Below are positions 1 to 64,000 of a DNA stretch of 64,000 bases, one piece after another. Under the pieces are notes generated by a model that worked only from the letters and a program-made list of their open reading frames with translations, did no database searches and had not been told where the DNA came from. Made by a program: the position numbers and the translations under genes. The stretch spans positions 3,882,501 through 3,946,500 of the forward strand of contig NZ_CP020083.1 of the NCBI RefSeq assembly GCF_003431825.1, in the 5' to 3' direction. This DNA is from Blastomonas fulva. Lineage in GTDB: Bacteria > Pseudomonadota > Alphaproteobacteria > Sphingomonadales > Sphingomonadaceae. How positions within the stretch are numbered: the stretch's first letter is position 1; the number at the start of each line of letters is the position of its first letter.

Positions 1-219
1 TTGGCCCGATGCATGACACGGCTCGACAGTTCGAACCTTATCCAGCTCACATACGGTCGCCACTCGGGGGTGGCCGCACCATTATCCCGCTTGCGGCGGT
101 TACGGGCACAGGAAAGCGAGACCAGTCTTTCGGGCGGCGCTGAACGCCAACAGACATTTCGGTTCGCTTACCTGGATCCACGGAGCTGATCGGGCTCCGG
201 GAGGGCGTAAAGGGTCGGA

Positions 220-1377
220 TCAGGCAGCCTTCATCACGGCTCCCTCGATCACCACACCTGCAGTGGCGTATTTCCACAGCGCGATAAGAAGCTTGCGGGC
301 GAGCGCCACGATCGTCGGCTTCTTGAGGCGGCCGCCGTTGTGCTGCACGCGTTCCTGGAACCAGCGGGCAAGTGCCGAGTCAGGCTGATACCGGATCCAG
401 AGCCAGGACAGCTCGACCATGGTCGTTCGCAGGCGGCTGTTGCCGGCCTTGGATACGCCCTGCTCCTGTCTGATCGATCCGCTTTGCCAGGGTGTGGGAG
501 CAAGTCCGGCATAGGCCGCCAACTGGCGCCGGTTATCAAAATGGCGGAACAGACCTTCTGCGTAAAGGATGGTGGCGAACTCAGGGCCAATGCCCTTGAG
601 GTTGAGAAGCATTGCCGCCGGCGTGTTGGCAGCTTGCTCCGCGATGAGCGTAGCGCGCGCGGCCTCGACGGCTTTGATCTGTTCAATGATCAACTCGAGC
701 CGGTCGAGCTCTCGATCGATCTGCGATCTGACGTGAACTGCAAGAACACGTCCATCGCCAGTTCTGAGATCTTCGAACCGTTCGCGCCGGTCGCGACGTA
801 TCGGCTCATATCCAGTAATGCCTTGCGCAAAGAGCAAGCCTTTGATCCGGTTGATATGCTGGGTCCGCTCGATGATCAGCACCTGGCGCTCACGGCAAAT
901 GCGACGTCTATCTTCGTCTTCGACGCTCGGCGGCCTGACCATCGCGCACACGCGCGGCTCGCCGCGCTTATAGGCGAGCAGCGCACGAACCAGCGCTTCG
1001 CCATCGATCTTGTCGGTCTTTGCCCGGCGGCGCCGGCGCGATGTTGCGATCGACGCCGGGTCGACGACATAGCTCTCAATACCTTCGCGCTCCAACACGC
1101 GGTGGATCCAGAACCCGTCCAGGCCGGCTTCCTGAATAACGATGAAGCCGAACTCTTGCCCGGTCCGAACCCGCGCCTTCTCGCGCAACAGAGCAAAACG
1201 CTCCATCAACCCGGCAACGTCACCGGCACGGACAATATGCTTCGACATCCGCTCGCCAGCCCCTGGCGACAAGGACGTGACCAGCCAAGTCGATTTACTC
1301 AGTTCCATCGAAACGAAGATCGCGCCAAGATCTATACGGATAGCGGCAGGCGCATGGGGTTGATCAGCTGCAAGCAT
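220..1377 (-). CDS. IS110-family transposase (DEDD recombinase)
   Basis: This 385-residue protein is the recombinase of an IS110-type element. The N-terminal RuvC-like DEDD domain shows acidic residues at E26 (MELSK), E83 (QEAG), D106 (VVDP) and D122/D125 (KTDKID). The C-terminal transposase_20 part has the YAGLAPTPWQSGSI stretch carrying the serine typical of the family. I chose the ATG at 1377 over a longer reading because GGAGGT lies 5 bases upstream. The frame is intact, so the enzyme may be active. The gene sits in an island next to an IS91 element. Family assignment is secure; target and bridge RNA are not resolved. Confidence 0.9.
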   Translation of the reverse strand: MLAADQPHAPAAIRIDLGAIFVSMELSKSTWLVTSLSPGAGERMSKHIVRAGDVAGLMERFALLREKARVRTGQEFGFIVIQEAGLDGFWIHRVLEREGIESYVVDPASIATSRRRRRAKTDKIDGEALVRALLAYKRGEPRVCAMVRPPSVEDEDRRRICRERQVLIIERTQHINRIKGLLFAQGITGYEPIRRDRRERFEDLRTGDGRVLAVHVRSQIDRELDRLELIIEQIKAVEAARATLIAEQAANTPAAMLLNLKGIGPEFATILYAEGLFRHFDNRRQLAAYAGLAPTPWQSGSIRQEQGVSKAGNSRLRTTMVELSWLWIRYQPDSALARWFQERVQHNGGRLKKPTIVALARKLLIALWKYATAGVVIEGAVMKAA

Positions 1378-1414
1378 GGTTACCTCCACAGAGTTAAGGA
1401 TCAGCAACCGCATT

Positions 1415-1429
1415 CTGACAGAGTGTCAG
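1415..1429. repeat. Perfect small hairpin upstream of the IS110 transposase
   Basis: CTGACA and TGTCAG form a perfect 6-bp stem around a GAG loop, 38 bases upstream of the transposase start codon. It lies in the only non-coding segment where a bridge RNA of the IS110 group would be expected. The fold is too short on its own to prove such an RNA. Confidence 0.4.
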
Positions 1430-1528
1430 CCGCTATCCACCCTCGACATGGGATCTTTGGGGTCGGTAAAAGAATTTCCGGTTCTGGCGCAATTGCTGCC
1501 ATAGCTGCCTGACCGGTTTTGTGAAGGG

Positions 1529-1550
1529 TTTCGGGCGCTTGCGTACGAAA
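1529..1550. repeat. Putative oriIS hairpin of IS91 copy 1
   Basis: TTTCG (1529-1533) pairs with CGAAA (1546-1550), with further partial pairing of GCGC and GCGT inside. Copy 2 has a stem at the same place with a different inner sequence, and the distance to the shared GAACCCGCGG is 13 bases in both. This fits the hairpin that rolling-circle IS91 transposases recognise at the origin end. Confidence 0.55.
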
Positions 1551-1815
1551 GCCTCCAGTGCAGGAACCCGCGGGCCCCGCGCGCAGGTCTATGGGTAAAG
1601 CGGCTTTGGGATGGTTTTTGCGGGTAAGCGCAGCCGATCCGGCGGTGTCGCTGTTGGCCTGATCAACGTGATTTTGTGCGGTGTCAGACTGCTAGCGGCG
1701 TTGGTTTTGCTGGCCAGTGTGCCCTGCGCCCGGCTTAAATCCGGGATGGGCACGCGCTGGGTCATCGGTCGGGACACCATGGGTCCGACCGTCGTGCAGG
1801 GCGAGCCATGCCGGA

Positions 1816-3009
1816 TCATGGCGCGTGTCTCCGGGCCGAGGATACTGGGGGTGGCGGTGCACGCGGTTGGTAGCAACGGGCAAAGGTCTCGATGATGGTC
1901 ATGTGCCCGCCGCAGCATGGGCATGGCGGGCGATGGTCGGGCGGTTCTTCCGGTTCGGGCTCCTCGACCGGCGCAGCGCCCCCCAGGAGACTGCGGGCGA
2001 GCGCCATGGCGTCCTTGTGCGTCGAACTGGCGAGCAGGCCGTAATGCCGGATGCGATGGAAGCCGCGCGGCAGGACGTGGATCAGGAAGCGGCGGATGAA
2101 CTCGTCCGTCGCCAGCGTCATGACCTGCTGGCGTTCAGCCCCGCTGCGACGGTAATCCTTGTAACGGAACGTCACGCTGGCATCGTCGAAGGCAAGGAGC
2201 CGCTGGTTCGAGATGGCGACGCGGTGGGTGTAGCGCGAGAGATAGGCCAGCACCGCCTGCGGCCCGGCAAAAGGCGGTTTGGCGTAGACCACCCAGCGCT
2301 TCTTCCGGATCGGCGACAGATGCCGGAGGAAGACCTTGCGTGTCGCGAGGCCCGCCAAGGTGTTGAAGAAGGCCAGCTTGCCGGCATCGTACAATGCCAG
2401 CAGCCGGGTGAGGAACAGCCGGCGGAACAATGCGCCCAGCACACGCACTGGTAGAAGGAACGCCGGGCGCGACGAGACCCACCGCTTGCCGTCTGGCGTG
2501 ATACCCCCGCCGGGCACGATCATGTGCACATGCGGGTGATGGGTCAGTGCCGATCCCCACGTATGCAATACGGCGGTGATGCCGACGCGCGCGCCGAGGT
2601 GCCTGGGATCGGCGGCGATGGTCAGCATCGTGTCCGCAGCCGCGCGGAACAGCAGGTCATAGACCACCGCCTTGTTCTGCCACGCGATATCCGCGACCTC
2701 GGCCGGCAGCGTGAACACGACGTGGAAGTATCCCACGGGCAGCAGATCGGCCTCGCGCGCGGCCAGCCAGGTGCGCGCCGCCGCACCCTGGCACTTGGGG
2801 CAATGCCGGTTGCGGCAGGAGTTGTAGGCGATCCGCCAGTGCCCGCAGTCGTCGCAGGCCTCGACGTGACCGCCAAGGGCTGCGGTGCGGCAGGTCTCGA
2901 TCGCCGTCATGACCTTGAGCTGGCCGAGGCTCAGATGGCCGGCATGGGCTGCGCGATACGCGGGCCCGGCACTCCGCAAGATGTCGGCGACCTCGATCGA
3001 GGTGCGCAC
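1816..3009 (-). CDS. IS91-family rolling-circle transposase (Y2, HUH)
   Basis: This 397-residue protein is a replicative transposase of the IS91 family. The N-terminal zinc-binding region has paired cysteines (CDDCGHW at about 52 and CRNRHCPKC at about 65). The HUH metal motif appears as HHPHVHM at about 157, and the two catalytic tyrosines as YLSRY at about 256. A second cysteine cluster, CPCCGG, lies near the C-terminus. The start codon is GTG, 4 bases after the stop of the upstream recombinase, which suggests translational coupling. The first 100 residues differ from copy 2 at about 13 positions. The frame is intact. Confidence 0.93.
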   Translation of the reverse strand: MRTSIEVADILRSAGPAYRAAHAGHLSLGQLKVMTAIETCRTAALGGHVEACDDCGHWRIAYNSCRNRHCPKCQGAAARTWLAAREADLLPVGYFHVVFTLPAEVADIAWQNKAVVYDLLFRAAADTMLTIAADPRHLGARVGITAVLHTWGSALTHHPHVHMIVPGGGITPDGKRWVSSRPAFLLPVRVLGALFRRLFLTRLLALYDAGKLAFFNTLAGLATRKVFLRHLSPIRKKRWVVYAKPPFAGPQAVLAYLSRYTHRVAISNQRLLAFDDASVTFRYKDYRRSGAERQQVMTLATDEFIRRFLIHVLPRGFHRIRHYGLLASSTHKDAMALARSLLGGAAPVEEPEPEEPPDHRPPCPCCGGHMTIIETFARCYQPRAPPPPVSSARRHAP

Positions 3010-3013
3010 CGGT

Positions 3014-3931
3014 TCAACCGGGCGGCGATGCCGTTCGCTTGGGGCCTTCCATCAGGCTGAAGATGCGGTCGAGCGGGCTCGCCACCGCCTGCATCGTCCT
3101 GGTCGATACCTTGGTGTAGATGGCGGTGGTACCGATCTTGGTGTGCCCAAGCAGGACCTGGATCACGCGGATGTCGACATCCTGCTCGAGCAGGTGAGTG
3201 GCAAAGCTGTGGCGCAGGGTATGCGGGCTCACGCGTTTGCGGATCCCGGCGAACTCAGCCGCCTCATGCACGGCGCGGTGCAACTGGCGTGCCGAGATCG
3301 GGTCGGTGCAACTGCGCCCCGGGAATAACCAGCCGTGCGGTAACATGACCCCGCGCCGCTTGCCTTCACGCCACCATTGCCGAAGCAGATCCAGCAGATG
3401 CGGCGAGAGCATGGCGTTACGATCCTTGCGCCCCTTGCCCTGCTCGACCCGGATCAGCATGCGCGTGCTGTCGATATCGTCAACCTTCAGGTGGGCAATC
3501 TCGGACACGCGCAGACCCGCGCCATAGGCCACGCCGAACGCTGCCTTGTACTTGATGCCCGGTGCAGCCTCGATCAGCCGCGCAGCCTCCTCGACGCTCA
3601 GAACCTCGCGCAGCTTGGGTGTGCAGCGAACGACAACAAGTCCCAGTGCCATCTCCGGCCGCTTGAGGGTTATACCGAACAGGAAACGCAATGCCGATAC
3701 AGCCCCGTTGATGGTTGCTGGACTGATGGCACGCTCATGCTGAGCGATCTGATAGCGCCGGAGGTCTTCGATCGTGGCCGTATCGGGTGGTCGGCCGAGA
3801 AACGCGGCAAATGACCGGACGTGCCGGATATAGTCCTTCTGCGTGTGCTCCCCAAAGCTACGCATCGTCATGTCCTGCAACATACGCTCGCGCAAGGCAT
3901 TGTTCGGGGCAGCGGTAGTGATGGTATCCAT
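3014..3931 (-). CDS. IS91-associated tyrosine recombinase
   Basis: This is a 305-residue XerC/D-like recombinase. It has an N-terminal SAM-like core-binding domain (about 10-95) and a catalytic domain with R in GAGLRVSE, K in EQGKGRK, the HTLRHSF box, H in LLGHTK and the nucleophile Y in TAIYTK. A recombinase gene ahead of the Y2 transposase is known from a subgroup of IS91 elements, where its role is unclear. The ATG at 3931 follows an AAGGA Shine-Dalgarno 7 bases upstream; that sequence is embedded in a hairpin (3937-3957). It is far more diverged from copy 2 than the transposase is. Confidence 0.9.
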   Translation of the reverse strand: MDTITTAAPNNALRERMLQDMTMRSFGEHTQKDYIRHVRSFAAFLGRPPDTATIEDLRRYQIAQHERAISPATINGAVSALRFLFGITLKRPEMALGLVVVRCTPKLREVLSVEEAARLIEAAPGIKYKAAFGVAYGAGLRVSEIAHLKVDDIDSTRMLIRVEQGKGRKDRNAMLSPHLLDLLRQWWREGKRRGVMLPHGWLFPGRSCTDPISARQLHRAVHEAAEFAGIRKRVSPHTLRHSFATHLLEQDVDIRVIQVLLGHTKIGTTAIYTKVSTRTMQAVASPLDRIFSLMEGPKRTASPPG

Positions 3932-3936
3932 GGTGC

Positions 3937-3957
3937 GTTCCTTTCCGTTGAAGGAAC
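3937..3957 (-). promoter_or_regulatory. Hairpin masking the recombinase ribosome-binding site (copy 1)
   Basis: On the minus strand GTTCCTT and AAGGAAC form a perfect 7-bp stem around a 7-base loop, ending 5 bases before the ATG. The AAGGA Shine-Dalgarno is inside the 3' arm. Copy 2 has a hairpin at the same place with a different but still complementary sequence. Masking of initiation by structure is inference. Confidence 0.6.
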
Positions 3958-4029
3958 TCCACCCTCACAAGCGACTTCGCCGCTCTCAAAGCCTCAACAA
4001 TACTACGCTACGTCACCCCAAGCGACTCT

Positions 4030-4050
4030 CCCGCGAAGCGGGTTCGTGCT
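4030..4050. repeat. Putative terIS hairpin and conserved end of IS91 copy 1
   Basis: CCCGC and GCGGG form a 5-bp stem and are followed by TTCGTGCT. The identical 21-base block occurs at the matching end of copy 2 (24049-24069), while flanking bases diverge within about 10 bp. Confidence 0.7.
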
Positions 4051-4143
4051 CTGGCCCCGCGCCGATCCTACGCGAACGACTGTTTGTGGGTGGAAAGCGA
4101 AATGTCGGCTTTCAGCTTGGCGCACCGGTTATGCGGCTGATGT

Positions 4144-4725
4144 TCAATCGACAAAGACGGGCTCAATCCGACCGCTGGAGAGTTTCCAGATAACGTCCTG
4201 AGGGACCGGCAGGCTCAATGCATCTGTCTGGGACAGCCCGCTGTAGGCGCCTCGGATAATCCGGCTAATCAACCCGTGAGTTACAGCGACGGTTACGCCT
4301 TGCCGTTCTTCCAGCCAGCATTCGGCTCTCTTGAGCGCGGAGTCATAGCTCTCGCCATCGGGTGACTTGAAAAACCAGTCGAATGGTGTGGAGCCATCGA
4401 GCAACCCGGGCTACTGGGCGTCGATGTCGATGTGCGTCAAACCATCCCATGAGCCTAACGACACCTCAGCGAGACGGTCATCACATTGGGCAGCAGGAAG
4501 ATGTGCCGAACCTGCAATGATCGTTGCGGTCTGACGTGTTCTGCCAAGAGGGCTGGTGACGAATAGATCGACTGAGAGGTCTAACTTTGCGAGGCGTTTA
4601 CCTACCGCCTCGGCTTGCTTTGCGCCGGTATTGGTGAGGATAGAGTCCAGCTTTCCTTGGAAACGGCCCTGAGCGTTCCATTCCGTTTCACCGTGGCGGA
4701 TAACATAGATCTCAATCATTGGCAT
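4144..4725 (-). pseudogene. Histidine phosphatase (phosphoglycerate-mutase family), broken by an amber codon
   Basis: The conceptual product is a two-His phosphatase of about 190 residues. It starts MPMIEIYV with the catalytic RHGETEWN box at about residue 11, and has the second catalytic histidine in VAVTHG. A single TAG at 4411-4413 interrupts it after HIDIDAQ; the same frame continues immediately with PGLLDGSTPFDW and runs to the natural end. In this family the position after DAQ is usually tyrosine, so one TAC/TAT to TAG change explains the break. A TTG at 4404 could in theory restart the C-terminal piece, but that lacks the first histidine. ATG at 4725 is the most plausible start; its Shine-Dalgarno is weak. 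Confidence 0.8.
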
Positions 4726-4881
4726 CTTCAGTATGCCGGTTGCACGAGCGTGCGCAAACAATCTTTGATGTCTCGAATGGGGTCGGTTCCTGAACGGCAG
4801 GAAATTGTGACGGATCGAAAAAATCTGCCTTTCGGCTTGCGACCCCTTTGTGGTCATTGGCTCAACGACTATTGGTTTGGC

Positions 4882-5310
4882 ATGCCCACCAAACTGCTCG
4901 CTCTTTTCGTTGTTGTGTTAACTCTGACCGCTTGCGGAAAATGGGAAGCTGAAAGCACCACCAAATCGCCAAGCGGCCGTTTGGATGCAGTAGCTGAATA
5001 CAAGGGCAGTGCCGCATGCTGCAGCGACCATAGCCGTTTGTCCCTGCAAAATAGAGAGGGTGGCACGCTTACCGACCCTGGTGTTGCGGTGGAAGCAACG
5101 AACACACGGCTCAAGGCCCATTGGATCAGCGACGATGACCTGATTGTAGAGGCCTGCAATGCGACCCAAATCTCTGTGAAATCGCGAACAATGCGAGAAC
5201 CAGTCGTGAATTCAGATGGCTCGATCAATGCGGTGCGTATCGAGGTTGTAACGGCACCGAACACGGAGAGGAATGGCAAGATATTCTGCTTAGAATCTCC
5301 AGAAAACTAA
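4882..5310 (+). CDS. Small predicted lipoprotein of unknown function
   Basis: The 142-residue product begins with a lipoprotein signal peptide: a basic N-terminus, a hydrophobic stretch LLALFVVVLTL and a lipobox LTAC with the lipidated cysteine at residue 18. The mature part has an SPSGRLDAVAEYK segment, then a cysteine pair in AACC, and further cysteines in EACNA and FCLES that could form disulfides. I do not recognise a named family. The start at 4882 is chosen because it begins the signal peptide; the frame is open further upstream. Base composition is lower in GC than the core genes, in keeping with the island. Confidence 0.7.
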   Translation: MPTKLLALFVVVLTLTACGKWEAESTTKSPSGRLDAVAEYKGSAACCSDHSRLSLQNREGGTLTDPGVAVEATNTRLKAHWISDDDLIVEACNATQISVKSRTMREPVVNSDGSINAVRIEVVTAPNTERNGKIFCLESPEN

Positions 5311-5641
5311 TATTGCCAGAAAGCTACCCAAGTGCGGCGATGGGATGCAATGCGGCGGCTGGCTGAAAGCTGACATGCGGCTTTAGCCATTTTGTGGCCA
5401 GGACCCGTCATTCAACAACCGGCCCATTTTTTGATCTTCCGGAGTTGGGAATTACTCATCATTTCAGCCGCAGGGGTTGAACGGTGACTTCTGACAGGAG
5501 CTCGCCGTTGGCGATCATGGTCGTGTGACCTCACTAAACGGGCAAGGTTATCTGGAAGCGGCCCGTCTGCGTTGGCATGTGCAAACTTCTTGAGGTGTTG
5601 CCAGCTGAATCACGGCCCTGCTGACGTCTGACGTTTAACAA
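5311..5641. other. Gene-poor spacer with part of a dispersed repeat
   Basis: I see no credible gene here. At 5408-5429 it contains CATTCAACAACCGGCCCATTT, which recurs with few changes at 9450-9471 on the far side of the hscC module. The rest shows no repeat or clear signal. Confidence 0.5.
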
Positions 5642-7375
5642 TTAAATTGCTGGTCGAAACCACTGAAGCAATCTTGCGACGATCTTTACTAGACAAAAGA
5701 GAACGAGGTAAAGCATCGCGGCCAGCGTAAACCTACCAAGCCCATCGCCGGTTTCTTCCCTGAACACCGGCACGGTCCAGTAGAACAGGACAGCTACGAC
5801 ACGCAGGGGCCACTCAATCCAGGCAAAGTAAGCGGGAGTTGCGGCGAGAACCAGGTGCTGGAGGAGAATGGCGAGCGGGACGCACACGAGGAGCATCGGG
5901 GATGGATCGGCCGAGACGCCAATGATCACGACAGTGGCACCCAACATGATGGTCCCGAATGCCAGCGCGTACAACATCACGCGCTTGCGGGGAGGAGCAT
6001 CGTCAATGAATTGGGCCCACGGGTGCCATCCCCGCTCACCGAACCAGCAGCACAGCGCCAGCGGGGCCACAAGCTGGAGCGCCAGACCCCGGTTCACCTC
6101 GAAGAGGATGCATATCGATACAATGCCGGCCCCTATTGGGAACCGGGAGCGGCTCCACCGGGTAGCCGCGTCATCCCATTGAGGCGGCGCACACCGTAGG
6201 TAGATCAATACGGCAAGAGAGGCCGATAGCACGAGCGAGAGGATCAATTGAACGGTCCCCGAAGGGACGGCGGCTAACAGCAGGGGCGAGCCGAACACGG
6301 AGGCGCTTAGCAAGGGCAGATGCGCGTAGATACCATTTGGCCCTTGTTGGTCGTGCAGGCGGCGTGCGATGCGCCGAAGCTCCATTGCGCCGCGGATGAG
6401 AGCATACGACAGCGATATCGAGCCGAGAACGACCAGTGGTATGGCCGCCCCGCCCATGCCCTTCGGCAAAAGGACTAGGGCCGTAAATCCCAGCAAGAAG
6501 GACCCGGCAATCATCAGTTTCCAGAAGTGAAGCGGCAGCCGCCTGGACGCGAGGTAACCCTGCCACCAATCGAAATTGGGCCCGGCCAGGTCTTTCTCTA
6601 TGGTCGGGTGCCAAGTGCGGACAACCGCTAGGAAGTCGGCGACGTCGTTCACCAGTGGCTCTTGGAAAAGGCTTACGCGCGTGCGCCCGGAGCCGCGAAG
6701 CTCTTGAAATGCCCGGTGGTGGGGATGTGAAGGTTTGGCGAACGCCGCCAAGCTCCGGCGATCCTCTTCCCGGTCAAGGACGGCTCGCACGGCATAGCTT
6801 GCCCGCGAGCTTTGCGCCCGATCCCAGCCGAAGTGCTTGATGGAGGGGGAAATCAACGGGTCCGAGGCTGGGATGGCGGCAGCGATCGTGTCTGCCATCC
6901 ACTCGTCCGTTGCCGAAGCGGTATCGACATGCTCCAGTTCCTTGCTGCCAAGGATCTCATGGCCCAGCCGCGCTATTTCGGCGGGATCCCCCTGCAGTTC
7001 GAAAAGCAGCAGATCGAGCTGGGACATGGCCTTTCCAAGCTCACCTTCGCAAATCGGAGGGGGCAAACGCCACTGGTCAGAAGGGCCTTCCCACTGCTCA
7101 TCCACCGCCCATTCTTCCGCATCAAGCTCATCGTCCGCTAGAGGTTCTTCCTCTATCAGAGCTGGCGTGATCGCCTCCGCGGCTTCCTCGTCCCACCAGG
7201 GCGTGTCCACACCCCATTCAAGAGCGTTTTCCAGCGCCTGACGCAGGCGGATGAAGGACGCCGGATCCGCATCGACATCGATGCCCTTCAAGGCGCCGCT
7301 GTAAGCTCGCTTGATCTCGCGGCGATCATCCGTCGGCACGATGCCCAGCACCTGCCAGTCGTCGGCAAGGCTCAC
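5642..7375 (-). CDS. Membrane J-like protein, partner of HscC
   Basis: This 577-residue protein has an N-terminal J-like segment (about 4-50: DDWQVLGI, KRAYSGALKGIDVDADPASF) in which the HPD tripeptide that stimulates Hsp70 ATPase is absent. An acidic linker follows (EEEPLADDELDAEEW). The second half has about eight to ten hydrophobic stretches, so it is probably an inner-membrane protein. The GTG start at 7375 overlaps the hscC stop (GTGA), which argues for translational coupling. E. coli HscC is likewise encoded near the J-proteins DjlB and DjlC. The partner role is inference from this arrangement; the membrane prediction is by eye. Confidence 0.75.
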   Translation of the reverse strand: MSLADDWQVLGIVPTDDRREIKRAYSGALKGIDVDADPASFIRLRQALENALEWGVDTPWWDEEAAEAITPALIEEEPLADDELDAEEWAVDEQWEGPSDQWRLPPPICEGELGKAMSQLDLLLFELQGDPAEIARLGHEILGSKELEHVDTASATDEWMADTIAAAIPASDPLISPSIKHFGWDRAQSSRASYAVRAVLDREEDRRSLAAFAKPSHPHHRAFQELRGSGRTRVSLFQEPLVNDVADFLAVVRTWHPTIEKDLAGPNFDWWQGYLASRRLPLHFWKLMIAGSFLLGFTALVLLPKGMGGAAIPLVVLGSISLSYALIRGAMELRRIARRLHDQQGPNGIYAHLPLLSASVFGSPLLLAAVPSGTVQLILSLVLSASLAVLIYLRCAPPQWDDAATRWSRSRFPIGAGIVSICILFEVNRGLALQLVAPLALCCWFGERGWHPWAQFIDDAPPRKRVMLYALAFGTIMLGATVVIIGVSADPSPMLLVCVPLAILLQHLVLAATPAYFAWIEWPLRVVAVLFYWTVPVFREETGDGLGRFTLAAMLYLVLFCLVKIVARLLQWFRPAI

Positions 7376-9075
7376 AGAAACCGCTCGCCTTCGAGGTCGT
7401 CCAATATGCGCTTCACTTCTTCCCGGGCGTCGGCAATGTCGTGCGGATCCTGTCCCGCGAGGGCTCCTTCCAAAAGCAGCAACAGCGACCCCACATGCGC
7501 CCGCTGATCTCCCAGGAATCCTTCGTAACAGCGGCGGGCGCGCGCCAGTAGCGCCGCGTTCAGGCCATCTTCGCGAGGATGTACCTTGAGGCGGGCAAGC
7601 CGCTCGCGTCGCTTCGCGAACGCTTCGGCATCTTCCTCGTGGTCGTCCCCCAGAATGACGATCTGCCGGGCAATTCCGGTCGTGGGAACCGTCACGTCGA
7701 CTTCCAGGAGCCCGCTGGCATCGTAGGTGAAGCGGCAATCCACACTGACCTCGCCCGCGCGCTGCGACGGCACTGGCACGTCCAGTTTGCCGAGTAAAAT
7801 ATTCTCCTCCACCGCGCGCGATTCGCCTTGGTAGATTTCAAGTTCGAGGCGGCGTTGTCCATTCTGTACGGTCACGAATGTTTCGACGCGGCTTGCCGGA
7901 ATAACCGTGTTCCGCTCGATGATAGGGGCGAACACGCCATGCTTGAACGTGCCGTTCGGAAGGCGTTCCGTCGTCGCGACCCCTAGTGTGAAGGGGCAGA
8001 CATCAGTCAGGCGAATCTCTTCCAGATCGGCCATCTTGCCCTTGAGCGCTCCTTGGATAGCGGCCCCGAGCGCTACCGCATGGTCGGGGTGCACTTGAGT
8101 CGCCGGGAACCGCCCAAACATGCGGGTGGCTGCCTTTCTGATCACTGGCATACGCGTCGCCCCGCCGACCATCACGATTTCGCTGAGGTCTTCAACCTTG
8201 GTGCGGCCGTCCCTAAGCGAACGGATCACGGGCTCGCGTAAACGAGCCAACAGTGGCTCGCATCGCTGCTCAAAGTCGGCGCTGGTGACATCCACGATGT
8301 GTCTTTCATCGTTCCAGACCAGCGAAAACGTGGCCATGTCGCTTTCGCTGAGCTTGCGCCGGGCACGTTCGGCAGCGTCTCTCAGCACAGCGTGAAGCGC
8401 CGCGTCGCCACTGACTTCCCAATTGAGAGTGGGTATGCGCTCCGCCACAATGGCCATCAGCACACCGTTAAAATCCTCGCCTCCCAATCGGTTGTCGCCA
8501 GCTGACGATCGAACCTCGATCACTCCGTCAAAGATCTCGACCACCGAAACGTCGAACGTGCCGCCCCCAAGGTCGAAGACCAAGAACGGCTCCTCGACGC
8601 CAAGCTCATGAATCCCATAGGCCAAGGCAGCGGCGGTCGGCTCATTGATCAGTCTTTCGACTGAGAAACCCGCCAGCTCCCCCGCTCGCCGGGTCGCTTT
8701 CCGCTGCTTATCGTTGAAATACGCAGGAACGGTAATAACGGCCTTGTCCACCCGCTCGCCGGTGAAGTGTTCCACGTCCTCCTTTAGGCTGCGGAGGATC
8801 GTAGCGGACAGTTCCTCGGCTGAGAACTCCACCTGTCCCAGGTGGAGCGGTGCCGACGTTCCCATGGCGCGCTTAAATAATGTTCGCGCCATCGACGGTT
8901 CGTTCACCTGACGCTCCCTCGCCGCCAGCCCCGAGATGATGCTCGCATCCTCCGCCAAGGCGACCGCGGATGGGGTGAGATAGTCTCCCAAGCTATTGGG
9001 CACGAGGACGGCTTCGCCATCCCTCCAGATCGCGGCAGCGCTATTGGTGGTACCAAGATCTATGCCAACGATCAC
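7372..9075 (-). CDS. hscC: HscC-type Hsp70 chaperone
   Basis: This 567-residue Hsp70 has the nucleotide-binding motifs DLGTTNS near the N-terminus, [27 protein letters not shown] and VGGATRMP, then a beta-sandwich with [14 protein letters not shown] and a short helical end. The sequence around it (ICPFTLGV-like [19 protein letters not shown]) and the length match E. coli HscC (about 556 residues) rather than DnaK (about 638). It lacks the long C-terminal lid tail of DnaK. I chose GTG at 9075, directly before IVGIDLGTT; longer readings add a non-conserved tail. It is co-transcribed with the J-like protein and lies in a mobile island, unlike the usual chromosomal dnaK locus. Confidence 0.85.
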
Positions 9076-9624
9076 GAGCAAAAACCCCGAATCGGTACGT
9101 CGAAGTAAGACAAGAACGCTCTCCCTTTTGGCAATCAGAGCCAAACTGGGAGAACATTACAATAGCAACGGGCCTACCCCTCTTCGCAGCTGCGCGTGCA
9201 AGAATCGCATAGCTGCCATCGGGTGAGCAACTGAACGGATGACGGCGTTCGGACTCTCCAGCGAGGCAGGGAAAAACGGCCGACATCGCCGCGTGGCCGA
9301 TCGCCTGCTTTGATCAGACAGAGCGGCAGCTTCGGTCAGGACCGGACGCTCATCAGCGCAGATGTGAAAGACCGGCTCTGCGTCGAGGGTTGCCGTTGCC
9401 GAGTGGTAGATCGGAAGGCCGCTTTCCTCTAGTCGCCGCCCGGAACCTGCCATTCACCAACCGGCCCATTTCCAGACATGTCAGATCGGCCCAATTCCAG
9501 ACATGTCACAGCCAAACCTCGCCTATGTTGGCTGCGAAATGATCAATCGGTCGGGCAGCGGCACATCGTTGAGCTGGCTTCAAGATCACGACCCCCCGAG
9601 CGGTGAACCTGGCGTTCTCTTTAA
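9076..9624. other. Gene-poor stretch with tandem 22-bp repeats
   Basis: No convincing gene is present. A minus-strand reading frame at 9157-9453 has no start signal and no recognisable domain. At 9462-9483 and 9487-9508 there are two direct copies, one mismatch apart, of CGGCCCAWTTCCAGACATGTCA at a 25-base period. The 5' part of the first copy belongs to a longer degenerate repeat shared with 5408-5429. Confidence 0.6.
9462..9508. repeat. Two tandem 22-bp direct repeats
   Basis: CGGCCCATTTCCAGACATGT CA is followed after GAT by a second copy with a single T/A difference. The half-site ACATGT is itself palindromic. Function is unknown; it could be a protein-binding iteron or a remnant of a mobile element end. 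Confidence 0.65.
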
Positions 9625-10851
9625 TCAGCGGCTTGCGCTTTTGATGATTGGAACGACCTCTGCACCGACAGAAATCTGATCCAGGTAATCGCTCCACCAT
9701 TGAGCCATCGCAACACGCTCATCCCAGTGCTGTCCACGGGCATAGGCACCTCGAACAGCATTGCTGTGTCCATGGGCAAGAGCCCGCTCGATTGCATCAG
9801 GATGCCATTTCCCGCTTTCGTTCAACAACGTGCTCGCCGTTGCCCTGAAGCCGTGGGAGGTCACCACATCCTTCCCGAACCCCATTCGGCGGTAAGCGGC
9901 ATTCATGGCATTCTCACACATCGGTTTCTGGAGCGAGCTTTGGGCAGGGAACATGTACTCTCGCCAGCCAGTATGCTCGCGAAGCGCCTTGAGCAGTTTA
10001 AGAGATTGCCGTGACAGCGGTACGCTGTGCGGCCGACGCAGCTTGGTTCGCTCCGCAGGAACGCGCCAGACTGACTCGTCAAAGTCGACCTCGGGCCATT
10101 TGCCATATCGTAACTCACCGGGACGGAGGAACACGTGCGGCAGAAGCTGCATCGCAAACTTCACGACCATCCCGCCAGCATATTCATCGATAGCGCGAAG
10201 TACCTGTCCGAGTTGGTGAGGCTCAAGCAGTGCGGCACGATGCGTGACAATTGGCGTGGCCAGTGCACCACCAAGCATTGCTGCCGGATCATGCTTGCAT
10301 AATGCCATCGCGACACCGTGCCGAAAAACGCGGCTGGCGAAGGCCCTGGTACGTACCGCCGTTTCGCGCTTGCCCGCCTTTTCGATCTTTTTGAGCACAG
10401 CTAACAGCTCTGCGGGCTCAACCGCGTCGATAGGACGAGGACCGATGGTTGGCGTAAGATGCGAGAGATACCAGCGTGCTTTCTCGATGGTGGCCGCAGC
10501 CTTTTGGCTGGCAACAAACCGAACTGCAATCAGGTCCTCTGCAACCGACTGAAAGCTGTTGTCAGCCGAAAGGCGCGCCCTGATCTTCTCCATTTTGCGG
10601 GAATGCAGCGGATCATCGCCTGCCCTGATCTTTTTGCGGACATCGTCACGGCGCTCGCGTGCGTCGGCTAGCGACACCTCAGGCCAGCTTCCAAGCGACA
10701 ACCTCTTTTCGGATCCGTGGATCCTGTATTTCACGAACCAGTGCTTCGAACCGTTCGGCCGAATCTCAAGATAGAGGCCTTTATCGTCGGATTTGCGGTA
10801 GACGGTATCAATCGGCTGAAACCCTTTGATTTCTGCGGCTTTGAGGGACAT
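9625..10851 (-). CDS. P4-type tyrosine integrase
   Basis: This 408-residue integrase belongs to the group with an N-terminal DUF4102 arm-binding domain (about 1-85: DKGLYLEIRPNGSKHWFVKY, LGSWPEVSLADAR). A core-binding domain follows, then a catalytic domain with R in FLRPGELRYG, the HGFRAT box, and HGHSN followed by the likely nucleophile Y in RGAYARG. It reads away from the adjacent tRNA-Thr, the normal orientation for an island integrase. A cluster of GTGCCCCCAA motifs lies immediately upstream. The frame is complete, so the island may still be able to excise. Confidence 0.92.
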   Translation of the reverse strand: MSLKAAEIKGFQPIDTVYRKSDDKGLYLEIRPNGSKHWFVKYRIHGSEKRLSLGSWPEVSLADARERRDDVRKKIRAGDDPLHSRKMEKIRARLSADNSFQSVAEDLIAVRFVASQKAAATIEKARWYLSHLTPTIGPRPIDAVEPAELLAVLKKIEKAGKRETAVRTRAFASRVFRHGVAMALCKHDPAAMLGGALATPIVTHRAALLEPHQLGQVLRAIDEYAGGMVVKFAMQLLPHVFLRPGELRYGKWPEVDFDESVWRVPAERTKLRRPHSVPLSRQSLKLLKALREHTGWREYMFPAQSSLQKPMCENAMNAAYRRMGFGKDVVTSHGFRATASTLLNESGKWHPDAIERALAHGHSNAVRGAYARGQHWDERVAMAQWWSDYLDQISVGAEVVPIIKSASR

Positions 10852-10930
10852 TTGGGGGCACCACGCTTTTTACTGTCGCAGTGCCCCCAATTGTGCCCCC
10901 AAATTAACGAAATCTGGGGGCACAATTTGG
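10851..10930. promoter_or_regulatory. Iterated GTGCCCCCAA motifs upstream of the integrase
   Basis: The 8-base core GTGCCCCC occurs four times in 80 bases: inverted at 10854-10861, direct at 10881-10888 and again within 10889-10901, and inverted within 10915-10927. The last two form a perfect 13-bp inverted repeat (AATTGTGCCCCCA and its complement) around a 13-base loop. The first overlaps the integrase start. Such arrays fit integrase arm-type sites or an excisionase/autorepressor site; which one is inference. Confidence 0.6.
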
Positions 10931-11013
10931 AACAAAGCGAGATTCCAGTCGCGAGCAAAATAGCTCGAAACCCGCAGAAAATCAACGTTTTGGGACGTTT
11001 TGGGAAGAGGTGG

Positions 11014-11037
11014 TGGTGCCGCTTACGTGACTCGAAC
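11014..11037. other. Probable attachment site in the tRNA 3' end
   Basis: The 3' end of tRNA-Thr (T-arm 3' strand, acceptor 3' strand and CCA) is the common crossover region for P4-type integrases, and one lies next to it. The tRNA is intact, as expected if the element restores the 3' end on integration. No second copy was found inside the window, so core limits are unknown. Confidence 0.45.
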
Positions 11038-11089
11038 ACGTGACCCCATCATTACGAATGATGTGCTCTACCAACTGAGCTAAAGCGGC
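11014..11089 (-). tRNA. tRNA-Thr (anticodon CGT)
   Basis: The minus strand folds into a complete cloverleaf. The acceptor is GCCGCTT with AAGCGGC, the D-arm GCTC/GAGC, the anticodon stem CATCA/TGATG with loop TTCGTAA, the T-arm ACGTG-TTCGAGT-CACGT, a 5-base variable loop, discriminator A and encoded CCA. The anticodon CGT reads ACG, threonine. Its 3' half is the probable attachment site of the island to the left. Confidence 0.96.
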
Positions 11090-11333
11090 GCTGGGCTCGG
11101 CGGGTGCCGGCCGGTGTGCGGGTGTGCCGTTAACAGCAGCTTGGGCCGGATGCAAGCCGCGTTCGCAGCTGCATTCCCGGCCGTATTGGATGGTCGCTGC
11201 GCGACAGCGCCGGTGCTGCTGCGGGCTGAGCGCGGTCTGGCGGCAGGTTGCGCGAAATGTGACCGCGCGGTTAACCCTAGCTTTACTCCCTTGCGGCACA
11301 TTGCAGGTCTGAAAAACTGGTTGGGACCGATCA

Positions 11334-12761
11334 ATGGATACTCTGCGCGGATATCGCGATGGCATGAACGGCCATGACGACGCAGACGACGCACTGTCTG
11401 CGTCGGCAGCCGCCGAAACCGATGACGAAGCGCTGATGGACCCGCCCCAGTCCTTTGGCAGCGATGAGCGGCGCATGCATGTGCGTGCCTATAACTATTG
11501 GGCCAAGCTGCTGGGAAACCGCGTATTTCCGTCGATCGAGGATCTTGATCCGGAGAATATCGAGGACTTCGGTCCCAACAGCGTGCTGCTCGATTTCACT
11601 TCCGGAATCGAAAATCCCGCCATCCCGTTCATTGGCAAGGCGCTTCGTGACGAGTGCAATCTCGACGATGCCGTCGCCTATCTCGACGAGGTCCCCGGCC
11701 GCTCGCTGCTTTCGCGAATCACCGACCATTACATGCAGATCCTGGCCAACCAGGCGCCGATCGGGTTCGAGGCGGAATATATCAACGATCGTGGCTCGAC
11801 GATCATGTACCGCGGCATCCTGCTGCCCTTTTCCACCGACGATGACAGCATCGACTTTGTCTATGGCGTGATCAACTGGAAGGAACTGGCAGACAAGACG
11901 CTGACCGAAGAGCTGATCCTGCAGATCGACGAAGCGGTCAAGCAGGCGCCGCGCAAGCCCGCGCTGCCGGTGTGGGAGGACGATCCCGCGCAGAGCCTCG
12001 CCCCGGGCGAACTGGACCTGGGCGCGTTCGAAGAGCCGCTGCCGCTCGATGGCTACACGCTGTTTGCCGATCTGGACGATGGCCTGGCCGAGGTCGGCTT
12101 TGGCGGCTCGGCAGATGCGCAGATCGCCAATGCCTTCCCCGCGGTCGACATGCCCGGCGGCGATGCGGCGCTTGCCGATCTGCTGGACTATGCCCGCGCG
12201 CATGTCGAGGCGGCTCTGGCCACCGAGGAACGCTCGCGCAGCTCGCTATATGCCGCGATCGGCCGTGCCTATGACTTTGCCATCGCCGCGCGCGGTCGTC
12301 CGGACGATTATGCCGAACTGCTCAGCGAAAGCGGACTTTCCGCCCAGGCGCGCGCGCCGATGACCCCGCTGGTCAAGCTGGTCTTCGGTGCGCAGTACGA
12401 CAAGACGCGGCTGGCCGAATATGCCTGCGTCCTCAGCCATGCGATGCGCCGCGATATTCCGCGCGGCGGCCTTGCCGAGATGCTGGCGCAGCAGCCCGGC
12501 GGTCTCAAGGCGATCGTGCAGCAGGAACGCAAGGCGCGCCGCGCCAAGGACGACGGCACAGGCGATGCCGGCCGCAAGCTGGAAACCCGCCAGCGGCTGC
12601 GCTCCAGTGCGCCGACGCCGCTCGCCGCGCTGGATATCGGCGATGCGGAGTTCGTTGTGCTGGTGGCTCGGCGCGACGAGGCCGGCGCGCTGGGCATCGT
12701 CGGGATGGTGGGCGAGGACGACCCGCTGGCCGACAAGGTGATGCGCCGCGTCGCCCGATAG
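11334..12761 (+). CDS. PAS-like domain protein of unknown function
   Basis: The 475-residue protein has a PAS_5-like segment at about 45-190: HVRAYNYWAKLLGNRVFPSIEDLDPENI is characteristic (shown in parts: AYNYWAKLLGNR, PSIEDLDP), and the domain ends near YGVINWKELADK. The remainder is acidic and alanine-rich, with no enzymatic motif that I recognise. No transmembrane segment is visible. It lies between tRNA-Thr and the glutamate dehydrogenase gene as the first core gene to the right of the island. A GGGA sequence about 6 bases upstream supports the ATG at 11334; an internal ATG at codon 11 is an alternative. Family placement is moderately sure; function is unknown. Confidence 0.75.
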   Translation: MDTLRGYRDGMNGHDDADDALSASAAAETDDEALMDPPQSFGSDERRMHVRAYNYWAKLLGNRVFPSIEDLDPENIEDFGPNSVLLDFTSGIENPAIPFIGKALRDECNLDDAVAYLDEVPGRSLLSRITDHYMQILANQAPIGFEAEYINDRGSTIMYRGILLPFSTDDDSIDFVYGVINWKELADKTLTEELILQIDEAVKQAPRKPALPVWEDDPAQSLAPGELDLGAFEEPLPLDGYTLFADLDDGLAEVGFGGSADAQIANAFPAVDMPGGDAALADLLDYARAHVEAALATEERSRSSLYAAIGRAYDFAIAARGRPDDYAELLSESGLSAQARAPMTPLVKLVFGAQYDKTRLAEYACVLSHAMRRDIPRGGLAEMLAQQPGGLKAIVQQERKARRAKDDGTGDAGRKLETRQRLRSSAPTPLAALDIGDAEFVVLVARRDEAGALGIVGMVGEDDPLADKVMRRVAR

Positions 12762-12943
12762 GCGCGCGGGCTCGCCATGCGGAGGCCGCAACATTTAATC
12801 GACTGACCGAAAGAAAATTACGCGCATTTGCCCGTCCCCCCGTGCTGTGCGCTTGAGAACCAGCGTTGATTGGCGCATAAGCCGCAGGCAGCAGACCCGG
12901 CAGAGATGCGGCAATACAGCGCGCACGCGGGCACGAGGAACAC

Positions 12944-15900
12944 ATGGCCGAAACCCCGATTGCAGCGTCCGGTGCGGACGCGGGCTCCAGCGTATCTTCC
13001 AATGCCACCCCCCTGATCGATCCCCAGCAGCACGCCAGATTGCGCGCGGTGCTGGCCGACGCGTTCCTCAAGGGCGCGCTGCCCGGAGAGAATGAGGGAT
13101 TTGACGACGCGGCGTGCAGCGAGGCGGCCGATTTCGCGCTGCGCGCGATGGCCCGTCGCCCGTCTTCCGACACCGTGCTGACGATCGAATCGATCCCCGG
13201 CCAGACCGGCCACCGCCATATGCGGCTGGCGATCATCAACGACGACATGCCGTTTCTGGTCGATTCGATTGCCGCGGCGATCTCGCGCTTCGGCCTGGCA
13301 ATCGACCGGGTGATCCACCCCGTGGTCGCGCTGCGCCGCGATGCCGATGGGCTGCTCAGCGAAATCTATACCGACGAGGCTCCGGGCGAACGTCGCGAAT
13401 CGGTGGTCTATCTTGAAGTCGAGCGCGCCGATGCCCGGCAGCGCAAGGCGCTGGAAACCGCGCTGATGGGCGCAATGGCGGACGTCCGCGCGGCGGTGAC
13501 CGACTGGCCGATGCTGCAGGCGGCGATGGCCGCCGATGCCGCCGCGATGGCCGATGGCGAAGGCGCCGCATTGCTGCGCTGGTTCCTCGATCGCAACATG
13601 ACCCAGCTGGCGCATCTGCGCTATCGCCGCGATGGCAGCGCCGAGGCGCCGCTCGGCATCGCGCGGATCAACGACCAGCCGCTGCTCGCGGCGCATTCGT
13701 TCGACCAGGCCTTTGCCTGGTTCGAAAGCGGCAAGGCCGCGCCGCTGATCATCAAGTCCAACTTCATCTCCACCGTGCACCGCCGCGCGCCGCTGGACCT
13801 CGTCATCCTTCCGATCTGGGAGGATGGCCGCGTCGCCGCGTTGTCGGTGCATGGCGGCATCTGGACCAGCGCCGCGCTTGCCGCCGCGCCCGAGCGCGTC
13901 CCCGTGCTGCGCGCGCATCTCAAGCTGCTGATGGACAAGTTCGGCTTTTCGCCCAACGGCCATGCCGGCAAGGCGCTGTCGCATGCGCTCACCGCGCTGC
14001 CGCACGACCTGCTGATCGCGTTCAGCCTCGAAAGCCTGGAGCGCGTCGCGCTCACCGCGATGTCGCTCGCCGACCGCCCCCGCTCCAAGCTGGTGACGGT
14101 GCAATCCTCGCTCAGGCGCCACCTGTTCGTGTTCGCCTGGCTGCCGCGCGACGAGGTCTCCACCGGCCGCCGCGAGGCGATCGAGCGGATGGTGCTCGAA
14201 GCATCGGGCGGCAAGACGCTGAGCTGGTCGATCTCGCTCGAGGACGGCGAGATCGCGCTGATCCGCTATGTCATCGACATGCGCGACGGGGCCGCCGCGG
14301 TCGATGACGCCGCGCTCGATTCGGCGCTGCGCGCGATGGTGCGCGGCTGGGAACCTTCGGTCGAGGAAGCGCTGATCGCGCTGGGCGAGGACAGCCGCGC
14401 CGCAGCGCTCGCCAGCCGCTATGCACCGCAGTTCCCGATGGCCTATCGCAGCGATTGCGGACCCAAGGAGGCCGCGCTCGATATCGTCCGGCTGCGCGAT
14501 CTGGACAGCCCGGAGCGCCACGGCGCGCGCCTGTACCGCCGCGCCGACGATGCTGCGCAGCATCTGCGGCTCAAGCTCTACAGCCTCACCGGCGCGATTC
14601 CGCTGTCGCAGACCGTGCCCGCGCTGGAGAATTTCGGCTTCGACGTGCTGGAAGAGGTGCCCACCGCGCTGGGCGCGGACGATAGCGGCCATATCCACGA
14701 TTTCCTGCTGAACCTGCGCGGGACCGGCGATGCCGAATCGCTGATGCTGCGCGCGGGCGCGATCGAGGCGGCGATTTCGGGAACGCTCGAAGGCAAGGCG
14801 GAGAACGATCCGTTCAACCGGCTGATCGCCGCCACCGGGCTTGAGCAGCGCGCGGTGATCTGGCTACGCGCCTGGTATCGCTATCTGCGCCAGGCGGGGC
14901 TGCCCTATGGCATTGGCACCGTGGTCGATGCGCTGCATGATGCGCCCGACATCGCGCATGCGCTGATCGCGCTGTTCATCGCGCGGCACGATCCGGCGTT
15001 CACCGGGGACCGCGAGGCGGCAACCCAGGCGAACCTCGCCGCGATCACAAGCGGGCTCACCCAGGTCTCCGCGATCGACGACGACCGGCTGCTGCGCATG
15101 GTGCGCGCGCTGGTGATGGCGATCCTGCGCACCAATGCCTTTGCGCCTGCCGCAAGCCTGGCGATGGTGATGAAGATCGACAGTGCCAAGGTCCCGGGCC
15201 TGCCCGCGCCCCTGCCTTGGCGCGAGATGTTCGTCTATTCGCCGCAGGTCGAGGGCATCCATCTGCGCGCCGGCCCCGTGGCGCGTGGCGGGCTGCGCTG
15301 GTCCGACCGGCGCGACGACTTCCGCACCGAGGTACTCGGCCTGATGAAGGCACAGCGCGTCAAGAACGCGGTGATCGTGCCGACCGGTGCCAAGGGCGGC
15401 TTCTTCCCCAAGCAGCTCCCCGATCCCGCGACCGACCGCGAAGGCTGGCTCAACGGCGGCAAGGACGCGTACAAGACCTTCATCCGCACATTGCTGTCGA
15501 TCACCGACAACATCGTCGACGGCAAGGTGATGCACCCGGCGCAGGTCGTGGTGCATGATGGCGAGGACCCGTATTTCGTTGTCGCCGCCGACAAGGGCAC
15601 CGCGACCTTCTCCGACACCGCCAATGCCATCGCCGCCGAGTTCGACTTCTGGCTGGGCGATGCGTTCGCCTCGGGCGGAAGCCAGGGCTATGACCACAAG
15701 GCGATGGGCATCACCGCCAAGGGTGGCTGGGTCTCGGTCCAGCGCCACTTTGCCGAAATGGGCGTCGATGTGCAGTCCGATCCGGTGCGCGTCGTAGGCT
15801 GCGGCGACATGTCGGGCGACGTGTTCGGCAACGGCATGCTGCTGTCGAAATCGATCAAACTGGTCGCAGCGTTCGACCATCGCCACATCTTCCTCGATCC

Positions 15901-17662
15901 CGACCCCGACGCAGCCGCAAGCTGGGCCGAGCGCCAGCGGATGTTCGCCCTGCCCCGGTCGAGCTGGGACGATTACGAAAAGGCGCTGATCTCCAAGGGC
16001 GGCGGCGTCTTCCCGCGTGCGATGAAATCGATCCCGCTGACCGCCGAGGTCAAGGCGATGCTGGGGCTCGAGGGCGACGAGATCGAACCGGCCGCGCTGA
16101 TCTCCGCGATCCTGCGCGCCGAGGTCGATCTGCTGTGGTTCGGCGGCATCGGCACCTACATCAAGGCCGCGTCAGAGAACAACATCGACGTCGGCGATCC
16201 CTCCAACGACCAGCTTCGCATCAACGCCGAGCAGTTGCGCTGCAAGGTTGTCGGCGAAGGCGCCAACCTTGGCGTCACCCAGGCCGCGCGCATCGCCTTC
16301 TCGATGCTGGGCGGACGGATCAACACCGATTTCATCGACAATTCCGCGGGCGTCGATTGCTCGGACAACGAGGTCAACATCAAGATCGGCCTCGCTGCTG
16401 TCATGCGCGCCGGGCTGCTCGACGAGCCTTCGCGCAACGCGCTGCTTGCCTCGATGACCGACGATGTCTCGATGCTGGTGCTCGAGGACAACCGACTGCA
16501 GGCGCTGGGTCTCTCCATCGCCGAGCGTGCCGGGGTCAAGGCCCTGCCCTCGTATATCCGGCTGATCGAGCATTTCGAGGAACAGGGCCGGCTCGACCGC
16601 AAGGTCGAGGGCCTGGCCGACAATGCCACGCTCAAGCGCCGCGCGCAGGAGGGCCATGGCCTCACCCGGCCCGAGCTCGCCGTCGTGCTCTCCACCGCCA
16701 AGCTGACGCTGCAGGACGCAATCGAGCGCATTCCGCTCGCCGATGATCCCACGATGCGGCCCGAGCTGCTCGCCGCCTTCCCGCCGCAGATGCGCGAGGC
16801 CTATGGCGATGTTCTGATGCAGCACCAGCTGCGCGGCGAGATCATCGCCACCAAGCTGGCCAACCGCATGATCAACCGGCTGGGGCTGATCCACCCGTTC
16901 GAGCTGGCCGAGGAGGAAGGCTGCACGCTGGGCGATGTCGCCTGCGCCTTCATCGCGGCCGAACGGCTGTTCGCGCTGCCTGCGATCTGGGCCGAGTTCG
17001 ACCATGCCGAGATGGACGAGCAGGTTCGCCTGATGCTGTTCGATGCCACCGCCAACATCGTGCGGGTCCACATCGCGGATGTGCTGCGCGCCAGCGCCGA
17101 CGGCCTGATGCCCGGCGCGATCGTCGCCGCGCTCAAGCCCGGGGTGGATGCGCTGATCGCGCAGATGGACAATCTGCTCAATGCCGAAGCGCGGCTGCAG
17201 GCGGCGCGTCAGGCGCAGGATCTGGTCGGCCAGGGCGCATCCTCCGTCCACGCCGCGCACATCGTGCGGCTGACCGGGCTGGACGGCGCGGCGGGGCTTG
17301 CCAATCTGGCCAGCACCAGCGCCACCGACCCGATGCTGCTCACCCAGGCCTTTGCCGATCTGGGCGCGACGTTGGGGCTCGACTGGACGCAGATGACCGC
17401 CGCGCGCATGTCGCCCAGCGATCCTTGGGAGCGGCTGCTGGTCTCGGGCCTCGCGCGCGATTTCCAGCAGATGCGGCTCGATTTCCTCCAGCGCGCCAAG
17501 GGCAGCGATCCGCAGGATTATGTCGCAGGCTGGACCGAGGCCAACCTGCCCCGCATCAAGCAGTTCCGCACCCTGGTCGACCGCGCCCGCATGGACGCCG
17601 CCCCCAGCGTCGCCATGCTGGCCCAGATCGCCAGCCAGGCGCGGATCCTGCTGGCTCGGTAG
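12944..17662 (+). CDS. NAD-specific glutamate dehydrogenase, large type
   Basis: At 1572 residues this matches the large (about 180 kDa) bacterial NAD-GDH family, which deaminates glutamate to 2-oxoglutarate and ammonia. The N-terminal part holds ACT-like regulatory domains. The catalytic core starts near residue 765, with GPVARGGLRWSDR, then KNAVIVPTGAKGGF with the substrate-binding lysine, and a nucleotide-binding region containing VVGEGANLGVT near 1105. AGGA 4 bases before the ATG supports the start. A strong bidirectional terminator follows. The gene is probably monocistronic and catabolic for amino acids. Confidence 0.95.
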   Translation: MAETPIAASGADAGSSVSSNATPLIDPQQHARLRAVLADAFLKGALPGENEGFDDAACSEAADFALRAMARRPSSDTVLTIESIPGQTGHRHMRLAIINDDMPFLVDSIAAAISRFGLAIDRVIHPVVALRRDADGLLSEIYTDEAPGERRESVVYLEVERADARQRKALETALMGAMADVRAAVTDWPMLQAAMAADAAAMADGEGAALLRWFLDRNMTQLAHLRYRRDGSAEAPLGIARINDQPLLAAHSFDQAFAWFESGKAAPLIIKSNFISTVHRRAPLDLVILPIWEDGRVAALSVHGGIWTSAALAAAPERVPVLRAHLKLLMDKFGFSPNGHAGKALSHALTALPHDLLIAFSLESLERVALTAMSLADRPRSKLVTVQSSLRRHLFVFAWLPRDEVSTGRREAIERMVLEASGGKTLSWSISLEDGEIALIRYVIDMRDGAAAVDDAALDSALRAMVRGWEPSVEEALIALGEDSRAAALASRYAPQFPMAYRSDCGPKEAALDIVRLRDLDSPERHGARLYRRADDAAQHLRLKLYSLTGAIPLSQTVPALENFGFDVLEEVPTALGADDSGHIHDFLLNLRGTGDAESLMLRAGAIEAAISGTLEGKAENDPFNRLIAATGLEQRAVIWLRAWYRYLRQAGLPYGIGTVVDALHDAPDIAHALIALFIARHDPAFTGDREAATQANLAAITSGLTQVSAIDDDRLLRMVRALVMAILRTNAFAPAASLAMVMKIDSAKVPGLPAPLPWREMFVYSPQVEGIHLRAGPVARGGLRWSDRRDDFRTEVLGLMKAQRVKNAVIVPTGAKGGFFPKQLPDPATDREGWLNGGKDAYKTFIRTLLSITDNIVDGKVMHPAQVVVHDGEDPYFVVAADKGTATFSDTANAIAAEFDFWLGDAFASGGSQGYDHKAMGITAKGGWVSVQRHFAEMGVDVQSDPVRVVGCGDMSGDVFGNGMLLSKSIKLVAAFDHRHIFLDPDPDAAASWAERQRMFALPRSSWDDYEKALISKGGGVFPRAMKSIPLTAEVKAMLGLEGDEIEPAALISAILRAEVDLLWFGGIGTYIKAASENNIDVGDPSNDQLRINAEQLRCKVVGEGANLGVTQAARIAFSMLGGRINTDFIDNSAGVDCSDNEVNIKIGLAAVMRAGLLDEPSRNALLASMTDDVSMLVLEDNRLQALGLSIAERAGVKALPSYIRLIEHFEEQGRLDRKVEGLADNATLKRRAQEGHGLTRPELAVVLSTAKLTLQDAIERIPLADDPTMRPELLAAFPPQMREAYGDVLMQHQLRGEIIATKLANRMINRLGLIHPFELAEEEGCTLGDVACAFIAAERLFALPAIWAEFDHAEMDEQVRLMLFDATANIVRVHIADVLRASADGLMPGAIVAALKPGVDALIAQMDNLLNAEARLQAARQAQDLVGQGASSVHAAHIVRLTGLDGAAGLANLASTSATDPMLLTQAFADLGATLGLDWTQMTAARMSPSDPWERLLVSGLARDFQQMRLDFLQRAKGSDPQDYVAGWTEANLPRIKQFRTLVDRARMDAAPSVAMLAQIASQARILLAR

Positions 17663-17683
17663 GGGCGAGGCTCCCGCAGCCAT

Positions 17684-17721
17684 AAAAAAAGGGCCGGTGC
17701 ATCGCTGCACCGGCCCTTTTT
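17684..17721. terminator. Bidirectional intrinsic terminator between glutamate dehydrogenase and typA
   Basis: GGGCCGGTGC (17691-17700) pairs perfectly with GCACCGGCCC (17707-17716) around ATCGCT. A run of A precedes the stem and a run of T follows, so it can stop transcripts from both convergent genes. Confidence 0.93.
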
Positions 17722-17742
17722 GTGTCCGAGACAGAAGCGCGC

Positions 17743-19578
17743 TTACGCGGCTTCCTTCTTCCGGCTCTGCTTCTTGCGCTCGTTCGGATCGAGGAAGCGC
17801 TTGCGCAGACGGATGTTCTTGGGGGTCACTTCCACCATTTCATCGTCGTCGATGTACGCGATGGCCTGTTCCAGGCTCATCATGCGCGGCGGAGTGAGGC
17901 GGATGGCGTCGTCCTTGCCGGTCGAACGGAAGTTAGTCAGCTGCTTCGACTTCATCGGGTTGACTTCAAGGTCATCGGGCTTGGCGTTCTCGCCGATGAT
18001 CATGCCTTCATAGACCGGCACGCCCGATCCGAGGAACAGCACGCCGCGCTCTTCCAGAGCGTTGAGCGCATAGCCCACGGTGTCGCCGGTGCCGTTCGAG
18101 ATCAGCACGCCGAGCTGGCGACCGGTGATCTGGCCCTTGTAGGGACCATACTTTTCGAACAGCCGGTTCATGATGCCGGTGCCGCGGGTGTCCGACAGGA
18201 ACTCGCCGTGATAGCCGATCAGGCCGCGCGAGGGTGCGCTGAAGGTGATGCGGGTCTTGCCGCCACCCGAGGGACGCATGTCGGTCATCTCGGCCTTGCG
18301 CTGCGCCATCTTCTCGACGACCGTGCCCGAATGCTCGTCATCCACGTCGATGACGACGGTTTCGTAAGGCTCGGTGCGCGATCCGCTTTCGTCTTCGCCG
18401 AACAGCACGCGCGGACGCGAGATGCCGAGCTCGAAGCCTTCGCGGCGCATCGTCTCGATGAGCACGCCCAGCTGCAGTTCGCCGCGACCGGCAACCTCGA
18501 AGCTGTCCTTGTCCGCCGATTCGGTGATCTTGATCGCGACGTTCGATTCGGCTTCGCGCATCAGGCGATCACGGATCATGCGGCTGGTCACCTTGGTGCC
18601 CTCGCGGCCCGCAAACGGGCTGTCGTTCACCGCAAAGCGCATCGACAGGGTCGGCGGATCGATCGGCTGCGCGTGCAGCGGCTCGGTCACGGTCGGCTCG
18701 CAGATGGTGTTGGCAACCGTCGCGGTGGTCAGACCCGCGATCGAGATGATGTCGCCGGCATTGGCGACGTCGACGGGAACGCGCTCAAGACCGCGGAACG
18801 CCATGATCTTGGATGCACGACCGGTCTCGACGATGTTGCCATCGGGATCGAGCGCGTGGATCTGCTGGTTGGTCTTGACCGAGCCCGAGAACACCAGACC
18901 GGTGAGGATACGGCCAAGGAAGTTGTCGCGGTCGAGCAAGGTGACGAGGAACTTGAACGGACCATCGGGATCCGCCGACGGTGCGGGGACATGCTCGACG
19001 ATCTTCTTGAACAAGGGCTCGAGCGTGCCTTCGCGCACTTCGGGCGTGTCGCCGCAATAGCCGTTGCGGCCCGAGGCGAACAGCACGGGGAAATCGAGCT
19101 GCTCGTCATTGGCTTCCAATGACACGAACAGGTCGAACACTTCGTCGAGCACTTCCTGCGGGCGGCCATCGGGACGGTCGATCTTGTTGACGACGACGAT
19201 GGGCTTGAGGCCCAGAGCCAGCGCCTTGCCGGTGACGAACTTGGTCTGCGGCATCGCGCCTTCGGCAGCGTCGACGAGCAGGATCACGCCATCGACCATC
19301 GAGAGGATGCGTTCCACTTCGCCGCCGAAATCGGCGTGGCCCGGGGTATCGACGATGTTGACGCGGGTCAGGTTGCCCTGCTGGTCGTCCCATTCGATCG
19401 AGGTGCACTTGGCCAGAATGGTGATGCCGCGTTCTTTTTCGAGATCGTTCGAATCCATCGCGCGCTCTTCGACGCGCTGGTTGTCGCGGAAGGTGCCCGA
19501 TTGGCGGAAAAGCTGGTCAACAAGGGTGGTCTTGCCATGATCGACGTGCGCGATGATGGCGATATTGCGAAGGGACAT
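17743..19578 (-). CDS. typA: Ribosome-associated GTPase TypA/BipA
   Basis: This 611-residue translational GTPase shows G1 [10 protein letters not shown] at about 10, [12 protein letters not shown] at about 75 (G3) and [10 protein letters not shown] at about 129 (G4). Elongation-factor-like domains II, III and V follow, then the TypA-specific C-terminal domain. The C-terminus is basic ([14 protein letters not shown]). Length agrees with E. coli BipA (about 607). TypA binds the ribosome and helps 50S assembly and growth under stress such as low temperature. It is convergent with glutamate dehydrogenase and shares its terminator. Confidence 0.96.
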
Positions 19579-19713
19579 GAAAGAAAGCCTGTGTCAGGGG
19601 ATTGCCGGGGCACGCCGTCCGGCACGCCACTCTCGCCGCGCCCATAGCTGATGCCTTGCTGCGGCGCAACAACTAGCGCGTCGGGGGTGGAGCGGCGAGA
19701 GACAGCGCGACCG

Positions 19714-19840
19714 CTCTCCCCTCCCGCAGGCGGGAGGGGTGGCCGAAGGCCGGGGGTGGGCCTGAACAGTCGCTTGTCTCTACAGGCCCACCCCAGCTCA
19801 GCAAGCTGAGCCTGCCCCTCCCGCATGCGGGAGGGGAGAG
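19714..19840. repeat. Palindromic repeat family A, copy 1
   Basis: Two arms of CTCCCCTCCCGC and its complement bracket a middle part with GGTGGGCCT and its complement. The ends CTCTCCCC and GGGGAGAG close the structure. The same block occurs at 21003-21196 and 46823-46955, always between genes. It is REP/BIME-like in layout. Confidence 0.8.
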
Positions 19841-19921
19841 AACAGCGCTGCGGAACTCTTCCACAGAGGGATGACCATGCGGTCCGAAATCGCGCCTGCC
19901 GAGACATTGGCATCAACACGC

Positions 19922-19974
19922 AATATCGTTTTTCGATATTATTGATTGACGATAAATCGAATCAGGCATAGACA
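19922..19974 (+). promoter_or_regulatory. Promoter and palindromic operator of the DUF2975 operon
   Basis: AATATCG and CGATATT form a perfect 7-bp inverted repeat around five T (19922-19940). Just downstream TTGACG (19946-19951) is separated by 17 bases from TAGACA (19969-19974), a good sigma-70-type promoter. Further CGAT-containing half-sites (CGATAAATCGA) overlap the promoter. The XRE regulator at the end of the operon is the obvious candidate ligand; that link is inference. Confidence 0.5.
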
Positions 19975-20015
19975 CCCCTTATCGATTACCGATGCCTCGC
20001 TTCAAGGAGAACGAT

Positions 20016-20153
20016 ATGACCCACACCTTCAGCACCATGCTCGCCGCCTTCGCCGCTCTGGCTCTCACCTTCGGTTCGATCGGCGCGATCGTGACCGTGC
20101 CTGCCGCCCAGGCCGCGGCGCCGGCGACGCTCGCCATGATCATTCTCGCCTGA
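20016..20153 (+). CDS. 45-residue secreted or membrane peptide
   Basis: A short frame starts MTHTFSTMLAAF and ends APATLAMIILA. AAGGAG lies 7 bases before the ATG, and a promoter and operator lie just upstream, so translation is likely. The sequence is one long hydrophobic stretch with alanine-rich AQAAA, resembling a signal peptide or single membrane helix. It precedes the DUF2975 gene by 26 bases. I know of no named family; a role as a small partner of the membrane protein is speculation. Confidence 0.6.
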   Translation: MTHTFSTMLAAFAALALTFGSIGAIVTVPAAQAAAPATLAMIILA

Positions 20154-20179
20154 CCCTCTGTGTGTGAACGGACGCTATC

Positions 20180-20716
20180 ATGACCCTTTCTAACACCCGC
20201 ACCAAGGACCCGCTGCTTGCGGTTGCAACAGTGCTCATCTGGCTCATCCTCGGGATCACCGCCTTTGCCGGGATCATCGTCACCATCTGCATTCCCGGCG
20301 TCATCCTGTTCGGCGCCGAGTTTGTCGAGGCTCCGCAGCTCAATCCGCTGTCGACAGAGACGAAGGCTCTGATTTGCGGACTTCTCGCAGGGGTCGCAGC
20401 CTTGCTTTATCTTTTCTGGCGCTTCTTTCGGGCGATGCAGGGCATCGTGCGCAGCGTGGGCGAAGGCGACCCGTTCGTCCCCGTCAACGCAGACCGATTG
20501 ACCCAGATGGCCTGGATGGTTCTGGCCATGAATATCGCTGCGATCCCGCTCGCCGCGCTGGGCCTTCACATCGCGCGGCTCGTGGGGGAAAGCGGCGGAT
20601 CGATGAAAGGCGCGTTCGATCTGGGAGGGGTCATTCTGGCCATCACCCTTTTCATCCTCGCCCGCGTGTTCCGCCAGGGCGCAGCGATGCGCAACGATCT
20701 CGAAGGGACCGTGTGA
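20180..20716 (+). CDS. DUF2975 membrane protein
   Basis: This is a 178-residue protein with four hydrophobic segments, at about 12-45, 62-82, 108-130 and 145-165, in the DUF2975 pattern. The second loop contains VGEGDPFVPVNADRL, typical of the family. DUF2975 genes usually sit beside a short XRE regulator, exactly as here, where the next gene overlaps the stop. The biochemical role of the family is not known; sensing at the membrane with the XRE protein as its effector is a reasonable inference. Confidence 0.82.
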   Translation: MTLSNTRTKDPLLAVATVLIWLILGITAFAGIIVTICIPGVILFGAEFVEAPQLNPLSTETKALICGLLAGVAALLYLFWRFFRAMQGIVRSVGEGDPFVPVNADRLTQMAWMVLAMNIAAIPLAALGLHIARLVGESGGSMKGAFDLGGVILAITLFILARVFRQGAAMRNDLEGTV

Positions 20717-20754
20717 TGCCGCCCATTACCGATGACACCGAAGGAACCCGGATC

Positions 20755-20961
20755 ATGGTGAAGCTCGACGACCTGCTTTATGCCCGCCGCATGACCCTGA
20801 CCGAGCTGGCCGAGCGGGTGGGTCTCACCCTTGCCAACCTCTCGATCCTCAAGACCGGAAAGGCCAAGGCGATCCGCTTCTCCACCCTCGCCGCGATCTG
20901 CCGCGAGCTGGAGTGCCAGCCCGGTGATCTGCTGGCCTATGATGACGAACAGCCGCAGTGA
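20755..20961 (+). CDS. XRE-family HTH regulator paired with DUF2975
   Basis: The 68-residue protein is a bare helix-turn-helix of the YozG-like type: MVKLDDLLYARRM, LTELAERVGLTLANLS, KTGKAKAIRFSTL, CQPGDLLAY. I prefer ATG 20755, which has AAGGA nine bases upstream and starts where the family starts. An ATG at 20716 overlapping the DUF2975 stop would add 13 poorly conserved residues. It probably autoregulates the operon through the palindromes at 19922-19960. Confidence 0.8.
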   Translation: MVKLDDLLYARRMTLTELAERVGLTLANLSILKTGKAKAIRFSTLAAICRELECQPGDLLAYDDEQPQ

Positions 20962-21002
20962 ATGCGGTGGGGGGTGGTGAGCCGGGAGAAACAGCGCAAC
21001 CC

Positions 21003-21196
21003 CTCTCCCCTCCCGCAGGCGGGAGGGGTGGCCGAAGGCCGGGGTGGGCCTGCAACCGTCCGTGCTCCCGCCCACCCCGGTCCGGCAAGCCGGGTGCTGC
21101 TTCAAGCCCACCCCGGTCCGGCAAGCCGGGTGCTGTTTCAGGCCCACCCCGGTCCGGCAAGCCGGACCTGCCCCTCCCGCATGCGGGAGGGGAGAG
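21003..21196. repeat. Palindromic repeat family A, copy 2, with tandem 36-bp units
   Basis: The outer arms match copies 1 and 3. The inner part is expanded: a 36-bp unit with CCCACCCCGGTCCGGCAAGC is present at 21070-21105 and 21106-21141, and again from 21142 up to the right arm. The first two units differ at only two positions, which points to recent slippage or recombination. Confidence 0.85.
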
Positions 21197-21211
21197 AAGA
21201 GTGCGGCTTAC

Positions 21212-21360
21212 AAATCCTCCCCGCCCCGGGGAGGGGGACCATCCGCAGGATGGTGGAGGGGCAGCGGCGTTGTGCTGCCCTAGTCGAATGGCACCCGGAC
21301 GCTACCCCTCCACCATTCGCTGCGCGAACGGTCCCCCTCCCCCAAGGGGAAGGATTTGAG
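21212..21360. repeat. Palindromic repeat family D
   Basis: The block opens AAATCCTCCCC and closes GGGGAAGGATTTG, with inner pairs CCATCCGCAGGATGG and CCACCATTCGC/GCGAACGGT. A short relative, AATCCTCCCCC with GGGGGAGGATT, lies between rpoA and rplQ (49705-49735). Confidence 0.65.
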
Positions 21361-21384
21361 TGCAGGGCCTTCACCCACCCCCGC

Positions 21385-21482
21385 TCATCCTGAGCCGCGG
21401 GCGCAGCCCGCGAAGTCGAAGGACTCGCCCCCACGCTGGCCGTATAGCGGGGCCTTCGACAAGCTCAGGCTGAGCGGATGCG
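21385..21482. repeat. Repeat family C, two inverted copies
   Basis: TCATCCTGAGC...CGAAGTCGAAGG is followed in opposite orientation by GGCCTTCGACAAGCTCAGG and CTGAGCGGATG. The second form recurs at 56167-56198. Confidence 0.65.
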
Positions 21483-21537
21483 GTGGCGGCTTTTCAACCG
21501 CTCAGGAAAAAATCTGCCGGTCTGCAAACGTTTAGAG

Positions 21538-21563
21538 TTTCGGACGCCGTGAGGCGTCGGAAA
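21538..21563. repeat. Putative oriIS hairpin of IS91 copy 2
   Basis: TTTC pairs with GAAA and GACGCC with GGCGTC around GTGA, with one G-G mismatch between the two stems. The outer stem and the 13-base distance to GAACCCGCGG are shared with copy 1; the inner stem differs. Confidence 0.6.
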
Positions 21564-21830
21564 GTCGACGGTGCCCGAACCCGCGGTCGTCAGGTGCTGA
21601 TGTCTATGGGGATTTCGATTTTGGGCTTGTGGGAGCAGCGGTGGGTGCTGCCGATAAGCGGACGGAACTGAAAGCGGACTGGCTGCTTTTGGGGTGACGA
21701 GCGGGTTGCCGTAAATCGGACCGTCCGATTTTGGAGGGCGCAGGTCTGCTTTTGGTGGGTGATGGCGCAGTGCTCTGTGCTCCCCGAAGCACGGTCGCTT
21801 CGGGGCCGGTTGAAGGCAGGCCGTGCCGGG

Positions 21831-23024
21831 TCACGACGATGTTCTCCCGGATGCGTTGACAGGATGCGGTGGTGCGCGCGGCTGATATCTGCGCTCGAAA
21901 GTCTCGATGATGACCATGCTGCCACCGCAGCACGGGCACGGTGGCCGATGGTCCGGCGGATCGACAGCCGTGTCATCGATGGCAGGTGGCGCAACCGCCA
22001 GCAGTCGGCGGGCGTGTTCGAGATGGGCCTTGCGGGTCGCACCGGCCAGCAGCCCGTAATGGCGTATCCGGTGGAACCCGCGTGGCAGGTTGTGCAGCAG
22101 GAAGCGACGGATGAACTCGTCGGCGCCTAAGGTCATGTCCTGCTGGCGCTGCGCGCCATTGCGGCGATAATCCTTGTAGCGGAACGTGACGCCTTCACTG
22201 TCGAAGCGGAGGATGCGGCTGTTCGAGATGGCGACGCGGTGGGTATAGCGCGCCAGATAGGCGAGCACCGCCTCAGGTCCTGCAAAGGGCGGCTTGGCAT
22301 AGACCACCCAGCGCTTTCTGCGGACCGGTGACAGATGACGCAGAAAGGCCCGCCGCTCGGCGAGATGCGCCAGGCTGCCGAAGAACCCGAGCTTGCCGGC
22401 ATCGTGGAGCGCGATCAGCCGCGTGAGGAACAGGCGGCGGAACAGGGCGCCCAGGACACGGACGGGCAGAAGAAAGGCCGGGCGCGCAGATATCCAGCGC
22501 TCGCCATCACGCGCGATACCGCCGCCGGGCACGATCATATGGACATGCGGATGATGGGTAAGCGCCGAGCCCCAGGTGTGGAGTACAGCGGTAATGCCGA
22601 TACGTGCGCCCAGATGCCTGGGGTCGGCGGCGATGGTCAGCATCGTCTGGGAGGCGGCCTTGAACAGCAGGTCATAGAGCAGCGCCTTGTTGTGGAACGC
22701 AATGGCGCTGACCTGTGCCGGGAGCGTGAACACGACGTGGAAATAGCCCACCGGCAACAGGTCGGCCTCGCGCTCGGCCAGCCAGGTACGCGCGGCTGCT
22801 CCCTGGCACTTGGGGCAATGCCGGTTGCGACAGCTGTTATAGGCGATCCGCCAATGCCCGCAGTCTGTGCAGGCTTCGACGTGACCGCCCATTGTAGCGG
22901 TGCGGCAATGCTCGACGGCCGACATGATCTTGAGCTGGTGCAGGCTCAGATGCCCGGCATGGGCAATGCGATAGCCAGGCCCTGCAACGCGGAAGATGTC
23001 GGCCACCTCTATGGAGGTGCGCAC
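21831..23024 (-). CDS. IS91-family rolling-circle transposase (Y2, HUH)
   Basis: At 397 residues it has the same architecture as copy 1: a cysteine-rich N-terminus (CTDCGHW, CRNRHCPKC), the HUH motif in HHPHVHM, the catalytic pair YLARY and a C-terminal CPCCGG. The HUH and Y2 residues are intact, so it may be active. It starts with GTG six bases after the recombinase stop, which suggests coupled translation. The first 100 residues differ from copy 1 at about 13 positions and the C-terminal tail differs more. Confidence 0.93.
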   Translation of the reverse strand: MRTSIEVADIFRVAGPGYRIAHAGHLSLHQLKIMSAVEHCRTATMGGHVEACTDCGHWRIAYNSCRNRHCPKCQGAAARTWLAEREADLLPVGYFHVVFTLPAQVSAIAFHNKALLYDLLFKAASQTMLTIAADPRHLGARIGITAVLHTWGSALTHHPHVHMIVPGGGIARDGERWISARPAFLLPVRVLGALFRRLFLTRLIALHDAGKLGFFGSLAHLAERRAFLRHLSPVRRKRWVVYAKPPFAGPEAVLAYLARYTHRVAISNSRILRFDSEGVTFRYKDYRRNGAQRQQDMTLGADEFIRRFLLHNLPRGFHRIRHYGLLAGATRKAHLEHARRLLAVAPPAIDDTAVDPPDHRPPCPCCGGSMVIIETFERRYQPRAPPHPVNASGRTSS

Positions 23025-23030
23025 CGGGCC

Positions 23031-23939
23031 TCAGCCGTCGGGCACCTGCGCGGTGGATGAGGTCAAGGCCAGCCTGTCGAGCGGACTGATCACCGCTCGC
23101 ATCGTCTTGGTTGCCACCTGTGTGTAGAAAGCGGTGGTGTTAAGCTTGGCATGGCCCAGCAACGCCTGGATGACGCGGATATCGACCCCGTCCTCCAGCA
23201 GATGGGTGGCGAAGCTGTGCCGCAAGGTGTGCGGGCCGACCCGCCTTGTGATGTCCGCTGCCTCGGCTGCCTCGACGACGACGCGATACAGCTGCCGGGT
23301 GCTGATCGGCAGCAGCGCGCTTCTGCCTGGGAAAAGCCAGCTGTCTGCATGCAACACGCCCTGTTGTCGTCCGGCGCGCCACCACTCGCGCAGCAGCACG
23401 AGCAGGCCTTCGGGCAGCATGGCGTTGCGATATCGGCCACCCTTGCCACGCTCGATACGCAGCACCATGCGCTTGCTGTCGATGTCGCGCACCTTGAGCG
23501 CCGAGACCTCGCCGACGCGCAGTCCCGCGCCATAGGCAACCGACAGCGCTGCCTGATGCTTGAGGCAGGTCGTGGCCTCCAGCAACCGCTTCACCTCGTC
23601 CTGGGTCAGCACCACGGGGATCTTGCGGGCGTGCGAAGTGCGCACCAGCTTGCGCGCCAGATCGGGCCGATCCAGCGTGTGGGTGAAGAAGAACCGCAGC
23701 GCTGCAACTATGCTGTTCATCGTCGGCACCGGAACGCCGGTCTCGCGTTGGTCGATCTGGAAGCGCCGCAGATCCTCTGCAGTTGCCGTGTGCGGCGAGC
23801 GTCCCAGCCATGTGGCGAAACGTCCAACATCGCGGATATAGTTGCGCTGCGTCTCGCGGCTGAAGCGCCGCATGTTCATGTCCTCGATCAACCGCTGGCG
23901 CAGCGGGCTGACCGTACCGATCGCTATAAGCTCGTTCAT
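23031..23939 (-). CDS. IS91-associated tyrosine recombinase
   Basis: The 302-residue protein has the full catalytic set: R in GAGLRVGE, K in ERGKGGR, HTLRHSF, H in LLGHAK and Y in AFYTQV. It aligns end to end with the copy 1 recombinase but only about half of the residues agree by eye, much less than for the transposases. ATG 23939 has AGGAG seven bases upstream; as in copy 1 that sequence sits in the 3' arm of a hairpin (23942-23969). Confidence 0.9.
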   Translation of the reverse strand: MNELIAIGTVSPLRQRLIEDMNMRRFSRETQRNYIRDVGRFATWLGRSPHTATAEDLRRFQIDQRETGVPVPTMNSIVAALRFFFTHTLDRPDLARKLVRTSHARKIPVVLTQDEVKRLLEATTCLKHQAALSVAYGAGLRVGEVSALKVRDIDSKRMVLRIERGKGGRYRNAMLPEGLLVLLREWWRAGRQQGVLHADSWLFPGRSALLPISTRQLYRVVVEAAEAADITRRVGPHTLRHSFATHLLEDGVDIRVIQALLGHAKLNTTAFYTQVATKTMRAVISPLDRLALTSSTAQVPDG

Positions 23940-23941
23940 CG

Positions 23942-23969
23942 TTCGACTCCTCAGGTTGAAGGAGTCGAA
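23942..23969 (-). promoter_or_regulatory. Hairpin masking the recombinase ribosome-binding site (copy 2)
   Basis: TTCGACTCCT and AGGAGTCGAA form a perfect 10-bp stem around an 8-base loop, ending two bases before the ATG. The AGGAG Shine-Dalgarno is in the 3' arm as read on the minus strand. The stem sequence differs from copy 1 but pairing is kept. Confidence 0.65.
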
Positions 23970-24048
23970 ATGGTCTGCCCACCACGGACACTGTTCAATC
24001 CAGGCGCTGCGCCCGCGCCGTCAGCTTAGCTTCACCCCAAACACCACT

Positions 24049-24069
24049 CCCGCGAAGCGGGTTCGTGCT
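24049..24069. repeat. Putative terIS hairpin and conserved end of IS91 copy 2
   Basis: CCCGCGAAGCGGG followed by TTCGTGCT is identical to 4030-4050. It marks the end upstream of the recombinase gene. Confidence 0.7.
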
Positions 24070-24107
24070 TCGACCCCATTGCGGTCATTGCTGCTGTCGT
24101 CCAAAAT

Positions 24108-24560
24108 ATGAGAATGACCAACGAAACGTCGCCCGACCGTTACTTTGCTCCCGGCACCAAAGTGAGGCTGAGAAATCCAACTCACGGTGAATACGAACAC
24201 GGTGTTGTTGTGCACTGCTGGGGTGACGACGAGATTGACGCCTATGACTGCTACGTTGCGTTCTTTGGTGCTGAGATGCCTATCCGCACGCCGCGCGAGA
24301 AACCTTATGTGCTTCGCTTTGCGGCGAGTTCGCTGCAGATCACGGAACCTTCACCTCATGCCCTGGTGCTGCGCGACACTGTGGTAGAAATGAAGGAACA
24401 TCTTGACGGGCTAACGGGTGAGACGGACTTCGACCGTGGCTATGCAATGGCATACGACTTCGCGACGAGAACCTTCAAACGGCAATGCGATGCATTTGGT
24501 TTGCGCGAGGATTTGGGCTGGATGGAGCCTGATTTGTCGAAATGGCTACTCGACGACTAG
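24108..24560 (+). CDS. Hypothetical protein next to the IS91 end
   Basis: The 150-residue soluble protein has an N-terminal segment of beta character (TKVRLRNPTHGEYEHGVVVHCW in parts: TKVRLRNPTHGEYEHG, VVVHCW), then VAFFGAEMP and YVLRFAASSLQ, and an acidic, helical C-terminal half (DFDRGYAMAYDFATRTFKR). The first part could be a small SH3-like barrel, but I do not recognise a family. No clear Shine-Dalgarno precedes ATG 24108. Only about 30 bases separate it from the IS91 end, so its original promoter may be lost. GC content is lower than in neighbouring core genes. Confidence 0.55.
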   Translation: MRMTNETSPDRYFAPGTKVRLRNPTHGEYEHGVVVHCWGDDEIDAYDCYVAFFGAEMPIRTPREKPYVLRFAASSLQITEPSPHALVLRDTVVEMKEHLDGLTGETDFDRGYAMAYDFATRTFKRQCDAFGLREDLGWMEPDLSKWLLDD

Positions 24561-24632
24561 CGTCAGCTTTCCACCCAGTTCCCGCCATAAGCGCCGACAC
24601 ATTCCTTATCCATTAGCGGACGTCGCTCCCCC

Positions 24633-26048
24633 CTACTCCGCACACTCCCCCATCCACATGTCGCGCGGCATCTCGACGCGGATCGGCGGGCCGCCTTTGG
24701 GGTCTGGTATGCCGTCGTACCACAGCGAGCGCGCGAGGTCGGGCATGAACACGCCCAAGGGTGCGGGGCTGTCCAGCATCGGCGGGGTGGAGACGTATTT
24801 CATCCCGTTCGGCTCGCCGATGAAGGCGTGGAAATAGAGCGATTCCTCGCCCTCTGCCTCGGGCAGCATCTGCGGCGGGTTCTCGGCATCGCCCATTCCA
24901 TCGACCGGGATCAAGGTCGTCGAACCGAAGCCGTTGGAGCCCGCAAAGCTGAAATACCTGCGGAAGATCAGCTTGTCGTCCTCGTCGGTCTGCTCGATCA
25001 CCGCGACCATGTCCGACTGCGCGCTGGGGGGCAAAGCGGGCTTTTCGAAGTGCAGCGTGAACCGCGTCGGCCAGGGCGAGCGATAGCTGGCCTTGAGGAT
25101 CGGGCACGACAGCGGCTTGACCTGCACCGCGGCATCTGGAGTGAAATCGAGCGTGTCGATCTTCAGCCGGTCATCGACGATCTTGAACACCGCATAGGCG
25201 TTGCCCCCGGTGGCGCAGCAATTGGCGTCGCTGTCGCGCCAGATCGGGAAACGGCTGCTGAGGCCGTAATAGTCGTAGTCCACCCCCTTCCACAGCCCCA
25301 TGCCCTCGGGGAGGCGGGTGCGAAGCTCGGTCTTCCAGCTGTTCATCCCGATATTGACCCATGCGCCGGTGCGATACAGGAACAGGCTGTCGGCATTGCC
25401 CTCGCCGGTGCCGGCGGTGCGCGCAGGCAAGTGCAGGATGATGTCCTCGCCATTGTCGACCAGCCGCGGCGGCTCGGCTTCGCCCTCGGTGCTGGTGTAG
25501 CCGATCAACGCCGGTTTCGCGCCGCTCACATCCCAGGCGATGGTCATGCGCAGCGGGATGCCGCCGCCGGCGTCCAGCCCGCTGACATATTGCCAGGCGA
25601 TCGCGCGCGCCTTGTCCTCTTCGCCCGCGTTGAGGAACCCGGCGGATTCGACCACGCAGTTGACCACCGAGCCGACCAGGCAGTCCCTGGCCAGCCCGGG
25701 CCCGAAGCTCGCCGGAGTGCGGATCGACGAGGCGATCTGGGTCAGCCCGTCGATCTCGGCCTTCACATAGCCCAAGCTCTCGATGATCACATCCGCATTG
25801 GCCTGTTGCGGGCTATCGTCGGGCGAATATTCGAACCCCCGGCGCAGATCGGCCAGCGCCTCGTCGCGGCGCTCGGCGATTGTCGCCTTGCGCGGATCGA
25901 CCTTTTGCCAGGCGCGCATCGCCGTCTCGACATCGGCCCAGCGCGCCGCAATCTCGCGGTTCTGGCAAAGGTCGGCCGCATTGATCGTGCGGTCCGGGCA
26001 AGGCGGAGTGGTTACGGTGGCCAGCAGCAGGGCGGGCAGGAGCATCAT
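24633..26048 (-). CDS. Secreted hypothetical protein
   Basis: The 471-residue product begins [16 protein letters not shown], a plausible signal peptide, followed by CPDRTINAADLCQNREI, which resembles the start of a lysozyme-inhibitor-like (LprI-type) segment. Cysteines are scattered (CLVGSVVNCVVE, CCATGG), in keeping with an exported, disulfide-bonded protein. I cannot assign a function. The start at 26048 was chosen because it opens the signal peptide; the frame is open for 16 more codons upstream. It is convergent with the orphan gene to its left and follows the enoyl-CoA hydratase gene in the same direction. Confidence 0.65.
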   Translation of the reverse strand: MMLLPALLLATVTTPPCPDRTINAADLCQNREIAARWADVETAMRAWQKVDPRKATIAERRDEALADLRRGFEYSPDDSPQQANADVIIESLGYVKAEIDGLTQIASSIRTPASFGPGLARDCLVGSVVNCVVESAGFLNAGEEDKARAIAWQYVSGLDAGGGIPLRMTIAWDVSGAKPALIGYTSTEGEAEPPRLVDNGEDIILHLPARTAGTGEGNADSLFLYRTGAWVNIGMNSWKTELRTRLPEGMGLWKGVDYDYYGLSSRFPIWRDSDANCCATGGNAYAVFKIVDDRLKIDTLDFTPDAAVQVKPLSCPILKASYRSPWPTRFTLHFEKPALPPSAQSDMVAVIEQTDEDDKLIFRRYFSFAGSNGFGSTTLIPVDGMGDAENPPQMLPEAEGEESLYFHAFIGEPNGMKYVSTPPMLDSPAPLGVFMPDLARSLWYDGIPDPKGGPPIRVEMPRDMWMGECAE

Positions 26049-26132
26049 CGATGCACGACTCCAGTCAGGCGCGACCCTGCCCGCCTTGTGCGCCAATCAC
26101 CGCCAAATGCAATATGCAGCGATTGTGCGGCG

Positions 26133-26891
26133 TTACTTGCCGGTCCAGTTGGGCGCGCGCTTCTGCGCGAACGCTGCCGCGCCCTCGCGGGCATCCTGCG
26201 AGACCATCACCTGGCCGACGAGCTCCTGCTGCTTGCCCCACATTTCCCCGTCGCTCCAGCCGCGCGATTCGACGATCACCTGCTTGGACACGCGCACCGC
26301 CAGCGGGCCGTTGGCGCTGATCTTGTGTGCAAGTTCGAGCGCGCCATCGATCGCGGGGCCTTCGACCACGCGGTTGACGAAGCCGATCTCGTACGCGCGC
26401 TGCGCCGAGATGAAATCGCCGGTGAGCGCCAGTTCCATCGCGATCCGCGGCGGCACCTGGCGCGGCAGCCGCATCAGCCCGCCGGCGGCCGCTGCAAGGC
26501 CGCGCTTGGTCTCGGGGATGCCGAACTGCGCCTTGCTGTTGGCCACGATCAGGTCGCAGGTCAGCGCGACCTCCATGCCGCCCGCGAGCGCATAGCCATC
26601 GACTGCGGCGATCAGCGGCTTCCTGGGCGGCGCTTCGACGAAACCGCAAAAGCCCTTGCCCTTGACCATCGGAAGCTCACCGGTGAGGAAGGCCTTGAGG
26701 TCCATTCCCGAACAGAAGGTACCGCCTGCTCCCTTGATGATGCCGACCCGCAGGGCGTCGTTGCTGTCGAGCTCTTCCAGCGCCGCCGCCATGCCTTCGG
26801 CCACCGCGCGGTTGACCGCATTCTTGGCTTCGGGCCGGTTGATCGTGATGATGAGGACGCCATCGTCCGCGAGGGTTTGCACTTCAGACAT
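26133..26891 (-). CDS. Enoyl-CoA hydratase/isomerase (crotonase family)
   Basis: This 252-residue crotonase has the oxyanion-hole segments GAGGTFCSGMDLKAF at about 54-68 and GYALAGGMEVALTCD at about 100-114. It would hydrate a trans-2-enoyl-CoA in beta-oxidation or a related acyl-CoA pathway; the substrate cannot be told from sequence. ATG 26891 has AAGGA nine bases upstream. It lies 20 bases behind an acyl-CoA dehydrogenase gene and is the third gene of the operon starting at 29275. Confidence 0.9.
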   Translation of the reverse strand: MSEVQTLADDGVLIITINRPEAKNAVNRAVAEGMAAALEELDSNDALRVGIIKGAGGTFCSGMDLKAFLTGELPMVKGKGFCGFVEAPPRKPLIAAVDGYALAGGMEVALTCDLIVANSKAQFGIPETKRGLAAAAGGLMRLPRQVPPRIAMELALTGDFISAQRAYEIGFVNRVVEGPAIDGALELAHKISANGPLAVRVSKQVIVESRGWSDGEMWGKQQELVGQVMVSQDAREGAAAFAQKRAPNWTGK

Positions 26892-26911
26892 ATCGAATTC
26901 CTTGTGAAGGG

Positions 26912-28057
26912 TCAGAACAGAAGATCGGCCAGCTTGGCCCGGTGCCAGGCGGCGTCGCCATACTGGCTGGCGTGCCAGATTGCGCTGCGGCGGTAGAGCC
27001 CTGCGTCGCAATCGTGCGTGAAGCCGAAGCCGCCGTGGAACTGCACCGCGCGGTCGGCGGCGAAGCTGTAGGCCTTGTCGGCGGACGCCTTGGCCATGCG
27101 CACCGCGATCTCGCCGACGCCCTGCTGGCCGAAATTGTGCGCCGCGCTGAGCATGTGCGAGCGCGCCTTTTCATAGCCGACATAGGCGTTGGTGATCGGG
27201 TGCTTGAGCGCCTGATATTCGCCGATCAATTTTCCGAACTGCTTGCGGGTTTTCAGATACTCGATCGTGTAATCGATCGCGCTCTGCGTCCCGCCGCACA
27301 TCTCGGCGGCCTGCAGCAAGGCGCTGGCCAGCTCGATCTGCGTCAGCGCCGTGCCCGAGCGTCCGGCATCGAGCAGCGCGGACGCAGGGATGGTGATCCC
27401 GTCGAGGGTGAGCTCGTAGCTGCGCTTGGTCTCGTCGATGATGATCTCGCGGCGCAAGGCACTGTCGGGGATGGCCGAACGCTCGATCAGCGCCAGCCGC
27501 ACTGCGCCCTCGACAGTGACCGATGCGATGACAAGCGCCGCATGCTGGGCATAGACCACGAACTGCTTGGTGCCCGAGAGGACATAGCCGTCGCCGCTCG
27601 CCTTGGCGGTCGCCTCGACATGGCCGAGGTCCCAGTCGCCATGCGGCTCGGTGAGCGCCAAAGTCGCGACTTCGCCTGCAACGATGCGCGGCAGCCACTC
27701 AGCGCACTGCGCCTCGTCGCCTGCTGCCAGCAGCGCCTGCGCGGCGATGGTGCAGGTCGCAAACGGTGTTGCGAGCAACCGCCGCCCCATCTGCTCTGCG
27801 ATCGGCGCGACCTCGGCCATCGACAGGCCAACCCCGCCCTGCGCCTCGGGCACCGCGATGCCCAGCCAGCCGAGGTCGACGATCTCCTGCCACACCGCAG
27901 GATCATAGCCATGCTCATCCTCGATCAGCTTGCGCACCTTGTCGATCGGCGACCTGTCGCGACAGAAATTGGTCGCGACATCCATCAGCTCGATCTGCTC
28001 TTCGCTGTAGCTCAGCGCGCCGAGATGGTCGGCGAGATTTCCTTCGCTGAAAGCCAT
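26912..28057 (-). CDS. Acyl-CoA dehydrogenase (small-subunit type)
   Basis: The 381-residue flavoenzyme shows the acyl-CoA dehydrogenase domain order: an N-terminal helical domain with GLAMPEAQGG-like GIAVPEAQGGVG, a middle beta domain with TLALTEPHGDWD, and a C-terminal helical domain ending RSAIWHASQYGD. The usual catalytic glutamate of the last domain is not obvious: the region reads QFHGGFGFTHDCD. Many actinobacterial-type FadE pairs work as heteromeric dehydrogenases with only one catalytic subunit, and this gene follows another dehydrogenase by three bases. The heteromer idea is inference. Confidence 0.85.
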   Translation of the reverse strand: MAFSEGNLADHLGALSYSEEQIELMDVATNFCRDRSPIDKVRKLIEDEHGYDPAVWQEIVDLGWLGIAVPEAQGGVGLSMAEVAPIAEQMGRRLLATPFATCTIAAQALLAAGDEAQCAEWLPRIVAGEVATLALTEPHGDWDLGHVEATAKASGDGYVLSGTKQFVVYAQHAALVIASVTVEGAVRLALIERSAIPDSALRREIIIDETKRSYELTLDGITIPASALLDAGRSGTALTQIELASALLQAAEMCGGTQSAIDYTIEYLKTRKQFGKLIGEYQALKHPITNAYVGYEKARSHMLSAAHNFGQQGVGEIAVRMAKASADKAYSFAADRAVQFHGGFGFTHDCDAGLYRRSAIWHASQYGDAAWHRAKLADLLF

Positions 28058-28060
28058 GGT

Positions 28061-29275
28061 TTAGCGCCCCTTCGGCAGGCCGAGTACATGCTCGGCGATG
28101 ATGTTGCGCTGGATTTCCGAGGTACCGCCGCCGATGGTGGCGGAGAAGCTGTTGAGATAGCTGCGGTGCCAATAGCCGTTGTCGACCGCGCACGGATCAT
28201 CGACATAATAGCCGCCGCGGGTGCCCTGGAAGCTCAGCGAGAACTCGGTGAGCTCGCGGATCATCTCGGTGCGCGCGAGCTTGTTCATCAGCGCAAGCCC
28301 CATCGGGCGGTCCTGCACCAATGGCCCCATGCGGCGGCGCTGGTTGTTGAGATTGAGCGCCTGGATATCCATCATGAAATCGACCATCCGGTCCTTCATC
28401 ACCGGATCGTCGAGCAGGGGCTTGCCGCCGCGCTGCGACTGGCGCGCAAGCTCTACCACGCCCATCGCGTCGAGTTCCTTGAGGAAGTACCCACCCGCAA
28501 GGTTCACCTTGGCACCGCGTTCGTATTCCAGCGTCTTCATCGCGATCTGCCAGCCATCGCCTTCGTTGCCCATCAGGCATTCGGCGGGGATGCGCGCGTC
28601 GGTGAAGAAGCACTGGACGAAGCCGTACTCGCCGGTGAGCTTCTTGATCCGCCGCGTCTCGATCCCCGGTGCGTGCATCGGCGAGAGAAAGAAGCTGAGC
28701 CCCGCATACTTGTTCGGCCCCTCGTTCGAGGTGCGCGCGAGCAGGATCATGTACTTGGCGCGGTCGCCCAGAGAGGTCCAGATCTTCGAGCCGTTGAGCA
28801 CATACTCATCACCGTCTCGCACCGCCTTGAGCTGCGCATTGCCGAGGTCGGAGCCGTTTTCGGGCTCGGAGAAACCCTGACACCAGATATCCTCTGCGTT
28901 GAGCATCCCCTTGATGTATTTCTTTTTCTCTTCCTCGCTGCCGATGTCCATGATCAGCGGCCCTGCCCAGCCGATGCCGATCGCGTTGAGCATGATCGGG
29001 CCATCGTACTTCTTCATCACCTTGGTGGCGATGCGCTGGAAATCGGGGTGCAGTCCGCCGCCGCCATATTCGACAGGCCAGCTCGCGCCGAGATAGCCCG
29101 CCTCGTACACCTTGCGCTGCCAGGCGCAGAGGAAATCGAACTGCTGGTCAGTGCTGACCTCCATGAAGGTCAAAGGCAGCATGAAGCCGGGGTCCTTGGG
29201 GGTGTTCTCGCGGAACCAGGCGTCGGCCTGGGCTTCGTAATCGGCCAGTTCGGCTGGCGTCGGGCGGGATGACAT
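28061..29275 (-). CDS. Acyl-CoA dehydrogenase
   Basis: This 404-residue enzyme has WPVEYGGGGLHPDFQR in the N-terminal domain, QGFSEPENGSDLG and NGSKIWTS for FAD and substrate contacts, and TIGGGTSEIQRNIIAE near the C-terminus, the hallmark end of the family. It oxidises an acyl-CoA to the enoyl-CoA and probably passes electrons to ETF. AGGAGAGAGAAG directly precedes ATG 29275. It is the first gene of a three-gene operon with a second dehydrogenase and an enoyl-CoA hydratase, behind a TetR-like operator. Confidence 0.93.
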   Translation of the reverse strand: MSSRPTPAELADYEAQADAWFRENTPKDPGFMLPLTFMEVSTDQQFDFLCAWQRKVYEAGYLGASWPVEYGGGGLHPDFQRIATKVMKKYDGPIMLNAIGIGWAGPLIMDIGSEEEKKKYIKGMLNAEDIWCQGFSEPENGSDLGNAQLKAVRDGDEYVLNGSKIWTSLGDRAKYMILLARTSNEGPNKYAGLSFFLSPMHAPGIETRRIKKLTGEYGFVQCFFTDARIPAECLMGNEGDGWQIAMKTLEYERGAKVNLAGGYFLKELDAMGVVELARQSQRGGKPLLDDPVMKDRMVDFMMDIQALNLNNQRRRMGPLVQDRPMGLALMNKLARTEMIRELTEFSLSFQGTRGGYYVDDPCAVDNGYWHRSYLNSFSATIGGGTSEIQRNIIAEHVLGLPKGR

Positions 29276-29325
29276 CTTCTCTCTCCTGCATGAGCGGACG
29301 ATGCGGCGCGGCTGGATTCGCGCTC

Positions 29326-29346
29326 GTTTAATCGTCCGGTTAAAAC
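29326..29346. promoter_or_regulatory. Putative TetR-type operator of the fatty-acid oxidation operon
   Basis: TTTAATCGTCCGGTTAAA is an 18-base imperfect palindrome with perfect TTTAA/TTAAA outer arms, 50 bases upstream of the first acyl-CoA dehydrogenase start. The layout is typical of TetR/FadR-type sites in front of such operons. No regulator gene is adjacent. Confidence 0.45.
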
Positions 29347-29394
29347 AGGTATGCAAGCCCGCGCGACGCTTGTCTAGGGGCCATGATTATCTCA

Positions 29395-29482
29395 AACCGT
29401 CACCCCCGCGCACGCGGGGGTCCCGCTGTTTTGCCGCGATCGCGCAGAAGCGGGATTCTCTCGTTCGCGGGAATGACGGGGT
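29395..29482. repeat. Palindromic repeat family B
   Basis: CCGTCACCCCCGCGCACGCG and the opposite arm CGTTCGCGGGAATGACGGGG bracket a middle with CCCGCT...AGCGGG. The same kind of block occurs at 56062-56150 and a weaker relative at 36670-36780. Confidence 0.7.
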
Positions 29483-30010
29483 TCAGGGCTGCTTCAAAGG
29501 TTGGCAATAGGATTGCTTGCGATAGCCAGTCACCGCGTCGAATTCCGCGCGGTCGTTGAGCAGCACGCGCAGCAGCGCCACCCCCTTGGCGCCGGGCATG
29601 GTCACCTTGCGCGCCCCTCCGGGAACCGTCTGGTCGGCGGTCGACAGGATGACCTCCACCGGCGCGCCCTTGCTGTCGCGATCGCTTTCGACGAACGCGA
29701 CGTTGGTCTCGCTGTCGAACACGGTAAGCGACCAGTAATGGCCGGGCACGGGGTGCGCATGCACGCGGAGCGGCCCCTGGGTCAGATCGAACGCACACAC
29801 CGAATAGGCAAGATCCGGGCTGGGCCGCACGATGGTCTGGCTTTCGGCGGTGACCAGCGGGCCGTGCGCCATGCGGTTGAAGCCCGATTGCGCCGCCAGC
29901 TGCTCCCAGGCGCGGTCCATGATCACCATCGGGGCTGCGGCCAGGGTGGTGTACCAGGCTGCCAGCGCAGCCAGCACGGCGACGATCAGCGGTCCGATCC
30001 AGCGGCTCAT
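29483..30010 (-). CDS. DUF1254 domain protein
   Basis: This 175-residue protein has one N-terminal membrane helix (WIGPLIVAVLAALAAWYTTL) and a DUF1254 core with RPSPDLAYSVCAFDL and HPVPGHYWSLTVFDSETN. DUF1254 is normally found fused to, or beside, DUF1214; here the upstream gene is DUF1214 and its TGA overlaps this ATG (ATGA), so the two are translated together. I prefer ATG 30010 over GTG 30019 for that reason. The molecular role of the pair is unknown; a periplasmic, membrane-anchored protein is likely. Confidence 0.82.
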   Translation of the reverse strand: MSRWIGPLIVAVLAALAAWYTTLAAAPMVIMDRAWEQLAAQSGFNRMAHGPLVTAESQTIVRPSPDLAYSVCAFDLTQGPLRVHAHPVPGHYWSLTVFDSETNVAFVESDRDSKGAPVEVILSTADQTVPGGARKVTMPGAKGVALLRVLLNDRAEFDAVTGYRKQSYCQPLKQP

Positions 30011-30585
30011 GTCCGGCACTCCCTGCGCTCGATTCGCGGCAGCGTCACGCTGCCCCGCGCGGCAAGCAGCTTTGCCGAAGGGTGATAGGCGCGCAGCGTG
30101 AGCTCGAACGGCCGGTCGTCGGGCATCGCGATCCAGTGCGTGCCCCGGCGGGTGCGGGCGATATCGACCTGCCAGTTCGACGCTTCCACAGGCGCAAGCG
30201 CGGCGCTGCCCAGCGAATACACGCTTGCCCGGTTGGGGATGAGGTAGCCCTTTGCGTCATACAGCGTCAGGCTCCACCAGCGCGCATCCATCGCGCCACC
30301 GGAAACGCGATAGCTGCACTTGCCGCTGAGCTTGCGCCCGGCGCTATCCTCGTCCGCGTTGAAATAGATCGCCTCGCGCTCGGGCAGCGCCAGCAGGCCA
30401 CGCAAAGCCACCGTGGCGCGAGTGGCGACGCTCGCGTCCTTGGTACCCACCTTGGCGGCGGTGCGCCAGGGTCCGTTTTCGATGCCCAGCGAGGCAAAGC
30501 TCTGGCGCAACTGCACCACCGCTGCGCCCGTCCCGAGCGCCAGCCCGGCAACCAGCAGCAACCCATAGCGAACCCCAGCGTGCAT
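30007..30585 (-). CDS. DUF1214 domain protein
   Basis: The 192-residue product has an N-terminal hydrophobic anchor (YGLLLVAGLALGTGAAVV) and a DUF1214 core: YFNADEDSAGRKLSGK, MDARWWSLTLYDAKGYL, IPNRASVYSLGS and NWQVDIA. AGGAGGGG lies three to four bases before ATG 30585. It forms an overlapping two-gene operon with the DUF1254 gene. These domains often occur as one longer protein; the split form with two anchors is the minor form. Confidence 0.83.
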   Translation of the reverse strand: MHAGVRYGLLLVAGLALGTGAAVVQLRQSFASLGIENGPWRTAAKVGTKDASVATRATVALRGLLALPEREAIYFNADEDSAGRKLSGKCSYRVSGGAMDARWWSLTLYDAKGYLIPNRASVYSLGSAALAPVEASNWQVDIARTRRGTHWIAMPDDRPFELTLRAYHPSAKLLAARGSVTLPRIERRECRT

Positions 30586-30674
30586 GACCCCTCCTGTTTT
30601 GGCACAGCCTATGCCGGAAGATCGAGGCGTAACGCAAGAGGATTAGACGCGACGCGGCGGCATGACGCCGCCCG

Positions 30675-30696
30675 CCCCTTCCGCAAGCGGAAGGGG
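30675..30696. repeat. Perfect 10-bp hairpin downstream of ppdK
   Basis: CCCCTTCCGC and GCGGAAGGGG face each other across AA. It lies eight bases after the ppdK stop but has no T-tract on that strand, so it may be a repeat relative of family A rather than a classical terminator. Confidence 0.5.
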
Positions 30697-30704
30697 AGAG
30701 AGAA

Positions 30705-33368
<2,664 letters not shown>

Positions 33369-33414
33369 CGCAATACTGCCTGTCCGTCTTGAATGTTGGT
33401 GAAGGGTGTCGAGA

Positions 33415-35673
33415 TTATCCCTCGATCTTCGAAAAATCGGCAACCCGGTGAACCGCAGCGCGGAACCGCGCCAGCAGGTTCAGCCGCGCGGTGCGCTTGT
33501 CGGGGTCGGCATCGTTGACGGTCACGTCGTCAAAGAACGCATCGATCGGTGCGCGCAGCACCGCGAGCGCCGCCATCGCGCCTTCGAAATCCTCGCCATG
33601 GATTGCGAGCGCGGCGAGCGGCTCGGCTTTATCGAGCGCTTCGATCAGCGCGATCTCCGCCGGTTCGGGATCATAGGGCAGCCCGGAGCCGGGCTGCGCC
33701 ATTTCCGCAACGGCCAGCGCGACCCCCGGATCCTCGACCATCGACAGCGGATCTTCCTCACCGGTCTGCGCAATGCCGCCACCGGTTTCCGGCGTGTGGA
33801 CCGTCGCGCTCGCATCGCCTCGTCCCTCTTTCTTGAGGATATTCGCCGCGCGCTTGTACCCCGCGAGCAGATTGCCACCCTCGCCCGTCTCGACAAAGGC
33901 TTGGAGCGCATGGACGCGCGCGAGCAGGCGGACGAGATCGTCCTCGCCGCCCAGCGCAAACACCGCGTCGATCAGGTCGTGCCGGACCCCGGCTTCGCGC
34001 TGCTGGACCTTGAGGCGGTCGATAAAAAAGGCAACCAAAGTCACAGCAACATCCTGATCGAACGTCATCGCAAGCGGACGATCAACAGATTGAGATGCTG
34101 CAGCCTCGAACTCTCGGGCGAGAGTTGCGACAGCTGGCATTTTTGTCGCCGGTGCAACTGCAGCGGCGATCATCGAATGAACCGAGCAGCGCAAGTGATT
34201 TGAGAAGATCAGGTTGGACACAGCAATCGCTGAACGCCTCAATGCAAACGGGTCTTTGGAACCTGTCGGCAACTCGTTGATGCTGAAGAAGCAGGCAAGG
34301 CTGTCCAGCTTGTCCGCCAGGCTCACCGCCACCGTCACCGGCGCAGTCGGCACGTCATCGCCTTGGCCGACCGGCTTGTAATGGTCGCGGATGGCGGCGG
34401 CTACTTGCGGGTCGAGACCTTCCTTGGCCGCGTAATAACCGCCCATAAGCCCCTGAAGTTCGGGAAATTCTCCGACCATCTCGGTGACGAGATCGGCCTT
34501 GCACAGGCGCGCGGCCTGTTCGGCGAGCGCCGCGTCGCCCTTGACGATCCCCTCTTCGCACAACCACCGCGCCAGCTTGGCGACGCGCTCGACCTTGTCG
34601 GCGACGGTGCCCAGCTTCTCGTGGAAGACGATGTTGGCCAGCTTTTCCGAATGCTGCGCGAGCGTCTTCTTCTGGTCGAGTTCCCAGAAGAACCGCGCAT
34701 CGCTCAATCGCGCTGCGAGCACCTTCTCGTTGCCCGCGACGATCGCCTTGCCGCCATCGTGCGCCGAGATGTTCGCAGTGCAGACGAACGCAGGCGCAAG
34801 CGCACCTGCAGCATCGCGCACGACGAAATATTTCTGGTTGATCCGGGTGGTTAGCTGGATGACTTCAGGCGGGACCTCAAGAAACTCCGGGTCATAACGG
34901 CCCAGCAGCGGCACCGGCCATTCGGTGAGCCCGGCGTTCTCGATCACCAGCCCCTCGTCCTCGACCAGAACATACCCGGCGTCGCGCGCAGCCTTGGCCG
35001 CGCCGTCGCGGATGATGCTCGCGCGCTCGTCATGATCGACGATGACGTGCGCCGCACGCAGTGCGCTGGCGTAATCATCGACTCCCGAAATCGTCACCGC
35101 GCCTTTGTGGTGGAAGCGGTGGCCGACCGTGCTGTCGCCCGCGACCAGCCCATCGACCTCGCACGGCACGACATAGCCGCCGAGCAGCGCGATGATGCCC
35201 TGCAGCGGACGCACCCAGCGCAGCGATTCCGTGGTCTGGCTCGCGGTGCCCCAGCGCATCGACTTGGGCCAGGGGAAGGCGCGGATGATCGCGGGGATCG
35301 CGTCGGCCAGCACCTCGGCGGTGGCGCGGCCGGGCTTTTCGATCACAGCGAACAGGGTCGCGCGGCCCTTGACGTCGCGGGTCTCGAGCGCGTCGCGGGT
35401 CAGCCCGGCCTTGCGCAAAAAGCCATCGACCGCGGCATCGGGCGCATCGGCGGGCGGGCCCTTGAGCTCCTCGGACACGGCTTGCGTCGTTTCGGGCAGG
35501 CCGCGCGCGATCAATGCGAGGCGGCGCGGGGTCGAAAAGGTCTGCAGGCTCTGAGCCTTGAGGCCGGCTGCGGCGAGCTGGTTGGCGAACAATTTCTCGA
35601 GATCGGCGCGCGCCTTGCCCTGCATCCGCGCAGGGATTTCTTCGGAGAGCAGTTCGAGCAGGAAATCGGTCAC
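33415..35673 (-). CDS. glyS: Glycyl-tRNA synthetase beta subunit
   Basis: The 752-residue beta subunit of the alpha2-beta2 GlyRS starts [16 protein letters not shown], the family signature, and has an HD-like region and a C-terminal anticodon-binding domain (about 640-752). The GTG at 35673 overlaps the glyQ stop (GTGA), so the two subunits are translationally coupled. It is somewhat longer than E. coli GlyS (about 689), with an acidic and glycine-rich insertion near [14 protein letters not shown], a feature I take to be lineage-specific. Confidence 0.95.
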
Positions 35674-36539
35674 GCCGCCCACCCGTTCTTCTCCATCCAC
35701 GCCTGGCAGCTGCCCTTCGCGAGATCGCGGACGCGGCCCATATAGGCCTGGCGTTCGGCGACCGAGATCACCCCGCGCGCCTGCAGCAGGTTGAAGACAT
35801 GGCTCGCCTGGATCGCCTGCTCATAGGCCGGGATCGGCAGCTTGGCCTCGAGGCAGTTCTCGCACTCGGCGACTGCCTTGCGGAACGCGTCGAACAGGCT
35901 CTCGGTGTTCGCCACCTCGAAATTCCACGCGCTCATCTGCTTTTCGTTTTCCAGGAACACGTCGCCATACGTCACGCCGTTACCGTTGAAATCGAGGTCG
36001 TAGACGCTGTCCTTGCCCTGGATGTACATCGCCAGCCGCTCGAGCCCGTAGGTCAGCTCGCCCGCGACAGGCTTGCAGTCGAAGCCGCCCATCTGCTGGA
36101 AATAGGTGAACTGCGTCACCTCCATGCCGTCGCACCAGACCTCCCAGCCCAGCCCCCAAGCGCCAAGCGTCGGGCTTTCCCAGTCGTCCTCGACAAAGCG
36201 GATGTCGTGCAGCAGCGGATCGACGCCGATCGCGGTCAGGCTGTCGAGATAGAGCTGCTGGATGTCGCCGGGCGATGGCTTGAGGATCACCTGATACTGG
36301 TAATAATGCTGCAGCCGGTTGGGGTTCTCGCCATAGCGGCCATCGGTCGGGCGGCGGCAGGGCTGGACGAACGCCGCATTCCACGGATCCGGGCCCAGCG
36401 CGCGCAAAGTGGTCGCGGTGTGGAACGTCCCTGCGCCCATGGGCATGTCATAAGGCTGCAATATCAGGCAGCCATGACGGCTCCAGAAGCTGTGCAGGGT
36501 CAGGATCATGTCCTGGAATGAGAGGCTTTGCTCGCTCAA
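35670..36539 (-). CDS. glyQ: Glycyl-tRNA synthetase alpha subunit
   Basis: This is the 289-residue catalytic subunit: [34 protein letters not shown] (shown as [15 protein letters not shown]), [14 protein letters not shown] and [18 protein letters not shown] [13 protein letters not shown] are all diagnostic. No ATG is available near the expected N-terminus. The best start is TTG at 36539 with GAAGG nine bases upstream, giving [10 protein letters not shown]; a GTG at 36563 is an alternative. It is first in glyQ-glyS-ppdK. Confidence 0.94.
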
Positions 36540-36649
36540 AAGTCCGGGCCTTCGCAAGTGCACAATGATTGCGCCGCGCTTTGGCCGATGGCGGCGCTGG
36601 GGTCAAGTCGCAGGTGATTCAGGCTTGGTGTGCGGGGGCCAAGTTTTGC

Positions 36650-36780
36650 TTGGGTGATCGCAGGTCTTCCCACTTCTTCGGGTCCCCAGCGCAGGCAGGG
36701 GACCATCTCCTGCCCCGTCGATGTCGCGCCTACCGGGAGATGGGCCCCCGCCTTTCGCGGGGGACCGGAAAATCGCGGCG
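36650..36780. repeat. Degenerate palindromic repeat between glyQ and the oxidoreductase
   Basis: GTCCCCAGCGCAGGCAGGGGAC, in parts GTCCCC and GGGGAC, forms one stem. CATCTCCTGCCC with GGGAGATGGGCC and CCCCCGCC with CGCGGGGG form others. It resembles repeat families B and D in composition and position. Confidence 0.45.
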
Positions 36781-36784
36781 GGAG

Positions 36785-38893
36785 CTACTCCGCCGCCACC
36801 GCTTCGCGCACCCGCTCCAGCGTCACCGGCGTTCCATTGAGCACCGCATTGCCCGAAATTGGGTCCATTGCTTGCGGGTCGGTGAGGTCGTTGAGCGACA
36901 CGCCGGGGCGCCGACCCGCGACCGAAAGCCGCGTCCCCGGCTTGTCATGCCCGAAACCGTGCGGAATCGAGATCACCCCCGGCATCACATCCTCGCTGAT
37001 CTCGGCGGCAACCTCGACCGATCCGACGCGGCTGGTGATCCGCACCAGATCGCCATCGGTGACACCATGCGCCACGGCATCATCGGGGTGGATCATCGCC
37101 GTGCAGCGATTGGGCCCCTTGGCCAGCCTTGGCGAATTGTGCAGCCAGCTGTTGTTGTTGCGCACATGCCGCCGCCCGATCAGCAGCAGGGAGTCCGCCG
37201 GGGTTTCGGCAAGCGCCTTGCGCCACTGTTCAAGCGCCTCCAGGCACAATGCCGGCGCGCAGGCGATGCGCTTGTCTGGTGTCTGCAGGCGCTCAGGCAG
37301 CCGCTGGACGTGTGGACCGAAATCCCTGCCATTGGGGTTCGCCTCGAGCTCCTCGAGTGTCACGTCGTAATCCGATCGCGCGAGCATCGAGGCGAGCACG
37401 GTGCGCGGGGGCACGATGTTGGGCACCGCCTCGCCGCGGGCGTGCAGGATCGCGCGCGCCATCTCGGCGACGATCTCCCAGTCCGCTTTGGCTCCTTCCT
37501 CCATAGGCAGCGTCGCAGCCGAGTAATCGGCATAATTGCGGATCGCGATCGGGCCGAGCAACAGCGGATAGTGATCCTTTTCGAGCGGACCGCAAGGCGG
37601 CAGAATGTAGTGCGCGTGCGCGCTGGTGGCGGTCACGTACATGTCCACCGACACCATCAGGTCGAGCAGCGGCAGCGCCTCTCCCCACGCGCCGGGCGCC
37701 GAAAGCACCGGATTGCCCGAGAGCACCACCAGAGCCTTGATCTGCCCCTCGCCCGACGTCGCAATCTCCTGCGGCAGCAGCGCGGACGGGAATTCGCTGA
37801 TCACCTCGGGCCGGTCGCCGATGCGCGAGCGGAAGCGGTCGTAGGTCCCGGGGCCAGCGCCCGCCACCAGATCAACCACGGGGGACGAGAACATCACCCC
37901 GCCCTCGCGGTCCAGATTGCCGGTCGCGATATTGAGCAGCTGGATCAGCCACAGGTTGAGCGCCCCCGCCTCGGTGACCGAAACCCCCATGCGGCCATAG
38001 ACGATGGCCGGATCGCCACTGCCCAGGGTCGCTGCCAGATCGCGGATCACTGTCTCGGCAATGCCGCAATGCGCCGCGAGGCGGGCGACATCGAAGCCGC
38101 GGATCGCAGCCCAGGCCGCCGCCCAGCCCTCGTCGAGCATCGGCTCGAGCCTGCCGGGCTTGACCAGCCCCGCCTCGTCGAGCGCCTTGAGCAGGGCGAG
38201 CAGCAAGGCGGTGTCGGTGCCGGGGCGGATGAAATGGTGCGCGTCGGCGATCTTGGCGGTCTCTGTGCGGCGCGGATCGATCACCACCACCTGCCCGCCG
38301 CGTTTCTGCACCGCTTTCAGCCGCTTCTTCACATCGGGGACGGTCCACACGCTGCCGTTGCTGGCAAGCGGGTTGCCGCCGATGATCAGCATGAACCGGG
38401 TGCGGTCGACGTCGGGGATCGGGAACAGCGCGTTGTGGCCGTACATCCACATCTGGATCAATTGGTGCGGGATCTGGTCGAGCGTCGAAGCCGAATACAG
38501 CGTGCGCAGCTTCATCGCCTTGCGCAGAACGCCGGTCTGCGTGCCCGTGGCGTAATTGTGGGCATTGGGGTTGCCCATGTACATCGCGGGCTGTCCGCCG
38601 CCTGCCATCACCTCGGCCATCCGCGCACCGATCTCGGCAAAGGCGGTATCCCAACTGATCTCCTGCCAGCTGTCGCCCACGCGCTTGACCGGACGGCGCA
38701 GCCGGTCTGGGTCGTCCTGCAGATCCGCGAGCGCGGTCGCCTTGGGGCAGATATGGCCGCGGCTGAGCACATGATCGGGATTGCCGCGGATCGAGACGAC
38801 GGTGCGCCCCTGCACCTCGACCAGCACGCCGCAATTGGCCTCGCACAGATGGCAGGTGCGCGCGTGAATGCTGGTGGCCGATTCGTCCGCCAT
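36785..38893 (-). CDS. Molybdopterin oxidoreductase with an N-terminal 4Fe-4S site
   Basis: This 702-residue protein of the DMSO-reductase superfamily starts with a 4Fe-4S motif C-x2-C-x3-C (CHLCEANC at about 13-20) and the fourth cysteine in GHICPKA at about 48. The Mo-bis-MGD domains follow (GNPLASNGSVW, IDPRRTETA, YGRMGVS), then the C-terminal molydopterin dinucleotide-binding domain (HPDDAVAHGVTDGDLVRI). It has no signal peptide or Tat motif, so it is probably cytoplasmic. Formate dehydrogenase-like or other small-substrate activity is possible; the substrate is not determined. GGGAGA precedes ATG 38893. It is divergent from the XRE unit at 39093. Confidence 0.87.
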   Translation of the reverse strand: MADESATSIHARTCHLCEANCGVLVEVQGRTVVSIRGNPDHVLSRGHICPKATALADLQDDPDRLRRPVKRVGDSWQEISWDTAFAEIGARMAEVMAGGGQPAMYMGNPNAHNYATGTQTGVLRKAMKLRTLYSASTLDQIPHQLIQMWMYGHNALFPIPDVDRTRFMLIIGGNPLASNGSVWTVPDVKKRLKAVQKRGGQVVVIDPRRTETAKIADAHHFIRPGTDTALLLALLKALDEAGLVKPGRLEPMLDEGWAAAWAAIRGFDVARLAAHCGIAETVIRDLAATLGSGDPAIVYGRMGVSVTEAGALNLWLIQLLNIATGNLDREGGVMFSSPVVDLVAGAGPGTYDRFRSRIGDRPEVISEFPSALLPQEIATSGEGQIKALVVLSGNPVLSAPGAWGEALPLLDLMVSVDMYVTATSAHAHYILPPCGPLEKDHYPLLLGPIAIRNYADYSAATLPMEEGAKADWEIVAEMARAILHARGEAVPNIVPPRTVLASMLARSDYDVTLEELEANPNGRDFGPHVQRLPERLQTPDKRIACAPALCLEALEQWRKALAETPADSLLLIGRRHVRNNNSWLHNSPRLAKGPNRCTAMIHPDDAVAHGVTDGDLVRITSRVGSVEVAAEISEDVMPGVISIPHGFGHDKPGTRLSVAGRRPGVSLNDLTDPQAMDPISGNAVLNGTPVTLERVREAVAAE

Positions 38894-39002
38894 GGCTGTC
38901 TCTCCCGTTGTCGTTGGCCGACAGGCTATCAGCGCAGGCGGGGGCTGACCAGCCACCGAAATCCGCCACTTTCCGTAGCGGATGTCATGCGTCACTGCCA
39001 CT

Positions 39003-39082
39003 AAGTCAGGGTCACTTGACATGGTCAGCGAATCACGACATAAAGTCAGGGTAAGCTGACATTTGGTCAGTGGACAATGACA
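39003..39082 (+). promoter_or_regulatory. Operator array and promoter upstream of the XRE/membrane unit
   Basis: Two tandem copies of a 38-40-base unit each contain GTCAGGGTNANNTGAC (GTCA-N8-TGAC) and then TGAC-N3/5-GTCA, so the half-sites GTCA/TGAC occur at least eight times with alternating spacing. TTGACA at 39016-39021 with CATAAA 17 bases on makes a plausible sigma-70 promoter overlapping the sites. The adjacent XRE regulator is the likely ligand. The divergent oxidoreductase gene could be controlled from here too. Confidence 0.6.
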
Positions 39083-39092
39083 GGACTTCGCG

Positions 39093-39284
39093 ATGACCAT
39101 GTTCCGCCCCGCGCTCGACGCCCGCACCGTCCGCCGCCCGCCCTTGTGGGTCGCGGGGCTGGGATCGGCGCTGCTGACCGGGCTGTTGTGCGTGTGGATC
39201 AGCGGCGATGCCCCCGATGTCCCCTCGCCCGCTTCAGGCGGTGCGGCGGTGTTGCTGGCCCCGGTCTTTCTGGTGCTGGCGTGA
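39093..39284 (+). CDS. Small membrane protein upstream of the XRE regulator
   Basis: The 63-residue frame starts MTMFRPALDARTV and has two hydrophobic stretches (VAGLGSALLTGLLCVWI and GGAAVLLAPVFLVLA). It follows the operator array directly and precedes the XRE gene by about 40 bases, so a small operon is plausible. There is no strong Shine-Dalgarno, and no family that I recognise. It may be a real small protein or a chance frame in GC-rich DNA. Confidence 0.45.
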   Translation: MTMFRPALDARTVRRPPLWVAGLGSALLTGLLCVWISGDAPDVPSPASGGAAVLLAPVFLVLA

Positions 39285-39327
39285 TCGGGCCGCGAGGAGG
39301 CGAGAGGATGACCCACGGATGGACGAC

Positions 39328-39540
39328 ATGAAGAACCGGCTGAAGGTGCTGCGCGCCGAGCGTGACTGGAGCCAGGCCGAACTCGGCGCGCGACTGGATG
39401 TCTCGCGCCAGGCGGTCAACGCGATCGAGACCGGGAAATATGACCCCTCATTGCCGCTCGCCTTCCGGATCGCGCGGCTGTTCGAAATGCCAATCGAGGA
39501 GATTTTCGATGACGAGTTCAACGGAGGCGATCATGGCTGA
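39328..39540 (+). CDS. XRE-family transcriptional regulator
   Basis: The 70-residue protein is a compact Cro/CI-type HTH: KNRLKVLRAERDWSQ, ELGARLDVSRQAVNAIE, KYDPSLPLAFRIARLF and an acidic end DDEFNGG. It is of the type usually encoded beside a small membrane protein, as here. ATG 39328 overlaps the stop (ATGA) of a seven-codon frame at 39308-39331 that has its own GAGGAGG upstream; an in-frame ATG at 39319 is the alternative start. It probably represses its own operon through the 39003-39082 sites. Confidence 0.85.
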   Translation: MKNRLKVLRAERDWSQAELGARLDVSRQAVNAIETGKYDPSLPLAFRIARLFEMPIEEIFDDEFNGGDHG

Positions 39541-39952
39541 AACAGACTGGCAGGCGCGTGCGCGGGAGCGCAAGCGCCGGGTCAACCTGGTGGTGGGCAC
39601 TTTGTTCTGCATCGGGCTGTTGTCGGGCTTTCTGGTCGGCTTTTTCGAGGACGAGAAGGCAGACCTGCTTTCCGCCAACAGCATTCCGCCCTGGCTCGCG
39701 GTGGCCAGCGCCATCCTGTTCGTCGTTGCCACCACCATCGGCTCGTGGAAGCTGATGCAGGTCTCGGACGAGCTGGAAAGGACGATTCACATCAAGACCA
39801 CGGTCGTCGCCGGCAATGTCATGCTCATCGGCTATCCGACATGGTTCATCCTGTGGAAGGGCGGCATCGTGCCCGAGCCCGATGCGCTGTGGCTGTTCCT
39901 GGCAGGGTTCGCCGCCAGCGCAATCGCCTATGCCTGGTACAAGCTGCGCTGA
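39533..39952 (+). CDS. Small membrane protein paired with XRE regulator
   Basis: The 139-residue protein has four hydrophobic segments (about 17-36, 50-68, 85-103, 112-133). The central cytoplasmic loop QVSDELERTIHIKT recalls DUF2178-like proteins. ATG 39533 overlaps the end of the XRE gene and has GGAGG ten bases upstream, so the pair is co-translated. Function is unknown; XRE/membrane-protein pairs of this kind are common but uncharacterised. Confidence 0.75.
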   Translation: MAETDWQARARERKRRVNLVVGTLFCIGLLSGFLVGFFEDEKADLLSANSIPPWLAVASAILFVVATTIGSWKLMQVSDELERTIHIKTTVVAGNVMLIGYPTWFILWKGGIVPEPDALWLFLAGFAASAIAYAWYKLR

Positions 39953-40004
39953 CAGACCTTTTTTCTTTCCCCTCCCCCAACACGATCAAAGGATACTTCC
40001 CATC

Positions 40005-40970
40005 ATGACCATCACCAGAACACTGCGAACCACCGCCGCCACGCTTACGCTTGCCGGGGTTACCGCGCTCGGCTTTGCCAGCCAGCCGCTGCTGGCGCGC
40101 GATCAGACAAGCGTCGCCGAGGTGCTGGGCGCCGCCCCCACCACCGCGCCTGCGACGCAGGACGTGAACCCTGCGATGTGGATCGTGCGCGACAAGGACA
40201 CCACCATCTATCTGTTCGGCACGGTGCATGTGCTGCGCCCGGGGCTCAACTGGCTGAAGGACGACATCAAGGCCGCTTTCGACGGATCGGACGAGCTGGT
40301 GCTTGAAGTCACCGAGCCCGAGGACCCGTCGATCATGCCCACGATCCTGTCGAAGATGGCGACCAACCCGGCCGGTACCACGCTGCGCAGCCTGCTCGAT
40401 GCCCCGGTGCTCGCCAAATACGAATCCGCGCTGGGCACGCTCAAAATTCCGGCGGCATCGCTCGACGGCTACAAGCCGTGGTTCGCTGCGGTGACGCTGA
40501 CCACCGTGCCGCTGCTGATGCAGGGCTATGACCCCAACAGCGGTGCCGAAAAGGTGCTGTCCAACGCCGCCAAGGCGCAGGCCAAGCCGGTCGGCCAGCT
40601 CGAGACGATCGAGCAGCAGCTGGGCATCTTCAATTCGCTCGCAACCAAGGAGCAGATCGCGTTCCTCGACGTGACGCTCGATGGCGTCCCCGAGGTCACC
40701 ACCCAGATCGACACGATGGTCGACGCCTGGGGCAAGGGCGATCTGACCCGGCTCGACACGCTGCTCAACGAAGGCTTCGAGAGCTATCCGGGGCTGTACG
40801 ACGCGCTGCTGACCGACCGGAACACCAACTGGGCGAACTGGATCAAGACGCGGATGGAACAGCCCGGCACCGTGTTCATCGCGGTCGGCGCGGCGCATCT
40901 GGTCGGCAAGGACAGCGTGCAGGCGATCCTGGAAAAGCAGGGCATTACCAGTACCCGCATTTCGAAGTAA
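40005..40970 (+). CDS. TraB/GumN family protein
   Basis: The 321-residue protein has an N-terminal signal peptide (MTITRTLRTTAATLTLAGVT, cleavage near LLARDQ) and the TraB/GumN fold with WIVRDKDTTIYLFGTVHVL at the start and GTVFIAVGAAHLVGKDSVQ at the end; the GxxH motifs (GTVH and GAAH) are metal-site residues of the family. Members act as periplasmic or surface metal-dependent hydrolases in some systems; the substrate here is unknown. AAAGGA about ten bases upstream supports the start. Confidence 0.88.
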   Translation: MTITRTLRTTAATLTLAGVTALGFASQPLLARDQTSVAEVLGAAPTTAPATQDVNPAMWIVRDKDTTIYLFGTVHVLRPGLNWLKDDIKAAFDGSDELVLEVTEPEDPSIMPTILSKMATNPAGTTLRSLLDAPVLAKYESALGTLKIPAASLDGYKPWFAAVTLTTVPLLMQGYDPNSGAEKVLSNAAKAQAKPVGQLETIEQQLGIFNSLATKEQIAFLDVTLDGVPEVTTQIDTMVDAWGKGDLTRLDTLLNEGFESYPGLYDALLTDRNTNWANWIKTRMEQPGTVFIAVGAAHLVGKDSVQAILEKQGITSTRISK

Positions 40971-40988
40971 CATCTGAGGATCGAAGGA

Positions 40989-41013
40989 CCCCGTCAGCCC
41001 AGTGCTGGCGGGG
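40989..41013. terminator. Shared hairpin between convergent genes
   Basis: CCCCGTCAGC pairs with GCTGGCGGGG, with one G-T pair, around CCAGT. It lies 18 bases after the TraB/GumN stop and 11 bases before the epoxide hydrolase stop on the other strand. The T-tract is weak, so termination may be partial. Confidence 0.55.
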
Positions 41014-41024
41014 TTCGTGTGTTG

Positions 41025-42149
41025 TCAGAGCGCAGCGTTGCGGAAGCAGGCGCGGACTTCTTCCACGAAGATCTGCGGCACCTCAAGCGCGGCAAAATGT
41101 CCGCCGTGATCGACCTCGTTCCAGTAGATGATGTTGCTGAAGCGCTTTTCCGCCCAGCGGCGCGAGGTCTGGAACAGCTCCTTGGGGAAGATTGTCCCGC
41201 CCATCGCCACGCTGACCGGGTCGAACCCCATGTTCGAGAAGCTGTGCCAGTAGAGCCGCGCCGAGGAGGCTGCCGAGTTGGTCAGCCAGTACAAGGTGAT
41301 CGTGTCGAGCAATGCATCGCGGCTGAAGCCCGAAAACGTGTCGTCGCAATCCGACCAGTTGCGGAATTTCTCGAGGATCCAGGCCATCTGGCCCACCGCG
41401 GAATCGGCGAGCGCATAGCCGATGGTCTGCGGCCGCGTCTTCTGGATCGCCGAATAGCCGCTTTCCTTCTCCTGATAATATTGCATCCGCGCCGCCGCGC
41501 GCTTTTCCAGATCGCTCAGCTCCGCCATCGTCGCAGGGTCAGGCAGCGCCAGCACCATGTTCGAATGCACGCCTGCGCACGCGCCCAGATTTTGCCGCGC
41601 GATCTCCAGCGTCACGCCCGATCCCCAGTCGCCGCCTTGCGCGAAATAGCGCTCATAACCCAAAGCCAGCATCAGGTCGTTCCACACCTTGGCGATCTTG
41701 GTGATCGACCAGCCCGTCTCGGTGGGCTTGCCCGAAAAGCCGAAGCCGGGAAGCGAGGGGATGACAAGGTGGAACGCGTCCGCCGGGTCCACCGGGTTGG
41801 TCAGCGGCTCGATCACCGCCATGAATTCCATCACCGATCCCGGCCAGCCATGCGTCATGATCAGCGGCCGCGCGCCCTCATGGGCTGAGCGGATATGGAG
41901 GAAATGGATGTCGACGCCGTCCAATTCGATCAGAAACTGCGGATAGGCGTTGAGCGCCGCCTCGCAGGCGCGCCAATCATAGCCGTCCGCCCAATAGGCT
42001 GCATAATCCTGCACCACGGCCAGCGGGATGCCCTGATCCCAGTCGTCCACCGTCTCCTTTTCGGGCCAGCGCGCCGCCAGAATGCGCTGCCTCAGATCGT
42101 CGAGCTGGCCCTGGGGGATATCGATGTGGAACGGACGTGGCTTGGTCAT
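41025..42149 (-). CDS. Epoxide hydrolase (EHN family)
   Basis: This 374-residue alpha/beta-fold enzyme starts with the EHN N-terminal domain (FHIDIPQGQLDDLRQRI, then ARWPE) and has HGWPGS for the oxyanion hole at about 112 and the nucleophile D in QGGDWGSG at about 188. The catalytic histidine is in NEVDHGGHFAALE near the C-terminus. It would open epoxides to diols, perhaps in terpene or aromatic breakdown. ATG 42149 begins the conserved domain; upstream open frame is rejected. It is convergent with the TraB/GumN gene. Confidence 0.9.
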   Translation of the reverse strand: MTKPRPFHIDIPQGQLDDLRQRILAARWPEKETVDDWDQGIPLAVVQDYAAYWADGYDWRACEAALNAYPQFLIELDGVDIHFLHIRSAHEGARPLIMTHGWPGSVMEFMAVIEPLTNPVDPADAFHLVIPSLPGFGFSGKPTETGWSITKIAKVWNDLMLALGYERYFAQGGDWGSGVTLEIARQNLGACAGVHSNMVLALPDPATMAELSDLEKRAAARMQYYQEKESGYSAIQKTRPQTIGYALADSAVGQMAWILEKFRNWSDCDDTFSGFSRDALLDTITLYWLTNSAASSARLYWHSFSNMGFDPVSVAMGGTIFPKELFQTSRRWAEKRFSNIIYWNEVDHGGHFAALEVPQIFVEEVRACFRNAAL

Positions 42150-42228
42150 AGGGCGAAACCTATCCGATGAAATGTGTGCTGGCAAACGCCCCGGATGCGG
42201 CCAATGCCGACATATCTTTCGTGCCAAG

Positions 42229-42254
42229 GGAAACAATAACCCTTCAGCACCGTT
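42229..42254 (+). promoter_or_regulatory. Possible EcfG-type stress promoter of the fasciclin gene
   Basis: GGAAAC (42229-42234) is followed after 16 bases by CGTT (42251-42254), close to the GGAAC-N16/18-CGTT consensus of the alphaproteobacterial general stress sigma factor. It lies 108 bases before the fasciclin start. One base deviates from consensus and no transcription evidence is available. Confidence 0.3.
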
Positions 42255-42361
42255 CGTTTGTCGCACGGCCATGTCATGGCATTCGTCATGACGACCCATC
42301 AACGCATCAGCAAAGGCGTGATGTGGAAAAGATAATGGCCGACGCACAAGGAGATACTTCA

Positions 42362-43003
42362 ATGAAAACCGCTTTTCTTTCGTCCTTCGTGGCGGCCTCA
42401 GCCCTGATCCTCGGCGCCTGCGGATCGGAAAACGTCACCACCGAATCCGACGTCACCGTTCCGGCTGACGCACCGATGGCCACCGACGGCCCCGCGGCCA
42501 ACGGCATGAATGCAACCGGCACTGTCATGGTCGGCGGCGCGGAAATGCTGCCGACCCGCAACATCGTCGAAAACGCTTCGGAATCGCCGATCCACAGCAC
42601 GCTCGTCGCTGCAGTCAAGGCTGCAGGCCTGGTCGATACGCTCGCCGGTACCGGACCGTTCACGGTCTTCGCTCCGGTGAACACCGCGTTCGAGAAGCTG
42701 CCTGCCGGCACCGTCGACACGCTTCTGAAGCCTGAAAACAAGGCCAAGCTGTCGGGCATCCTGACCTATCACGTGGTGTCGGGCCGCATGACCGCTGCCG
42801 ATCTTGCCAAGGCGATCACCGATGGCAACGGCACCGCGACGCTGACCACCGTGCAAGGTGAAAAGCTCACCGCCAAGATGGATGGCACCAATGTCGTGCT
42901 GACCGGCGAAGGCGGCAGCACCGCGATCGTCACCCAGGCGGATGTCCCGCAGTCGAACGGCGTGATCCACGTCATCGACGGCGTGCTGATGCCCAAGGCC
43001 TGA
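42362..43003 (+). CDS. Fasciclin (FAS1) domain lipoprotein
   Basis: The 213-residue protein has a lipoprotein signal peptide ending LILGAC (Cys20), a threonine- and alanine-rich linker (about 21-70) and one FAS1 domain (about 75-213) with the H1/H2 boxes TGPFTVFAPVNTAF and NGVIHVIDGVLMPK. FAS1 domains mediate adhesion and surface association. AAGGAG lies seven to eight bases before ATG 42362. It is monocistronic, with the next gene convergent. Confidence 0.93.
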   Translation: MKTAFLSSFVAASALILGACGSENVTTESDVTVPADAPMATDGPAANGMNATGTVMVGGAEMLPTRNIVENASESPIHSTLVAAVKAAGLVDTLAGTGPFTVFAPVNTAFEKLPAGTVDTLLKPENKAKLSGILTYHVVSGRMTAADLAKAITDGNGTATLTTVQGEKLTAKMDGTNVVLTGEGGSTAIVTQADVPQSNGVIHVIDGVLMPKA

Positions 43004-43055
43004 TGACCGGTTCCGGGCGGTCGGCAGCGATGCCGCCCGCCCGGAGCACATCCCG

Positions 43056-44000
43056 TCACACCGGCTTGGCGCCAGACCCCTGCCCGCCCCGATTGGCGTA
43101 TTCCTGGCTGCCCAGGTGATAGACCTTGTCGCCGCCCAACACCGCCTGGTTGGAGTATGTGAAGCCCGGGTTGAGCCCGCGATACAGATCGTCGAAATTG
43201 CGCTCGACGGTCTTGCGGTAGAGTTCCTCGAAACTGTCGATCACGAAATAGGTCGGCTGCATGTCCGAGATGACATAATCGGTGCGCATCACCCGGTCGA
43301 CTTCGAGATGCACGCGGTTGGGCGATTGCCCTTCCACCGAGAATTTCGCCTCGAGCGGCCCTGACAGGATGCCTGCGCCATAGGCCCGGATACCCTCGGC
43401 CTCGCGGATCAGCCCGAATTCGACCGTGTACCAGTACAGCGCCGAAAGCGCCTTCAGGCGGTTGTATGCCAGCGCCTTCCAGCCCGCGCGGCCATATTCC
43501 TGCATGTAATCGGCATAGATCGGGTCGGTCAGCATCGGCACATGGCCGAACACGTCGTGGAACACGTCGGGCTCGGAGATATAATCGAACTGCGCGCGGG
43601 TGCGGATGAAATTGCCCGCCGGGAAGCGCCGGTTGGCGAGGTGATAGAAAAACACATGATCGGGGATCAGCATCGGCACCGGCACCACCGACCAGCCGGT
43701 GATCGGCTGCAGCTCCTCGCTGAGTGCGCCGAAGTCGGGAACGCCGCCGCGCCCCAGATCGAGCCGCTTCAGCCCCGCCAAGAAGCTGCTTGCCGCGCGG
43801 CCGGGCAGCACGTCCATCTGCTGCGCGAACAGATCGTCCCAGATGCCGTGCTCCTCGGCGGTGTAGACCCGCTGCTGCGGTTCAAGCCAATCCTCGCCCA
43901 GATGCGCAGGCCGCTGCAGCGGTGCGACACAGGTGCCTTCGGGCACCTGCGGAATGGTGGAGAAGTCGACCGCGTCGGGCCGGATGAGAAGGCTTTCCAT
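43056..44000 (-). CDS. phhA: Phenylalanine 4-monooxygenase
   Basis: The 314-residue pterin-dependent hydroxylase turns phenylalanine into tyrosine. The iron ligands are visible as the two histidines of FHDVFGHVP at about 148 and the glutamate in YWYTVEFGL. The C-terminal part follows the bacterial PhhA pattern without a regulatory ACT domain. ATG 44000 has GGGGAC nine bases upstream. A divergent Lrp-type regulator 133 bases away is the normal partner of phhA. Confidence 0.95.
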   Translation of the reverse strand: MESLLIRPDAVDFSTIPQVPEGTCVAPLQRPAHLGEDWLEPQQRVYTAEEHGIWDDLFAQQMDVLPGRAASSFLAGLKRLDLGRGGVPDFGALSEELQPITGWSVVPVPMLIPDHVFFYHLANRRFPAGNFIRTRAQFDYISEPDVFHDVFGHVPMLTDPIYADYMQEYGRAGWKALAYNRLKALSALYWYTVEFGLIREAEGIRAYGAGILSGPLEAKFSVEGQSPNRVHLEVDRVMRTDYVISDMQPTYFVIDSFEELYRKTVERNFDDLYRGLNPGFTYSNQAVLGGDKVYHLGSQEYANRGGQGSGAKPV

Positions 44001-44051
44001 GCATCGTCCCCTGTGATGGCTTGAGCGCCGATATAGCATGGGCTGCACGAA

Positions 44052-44066
44052 AAATCCTTTCGATTT
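44052..44066. promoter_or_regulatory. Putative Lrp operator between phhA and its regulator
   Basis: AAATC and GATTT form an inverted repeat with a 5-base gap in the shared upstream region, and AT-rich stretches follow on both sides. This resembles Lrp/AsnC sites and lies near the expected phhA promoter. It is a by-eye assignment. Confidence 0.35.
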
Positions 44067-44133
44067 CTTGCCCCACAGCGCCCTGATCGGGATAATCCTT
44101 CCCTTTTAGCCTCCATCAAGGTACATCCTGCCG

Positions 44134-44595
44134 ATGACCGAACTGGAACCGGAAGATATCCGTATCCTGCGCGCGTTGCAGGACAATGGCCGCATCACCA
44201 ATGCGGAGCTCGCCGAAACCGTGGGCATGTCGGCCTCGCCGTGCTGGCGGCGGGTGCGCAGGCTGGAGGCGGACGGCGTGATCCGCGGCTATTCCGCACG
44301 GCTCAGCCGCCGATCCCTGGGGCTGGGCGTGCTCGCTTATGTCAGCGTCGAAATCGCCGACCATAACGACGCGCTGACCCGTGCGTTCGAGGACGCGGTC
44401 GCGGGGCTGGACGAGGTCATCGCCTGCCACCAGGTCACCGGCGGCGCGGACTATATCCTCACCGTCGTCAGCCAGGATCTCGACAGCTACGCCGATTTCG
44501 CCAACAAGCGGCTGCGCCCGATCGCAGGGATCAAGTCGATCAGCACCAGCTTCGTGCTCAAAGAGGCCAAGCCGCAGTCGGGGCTTCCGGTCTAG
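44134..44595 (+). CDS. Lrp/AsnC-family regulator
   Basis: At 153 residues it has an N-terminal winged HTH (LEPEDIRILRALQDNGRITN in part; ELAETVGMSASPCWRRVRRLE) and a C-terminal RAM/ACT-like effector domain (VSVEIADHND, TGGADYILTV). It is divergent from phhA and probably controls it in response to phenylalanine or tyrosine, as known for related PhhR/Lrp pairs. The effector is inference. Confidence 0.92.
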   Translation: MTELEPEDIRILRALQDNGRITNAELAETVGMSASPCWRRVRRLEADGVIRGYSARLSRRSLGLGVLAYVSVEIADHNDALTRAFEDAVAGLDEVIACHQVTGGADYILTVVSQDLDSYADFANKRLRPIAGIKSISTSFVLKEAKPQSGLPV

Positions 44596-44667
44596 CGGGC
44601 GCGCGCGATTGCCCGCGCGCACAATCACGGGTGAAATCCGCGCGCCGATCCTCTACAGCCCCTCGCC

Positions 44668-45306
44668 ATGGCTACCCCTTTGCCCCCCGCAATCGACCTC
44701 GGCACCATATTGGGTGCGCTGGACCTGTTCGGAATCGCGGTATTTGCCGCCTCGGGCGCGCTGGCTGCGGCGGCAAAGCGGCAGACATTCGTCACCTTCA
44801 CCTTTTTCGCGCTGGTCACCGGGGTCGGCGGCGGCACGGTGCGCGATCTGCTGATCGGCGCGCCGGTGTTCTGGATCGTCAATTCGGGCGTGCTGGTGGT
44901 GGTGCTGGCGGTGTCCGCTTTGTTGTGGGTCACTCCGCAGCATTGGTGGCAGGGGCGGATGCTCGACTGGTTCGATGCGGTGGGGCTGGGTGCCTATGGC
45001 GTGTTCGGCGCGGCCAAGGCGATGCAGTTCGGGGTCGACCCGCTGCCTGCGGTCATGATGGGGGTGATCACCGCGTGCGTCGGCGGGATCATCCGCGATG
45101 TGCTGGCGGGCGAACCCTCGATCATCCTGCGGCCCGAGCTCTACGTCACCGCTGCAGCCTTGGCATCGGGCCTGTATGTCGGGCTGCGGCTCACAGGGCT
45201 GGACACGGAATATGCCGCGATCATCGGTGCGGTGGCGGGTTTTGTGCTGCGCGGCCTTGCGATCCGCTACAACATCGCGCTGCCCGCCTATCGCGGCAAC
45301 GGTTGA
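44668..45306 (+). CDS. TRIC-type cation channel (UPF0126)
   Basis: The 212-residue protein has seven hydrophobic segments and two internal copies of the TRIC motif: GGGTVRDLLIGAPVFW at about 51 and GGIIRDVLAGEPSIILR at about 132. Such proteins form homotrimeric K+/cation channels in the inner membrane. ATG 44668 starts the reading; its Shine-Dalgarno is poor. A GC-rich hairpin pair follows at 45359-45440. Confidence 0.92.
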   Translation: MATPLPPAIDLGTILGALDLFGIAVFAASGALAAAAKRQTFVTFTFFALVTGVGGGTVRDLLIGAPVFWIVNSGVLVVVLAVSALLWVTPQHWWQGRMLDWFDAVGLGAYGVFGAAKAMQFGVDPLPAVMMGVITACVGGIIRDVLAGEPSIILRPELYVTAAALASGLYVGLRLTGLDTEYAAIIGAVAGFVLRGLAIRYNIALPAYRGNG

Positions 45307-45358
45307 TCGCAAAGCGCTCTGTACGCCCCTTCGCGCTGCGAATGCGCTTGTGGTGTTA

Positions 45359-45397
45359 CCCCTGCGGCGCGCGAAGGGGCAAAGCGCGCCGCAGGGG
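45359..45397. terminator. Strong 14-bp hairpin after the TRIC gene
   Basis: CCCCTGCGGCGCGC is perfectly complementary to GCGCGCCGCAGGGG across GAAGGGGCAAA. There is no T-tract, so it could be a terminator without U-tract or a repeat. Confidence 0.5.
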
Positions 45398-45403
45398 TTG
45401 AAG

Positions 45404-45440
45404 CCGGACGGAAAGGCCTGATTGAGGCCGCCCCGTCCGG
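45404..45440. terminator. Second hairpin between convergent genes
   Basis: CCGGACGG pairs with CCGTCCGG, and an inner AGGCC/GGCC pair extends the stem. It lies 13 bases before the 3' end of the convergent gene at 45453 and may terminate it. Confidence 0.45.
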
Positions 45441-45452
45441 TAGAGCAATCGC

Positions 45453-46130
45453 TTATTCGGGCGGGTACGGGTCCGCATCGTTGCGATAGGCAAAATCATC
45501 TTCGCCGCCCTGAGGCGCGACATAGGCCGGGTCGCCGGCATCGCCGAACACCTGACCGTCCGCGCCGACATCGCCAACGCCCCAGGCGCCATTGGCGCGG
45601 TTGAAGCGGACATAGTCGATGCGGCCATAGCTGATGCCGCAGGTGAAGCTGTCGACGCCGGTGTTGCGCGATCCGACCAGACCCTCGACACGCCAGCCAT
45701 TGCCGTCGCGCACGACATTGTCGATCCGCTCGACCCGGGCACCGAAGCCCGACTGCGCCGCTGCCGCCGCACCACACTGGGTCGAGGCAGAGCGGACATC
45801 GTCGTTGTAGCTGTAGCGATCATTGGGACCGTTGCGGTTGCGGCTGCTGTTGGTCGCTGCGCTCGCGATCGCCGCGATCCCGCCGAGGATCAGCGCGCCT
45901 GCGAGAATATCGCCGCCATCGATGCCGCGGTTGCGACCGCGCCAGCCGCGATTGCCCCAGCCGCCGCGCCACTGGCCAGCCTGCTCGTCGCGCTGGTCCC
46001 ATGCAAGATCGGCGAGCGCGGAATACCCGCCAGCGCCGGAACTGGTGGAAACCGGCGCCGCCATCGCGGGCGCCAATCCCGTCACCATCATCGCGCCCGC
46101 TGCACCCAGGCCTGTCAAAGCTTTCAGCAT
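45453..46130 (-). CDS. Exported glycine-rich hypothetical protein
   Basis: The 225-residue product has a signal peptide with cleavage near APAMAAP (about 25), an arginine/glycine/tryptophan-rich stretch (WRGGWGNRGWRGRNRG), a hydrophobic segment (DILAGALILGGIAAIASAA) and a compact C-terminal domain with two cysteines (STQCGAA and SFTCGIS) after SGFGARVERIDNVVRDGNG. The tail is acidic. A similar C-terminal pattern occurs in the next gene upstream. This type is common in sphingomonads and uncharacterised. AAAGG precedes ATG 46130. Confidence 0.72.
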   Translation of the reverse strand: MLKALTGLGAAGAMMVTGLAPAMAAPVSTSSGAGGYSALADLAWDQRDEQAGQWRGGWGNRGWRGRNRGIDGGDILAGALILGGIAAIASAATNSSRNRNGPNDRYSYNDDVRSASTQCGAAAAAQSGFGARVERIDNVVRDGNGWRVEGLVGSRNTGVDSFTCGISYGRIDYVRFNRANGAWGVGDVGADGQVFGDAGDPAYVAPQGGEDDFAYRNDADPYPPE

Positions 46131-46254
46131 TTCAATTGCCTTTCACATCCATGGCCAAGGCGCACCGCGCTGTACCCAAGTTCAACCGATTGTTTAGGCG
46201 GTCCAGCCTGTCGCCACGCTGAACCGCCTGGGAGCCTGATGGGCATGCGCGACC

Positions 46255-46629
46255 TCAGCGAAAGTTGCCGAGTCCTCTGAGGCGCACATCCACCACCCGG
46301 CCCCGATCCACGAAGCAGGTAAAGCGACCGCGATCCGATCCGCCGCGCCAGCGCCCGTTGCCATCGACCACGATGCGGCCCTCGACGCGCAGCCCGAAGC
46401 GGGTGCGGTCAATGTCGCGAACCTGGGTGACCTGAGCGAAGCGGCCGAAACGGCGCGCCTCAAACTCTGCGGCGCGCACGCACTGGTTCACCGCGCGGTC
46501 GCCACCGCCGCCCCAGCGCCCACCGCCCTGCCAGCCGCCGCCCCACTGGGCCTGTGCCGGCATCGCCGCTGCAACCATGGCAGCCGCACCGAGCAGCGCC
46601 GCGCCAATCACACCCTTTGCCTTTGCCAT
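46255..46629 (-). CDS. Small exported hypothetical protein related to its neighbour
   Basis: The 124-residue protein has a signal peptide (cleavage near AMPAQAQ), a WGGGWQGGGRWGGGGD stretch, and a domain with CVRAAEFEARRFGRFAQVTQ, in parts, and RFTCFVDRGRVVDVRL. Two cysteines and the V-x-G-R-I pattern parallel the protein at 45453. ATG 46629 is preferred because AAGGATCGG, its ribosome-binding site, covers the only upstream ATG (46644). The two genes look like diverged duplicates. Confidence 0.72.
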   Translation of the reverse strand: MAKAKGVIGAALLGAAAMVAAAMPAQAQWGGGWQGGGRWGGGGDRAVNQCVRAAEFEARRFGRFAQVTQVRDIDRTRFGLRVEGRIVVDGNGRWRGGSDRGRFTCFVDRGRVVDVRLRGLGNFR

Positions 46630-46644
46630 GTTCCGATCCTTCAT

Positions 46645-46961
46645 TCCTCCCCGCGAGGCCCTGTGCCGTGCGGGACGAATGCAGGATTACCGATTCGCCG
46701 CTGTGAAAAGCCTGAACTGCGCTGACAGGAATTGTTCAGGTTTGTGGGGCTCTACATGAATGGATTGGCTGCAGAGTTCAGGCAGCCCTTTCCCGTCGAT
46801 CGGGAACGCTGACGCAGTGCACCTCTCCCCTCCCGCCTGCGGGAGGGGTGGACGAGGCGCAGCCGAGGCCGGGGTGGGCCTGTAGTGTCGCAAATTTCAG
46901 GCCCACCCCGGTCCGGCAAGCCGGACCTGCCCCTCCCGCCTGCGGGAGGGGAGAGATCGCC
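46645..46961. other. Intergenic stretch with repeat family A copy 3
   Basis: The right half (46823-46955) is a full copy of palindromic repeat family A; the left half has no gene and no clear signal. It separates the 3' end of a prolyl oligopeptidase gene from the 5' end of a small exported protein, both on the minus strand. Confidence 0.6.
46823..46955. repeat. Palindromic repeat family A, copy 3
   Basis: CTCTCCCCTCCCGCCTGCGG opens and the complementary arm closes at GGGGAGAG. The inner part has GGTGGGCCT and CAGGCCCACCCCGGTCCGGC, once only, in contrast to the tripled unit of copy 2. Confidence 0.82.
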
Positions 46962-49103
46962 TTACTCGCCTGCGATCTTCAGCCCGGTGAAGTGCGCGAG
47001 GAAGGCGTAGATGTCAGAGAATTCCTCGATGATCTTGTCGGTGGGCTTGCCCGAGCCATGGCCGGCGCGCGTCTCGATGCGGATCAGATGCGGCTTGTCG
47101 CCAGCCTGCGTCGCCTGCAGGCGCGCGGTGTACTTGAAGCTGTGGCCGGGCACCACGCGGTCGTCGGTGTCGGCGGTCGAGACCATCACCGCAGGATAAT
47201 CGGCTTTGCGGATCGTGTGATAGGGCGAATAGGTCAGAAGCGTCCTGAAGTCGGCCTCCTTGTTCGGATAGCCATAATCATCGACCCAATAGCGCCCGGC
47301 GGTGAAGCGGTCGAAGCGCAGCATGTCCATCACGCCCACCGCCGCATGCGCCGCGCTGAACAGATCGGGCCGCTGGTTGACCACCGCGCCGACCAGCAGC
47401 CCGCCGTTCGAGCGGCCTTCGATGGCCAGCTGGTCCTTGCCGGTTACGCCTTGCTTGATCAGATACTCGCCCGCCGCGATGAAGTCGTCGAACACGTTCT
47501 GCTTGTTGGCGAGCCGTCCGGCATCGTGCCACGCCTTGCCGTATTCGCCGCCGCCGCGCAGGCTCGCCTGGGCATAGACGCCGCCCTGCTCGAGCCACGC
47601 CAGCCGCGTCGGCGAGAAGCCGGGCAGCACCGAGATATTGAAGCCGCCATAGCCATAGAGCAATGTCGGCGCGGGGCCGGTGACGGTCTTCTTGCGGACG
47701 ATGAACATCGGCACCTTGGTACCGTCCTTGCTGGCATAGAAGCGCTGCTCGACGGCATAATCGTCGGGGTTGAACGCCAGCTTGGGCTCGGCCCAGGGCG
47801 AGACCTGGCCCGATGTCAGGTCATAGCGATAGATCGTTGTCGGGCGGTTGAAGCTCGAATAGGCGAAGAAGGTTTCCTTCGAATCCAGATCGCCCTCGAA
47901 GCCGCCGACCGAACCGATCCCCGGCAGCGGCAGCTCGCCCATCGGCTTGCCCGCCAAATCGAACAGCTTCACGACGTTGCGCGCATCCTGCAGATAGTTT
48001 GCGACCAGCTTGCCACCGACCACCGAGGCGCCTGCGATCACCGCCTCGCCTTCGGGCACCACCGTCTCGATGCTGGCTTCATTGCCGTTGCGCGCCATCG
48101 AGACGATGCGCAGCCGCGGCGCATCCTTGTTGGTGACGAAATAGATCCGGTCCCCGGCCATGCCGATCATCTGCCAGTCGTTGACCAGCTCGGGCACGAT
48201 CACGCGCTGCGACGTGGATGCCTTGGTGCCGTCCAGATCGATCATGGTGAGGCGATAGCGCTCATCGGTGCCCGAGGACGAGGTGACCAGCAGGAAGCTG
48301 CCATCGTCGGAGACCTGCGCGCTGTGATTGAGCTGGGGCTCCTGCGGCGTCGCATAGATCAGCGGATCGGCACTCTGCGGCGTCCCGATCGCGTGATAGC
48401 GGATTTCCTGGTTGGTGTTGAGCGACTGGAACTCGCCCTCCTTGTCGGGCTCGGGGAAGCGCGAATAATAGAAGCCCTTGCCCGCCTTGTCCCATTCGAG
48501 CGCGGAGAACTTGACCCATTTGACCTCGTCATCCAGCGGCTTGCCGGTGGCGACATCAAGGATCTTGACCGTGCGCCAGTCGCTGCCGCCATCCTGGATC
48601 GAATAGATCAGCTTGCTGCCGTCCTCGCTGGGCACCCAGGCATCAAGCGCGGTGGCGCCGTCCTTGGCCCAGCCGTTGGGATCGATCAGCACCCGCTCGG
48701 CGCCGTTCGCGCCATCTTTCACGTACAGCACCGCCTGGTTCTGCAGCCCCGCATTGCGCGTGAAGAAATAGCGGTTGCCCGCGACCTCGGGCACGCCGGT
48801 GCGCGCATAATCGTACAAAGCGCGCATGCGGGTGGCGAGCGCGGCGCGGCCGGGCAACGTCTCGAGATAGGCGTCGGTGACCTTGTTCTGCGATTCCACC
48901 CACGCGGCGACCTTGGGATCGACCCGGACATCGTTTTCCAGCCAGCGATAGGGATCGGCCACCTTGACGCCGAACTGTTCCTCGACCGTGTCCACGGTTT
49001 CGGTGGCCGGATACGACAAGGGCGCTTCCTGCGCGATCAGCGGTCCGGAAAGTGTCATGGCTGCGGTCCCCAGCAAAGCGGCAAGAGTGGCGCGAGTGCG
49101 CAT
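46962..49103 (-). CDS. Prolyl oligopeptidase (S9A), exported
   Basis: This 713-residue serine peptidase has a signal peptide (RTRATLAALLGTAAMTL, cleavage near IAQEA), a seven-bladed propeller (about 60-440) and a catalytic domain with GRSNGGLLVG holding the serine at about 555, D in STADTDDRVVPGHS and H in ETRAGHGSGKPT. It cleaves short proline-containing peptides, here probably in the periplasm. ATG 49103 is chosen because it opens the signal peptide. Confidence 0.93.
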   Translation of the reverse strand: MRTRATLAALLGTAAMTLSGPLIAQEAPLSYPATETVDTVEEQFGVKVADPYRWLENDVRVDPKVAAWVESQNKVTDAYLETLPGRAALATRMRALYDYARTGVPEVAGNRYFFTRNAGLQNQAVLYVKDGANGAERVLIDPNGWAKDGATALDAWVPSEDGSKLIYSIQDGGSDWRTVKILDVATGKPLDDEVKWVKFSALEWDKAGKGFYYSRFPEPDKEGEFQSLNTNQEIRYHAIGTPQSADPLIYATPQEPQLNHSAQVSDDGSFLLVTSSSGTDERYRLTMIDLDGTKASTSQRVIVPELVNDWQMIGMAGDRIYFVTNKDAPRLRIVSMARNGNEASIETVVPEGEAVIAGASVVGGKLVANYLQDARNVVKLFDLAGKPMGELPLPGIGSVGGFEGDLDSKETFFAYSSFNRPTTIYRYDLTSGQVSPWAEPKLAFNPDDYAVEQRFYASKDGTKVPMFIVRKKTVTGPAPTLLYGYGGFNISVLPGFSPTRLAWLEQGGVYAQASLRGGGEYGKAWHDAGRLANKQNVFDDFIAAGEYLIKQGVTGKDQLAIEGRSNGGLLVGAVVNQRPDLFSAAHAAVGVMDMLRFDRFTAGRYWVDDYGYPNKEADFRTLLTYSPYHTIRKADYPAVMVSTADTDDRVVPGHSFKYTARLQATQAGDKPHLIRIETRAGHGSGKPTDKIIEEFSDIYAFLAHFTGLKIAGE

Positions 49104-49137
49104 TGGCGATCCCCTATGGTGTTGATTGAACAAACGA

Positions 49138-49173
49138 AAACAGGCCGCGAATGTGGACATTCGCGGCCTGTTT
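49138..49173 (-). terminator. Terminator of the alpha ribosomal operon
   Basis: A perfect 16-bp stem (AAACAGGCCGCGAATG and its complement) with a 4-base loop ends 25 bases beyond the rplQ stop. On the minus strand the stem is followed by TTTTCGTTTG. It isolates rplQ from the peptidase gene. Confidence 0.9.
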
Positions 49174-49198
49174 GGCAATCCGGTATAGGATGAAACGA

Positions 49199-49621
49199 TT
49201 ACGCGCCTTCGTACTCGTCTTCGTCGCTCATGACCGGACCGGAGTCCTGGCCCTTGGCGCTGAAGTCACGATCGACGAGTTCGATGATGCCCATCGGGGC
49301 AGCGTCCGAGGCGCGGAAACCGGCCTTCAGCACGCGGGTGTAGCCACCCTCGCGGTCGGCATAACGCGGTGCCAGCGTATCGAACAATTTGGCGAGCTGG
49401 GTTTCGTCCATCAGGCGAGCCATCGCCAGACGACGGTTCGAAAGACCGCCGCGCTTGGCCAGCGTGATCAGCTTTTCGACATAAGGACGCAGTTCGCGTG
49501 CCTTGGGAAGGGTGGTGGTGATCTGCTCGTGCTTGATCAGCGAGGCTGCCATGTTGCGCAGCATCGCGATACGGTGCGAGCTGGTCCGCTGCAGCTTGCG
49601 CTTGCCAATTCCGTGACGCAT
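49199..49621 (-). CDS. rplQ: 50S ribosomal protein L17
   Basis: The 140-residue protein starts [17 protein letters not shown], the L17 signature, and contains [24 protein letters not shown] segments ([15 protein letters not shown]) and an acidic tail (SDEDEYEGA). It is last in rpsM-rpsK-rpoA-rplQ and is followed by a strong terminator. Confidence 0.97.
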
Positions 49622-49704
49622 TTTCAGTACTCCGTTCGTAAGGGGGCCGTTTGAGGTACCCCGGTCCAGGCGGTGTTAACGGCCACCGCCGATGCCGAAC
49701 TTAT

Positions 49705-49735
49705 GAATCCTCCCCCAGCAAGCCGGGGGAGGATT
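49705..49735. repeat. Short palindromic repeat between rpoA and rplQ
   Basis: AATCCTCCCCC and GGGGGAGGATT form an 11-bp stem around 8 bases. It is a relative of repeat family D and lies inside a highly expressed operon, so its transcript would fold. Confidence 0.6.
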
Positions 49736-49741
49736 GAACTA

Positions 49742-50794
49742 TTAACCCAGCAGTTCCTGCTCGAGCTTCTTGGCCATTTCTTCGATGTTCTCGGGCGGCC
49801 ATCCGGGGATGTCCATGCCGAGGCGAAGACCCATGCTCGAGAGCACTTCCTTGATTTCGTTCAAGGACTTGCGGCCGAAGTTCGGGGTGCGCAGCATCTC
49901 GGCTTCGGTCTTCTGGACCAGGTCGCCGATATAGATGATGTTGTCGTTCTTGAGGCAGTTTGCGCTGCGGACCGACAGTTCCAGCTCGTCCACCTTCTTG
50001 AGGAGGTAACGGTTGATCTGGTTGGCATCGCCTTCTTCGGGTGCAGCCTGACTGACCGAGCCCGAACTCGCCTGGGTCAGGCTGTCTTCGAAGTGGACGA
50101 ACAGCTGCAGCTGATCCTGAAGGATGCGCGCAGCATAGGCCAAAGCGTCTTCCGGAGCGACGGTGCCGTCGGTTTCCATGGTCAGCGACAGGCGGTCATA
50201 GTCCAGCTCCTGGCCGACGCGGGTGTTTTCCACCTTGTACGACACCTGACGGATCGGCGAGAACAGCGAATCCACCGGGATCAGGCCGATCGGCGCATCG
50301 ACCGGACGGTTGGCAACGGCGGGGACATAGCCCTTGCCGGTGTCGCAGGTCAGTTCGATGTTCAGCGTCGCACCGTCATCAAGATGGCAGATCACCAGAT
50401 CCTTGTTCATCACCTCGATATCGCCAGACACGGCGATGTCGCCGGCCTTCACCTGCGCAGGGCCGGTGGCGGAAAGCTGAAGCCGCTTGGGGCCTTCGCC
50501 TTCCATCTTCAGCGCGATCTGCTTGATGTTGAGGACGATATCGGTCACGTCTTCGCGCACGCCGGCGAGCGAGGAAAACTCGTGCAGCGCGTTTTCGATC
50601 TTGATCGAGGTGATGGCCGCGCCCTGGAGCGACGACAGCAGCACGCGACGCAGCGCGTTGCCGAGCGTCAGGCCAAAGCCCCGCTCCAGCGGCTCTGCGA
50701 CAAAGGTAGCCTTGCGCTTGGGATCACCGCCGGTCTTGATTTCAAGACCGTTCGGCTTCTTCAGTTCCTGCCAGTTCTTGATGTTGACAGTCAT
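49742..50794 (-). CDS. rpoA: RNA polymerase alpha subunit
   Basis: The 350-residue alpha subunit has the N-terminal assembly domain ([20 protein letters not shown] in part: [17 protein letters not shown]) and the C-terminal DNA- and activator-binding domain ([19 protein letters not shown]). The linker around [11 protein letters not shown] is as expected for alphaproteobacteria. It is third in the alpha operon. Confidence 0.97.
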
Positions 50795-50903
50795 GGACTT
50801 CCCCTGAGTGTTGGGCGAGGGCGACGCTGGTAACGCGCTTGGGAACCCCGGCCGGAAATTGCAAAGGATGGCGCGTCCGCCACCCCCATAGACAGCCTGG
50901 GTG

Positions 50904-51293
50904 TCAGACGCGGCGCCGCTTGGACGGACGAACCCCGTTATGGGGGATCGGCGTCACGTCGCGGATAGATGTGATGGTGAAGCCCACGGCCTGCAAGGCC
51001 CGAAGCGCAGATTCACGACCCGAACCCGGGCCCTTGACTTCGACTTCCAGCGTGCGGACGCCATGTTCGGCGGCCTTCTTGCCCGCGTCTTCAGCACAGA
51101 CCTGCGCAGCGTACGGGGTCGACTTGCGGCTGCCCTTGAAGCCCATCATGCCGGCAGACGACCAGCTGATCGTGTTGCCCTGAGCATCGGTGATGGTGAT
51201 CATGGTGTTGTTGAAGCTGGCGTTGACGTGAGCAACACCAGACGAGATATTCTTGCGCTCGCGCTTTTTGAGCCTTTGCGGTTCGCGTGCCAT
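50904..51293 (-). CDS. rpsK: 30S ribosomal protein S11
   Basis: The 129-residue protein contains [38 protein letters not shown] S11 segments ([16 protein letters not shown]) and ends RPSKRRRV. It lies between rpsM and rpoA in the usual order. Confidence 0.97.
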
Positions 51294-51384
51294 AGTTCGT
51301 TATCCTGGAATAAAGGCCTGATATCAGGCCATAAAGCTGGGGAAAGAAAAACAAGGGCGGGACGCATGAAGCGCCCCGGCGTCC

Positions 51385-51753
51385 TTATTTCTTCTTGCCG
51401 GCGATCGGCTTGGCCTTGCCCTTGCGGGTGCGCGCATTGGTGTGCGTGCGCTGGCCGCGGACCGGAAGGCCCTTGCGATGACGCAGGCCGCGATAGCAGG
51501 CCAGATCCATCAGACGCTTGATGTTCATCGCGGTCTGGCGACGAAGGTCACCTTCCACGGTGTGATCGGCATCGATGGTTTCGCGGATCTGCAGCACTTC
51601 GGCGTCGCTCAGGTCCTGAACGCGACGGGCGTGATCGATACCCAGCTTGTCGGCGATTTCCAGCGCCTTGGTGCGCCCGATTCCATGAATGTAGGTCAGC
51701 GCAATGATAACGCGCTTGTTGGTGGGGATGTTCACCCCGGCGATACGTGCCAC
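51385..51753 (-). CDS. rpsM: 30S ribosomal protein S13
   Basis: The 122-residue protein starts [14 protein letters not shown] and has [18 protein letters not shown] and a basic tail ending AGKKK. The start codon is GTG, with AGGAGAAG about seven bases upstream. It is first in the operon here; neither adk nor secY precedes it, and instead a divergent gene and a promoter lie upstream. Confidence 0.96.
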
Positions 51754-51892
51754 TTAATACTTCTCCTGCTCCACAGGGTGCGTCAGCCGCACCCCATCTC
51801 AACGCTTCACGACCATAAAGCGCAAAACACAGGCCACACGCATATTAAGATGCGCTGCCTGTTTTTAAGCCGCTTAATGAAAATGAGTGCCG

Positions 51893-51921
51893 CGCATAAG
51901 CGGAGTCGCCCGGGCTGTCAA
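51893..51921 (-). promoter_or_regulatory. Promoter of the alpha ribosomal operon
   Basis: On the minus strand TTGACA (51921-51916) and TATGCG (51898-51893) are separated by exactly 17 bases. This lies about 140 bases before the rpsM start and is the best promoter match in the divergent intergenic region. Confidence 0.65.
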
Positions 51922-52051
51922 GCGCGGGACAAGACAAAAGCATGGGTCTGCGCGACGAATGGTATTGCGCCTGCCGACAGCATCGCGTCATACTCTCACC
52001 CGGCCCGGCGCGCAAGCCAGACGCAGGACAACGGGCCAGCCGGGGGGCCTG

Positions 52052-53149
52052 ATGACCGACAGCCTGAACACCGCCGATGGCGCCCTGCCCGCAGCCCCCA
52101 ACTCGGGCGCAAGCGCGCAGCCTTTCACCATTGCCGGCACGGTGATCGATCCCGGTGCCAGCGCGACCATCGCCATCCCCGTCAGCAACACCGCGACCGG
52201 GCTGCCTGCCAGCCTGTATGTCCGCGTGCTCCACGGTGCGCGGCCCGGCCCGTGCATCTTCGTCTCCGCCGCGATCCATGGCGACGAGATCATCGGCACC
52301 GCGGTGATCCAGCGGCTGCTGGCCAAGCTCGATGCCGCCAACATGGCGGGCACGGTGCTGTTCCTGCCGGTGGTCAACATCTTCGGCTTCCAGGCGCACA
52401 GCCGCTATCTGCCCGACCGGCGCGATCTCAACCGCTCCTTTCCCGGCAGCGCCAAGGGATCGCTCGCAGCCCAGCTCGCCGCAAAGTTCCTCAAGGAGGT
52501 GATCTGCCACTGTACGCTTGGCATCGACATCCACTCGGCCGCGGTACACCGCTACAACCTGCCGCAGATCCGCATCGCGCCCAATAACGAGAATTTGCGC
52601 GAGCTCGCGATGCTGTTCGGCGCGCATGCGGTGATCGAGAGTCCGTTACGCCCCGGCAGCTTGCGCGACATCGCGCGCGGCGAAGGCGTCGACATGCTGC
52701 TGATGGAGGCGGGCGAGGCTTTGCGCTTCGACGAATTGTCGGTGCGCTGCGGGGTCAACGGCGTGCTCAACGTGATGGCGCATCTCAAGATGATCCAGCC
52801 GCACCCGGAAGCCACGCAAGTCACCATCCCCGCGCGCTCCCGCCGCGCCATCTGGGTCCGCGCCCCGCGCGGGGGCCTGTGCATGCTCCAGCAGAAATCG
52901 GGCGACGCGGTGAAGAAGGGCGAAGTCATCGGCCGCGTCGCGGGCATCTTCGGCGACGACGCCCAGGAATTCCGCGCCCCCATCGACGGCATCATCATCG
53001 GCCACGCAGTGCTGCCCGTGGTCAACCAGGGCGACGCCTTGGTGCACATCGCCGAGGTGATGCGCTTCGGCGATGTCGAGGAGCGGGTGGATCAGATCAC
53101 CGAGGCGCTGTTGAACGACCGGTTGCTGGATGAGGATGAGTTGATTTGA
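52052..53149 (+). CDS. Succinylglutamate desuccinylase/aspartoacylase-family protein
   Basis: This 365-residue M14-like zinc enzyme has the ligands H and E in AAIHGDEIIG at about 77 and the third histidine in GIDIHSAAVHR at about 160. NIFGFQAHSRYLPDRRDLNR, in parts, matches the family's substrate loop. The C-terminal third is a beta-rich domain with IWVRAPRGG and APIDGIIIG. It probably hydrolyses an N-acyl amino acid or a related amide; the substrate is unknown. The GGGGGG run before ATG 52052 may serve as ribosome-binding site. It is divergent from rpsM. Confidence 0.87.
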   Translation: MTDSLNTADGALPAAPNSGASAQPFTIAGTVIDPGASATIAIPVSNTATGLPASLYVRVLHGARPGPCIFVSAAIHGDEIIGTAVIQRLLAKLDAANMAGTVLFLPVVNIFGFQAHSRYLPDRRDLNRSFPGSAKGSLAAQLAAKFLKEVICHCTLGIDIHSAAVHRYNLPQIRIAPNNENLRELAMLFGAHAVIESPLRPGSLRDIARGEGVDMLLMEAGEALRFDELSVRCGVNGVLNVMAHLKMIQPHPEATQVTIPARSRRAIWVRAPRGGLCMLQQKSGDAVKKGEVIGRVAGIFGDDAQEFRAPIDGIIIGHAVLPVVNQGDALVHIAEVMRFGDVEERVDQITEALLNDRLLDEDELI

Positions 53150-53155
53150 GGGGGG

Positions 53156-54523
53156 CTAGCCTGCTCGATCAAGCGCCTCCCGCTCCACCTGGTCCCGCAT
53201 CGCTTCTGTGCTGACCGAGGCAGGTTCACGTTTACCTTCCGAAATTTTTGGCGGTTTCGGTTGCCAGGCAGAAACTTTGGCTCCTACTAGATCATAAAAC
53301 GCGCTTGCCGAGTTCAGCAATTCGGTAACGATAATCTTCCTTTGAGCAAATTTTGCCCCGAGATCGCGAACCAGCAAAATCTCAAAGCTATGCACCACCA
53401 TCCCAGGCCGATCCAAAATTGCAATGTCGGGATCAGCCAGCAGAGCTTTCAAAGGATACTGAGTTGTGGGCGAACGGCCCGGCCAGAACAGACGGACATG
53501 AAGGTCGTTATTGTCTGTGTCAGACAGTTGCCGTGTCAGCCAGGACAGGCGAGCCTTTGTAGACTTCCGGTCTGCGGGAGCCTTCAGACGCATGTGAAAG
53601 CTAAGAGCACGCTTGCCAAAATCCGCACAAATTTGAACTGGGGCTGCTGCGTCTGGGATCAGCACCTCGCTTTGAACACAATTCCCAGAGACAAGCTCGG
53701 CGAGCGCTGTTTTTTGACGCTGCGTAGGGTCGATAGCATCAGATTTGCTCATAACTAATTTGACATGATTGCCGATCTGCCGGCTCAAAACACCTGTGAG
53801 ACGATCAAGTGCCTGATGCCATGACCCAACCACGTCGTGACAGATCGGATTTTTAGCGCTAGCCGTACCTCCCGCAGCAATGTTTGCACATAGATCAGAC
53901 CATGCTGCCGGCATCTGGTCGAACTCTTTGACTCCTGAACTGGGGTGAAGCAAAAATCTCTGCAGCTCAGACAGGAGAATGAGTTGCTCACGATCATCTA
54001 CTTCACCAAGCTCACGAAGTAGCTGCGCCTGAGTGATCACATATCCCCATGACCAATGAAATAAGGAAACTTTGCGTGTTAGGAGTGAGCTGACACTTAG
54101 TGGGTGGTGAGTTGGCAAAGCTGTAAACTGATTTGAAACCGTGATAACTGCATCAATTGCGTTAGATTTAGCTATACCCAAATATGCTTCAATTTGATTG
54201 TTGGTTAGCTCTGCGGTGCCAACTTTAGCTTCTACGAGAGCAGTCCAGGTCGATTTGCCGGTGCTAACCTTGATCAGTCCGTCAGGACGGTGCTTTGAAT
54301 CTGAAACACCTTTCTTGAAAACAACCTCAGTGAAGGTATCGATGCGGGCCCGCGAACCAAGCTTGAGTCCCACGCTTCCTAGCATCGAACGTCCAAACTC
54401 ATTAACGTTTTCAAGACAAGCCAAAAAAATTGAAAGGGTTCGGCCTTCTTTTGACGTATCCGCAAGAACCGGAAAAAGCCGTGCTGCTTCCCCGGATTGC
54501 AAGAAATCTGGTAGCTGCCCCAT
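53156..54523 (-). CDS. PD-(D/E)XK-like protein of an accessory locus
   Basis: The 455-residue protein has a nuclease-like core near residues 75-110: HRPDGLIKV, then WTALVEAKVGT and QIEAYL, which reads as the D and ExK of a PD-(D/E)XK site followed by the usual helix glutamine. The remaining 330 residues match no family that I recognise; the segment DNNDLHVRLFWPG and the basic C-terminus stand out. GGGAG lies six bases upstream of ATG 54523. Base composition is clearly more AT-rich than the flanking genes. It is divergent from the DUF2188/TIR-like pair and probably shares a control region with it. Nuclease activity is inference. Confidence 0.65.
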   Translation of the reverse strand: MGQLPDFLQSGEAARLFPVLADTSKEGRTLSIFLACLENVNEFGRSMLGSVGLKLGSRARIDTFTEVVFKKGVSDSKHRPDGLIKVSTGKSTWTALVEAKVGTAELTNNQIEAYLGIAKSNAIDAVITVSNQFTALPTHHPLSVSSLLTRKVSLFHWSWGYVITQAQLLRELGEVDDREQLILLSELQRFLLHPSSGVKEFDQMPAAWSDLCANIAAGGTASAKNPICHDVVGSWHQALDRLTGVLSRQIGNHVKLVMSKSDAIDPTQRQKTALAELVSGNCVQSEVLIPDAAAPVQICADFGKRALSFHMRLKAPADRKSTKARLSWLTRQLSDTDNNDLHVRLFWPGRSPTTQYPLKALLADPDIAILDRPGMVVHSFEILLVRDLGAKFAQRKIIVTELLNSASAFYDLVGAKVSAWQPKPPKISEGKREPASVSTEAMRDQVEREALDRAG

Positions 54524-54755
54524 ATTCAACTCCCTACGTGTAAGAATACAGAAGTGCTCTAACAGGGCAAGCGTGAGTCTGACAGATAGTTTTCCTGGCT
54601 TTCCCTAATTGTCATCATTTTCTTCATGCATGTCATTGCAAAATGCGCGCCTCCGAAAGCATATCCCAATAGATCCAGTTTGGACGAATCCCCTACACGT
54701 GAGCCTTCCCAACAATGAATCGCAACACTATGTTGATGGAACAGTGGAGTCTGCC

Positions 54756-54980
54756 ATGTCAAAGCAAGGTCAGCATGTGGTGCCCTCTGAGCGGGGGTGG
54801 AGTGTCAGGAAGGCCGGGTCGACCCGCGCCAGCAGCAATCATGCGACGCAGCAGGAAGCAATTGCTGCTGCAACAACGCTTGCGCGCAACCAGCGCACGG
54901 AGTTGTATATCCACGGGCGCGACGGGCGCATTCGGGAGCGCAATTCGTACGGCAAAGATCCTCATCCACCCAAGAGATGA
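54756..54980 (+). CDS. DUF2188 protein
   Basis: This 74-residue protein matches DUF2188: QHVVPSERGWSVRKAGSTRA, then SSNHATQQEAIAAA and TELYIHGRDGRIRERNSYG. The family is small, soluble and of unknown function. GGAG lies eight bases before ATG 54756. Its stop overlaps the next ATG (ATGA), so it is translationally coupled to the TIR-like gene. Confidence 0.82.
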   Translation: MSKQGQHVVPSERGWSVRKAGSTRASSNHATQQEAIAAATTLARNQRTELYIHGRDGRIRERNSYGKDPHPPKR

Positions 54981-55609
54981 CCGCCGCCCCGCCGTTTGAA
55001 AGATCGGTGTTCGTCAACTGCCCGTTCGACGATGATTTTGCACCGTTGTTGCAGGCCATCGCCTTCTGCATCACCGATCTGGATTTCTATCCCCGGATCG
55101 CGCCTGAAAATGCCAACAATGCCGCCAACCGGCTGGACCGGATCATCGAGCTGGTCCGGGGCTCGCGCTATGGTATCCACGATCTTAGCCGCTGCAAATC
55201 CACCGCCGCCGATCAATATGCCCGGCTTAACATGCCGTTCGAGCTCGGGCTGGACCATGGTTGCGCACGCTTCGGCCCTGCCCCGCTGACGGATAAGTCG
55301 ATTCTGATCCTCGAGCACGATCGCTACGATTACCAGAAGGGTCTGTCCGACATATCAGGCTGGGACATCCAGGCCCATGGCGGCCAGTTTGTCGCGATTA
55401 TCAGGATAGTCCGCAATTGGCTTGTCCACCATGCCGGGGCCGTCAATATCGGTGCATCCAAGATACAAGGCGATTATGCCGCCTTCCAGGAATGGCACTG
55501 GGAACGTGAACTGGCGCAAGGAGCATCAGAGGACGATATTCGCGACTATCCGACCATTCAGTTGATCTCGGCCATGCGCCGTTGGGTCGATGAAGGCAGA
55601 CCCTTATAG
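54977..55609 (+). CDS. TIR-like putative nucleotide-binding protein
   Basis: The 210-residue protein opens SVFVNCPFDDDFAPLLQAI, a first strand and helix as in TIR and related Rossmann-like domains. GSRYGIHDLSRC looks like the third strand. RLNMPFELGLDHG resembles the helix with the catalytic glutamate of NADase TIR-like proteins (compare NVxFELG in CBASS TIRs). SILILEHDRYDYQ and GWDIQAHGG follow. I recognise it as a widespread unnamed family; the TIR relation and any NADase activity are inference. It is coupled to the DUF2188 gene and opposite the PD-(D/E)XK-like gene. Confidence 0.6.
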   Translation: MTAAPPFERSVFVNCPFDDDFAPLLQAIAFCITDLDFYPRIAPENANNAANRLDRIIELVRGSRYGIHDLSRCKSTAADQYARLNMPFELGLDHGCARFGPAPLTDKSILILEHDRYDYQKGLSDISGWDIQAHGGQFVAIIRIVRNWLVHHAGAVNIGASKIQGDYAAFQEWHWERELAQGASEDDIRDYPTIQLISAMRRWVDEGRPL

Positions 55610-56061
55610 AGCAAGATTGACATTACAAACCAATTAGGTTATACATCACCCGCCTCCGTACCAAATCTGCCCGGTACGGACTCAAGGCACGTGCTTTCCC
55701 GGGATTATCCGGGGGCGGCGGGTTGGGGCTGGTGGGTGGGCTTTTCGCGAGAGCCGGACACCCATTGGACAAGCCGAACCCAGGCGGCAGACGGTCAGCT
55801 GTGCGGCAGCTTTGGATTTCCTTCCTCGCCGCACACCGGTCTCGGCCGGGAGCCACCGAAAGCGCAAGATGGAAGGACCATCAGCCCTTGGCGGGATGAG
55901 GCTTAGCACCAGATCACCCGCCAGTCCGCCGCACGCATCCGGTTTCGACCGGACCGTCCCCGGCCCGCCGCCCTGCGCGCGCTTGTCTGTGTTTTCAGGA
56001 ACAGGAAGGGTGCGCGCGCAAATCCAACAGGGGTTTGGCCTCTGTCGTACTGGCCTCTTGC

Positions 56062-56150
56062 GTCATTCCCGCGAAGGCGGGAATCCCGCTATTGCGCCGA
56101 CGCTCGAGCAGAAGCGGGACCCCCGCCTTCGCGGGGGTGACGGGGATGTT
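56062..56150. repeat. Palindromic repeat family B, second copy
   Basis: CGTCATTCCCGCGAAGGCGG opens, CCCGCT and AGCGGG pair inside, and CCCCGCCTTCGCGGGGGTGA closes. The layout is the same as at 29395-29482, with arms more complete here. Confidence 0.75.
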
Positions 56151-56166
56151 GGGCTGGCGTGGGTGC

Positions 56167-56198
56167 GGGGCCTTCGACAGGCTCAGGCTGAGCGGATG
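56167..56198. repeat. Repeat family C copy
   Basis: GGCCTTCGACAGGCTCAGGC followed by TGAGCGGATG matches 21448-21482 with one base changed. Confidence 0.65.
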
Positions 56199-56239
56199 TC
56201 GGGTGCGGCTGGAGCGGGAGGCAGCGTGCGACGCCCCCC

Positions 56240-57403
56240 TCACCTGCCGAACTCGGGCCGTCCCATCGCGCGGCCGTAGAGCGAGGCGTAGCGTTCGATC
56301 ATCTTGCGCTCGTCGAACTCGGCCTCGGCCTTCGCCCGGTTGGCGGCGCCCAGCGAGGCGCGCAGCGCGGGGTCGCTGGCGAGGCGCCGCAGATTGTCGA
56401 TCAGCCCCGCTTCGCTGCCGGGCTCGCCCAGCAGGCTCGCGTTGTCGGGTGCGACCATGTGCGCGACATCGCCCACCATCGGCGCTGCCACCGGCAGCCC
56501 GGCGGCCATTGCCTCCATCACCGAGATCGGCTGCTGCTCGCTGTCCGAGGACAGAGCGAAGATATCGAACAGCCCGATATAGCGCGCGGGGTTCTTGAGG
56601 AAGCCCGGCATCAGCAGCCGGTCGGAGAGGCCGACGCGCGCGGCCTCGGCCTCGATCGCTGTGCGCTCGGGCCCCTCGCCCACGATCACCAGCCGCACCG
56701 GCATGTCGAGCGCGGCGACCGCGCGCACCAGCCGCGGCAGGTTCTTGACCGCGCGAAGGCCTGCAAGCGTGCCGATGACGATCTCGCCATCGCGCCGCTG
56801 GAAGCCGGGCAGCGCGCCGCGCTGCGGGCGCTTGGCATAGGCTGCGATATCGATGCCGTTGGCGATCCGCCGCACCCGGCTGTCGGGCTGCTTCCATACG
56901 TCGTACGCGATCCGCTCGAGCGTGTGCGAGGGCACCACCAAGGCCTCGGTGCGCGCAAGGCCGACGATGCGGAACCAGTTGCGCTTGCGCTTGAGCCGCA
57001 CCGCCTCGTCCTCGTTGAAGCCATCCTCGTGATGGATCACAGGTGGCAGCGGCGTGGTGCCTGCAAAGATGGTGCGCGCCATCACGCCATCCATCGCGCC
57101 CCAGTTGTAGCTGCAGATGAGGTCGAACTGTTTGAAATACTCGACGAACACCCGGTAGCGCGCGATGCTGGGCTTGCCCGCCAGCGAGGGCGCATCGGTC
57201 GGGAAATCGGCGCGGATGCCCGGCGCGATCGCGGCGCGCGCGCCCAGCGCCCCGGGCACCGCGGTCAGGATGGTGTGGTGCGCCGCGCCGCCGAAATAAT
57301 TCATCAGCCGAACCGCGCGCGCCTCCTTGCCGCCCAGATCGAACGTGCTGTGCAGGTGCAGGATACGCGCCGGGTTGAACGTGGGCTTGATGGGAGGCTT
57401 CAT
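56240..57403 (-). CDS. Glycosyltransferase family 4 protein
   Basis: The 387-residue GT-B enzyme has the N-terminal Rossmann domain (HLHSTFDLGGKEARAVRL) and the C-terminal donor-binding domain with IVGEGPERTAIEAEA, FALSSDSEQQPISVMEAMAA (E-x7-E motif region) and GLPVAAPMVGDV. It transfers a sugar from a nucleotide donor, probably onto a cell-surface glycan or lipid. It lies 20 bases downstream of an alpha/beta hydrolase gene and probably shares its transcript. There are no other glycan genes nearby. Confidence 0.9.
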   Translation of the reverse strand: MKPPIKPTFNPARILHLHSTFDLGGKEARAVRLMNYFGGAAHHTILTAVPGALGARAAIAPGIRADFPTDAPSLAGKPSIARYRVFVEYFKQFDLICSYNWGAMDGVMARTIFAGTTPLPPVIHHEDGFNEDEAVRLKRKRNWFRIVGLARTEALVVPSHTLERIAYDVWKQPDSRVRRIANGIDIAAYAKRPQRGALPGFQRRDGEIVIGTLAGLRAVKNLPRLVRAVAALDMPVRLVIVGEGPERTAIEAEAARVGLSDRLLMPGFLKNPARYIGLFDIFALSSDSEQQPISVMEAMAAGLPVAAPMVGDVAHMVAPDNASLLGEPGSEAGLIDNLRRLASDPALRASLGAANRAKAEAEFDERKMIERYASLYGRAMGRPEFGR

Positions 57404-57423
57404 AAGCGCGGGGCTATAACCGC

Positions 57424-58326
57424 TCAGGCCTGGGTCGCAAGCGCCATGGCATCAACCTCGCCGAGCAATGTGGCGATCGCGTCAGCCACCTCGGGCTCCT
57501 CGAGCGAGGGCGCATGGCCCTTGTTCGCGACCGTGAGCAGACGGCCCTGCGGCAGCACGCCCAGCATCCGCTGCGCGGTATCCACGCTGAACAGATCGGA
57601 CATCGCGCCGCGCACGATCAGCACCGGCACCGGGGCGAGCCCCGCCAGCGTCGGCCACAGATCGACCCCCGCCTCGCCGCCGGGCACCGCAAAGGGCTCG
57701 GCGATCTTCATGTCGTAATCATAGACGATGCGCCCGCCCGGCCCGACCTTCATCGCCTTCTTGGCCATGTCCAGCCAGTCGCTGACGCTGTTGCCCGGAA
57801 ACACCGCGCCCTGCACTTCGGACAGCGCACGCGCCGCGTGCATCCATGTGGGGAACGAACGTCCCTGGCCGACATAATCGCGGATCCGCGCCAGCCCTGC
57901 CGGCTCGATCTGCGGGCCGACATCGTTGAGCAGCGCGCCGACCACGCGCCCGGGCCGGGTCGAGGCGAGCAGCATGGTGATGAGGCCACCCAGCGAGGTG
58001 CCGATCGAAACGAAGCGCTCGATCTTCTGCTCCTGCAGCAGCGCCTCCATGTCCTGCACATAGGTCAGCGGCACATAGCTCATCGGGTCCTTAGCATAAG
58101 CGCTGTCGCCGCGGCCGCGCAGATCGACGCAGATCACCCGCCAGTCGCCAGCCAGCTTTGCTGCGACCTGCTCGAAATCGCGCGCGTTGCGGGTGAGCCC
58201 GGGGATGCAGATCACCGGCGGGCGGTGCGCGTTTTCCGGTCGTGCGGGATAGTCGCGAAAATGCAGCCGCAAGCCGTCGTTCGACCACCAGAAACCGTCG
58301 CTATAGGGTATATCGGGCTTGGTCAT
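57424..58326 (-). CDS. Alpha/beta hydrolase
   Basis: The 300-residue hydrolase has the nucleophile elbow SIGTSLGGL at about 104, HG-type segment ICIPGLTRNARDF at about 40, an acid in VLIVRGAMSDLFS and a catalytic histidine in NKGHAPSLEEPE near the C-terminus. Substrate unknown; esterase or lactonase is possible. Its ATG overlaps an ATG on the other strand (CATG at 58324-58327), and for this reason I start the divergent selO gene further in. It is upstream of the glycosyltransferase gene. Confidence 0.88.
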   Translation of the reverse strand: MTKPDIPYSDGFWWSNDGLRLHFRDYPARPENAHRPPVICIPGLTRNARDFEQVAAKLAGDWRVICVDLRGRGDSAYAKDPMSYVPLTYVQDMEALLQEQKIERFVSIGTSLGGLITMLLASTRPGRVVGALLNDVGPQIEPAGLARIRDYVGQGRSFPTWMHAARALSEVQGAVFPGNSVSDWLDMAKKAMKVGPGGRIVYDYDMKIAEPFAVPGGEAGVDLWPTLAGLAPVPVLIVRGAMSDLFSVDTAQRMLGVLPQGRLLTVANKGHAPSLEEPEVADAIATLLGEVDAMALATQA

Positions 58327-58363
58327 GGTTGCGCGGGCTCCGTTTGAACCCCACTATCGCTGG

Positions 58364-59764
58364 ATGACATCAGAACCGCAAGCCGCTTCCACCCGCGCCG
58401 ACCCGGCGATCCTGTCCATCGCCGATGCCATCGCCCATCCGGTCAAGGCGGCGGATTTCCCGCAGACGCTGCTGCGCTTCCGCAACGACCGGCATGCCGC
58501 GACGGTGGGGCTGGACGGGCTCGACGATGCGGCCTGGGCGCGGCACTTCGGGCGGTTCGAACCCCTGCCCGGCAACCTGCCGCAGCCGCTGGCGCTCGCC
58601 TATCACGGCCACCAGTTCCGCAATTATAACCCGCAGATCGGCGACGGACGCGGGTTCCTGTTCGCGCAGGTCCGCGATGATGCCGGGCGGTTGCTCGACC
58701 TGGGGACCAAGGGATCGGGGCAGACCCCGTTCAGCCGCGATGGCGACGGGCGGCTGACGCTCAAGGGGGCGGTACGCGAGATCCTGGCGACCGAGATGCT
58801 CGAGGCTTTGGGGGTACACACCTCCAAGACCTTCTCGGTGATCGAGACCGGCGAGGAACTGTGGCGCGGCGACGAGCCCTCGCCCACCCGCTCGGCGGTG
58901 CTGGTGCGGTTGAGCCACAGCCATATCCGCTTCGGCACCTTCCAGCGGATCGCGTACGAGGACGATGCCGACAAGATGCGGCGCGTCGTGCGCTATGCGC
59001 TCGATACGCTCTACGATGGCCGCACCGGCGACAATGACGCGGCGCTGCTGCTGACCCTTGCAGTCGAGCGGATGGCCGATCTGGCGGCGAGCTACATGGT
59101 CGCAGGCTTCGTCCACGGCGTGCTCAACACCGACAACATGAACATTACCGGCGAAAGCTTCGATTATGGCCCATGGCGGTTCGCGCCGACCTGGCAGCCG
59201 GGGTTCACCGCGGCCTATTTCGACCATTCGGGGCTGTATGCCTTTGCCCGCCAGCCCGAGGCGATCCACTGGAACCTCGGCCAGCTCGCGGTTGCGCTGC
59301 GGCTGATCAGCGAGGCCCCGCCGCTGATCGCCGCGCTAGAACGCTTCGGGCCGCTCTACCAGCAGGCGCTGGTGCGGCGCGTTTGCTGGCGGCTGGGGGT
59401 CGCAAGCCAGGGGGTCGAGGCCGACCGCCATCTGGTCGCCGCCGCCGAGGCAGTGATGATGCAGGGCGGCGTCAGCATCGACGCCTTCTTCTTCGCGTGG
59501 ATGGGCGATGCGATGCCCGAATGCCCGGCGGAACTGCTCGGCACCGAGGGCGAGGCACTGTGGGCGGCATTCGGTGCGGTCAAAGCGGGTTATGCGCCGG
59601 TGCGGGCTCGGACCCACGCCTATTGGCAGGGTGCGGCGCCGCAATCGATGCTCATCGACGAGGTCGAGAGCATCTGGGCCGCCATCGCCGAGCGCGACGA
59701 CTGGGGGCCGCTGTTTGCCAAGGTCGATGCGGTCAGGGCGATGGGGGATGCGCTGAAGGGCTGA
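58364..59764 (+). CDS. selO: Protein adenylyltransferase SelO (YdiU family)
   Basis: The 466-residue pseudokinase-fold enzyme moves AMP onto Ser/Thr/Tyr of target proteins. Family blocks are AYHGHQFRNYNPQIGDGRGF, in parts, then DLGTKGSGQTPFSR with the ATP-contacting lysine, LKGAVREILATEMLEALGV, EPSPTRSAVLVRLSHSHIR-type EDEPSPTRSAVLVR, and HGVLNTDNMNITG with the catalytic and metal residues. No selenocysteine codon is seen at the C-terminus, as in most bacterial members. I prefer ATG 58364 to 58325 because the latter would overlap the divergent start; neither has a good Shine-Dalgarno. Confidence 0.92.
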   Translation: MTSEPQAASTRADPAILSIADAIAHPVKAADFPQTLLRFRNDRHAATVGLDGLDDAAWARHFGRFEPLPGNLPQPLALAYHGHQFRNYNPQIGDGRGFLFAQVRDDAGRLLDLGTKGSGQTPFSRDGDGRLTLKGAVREILATEMLEALGVHTSKTFSVIETGEELWRGDEPSPTRSAVLVRLSHSHIRFGTFQRIAYEDDADKMRRVVRYALDTLYDGRTGDNDAALLLTLAVERMADLAASYMVAGFVHGVLNTDNMNITGESFDYGPWRFAPTWQPGFTAAYFDHSGLYAFARQPEAIHWNLGQLAVALRLISEAPPLIAALERFGPLYQQALVRRVCWRLGVASQGVEADRHLVAAAEAVMMQGGVSIDAFFFAWMGDAMPECPAELLGTEGEALWAAFGAVKAGYAPVRARTHAYWQGAAPQSMLIDEVESIWAAIAERDDWGPLFAKVDAVRAMGDALKG

Positions 59765-59836
59765 AAATCTTCTCCGGCCCTACTAAAGAGCGCAGCCGCT
59801 CTTCAACCGTCATCCTGAACCGGATGGTCTTCTTCG

Positions 59837-61093
59837 CTAACCCAACCACACCATCGCAGCGTGGATCGTCAGCCCCACCAGCCCGCCGACCAGAGTGCCG
59901 TTGATGCGGATGAACTGGAGGTCCTTGCCCACTGCAGTCTCGACCCGGTCGGTGATCGTGCGCGCATCCCAGCGGTGCACGGTTTCGGACACCAGCCGGA
60001 CGATCTGGTCACCATAGCGGTTGGAAATGCCCACCAAGGTGCGCCGGGCGAAGCGGTTGATCTGCATCTGCATCCGCGCATCGGTCTGCAGCGCCTCGCC
60101 GATCTGGCGCAGGCCGTCGCCGAACTGGCCCGAGAGCGCGTGATCGGGGTTGCGCGCGGCGCGGATCAGCGCGGTGCGGCTGCGCTCCCAAAGCCCGTCG
60201 AGCCAGCGCGCCATCGCCGGGTTGGCCAGCATCTCGGTCTTGATGTCGGCGACCTTGCCCTGCATCTCGGGATCGTTGAGCAGCCGGTACGCCATCGTCT
60301 CCAGCCCCTCTTCGACCTTGTGGCGCAGCGGATGGTTGGTGTCCTCGGCCATGTCGAACAGCAGGTTGTGCAGCCCGTCGACGATGCCGGTGGCGAGCCG
60401 TTCGTCGAGCCCGGTCCAGCGCATGATCGAATTGGCACGGCTGCGTACCATGTCGCGCAGCAGCTCTTCATTGGCGAACAGCGTGCGCTGGGTCCATTTG
60501 ATGATGCCGTCCATCAGCGGCAGGTGGCGGTTGTCGGCGATCGCCGCGCTCAGGATCTGGCCGAGCAGCGGCGCGACATCGAGCTTGTCGAGCTGGACCC
60601 TCAGCGCCTCCTTGGCGTTGCCGCCGAGCCGGTCCTGATCGAGGGATTCGAGCACGTCGGCGATCATGTTCGATGCGCCCAGCCGCAGCCGTCCCTCGCC
60701 GCCGGTGGGTTGGACGAGGAACCGCCCGGCAGCGCCCGCAACATTCATGCTGCGCATCCGCCGCGCGACCACCAGAGGCGTCAGGAAATTGCTGCGCAGA
60801 AACTGCGCCATAGTGTCGCCGATGCGGTCCTTGTTGCGCGGGATGATCGCGGTGTGCGGGATTGGCAGGCCGAGCGGATGGCGGAACAGCGCGGTGACCG
60901 CAAACCAGTCGGCCAGCCCGCCGACCATCGCCGCCTCGGCAAAGGCGCGGACATAGCCCCAGCGCGCATCGACATGCCCTTCGGCCCAGTGGGTGGCGAG
61001 GAACACGCCTGCCATCACCACGAGCATACCGGTGGCGATGGCGCGGATGCGCCATGCCGGGTCAGCGCTTCTTGGCAAGACGCTGGCTGTCAT
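59837..61093 (-). CDS. DUF445 membrane protein
   Basis: The 418-residue protein has hydrophobic segments at both ends (AIATGMLVVMAGVFLATHWA and a last segment LVGGLVGLTIHAAMVWLG) and a long helical middle, with the DUF445 signature FAEAAMVGGLADWFAVTALFR (given in parts: AMVGGLADWFAVTALF) and RHPLGLPIPHTAIIPRNKDRIG. Family members are inner-membrane proteins of unknown role. ATG 61093 is 16 bases after the RND permease stop, so the two are probably co-transcribed. Confidence 0.88.
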   Translation of the reverse strand: MTASVLPRSADPAWRIRAIATGMLVVMAGVFLATHWAEGHVDARWGYVRAFAEAAMVGGLADWFAVTALFRHPLGLPIPHTAIIPRNKDRIGDTMAQFLRSNFLTPLVVARRMRSMNVAGAAGRFLVQPTGGEGRLRLGASNMIADVLESLDQDRLGGNAKEALRVQLDKLDVAPLLGQILSAAIADNRHLPLMDGIIKWTQRTLFANEELLRDMVRSRANSIMRWTGLDERLATGIVDGLHNLLFDMAEDTNHPLRHKVEEGLETMAYRLLNDPEMQGKVADIKTEMLANPAMARWLDGLWERSRTALIRAARNPDHALSGQFGDGLRQIGEALQTDARMQMQINRFARRTLVGISNRYGDQIVRLVSETVHRWDARTITDRVETAVGKDLQFIRINGTLVGGLVGLTIHAAMVWLG

Positions 61094-61109
61094 GACCGAC
61101 GCCCGCCGC

Positions 61110-64000
61110 TCACTCCGCAGGCTGAATCCCGTGCGGGCGACCACCCGCCATCAGCGCCTCGTCATCGGCATTGTCGCCGGGCTTGTAGGTGAGGAACTTG
61201 GTGCGCAGCCACGGTCCGACGCGCTTTTCGACGCCATCGGCCAGGCTGAAGCCCGCCGGAACGATGATCAGGGTCAGCAGCGTAGAGACGATCAGCCCGC
61301 CGATCACCACAATGCCCATCGGCGCGCGCCAGGCCCCATCGCCCGAAAGCGACAAGGCGGTGGGCACCATCCCTGCGGTCATCGCCACCGTGGTCATCAC
61401 GATCGGCTGCGCACGCTTGTGCCCGGCCTCGAGGATCGCCTCGAGCTTGGGCACCCCGCGCTGCATTTCCTCGATGGCAAAGTCGATCAGCAGGATCGAG
61501 TTCTTGGACACGATCCCCAGCAGCATCAGCACCCCGATCAACACCGGCATCGAAAGCGGTTGGCCAAGCACCCAGATCAGGAAGATACCGCCCAAAGGCG
61601 CGAGCGCCAGGGAGCCCATATTGACCAAGGGCGACATCAGCCGCTTGTAGAGCAGCACCAGCACCGCGAACACCAGCAGCACGCCCGAGACCAGCGCAAT
61701 CACGAAGTTGATCGCAAGCTCTGCCTGCCATTCCTGTTCGCCAAAGGGCTTGTTGCCCACGCCCGTCGGCAGGTTCTTCATGATCGGCAGGTTGTTGATC
61801 GCAGTCATCGCCTCACCGGTGACCACGCCCGGCGCCAGATCCACCCCGATGAACACGCGGCGTTCCTGGTTGTAGCGCTGGATGGTGGTCGGGCCGGAGC
61901 CGAACGAGATGTCCGCCACCCGGCTGAGCGGCACCGAGCCGCCCGCTGCGGTCTGCACCGGCAGGTTCTGGATGGTGTTGAAATCGTTGCGCGATTCCTT
62001 GGGCAGCACGACGCGGATCTGGATCTGGCGATCAGACAGCGAGAATTTCGCCGCATTCTGCTCGATCTCGCCCAGGGTCGCGATACGGATCGCCTGGCTG
62101 AGCGCTGCGGTGGTGATGCCCAGCTGGGCAGCCAGGTCGGCGCGCGGCTTGATGATGATTTCCGGACGGCGCATGTCGGCGTTGACGCGCGGGCCGGTGA
62201 CCTGCTTGAGCCCCTTCATCTGCTCGACCAGCGTGCCAGCCGTGGCGTAAAGCTGATCGGGATTGGAACCGGTCAGCATGACCGAAATGTCGCGGTTGGT
62301 GCCGCCGCCGCCCGATTGCGAGGCGAAGGTCACCCGGGCATCGGGGATGCTTTGCAGCGTCTTGGCGAGATTGCGCTCGAACTCGATCGAAGTCTTCTCG
62401 CGCTCCTTCTTCAGCGTCACGAAAATCGTGCCATTGCCTTCGCGGATGCGGATCAGCGCGAGTTCCACCTCGGGCTGCTGGTACATGATCGCGGCCACCT
62501 TGTCGGCGACGACCTCGGTCTGCTCGAGCGTGGTGCCCGGCACCATCTCGATCTGGATGCGGCTGTTGTCCTCGTCGGTCGTCGGCTGGAACTGCGCCGG
62601 GGTGCTGGCGAACAGCACGATGGTGATGAGGAATGCCAGCAGGCCAACCCCCATCATCCACATCCGGTGGTCCAGGAACATCGAGACGAGCTTGCGGCCG
62701 AAGCTGGGCTTTTCGCCGCGAAAGGCCTGCGCGCGGCTCTTATCGAGCGACCAGTCGAGCAGCCGCATATAGCGGTCCATCAGCTTGCCTTCGCCATGCG
62801 CGGCGTGGCCCTTGGCCTCCAGGAAATAAGCCGCGACCATCGGCGTGATCATGCGTGCGACGGCAAGGCTCATCAGCACCGAGACGACGACGGTGATGCC
62901 GAAGTTCTTGAAGAACTGGCCCGAAATGCCGGGCATCAGGCCGACGGGCAGGAACACCGCGACGATGCAGAACGAGGTCGCGACCACTGCCAGGCCGATC
63001 TCGTCGGCAGCATCGATCGACGCCTGATAGGCCGATTTGCCCATGCGCATATGCCGGACGATATTCTCGATCTCCACGATCGCGTCATCGACCAGCACGC
63101 CCGCCACCAGCCCCAGCGCGAGCAGCGAGAGGAAGTTGAGGTTGAAGCCCAGCAGATCCATGAACCAGAAGGTCGGGATCGCCGACAACGGAATCGCGAT
63201 CGCCGAGATGATCGTCGCGCGCCAGTCGCGCAGGAAGAAGAACACCACGACCACCGCGAGCACCGCGCCCTCGATCATCGATGCGATAGAACTTTCATAT
63301 TGGCCCTTGGTGTAATCGACGCTCGAGCCCAGCCGGATGAACCGCACCCCGGGGTTCTGCGCCTTGAGTTCGTCCATCGCCTTGACCGCCTCGTCATAGA
63401 CGGTGACATCGGAAGCGCCCTTGGACCGGGTCATCGCGAAGTTGACGACCTCCTTGTTGCGCACCTTGCTGATCGAGGTCGGCTCGCCAAAGCCATCGGT
63501 TACGGTGGCGACATCGGTCAGCTTGATCGTGCGGCCGCCGCCCAGCGGCACCTGCATCTGCGACAGCTCGAACGCGGTATCGGCATTGCCCAGCACGCGC
63601 AGCGACTGCTTGGTGCCGCCGACATCGGCGCGGCCGCCTGCGGCATCGACGTTGATCTGACGCAACGCATTGTTGACGACGCTCGCGGTCACGCCCAGGG
63701 CCTGCATCCGCGCGGGATCGAGCACCACCCGGATTTCGCGGTCGACCCCGCCGAAACGGTCGACCTCAGCCATGCCGTCGATCGCCAGCAGCCGCTTGGT
63801 CACGGTGTCATCGACGAACCAGCTGAGCTGCTCGATGGTCATGTCATCGGCTTCGACCGCGAAATAGGCGATCGGCTCGCCGGTGGCATCCACCTTGGTC
63901 ACCGAAGGCTCGAGAATGCCTTCGGGCAGGCTGCCGCGAATCTGGTCGACCGAATTCTTGACCTCGTTCACCGCCTCGATGGTGTCGGTGCCGATCTCGA
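61110..64000 (-). CDS. RND-family efflux permease (5' end outside window)
   Basis: About 963 codons are visible. The frame is open through position 64000, so roughly the first hundred residues are missing. It has the RND architecture: porter domains, the TM4 acidic pair region in [24 protein letters not shown] (given in parts: [18 protein letters not shown]), a second porter half with [12 protein letters not shown], and the last TM bundle with [17 protein letters not shown]. This fits the HAE-1 type that expels hydrophobic drugs with a periplasmic adaptor; the adaptor gene would lie to the right. It is upstream of a DUF445 gene. Confidence 0.93.

Follow-up and report, generated by a model that had tools for sequence, protein, structure and literature searches.

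DUF2188 and a TIR-like protein are encoded by a recurrent gene pair in a variable chromosomal slot of Blastomonas fulva

Background

Three AT-richer genes stand together in a 64,000-nucleotide stretch of the Blastomonas fulva chromosome, the whole of which we call the window, and they raise the question of whether they act together. A first-pass annotation had grouped a large nuclease-like gene with a divergent, overlapping pair of shorter genes as a candidate defence system; here we ask whether the three genes belong to one system and, for those that do belong together, what they might do. The ORF strands and lengths, the ATGA overlap and the divergent gap of about 230 bases were recomputed and agree with that annotation, the gap being 232 bp. 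The features are as follows.

53154..55616, no strand: inserted cargo in a chromosomal slot of varying content, the siblings G001 and G004 having one other gene each within matching flanks
53156..54523, minus strand: 455-aa protein with a PD-(D/E)xK signature (P80-D81, E98-x-K100, Q110), judged to lie outside the pair
54524..54755, no strand: divergent intergenic region of 232 bp, where the promoter of the pair is expected
54756..54980, plus strand: DUF2188 protein of 74 aa (Pfam PF09954, 2.5e-26; PADLOC PDC-S16, 3.1e-36)
54977..54980, plus strand: ATGA stop/start overlap of the DUF2188 and TIR-like genes, the junctions in relatives being of a similar class (overlapping or adjoining)
54977..55609, plus strand: 210-aa protein with a predicted TIR/DNPH1-type fold, a predicted N-glycosidase effector (AF2 model; conservation)

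Results and Discussion

An inserted block and its nuclease-like gene

GC content is 0.527 across the block (53154 to about 55616), with 0.502 in the 455-aa gene and 0.585 in the DUF2188/TIR-like pair, compared with 0.673 in the left flank (52000-53150) and 0.677 in the right flank (55617-58500); the description of three AT-richer genes amid higher-GC surroundings holds, though the region further left (49000-51900) is at 0.602 lower than the near flank. Apart from the three genes, the ORF list contains no sizeable frame within the block. In sequence comparisons with the sibling genomes G001 and G004, homology ends at window positions 53153-53165 and restarts at 55617-55628, and given this gap in two siblings we therefore regard the AT-richer block as inserted cargo. 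Each sibling carries one different gene in the slot (454 aa and 433 aa; G001 and G004), and the content of the slot differs among at least three genomes; the comparison covers G001 and G004, the left flank being absent from the examined stretch in six further siblings. The single genes of the siblings lie at 761-2699 of L209 and 5798-7516 of L210 (433 aa and 454 aa). A search of the 232-bp divergent region for an alphaproteobacterial LexA-type box found none. On its second contig, the window's own genome encodes a CAP12-type TIR protein (L268, G000:C2:91016-91366; PF10137, 2.2e-39).

The 455-aa protein does contain the D...ExK site that had been noticed at first: the motif (P80-D81, E98-A99-K100, Q110) is conserved in no fewer than 97% of the 121 sequences aligned, is invariant across 15 diverse members and, as a sequence pattern, fits a PD-(D/E)xK nuclease. 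The protein has no match in Pfam or PADLOC and a best NCBIfam value of 0.19, at chance level, and a Pfam scan of the 15 members returns only VRR_NUC, in 2 of 15 (best 0.036). A single defence system made of the nuclease, DUF2188 and TIR-like genes would agree with their divergent arrangement and their common low-GC block in this genome, but the three genes do not recur as a group: the 455-aa gene is present in none of the 80 loci that carry the pair, within stretches of 3-20 kb. Its homologues amount to seven matches in six genomes (window included) among 60 relatives, and at the six other loci the short stretches examined contain no DUF2188 or TIR-like match. We regard a three-gene system as very improbable; the nuclease-like gene, proposed earlier as a member of the module, is likely independent cargo that shares the slot with the pair.

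A small gene first and a TIR-like gene second

Confirmed relatives of the 210-aa protein number 551, of which we surveyed the best 80 together with flanks of at most 10 kb, in stretches of 3-20 kb; these 80 are its nearest relatives, and the taxonomic samples described below overlap them. DUF2188 lies upstream of the TIR-like gene in all 80 loci, which settles, for this set, how often the one precedes the other, a count that the first-pass annotation had called for; the association is far beyond chance and supports the pair as a fixed unit. The 80 TIR-like genes all differ at the DNA level, and the record titles span several phyla, many of them being MAGs in which misbinning is possible. The identities of DUF2188 and TIR-like proteins co-vary (r 0.549, a value reached by 0 of 1000 permutations), as expected if the two were inherited together. 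ATG is the start codon of most bacterial genes; in the second gene of the pair, an in-frame start is present in 78 loci, the first being TTG in 46, GTG in 18 and ATG in the other 14, while two further loci are without any. The commonest spacings from the DUF2188 stop are +3 (20 loci), +2 (17) and -4 (8), and an SD-like 4-mer, counted without a control set, stands ahead of the second gene in 48 of 78 loci. We infer from these sequences that translation would be coupled, with a lower output of the second gene.

Among 385 genomes of the class, the TIR-like profile has nine matches in seven genomes, with DUF2188 upstream in 4 of 9, and among 249 genomes of the family it has 11 matches, with DUF2188 upstream in 4 of 11, window included. 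The matches lacking DUF2188 in these samples group as a sister branch, and in 11 of 14 distinct sister loci (L089, L090, L184-L188, L254, L255, L260-L264) a different small ORF of 55-128 aa ends next to the TIR-like start or slightly overlaps it; L186 is without a small ORF, and L188 and L254 are ambiguous. A GRSAxTGxF-like motif, recognised by eye, is common to five of these small ORFs (L090, L187, L260, L261, L262), and some of the sister-branch ORFs may be chance frames. On viral contigs, all seven TIR-like loci have a small ORF at the upstream position, with a DUF2188 match in four of the seven, and in the viral loci L293 and L294, which share 98% identity, a DUF2188-like domain is joined by an extra C-terminal segment. 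The shared plan is a small protein gene first and a TIR-like gene second. By eye, the C-terminal segment of L293 and L294 resembles the sister-branch small proteins. Some copies of the TIR-like gene are incomplete: the match in G033 (L006/L091/L265) is a fragment with a stop, L082 is interrupted by about 800 bp, and the plasmid matches H2-H5 are fragmentary or interrupted.

To describe the surroundings of the pair, 154 flank proteins were chosen and six were removed for length, leaving 148, in which the most frequent families are housekeeping or metabolic (among the first 25 of 233 families). PADLOC families number 40 in these 148 proteins next to the pair and 48 in 126 proteins about 6 kb away at the same loci; a location in defence islands, which had been suggested for checking, does not emerge at this level. 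This absence of enrichment, the toxin-antitoxin-like order, adjacency and partner exchange, the occurrence of TIR-like relatives in 17 plasmid records and the variation of the slot between sibling genomes would all suit a toxin-antitoxin pair that stabilises mobile or island DNA and has no direct antiphage role. We consider that reading unlikely, as RadA/CvpA/PurF-type and gyrase-B-type flank families recur in related hosts among the 80 loci and suggest long chromosomal residence.

The TIR-like protein

The AF2 model of the 210-aa protein consists of five strands alternating with helices (pLDDT 82.1, pTM 0.84), with pLDDT > 70 in only two of five models. The top structural Z scores are to DNPH1, MilB and TIR domains, with DNPH1 and MilB best, and the Foldseek E-values are weak (best 2.6e-3), receiver domains falling in the same range (5.0e-3). 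The structure search proposed at the outset thus yields a predicted alpha/beta-sandwich Rossmannoid of TIR/DNPH1 type, within the TIR / DrHyd (TDS) superfamily. Residues H68, D69, N85, E89, S124 and D125 are found in 81 of 81 sequences, and E89 sits within NMPFELG, the motif that the first-pass annotation had likened to the catalytic helix of NAD-consuming TIR effectors and which is indeed present and conserved. The enzymes DNPH1, MilB and nucleoside deoxyribosyltransferase have a catalytic Glu, and E89, accompanied by polar pocket residues, would be its counterpart here; we predict from the model an N-glycosidase activity on NAD+ or a related nucleotide.

By sequence, the nearest Pfam family is that of the CAP12/Pycsar-effector TIR (PF10137), which has an NADase role and with which R-x-N-xxx-ELG and SD..G motifs align. 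The 210-aa protein itself has no match to PF10137 up to E 1, below Pfam's curated cut-off, and weak matches occur in 3 of 33 relatives (best 0.0038); hhalign of its profile against five PF10137 members gives E 0.002 with a probability of 13.6 over 106 columns, and against PF05014 members E 0.19. The pair differs from CAP12 systems in its partner, which is DUF2188 in the window and another small ORF in some relatives, and in that none of the three proteins of the block matches a cyclase (CD-NTase) model, a result on which we also rejected CBASS. Thoeris was rejected as well, with no ThsB match for the 210-aa protein (PADLOC up to E 1) or the 33-member set and no ThsA-partner gene in the block, and unlike the SPARTA TIR (TIR-APAZ/short Ago) the block is without an Argonaute or APAZ partner. 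PADLOC as a whole, searched up to E 1, gives no match to the 210-aa protein and a single weak one in the 33 relatives (PDC-S35, 0.0012).

DNPH1, MilB and nucleoside deoxyribosyltransferase (DrHyd), the best structural matches at an identity of 9-14%, differ from the TIR-like protein in that the latter is paired with DUF2188. Their rank would suit a nucleotide house-cleaning enzyme, a DNPH1-like hydrolase of damaged nucleotides working with a small cofactor protein, but housekeeping sits poorly with a rare and patchy distribution, with starts that are mostly other than ATG and with a small partner that can be exchanged, and the sequence profile resembles CAP12-type TIR more than NDT, weakly in each case. 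We judge this reading quite unlikely.

DUF2188 at the head of other operons

The identity of the small gene as DUF2188 is clear from its Pfam match, and both PADLOC models of the candidate PDC-S16 match it (3.1e-36 over residues 1-73, and 5.1e-36). The earlier statement that no described system has this composition stands only in part: DUF2188 is already a defence candidate in PADLOC, whose match covers DUF2188 alone, and the TIR-like partner family has no dedicated defence model. Among the publications listed for PMC full text, none dealt with DUF2188 in defence. The C terminus reads PPKR here and PPKG in the consensus of relatives. The AF2 model is a small beta-beta-beta-alpha-beta-beta domain (pLDDT 86.7, pTM 0.71) with no confident structural relative in the PDB, and a comparison with a small DUF1508/YegP set gave no profile match.

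The DUF2188 survey took in 41 strong loci, each scoring 59 bits or more: the class sample supplied 21, counting the window, and the phylum sample 20 of its 24 further strong matches. The next gene is TIR-like in six; CBASS operons hold DUF2188 in three (L195, L199, L217); ubiquitin-like or ThiF/E1 genes follow in three (L189, L192 and, by eye, L223); a ThsB-type TIR follows in one (L203); and in six, judged by eye, an unnamed protein some 390 aa long follows, beside XRE and ImmA-like genes (L193, L198, L222, L226, L230, L231). For the remaining 22, the partner is other or not clear. These observations support the conclusion that DUF2188 leads several known immune operons. In the six loci with the protein of about 390 aa, the XRE and ImmA-like genes are divergent from DUF2188 and that protein, whose genes lie about 320 bp apart in L230; PADLOC has no match for this protein from L193 and L222, and the arrangement is perhaps an immune operon in its own right that has yet to be described. 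In L228 and L233, the neighbours of the DUF2188 relatives resemble, by eye, Ku or LigD of non-homologous end joining.

In the L217 CBASS operon, DUF2188 (near 5556-5780) is followed by a CapV-type phospholipase, a cyclase and E1-E2, and it is the first gene opposite a divergent capP-type controller (match 1.4e-69). In L206, a relative additional to the 41 loci, DUF2188 stands ahead of a Tle1-like protein and beside an M78 peptidase gene (PF06114), and in L199, by eye, it is first beside XRE/ImmA-like genes. One study describes CapH+CapP and CapW as DNA-damage-responsive controllers of adjacent operons and reports that, in 57 of 443 cases, CapK/CapS are followed by a YegP homologue (PMC13373217). 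DUF2188 in L217, L206 and L199 occupies a comparable first position, and the block of the window pair differs from CapH+CapP, CapW and CapK+CapS operons in being without such a regulator.

Phage records of Streptococcus, Lactobacillus and Latilactobacillus, 18 in number, also contain DUF2188 relatives, and in all five inspected (L144-L148) the gene is opposite in strand to both immediate neighbours. One satellite phage is among these matches.

Possible roles: a restrained effector or a sensed signal

We tentatively propose, at somewhat under an even chance, that the DUF2188/TIR-like pair is a toxin-antitoxin-like abortive-infection switch in which DUF2188 holds the enzyme inactive until infection. 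DUF2188 would be made first and in excess and would inhibit the TIR-like enzyme by direct binding; phage infection or DNA damage would then free or activate the enzyme, which would split the N-glycosidic bond of NAD+, the most likely substrate, or of a related nucleotide. The model draws on the fixed order in several phyla, the co-variation, the adjoining genes with mostly non-ATG second starts, the invariant active-site-like residues, the exchange of the small partner in most sister loci and the position of DUF2188 at the head of immune operons. As in type II toxin-antitoxin systems, the small gene comes first, the effector second and overlapping or adjoining, and the small partner is exchangeable; the difference is that DUF2188 also heads operons other than toxin-antitoxin pairs. 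Against the switch stand the origin of the 80/80 count in the nearest relatives, beside 4/9 and 4/11 in the taxonomic samples, the housekeeping or metabolic families that prevail among the flank proteins, the level of PADLOC families beside the pair, which is not above that at about 6 kb, the weak Foldseek values, in a range that receiver domains share, the confinement of pLDDT above 70 to two of five models, the small ORFs of the sister branch, some of which may be chance frames, and the phage DUF2188 genes, which have no same-strand neighbour in the five inspected records.

The association of DUF2188 with unrelated effectors is unexpected for a dedicated antitoxin and suits a general sensor. 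DUF2188 could be a sensing or licensing factor, and not an inhibitor, that detects an infection or DNA-damage signal and switches on the effector that follows, be it TIR-like, CBASS, TIR or ubiquitin-like. Several DUF2188 operons lie beside XRE and M78/ImmA-type genes (as in L217 and L206), CapH+CapP respond to DNA damage according to PMC13373217, and the near-identical viral loci L293 and L294 fuse a DUF2188-like domain to a C-terminal segment. We hold this possible and on the doubtful side: the block in the window is without such a regulator gene, the small ORFs of most sister-branch loci are not DUF2188, and no fold relative of DUF2188 with a known ligand was found.

Conclusions

A wider and rather speculative reading, which we hold doubtful, is that DUF2188 is a shared safety-and-trigger subunit that gates unrelated effectors (TIR-like, CBASS, Thoeris-type TIR, ubiquitin-like conjugation), the TIR-like pair being its minimal two-gene form. 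If so, one tiny gene would head a set of immune operons, and temperate phages with a lone DUF2188 would use it to keep effectors shut. Should the proposal for the pair hold, DUF2188, so far only a defence candidate in PADLOC, would gain a partner effector family, and a testable question would follow, namely whether DUF2188 restrains or triggers the effector encoded behind it.
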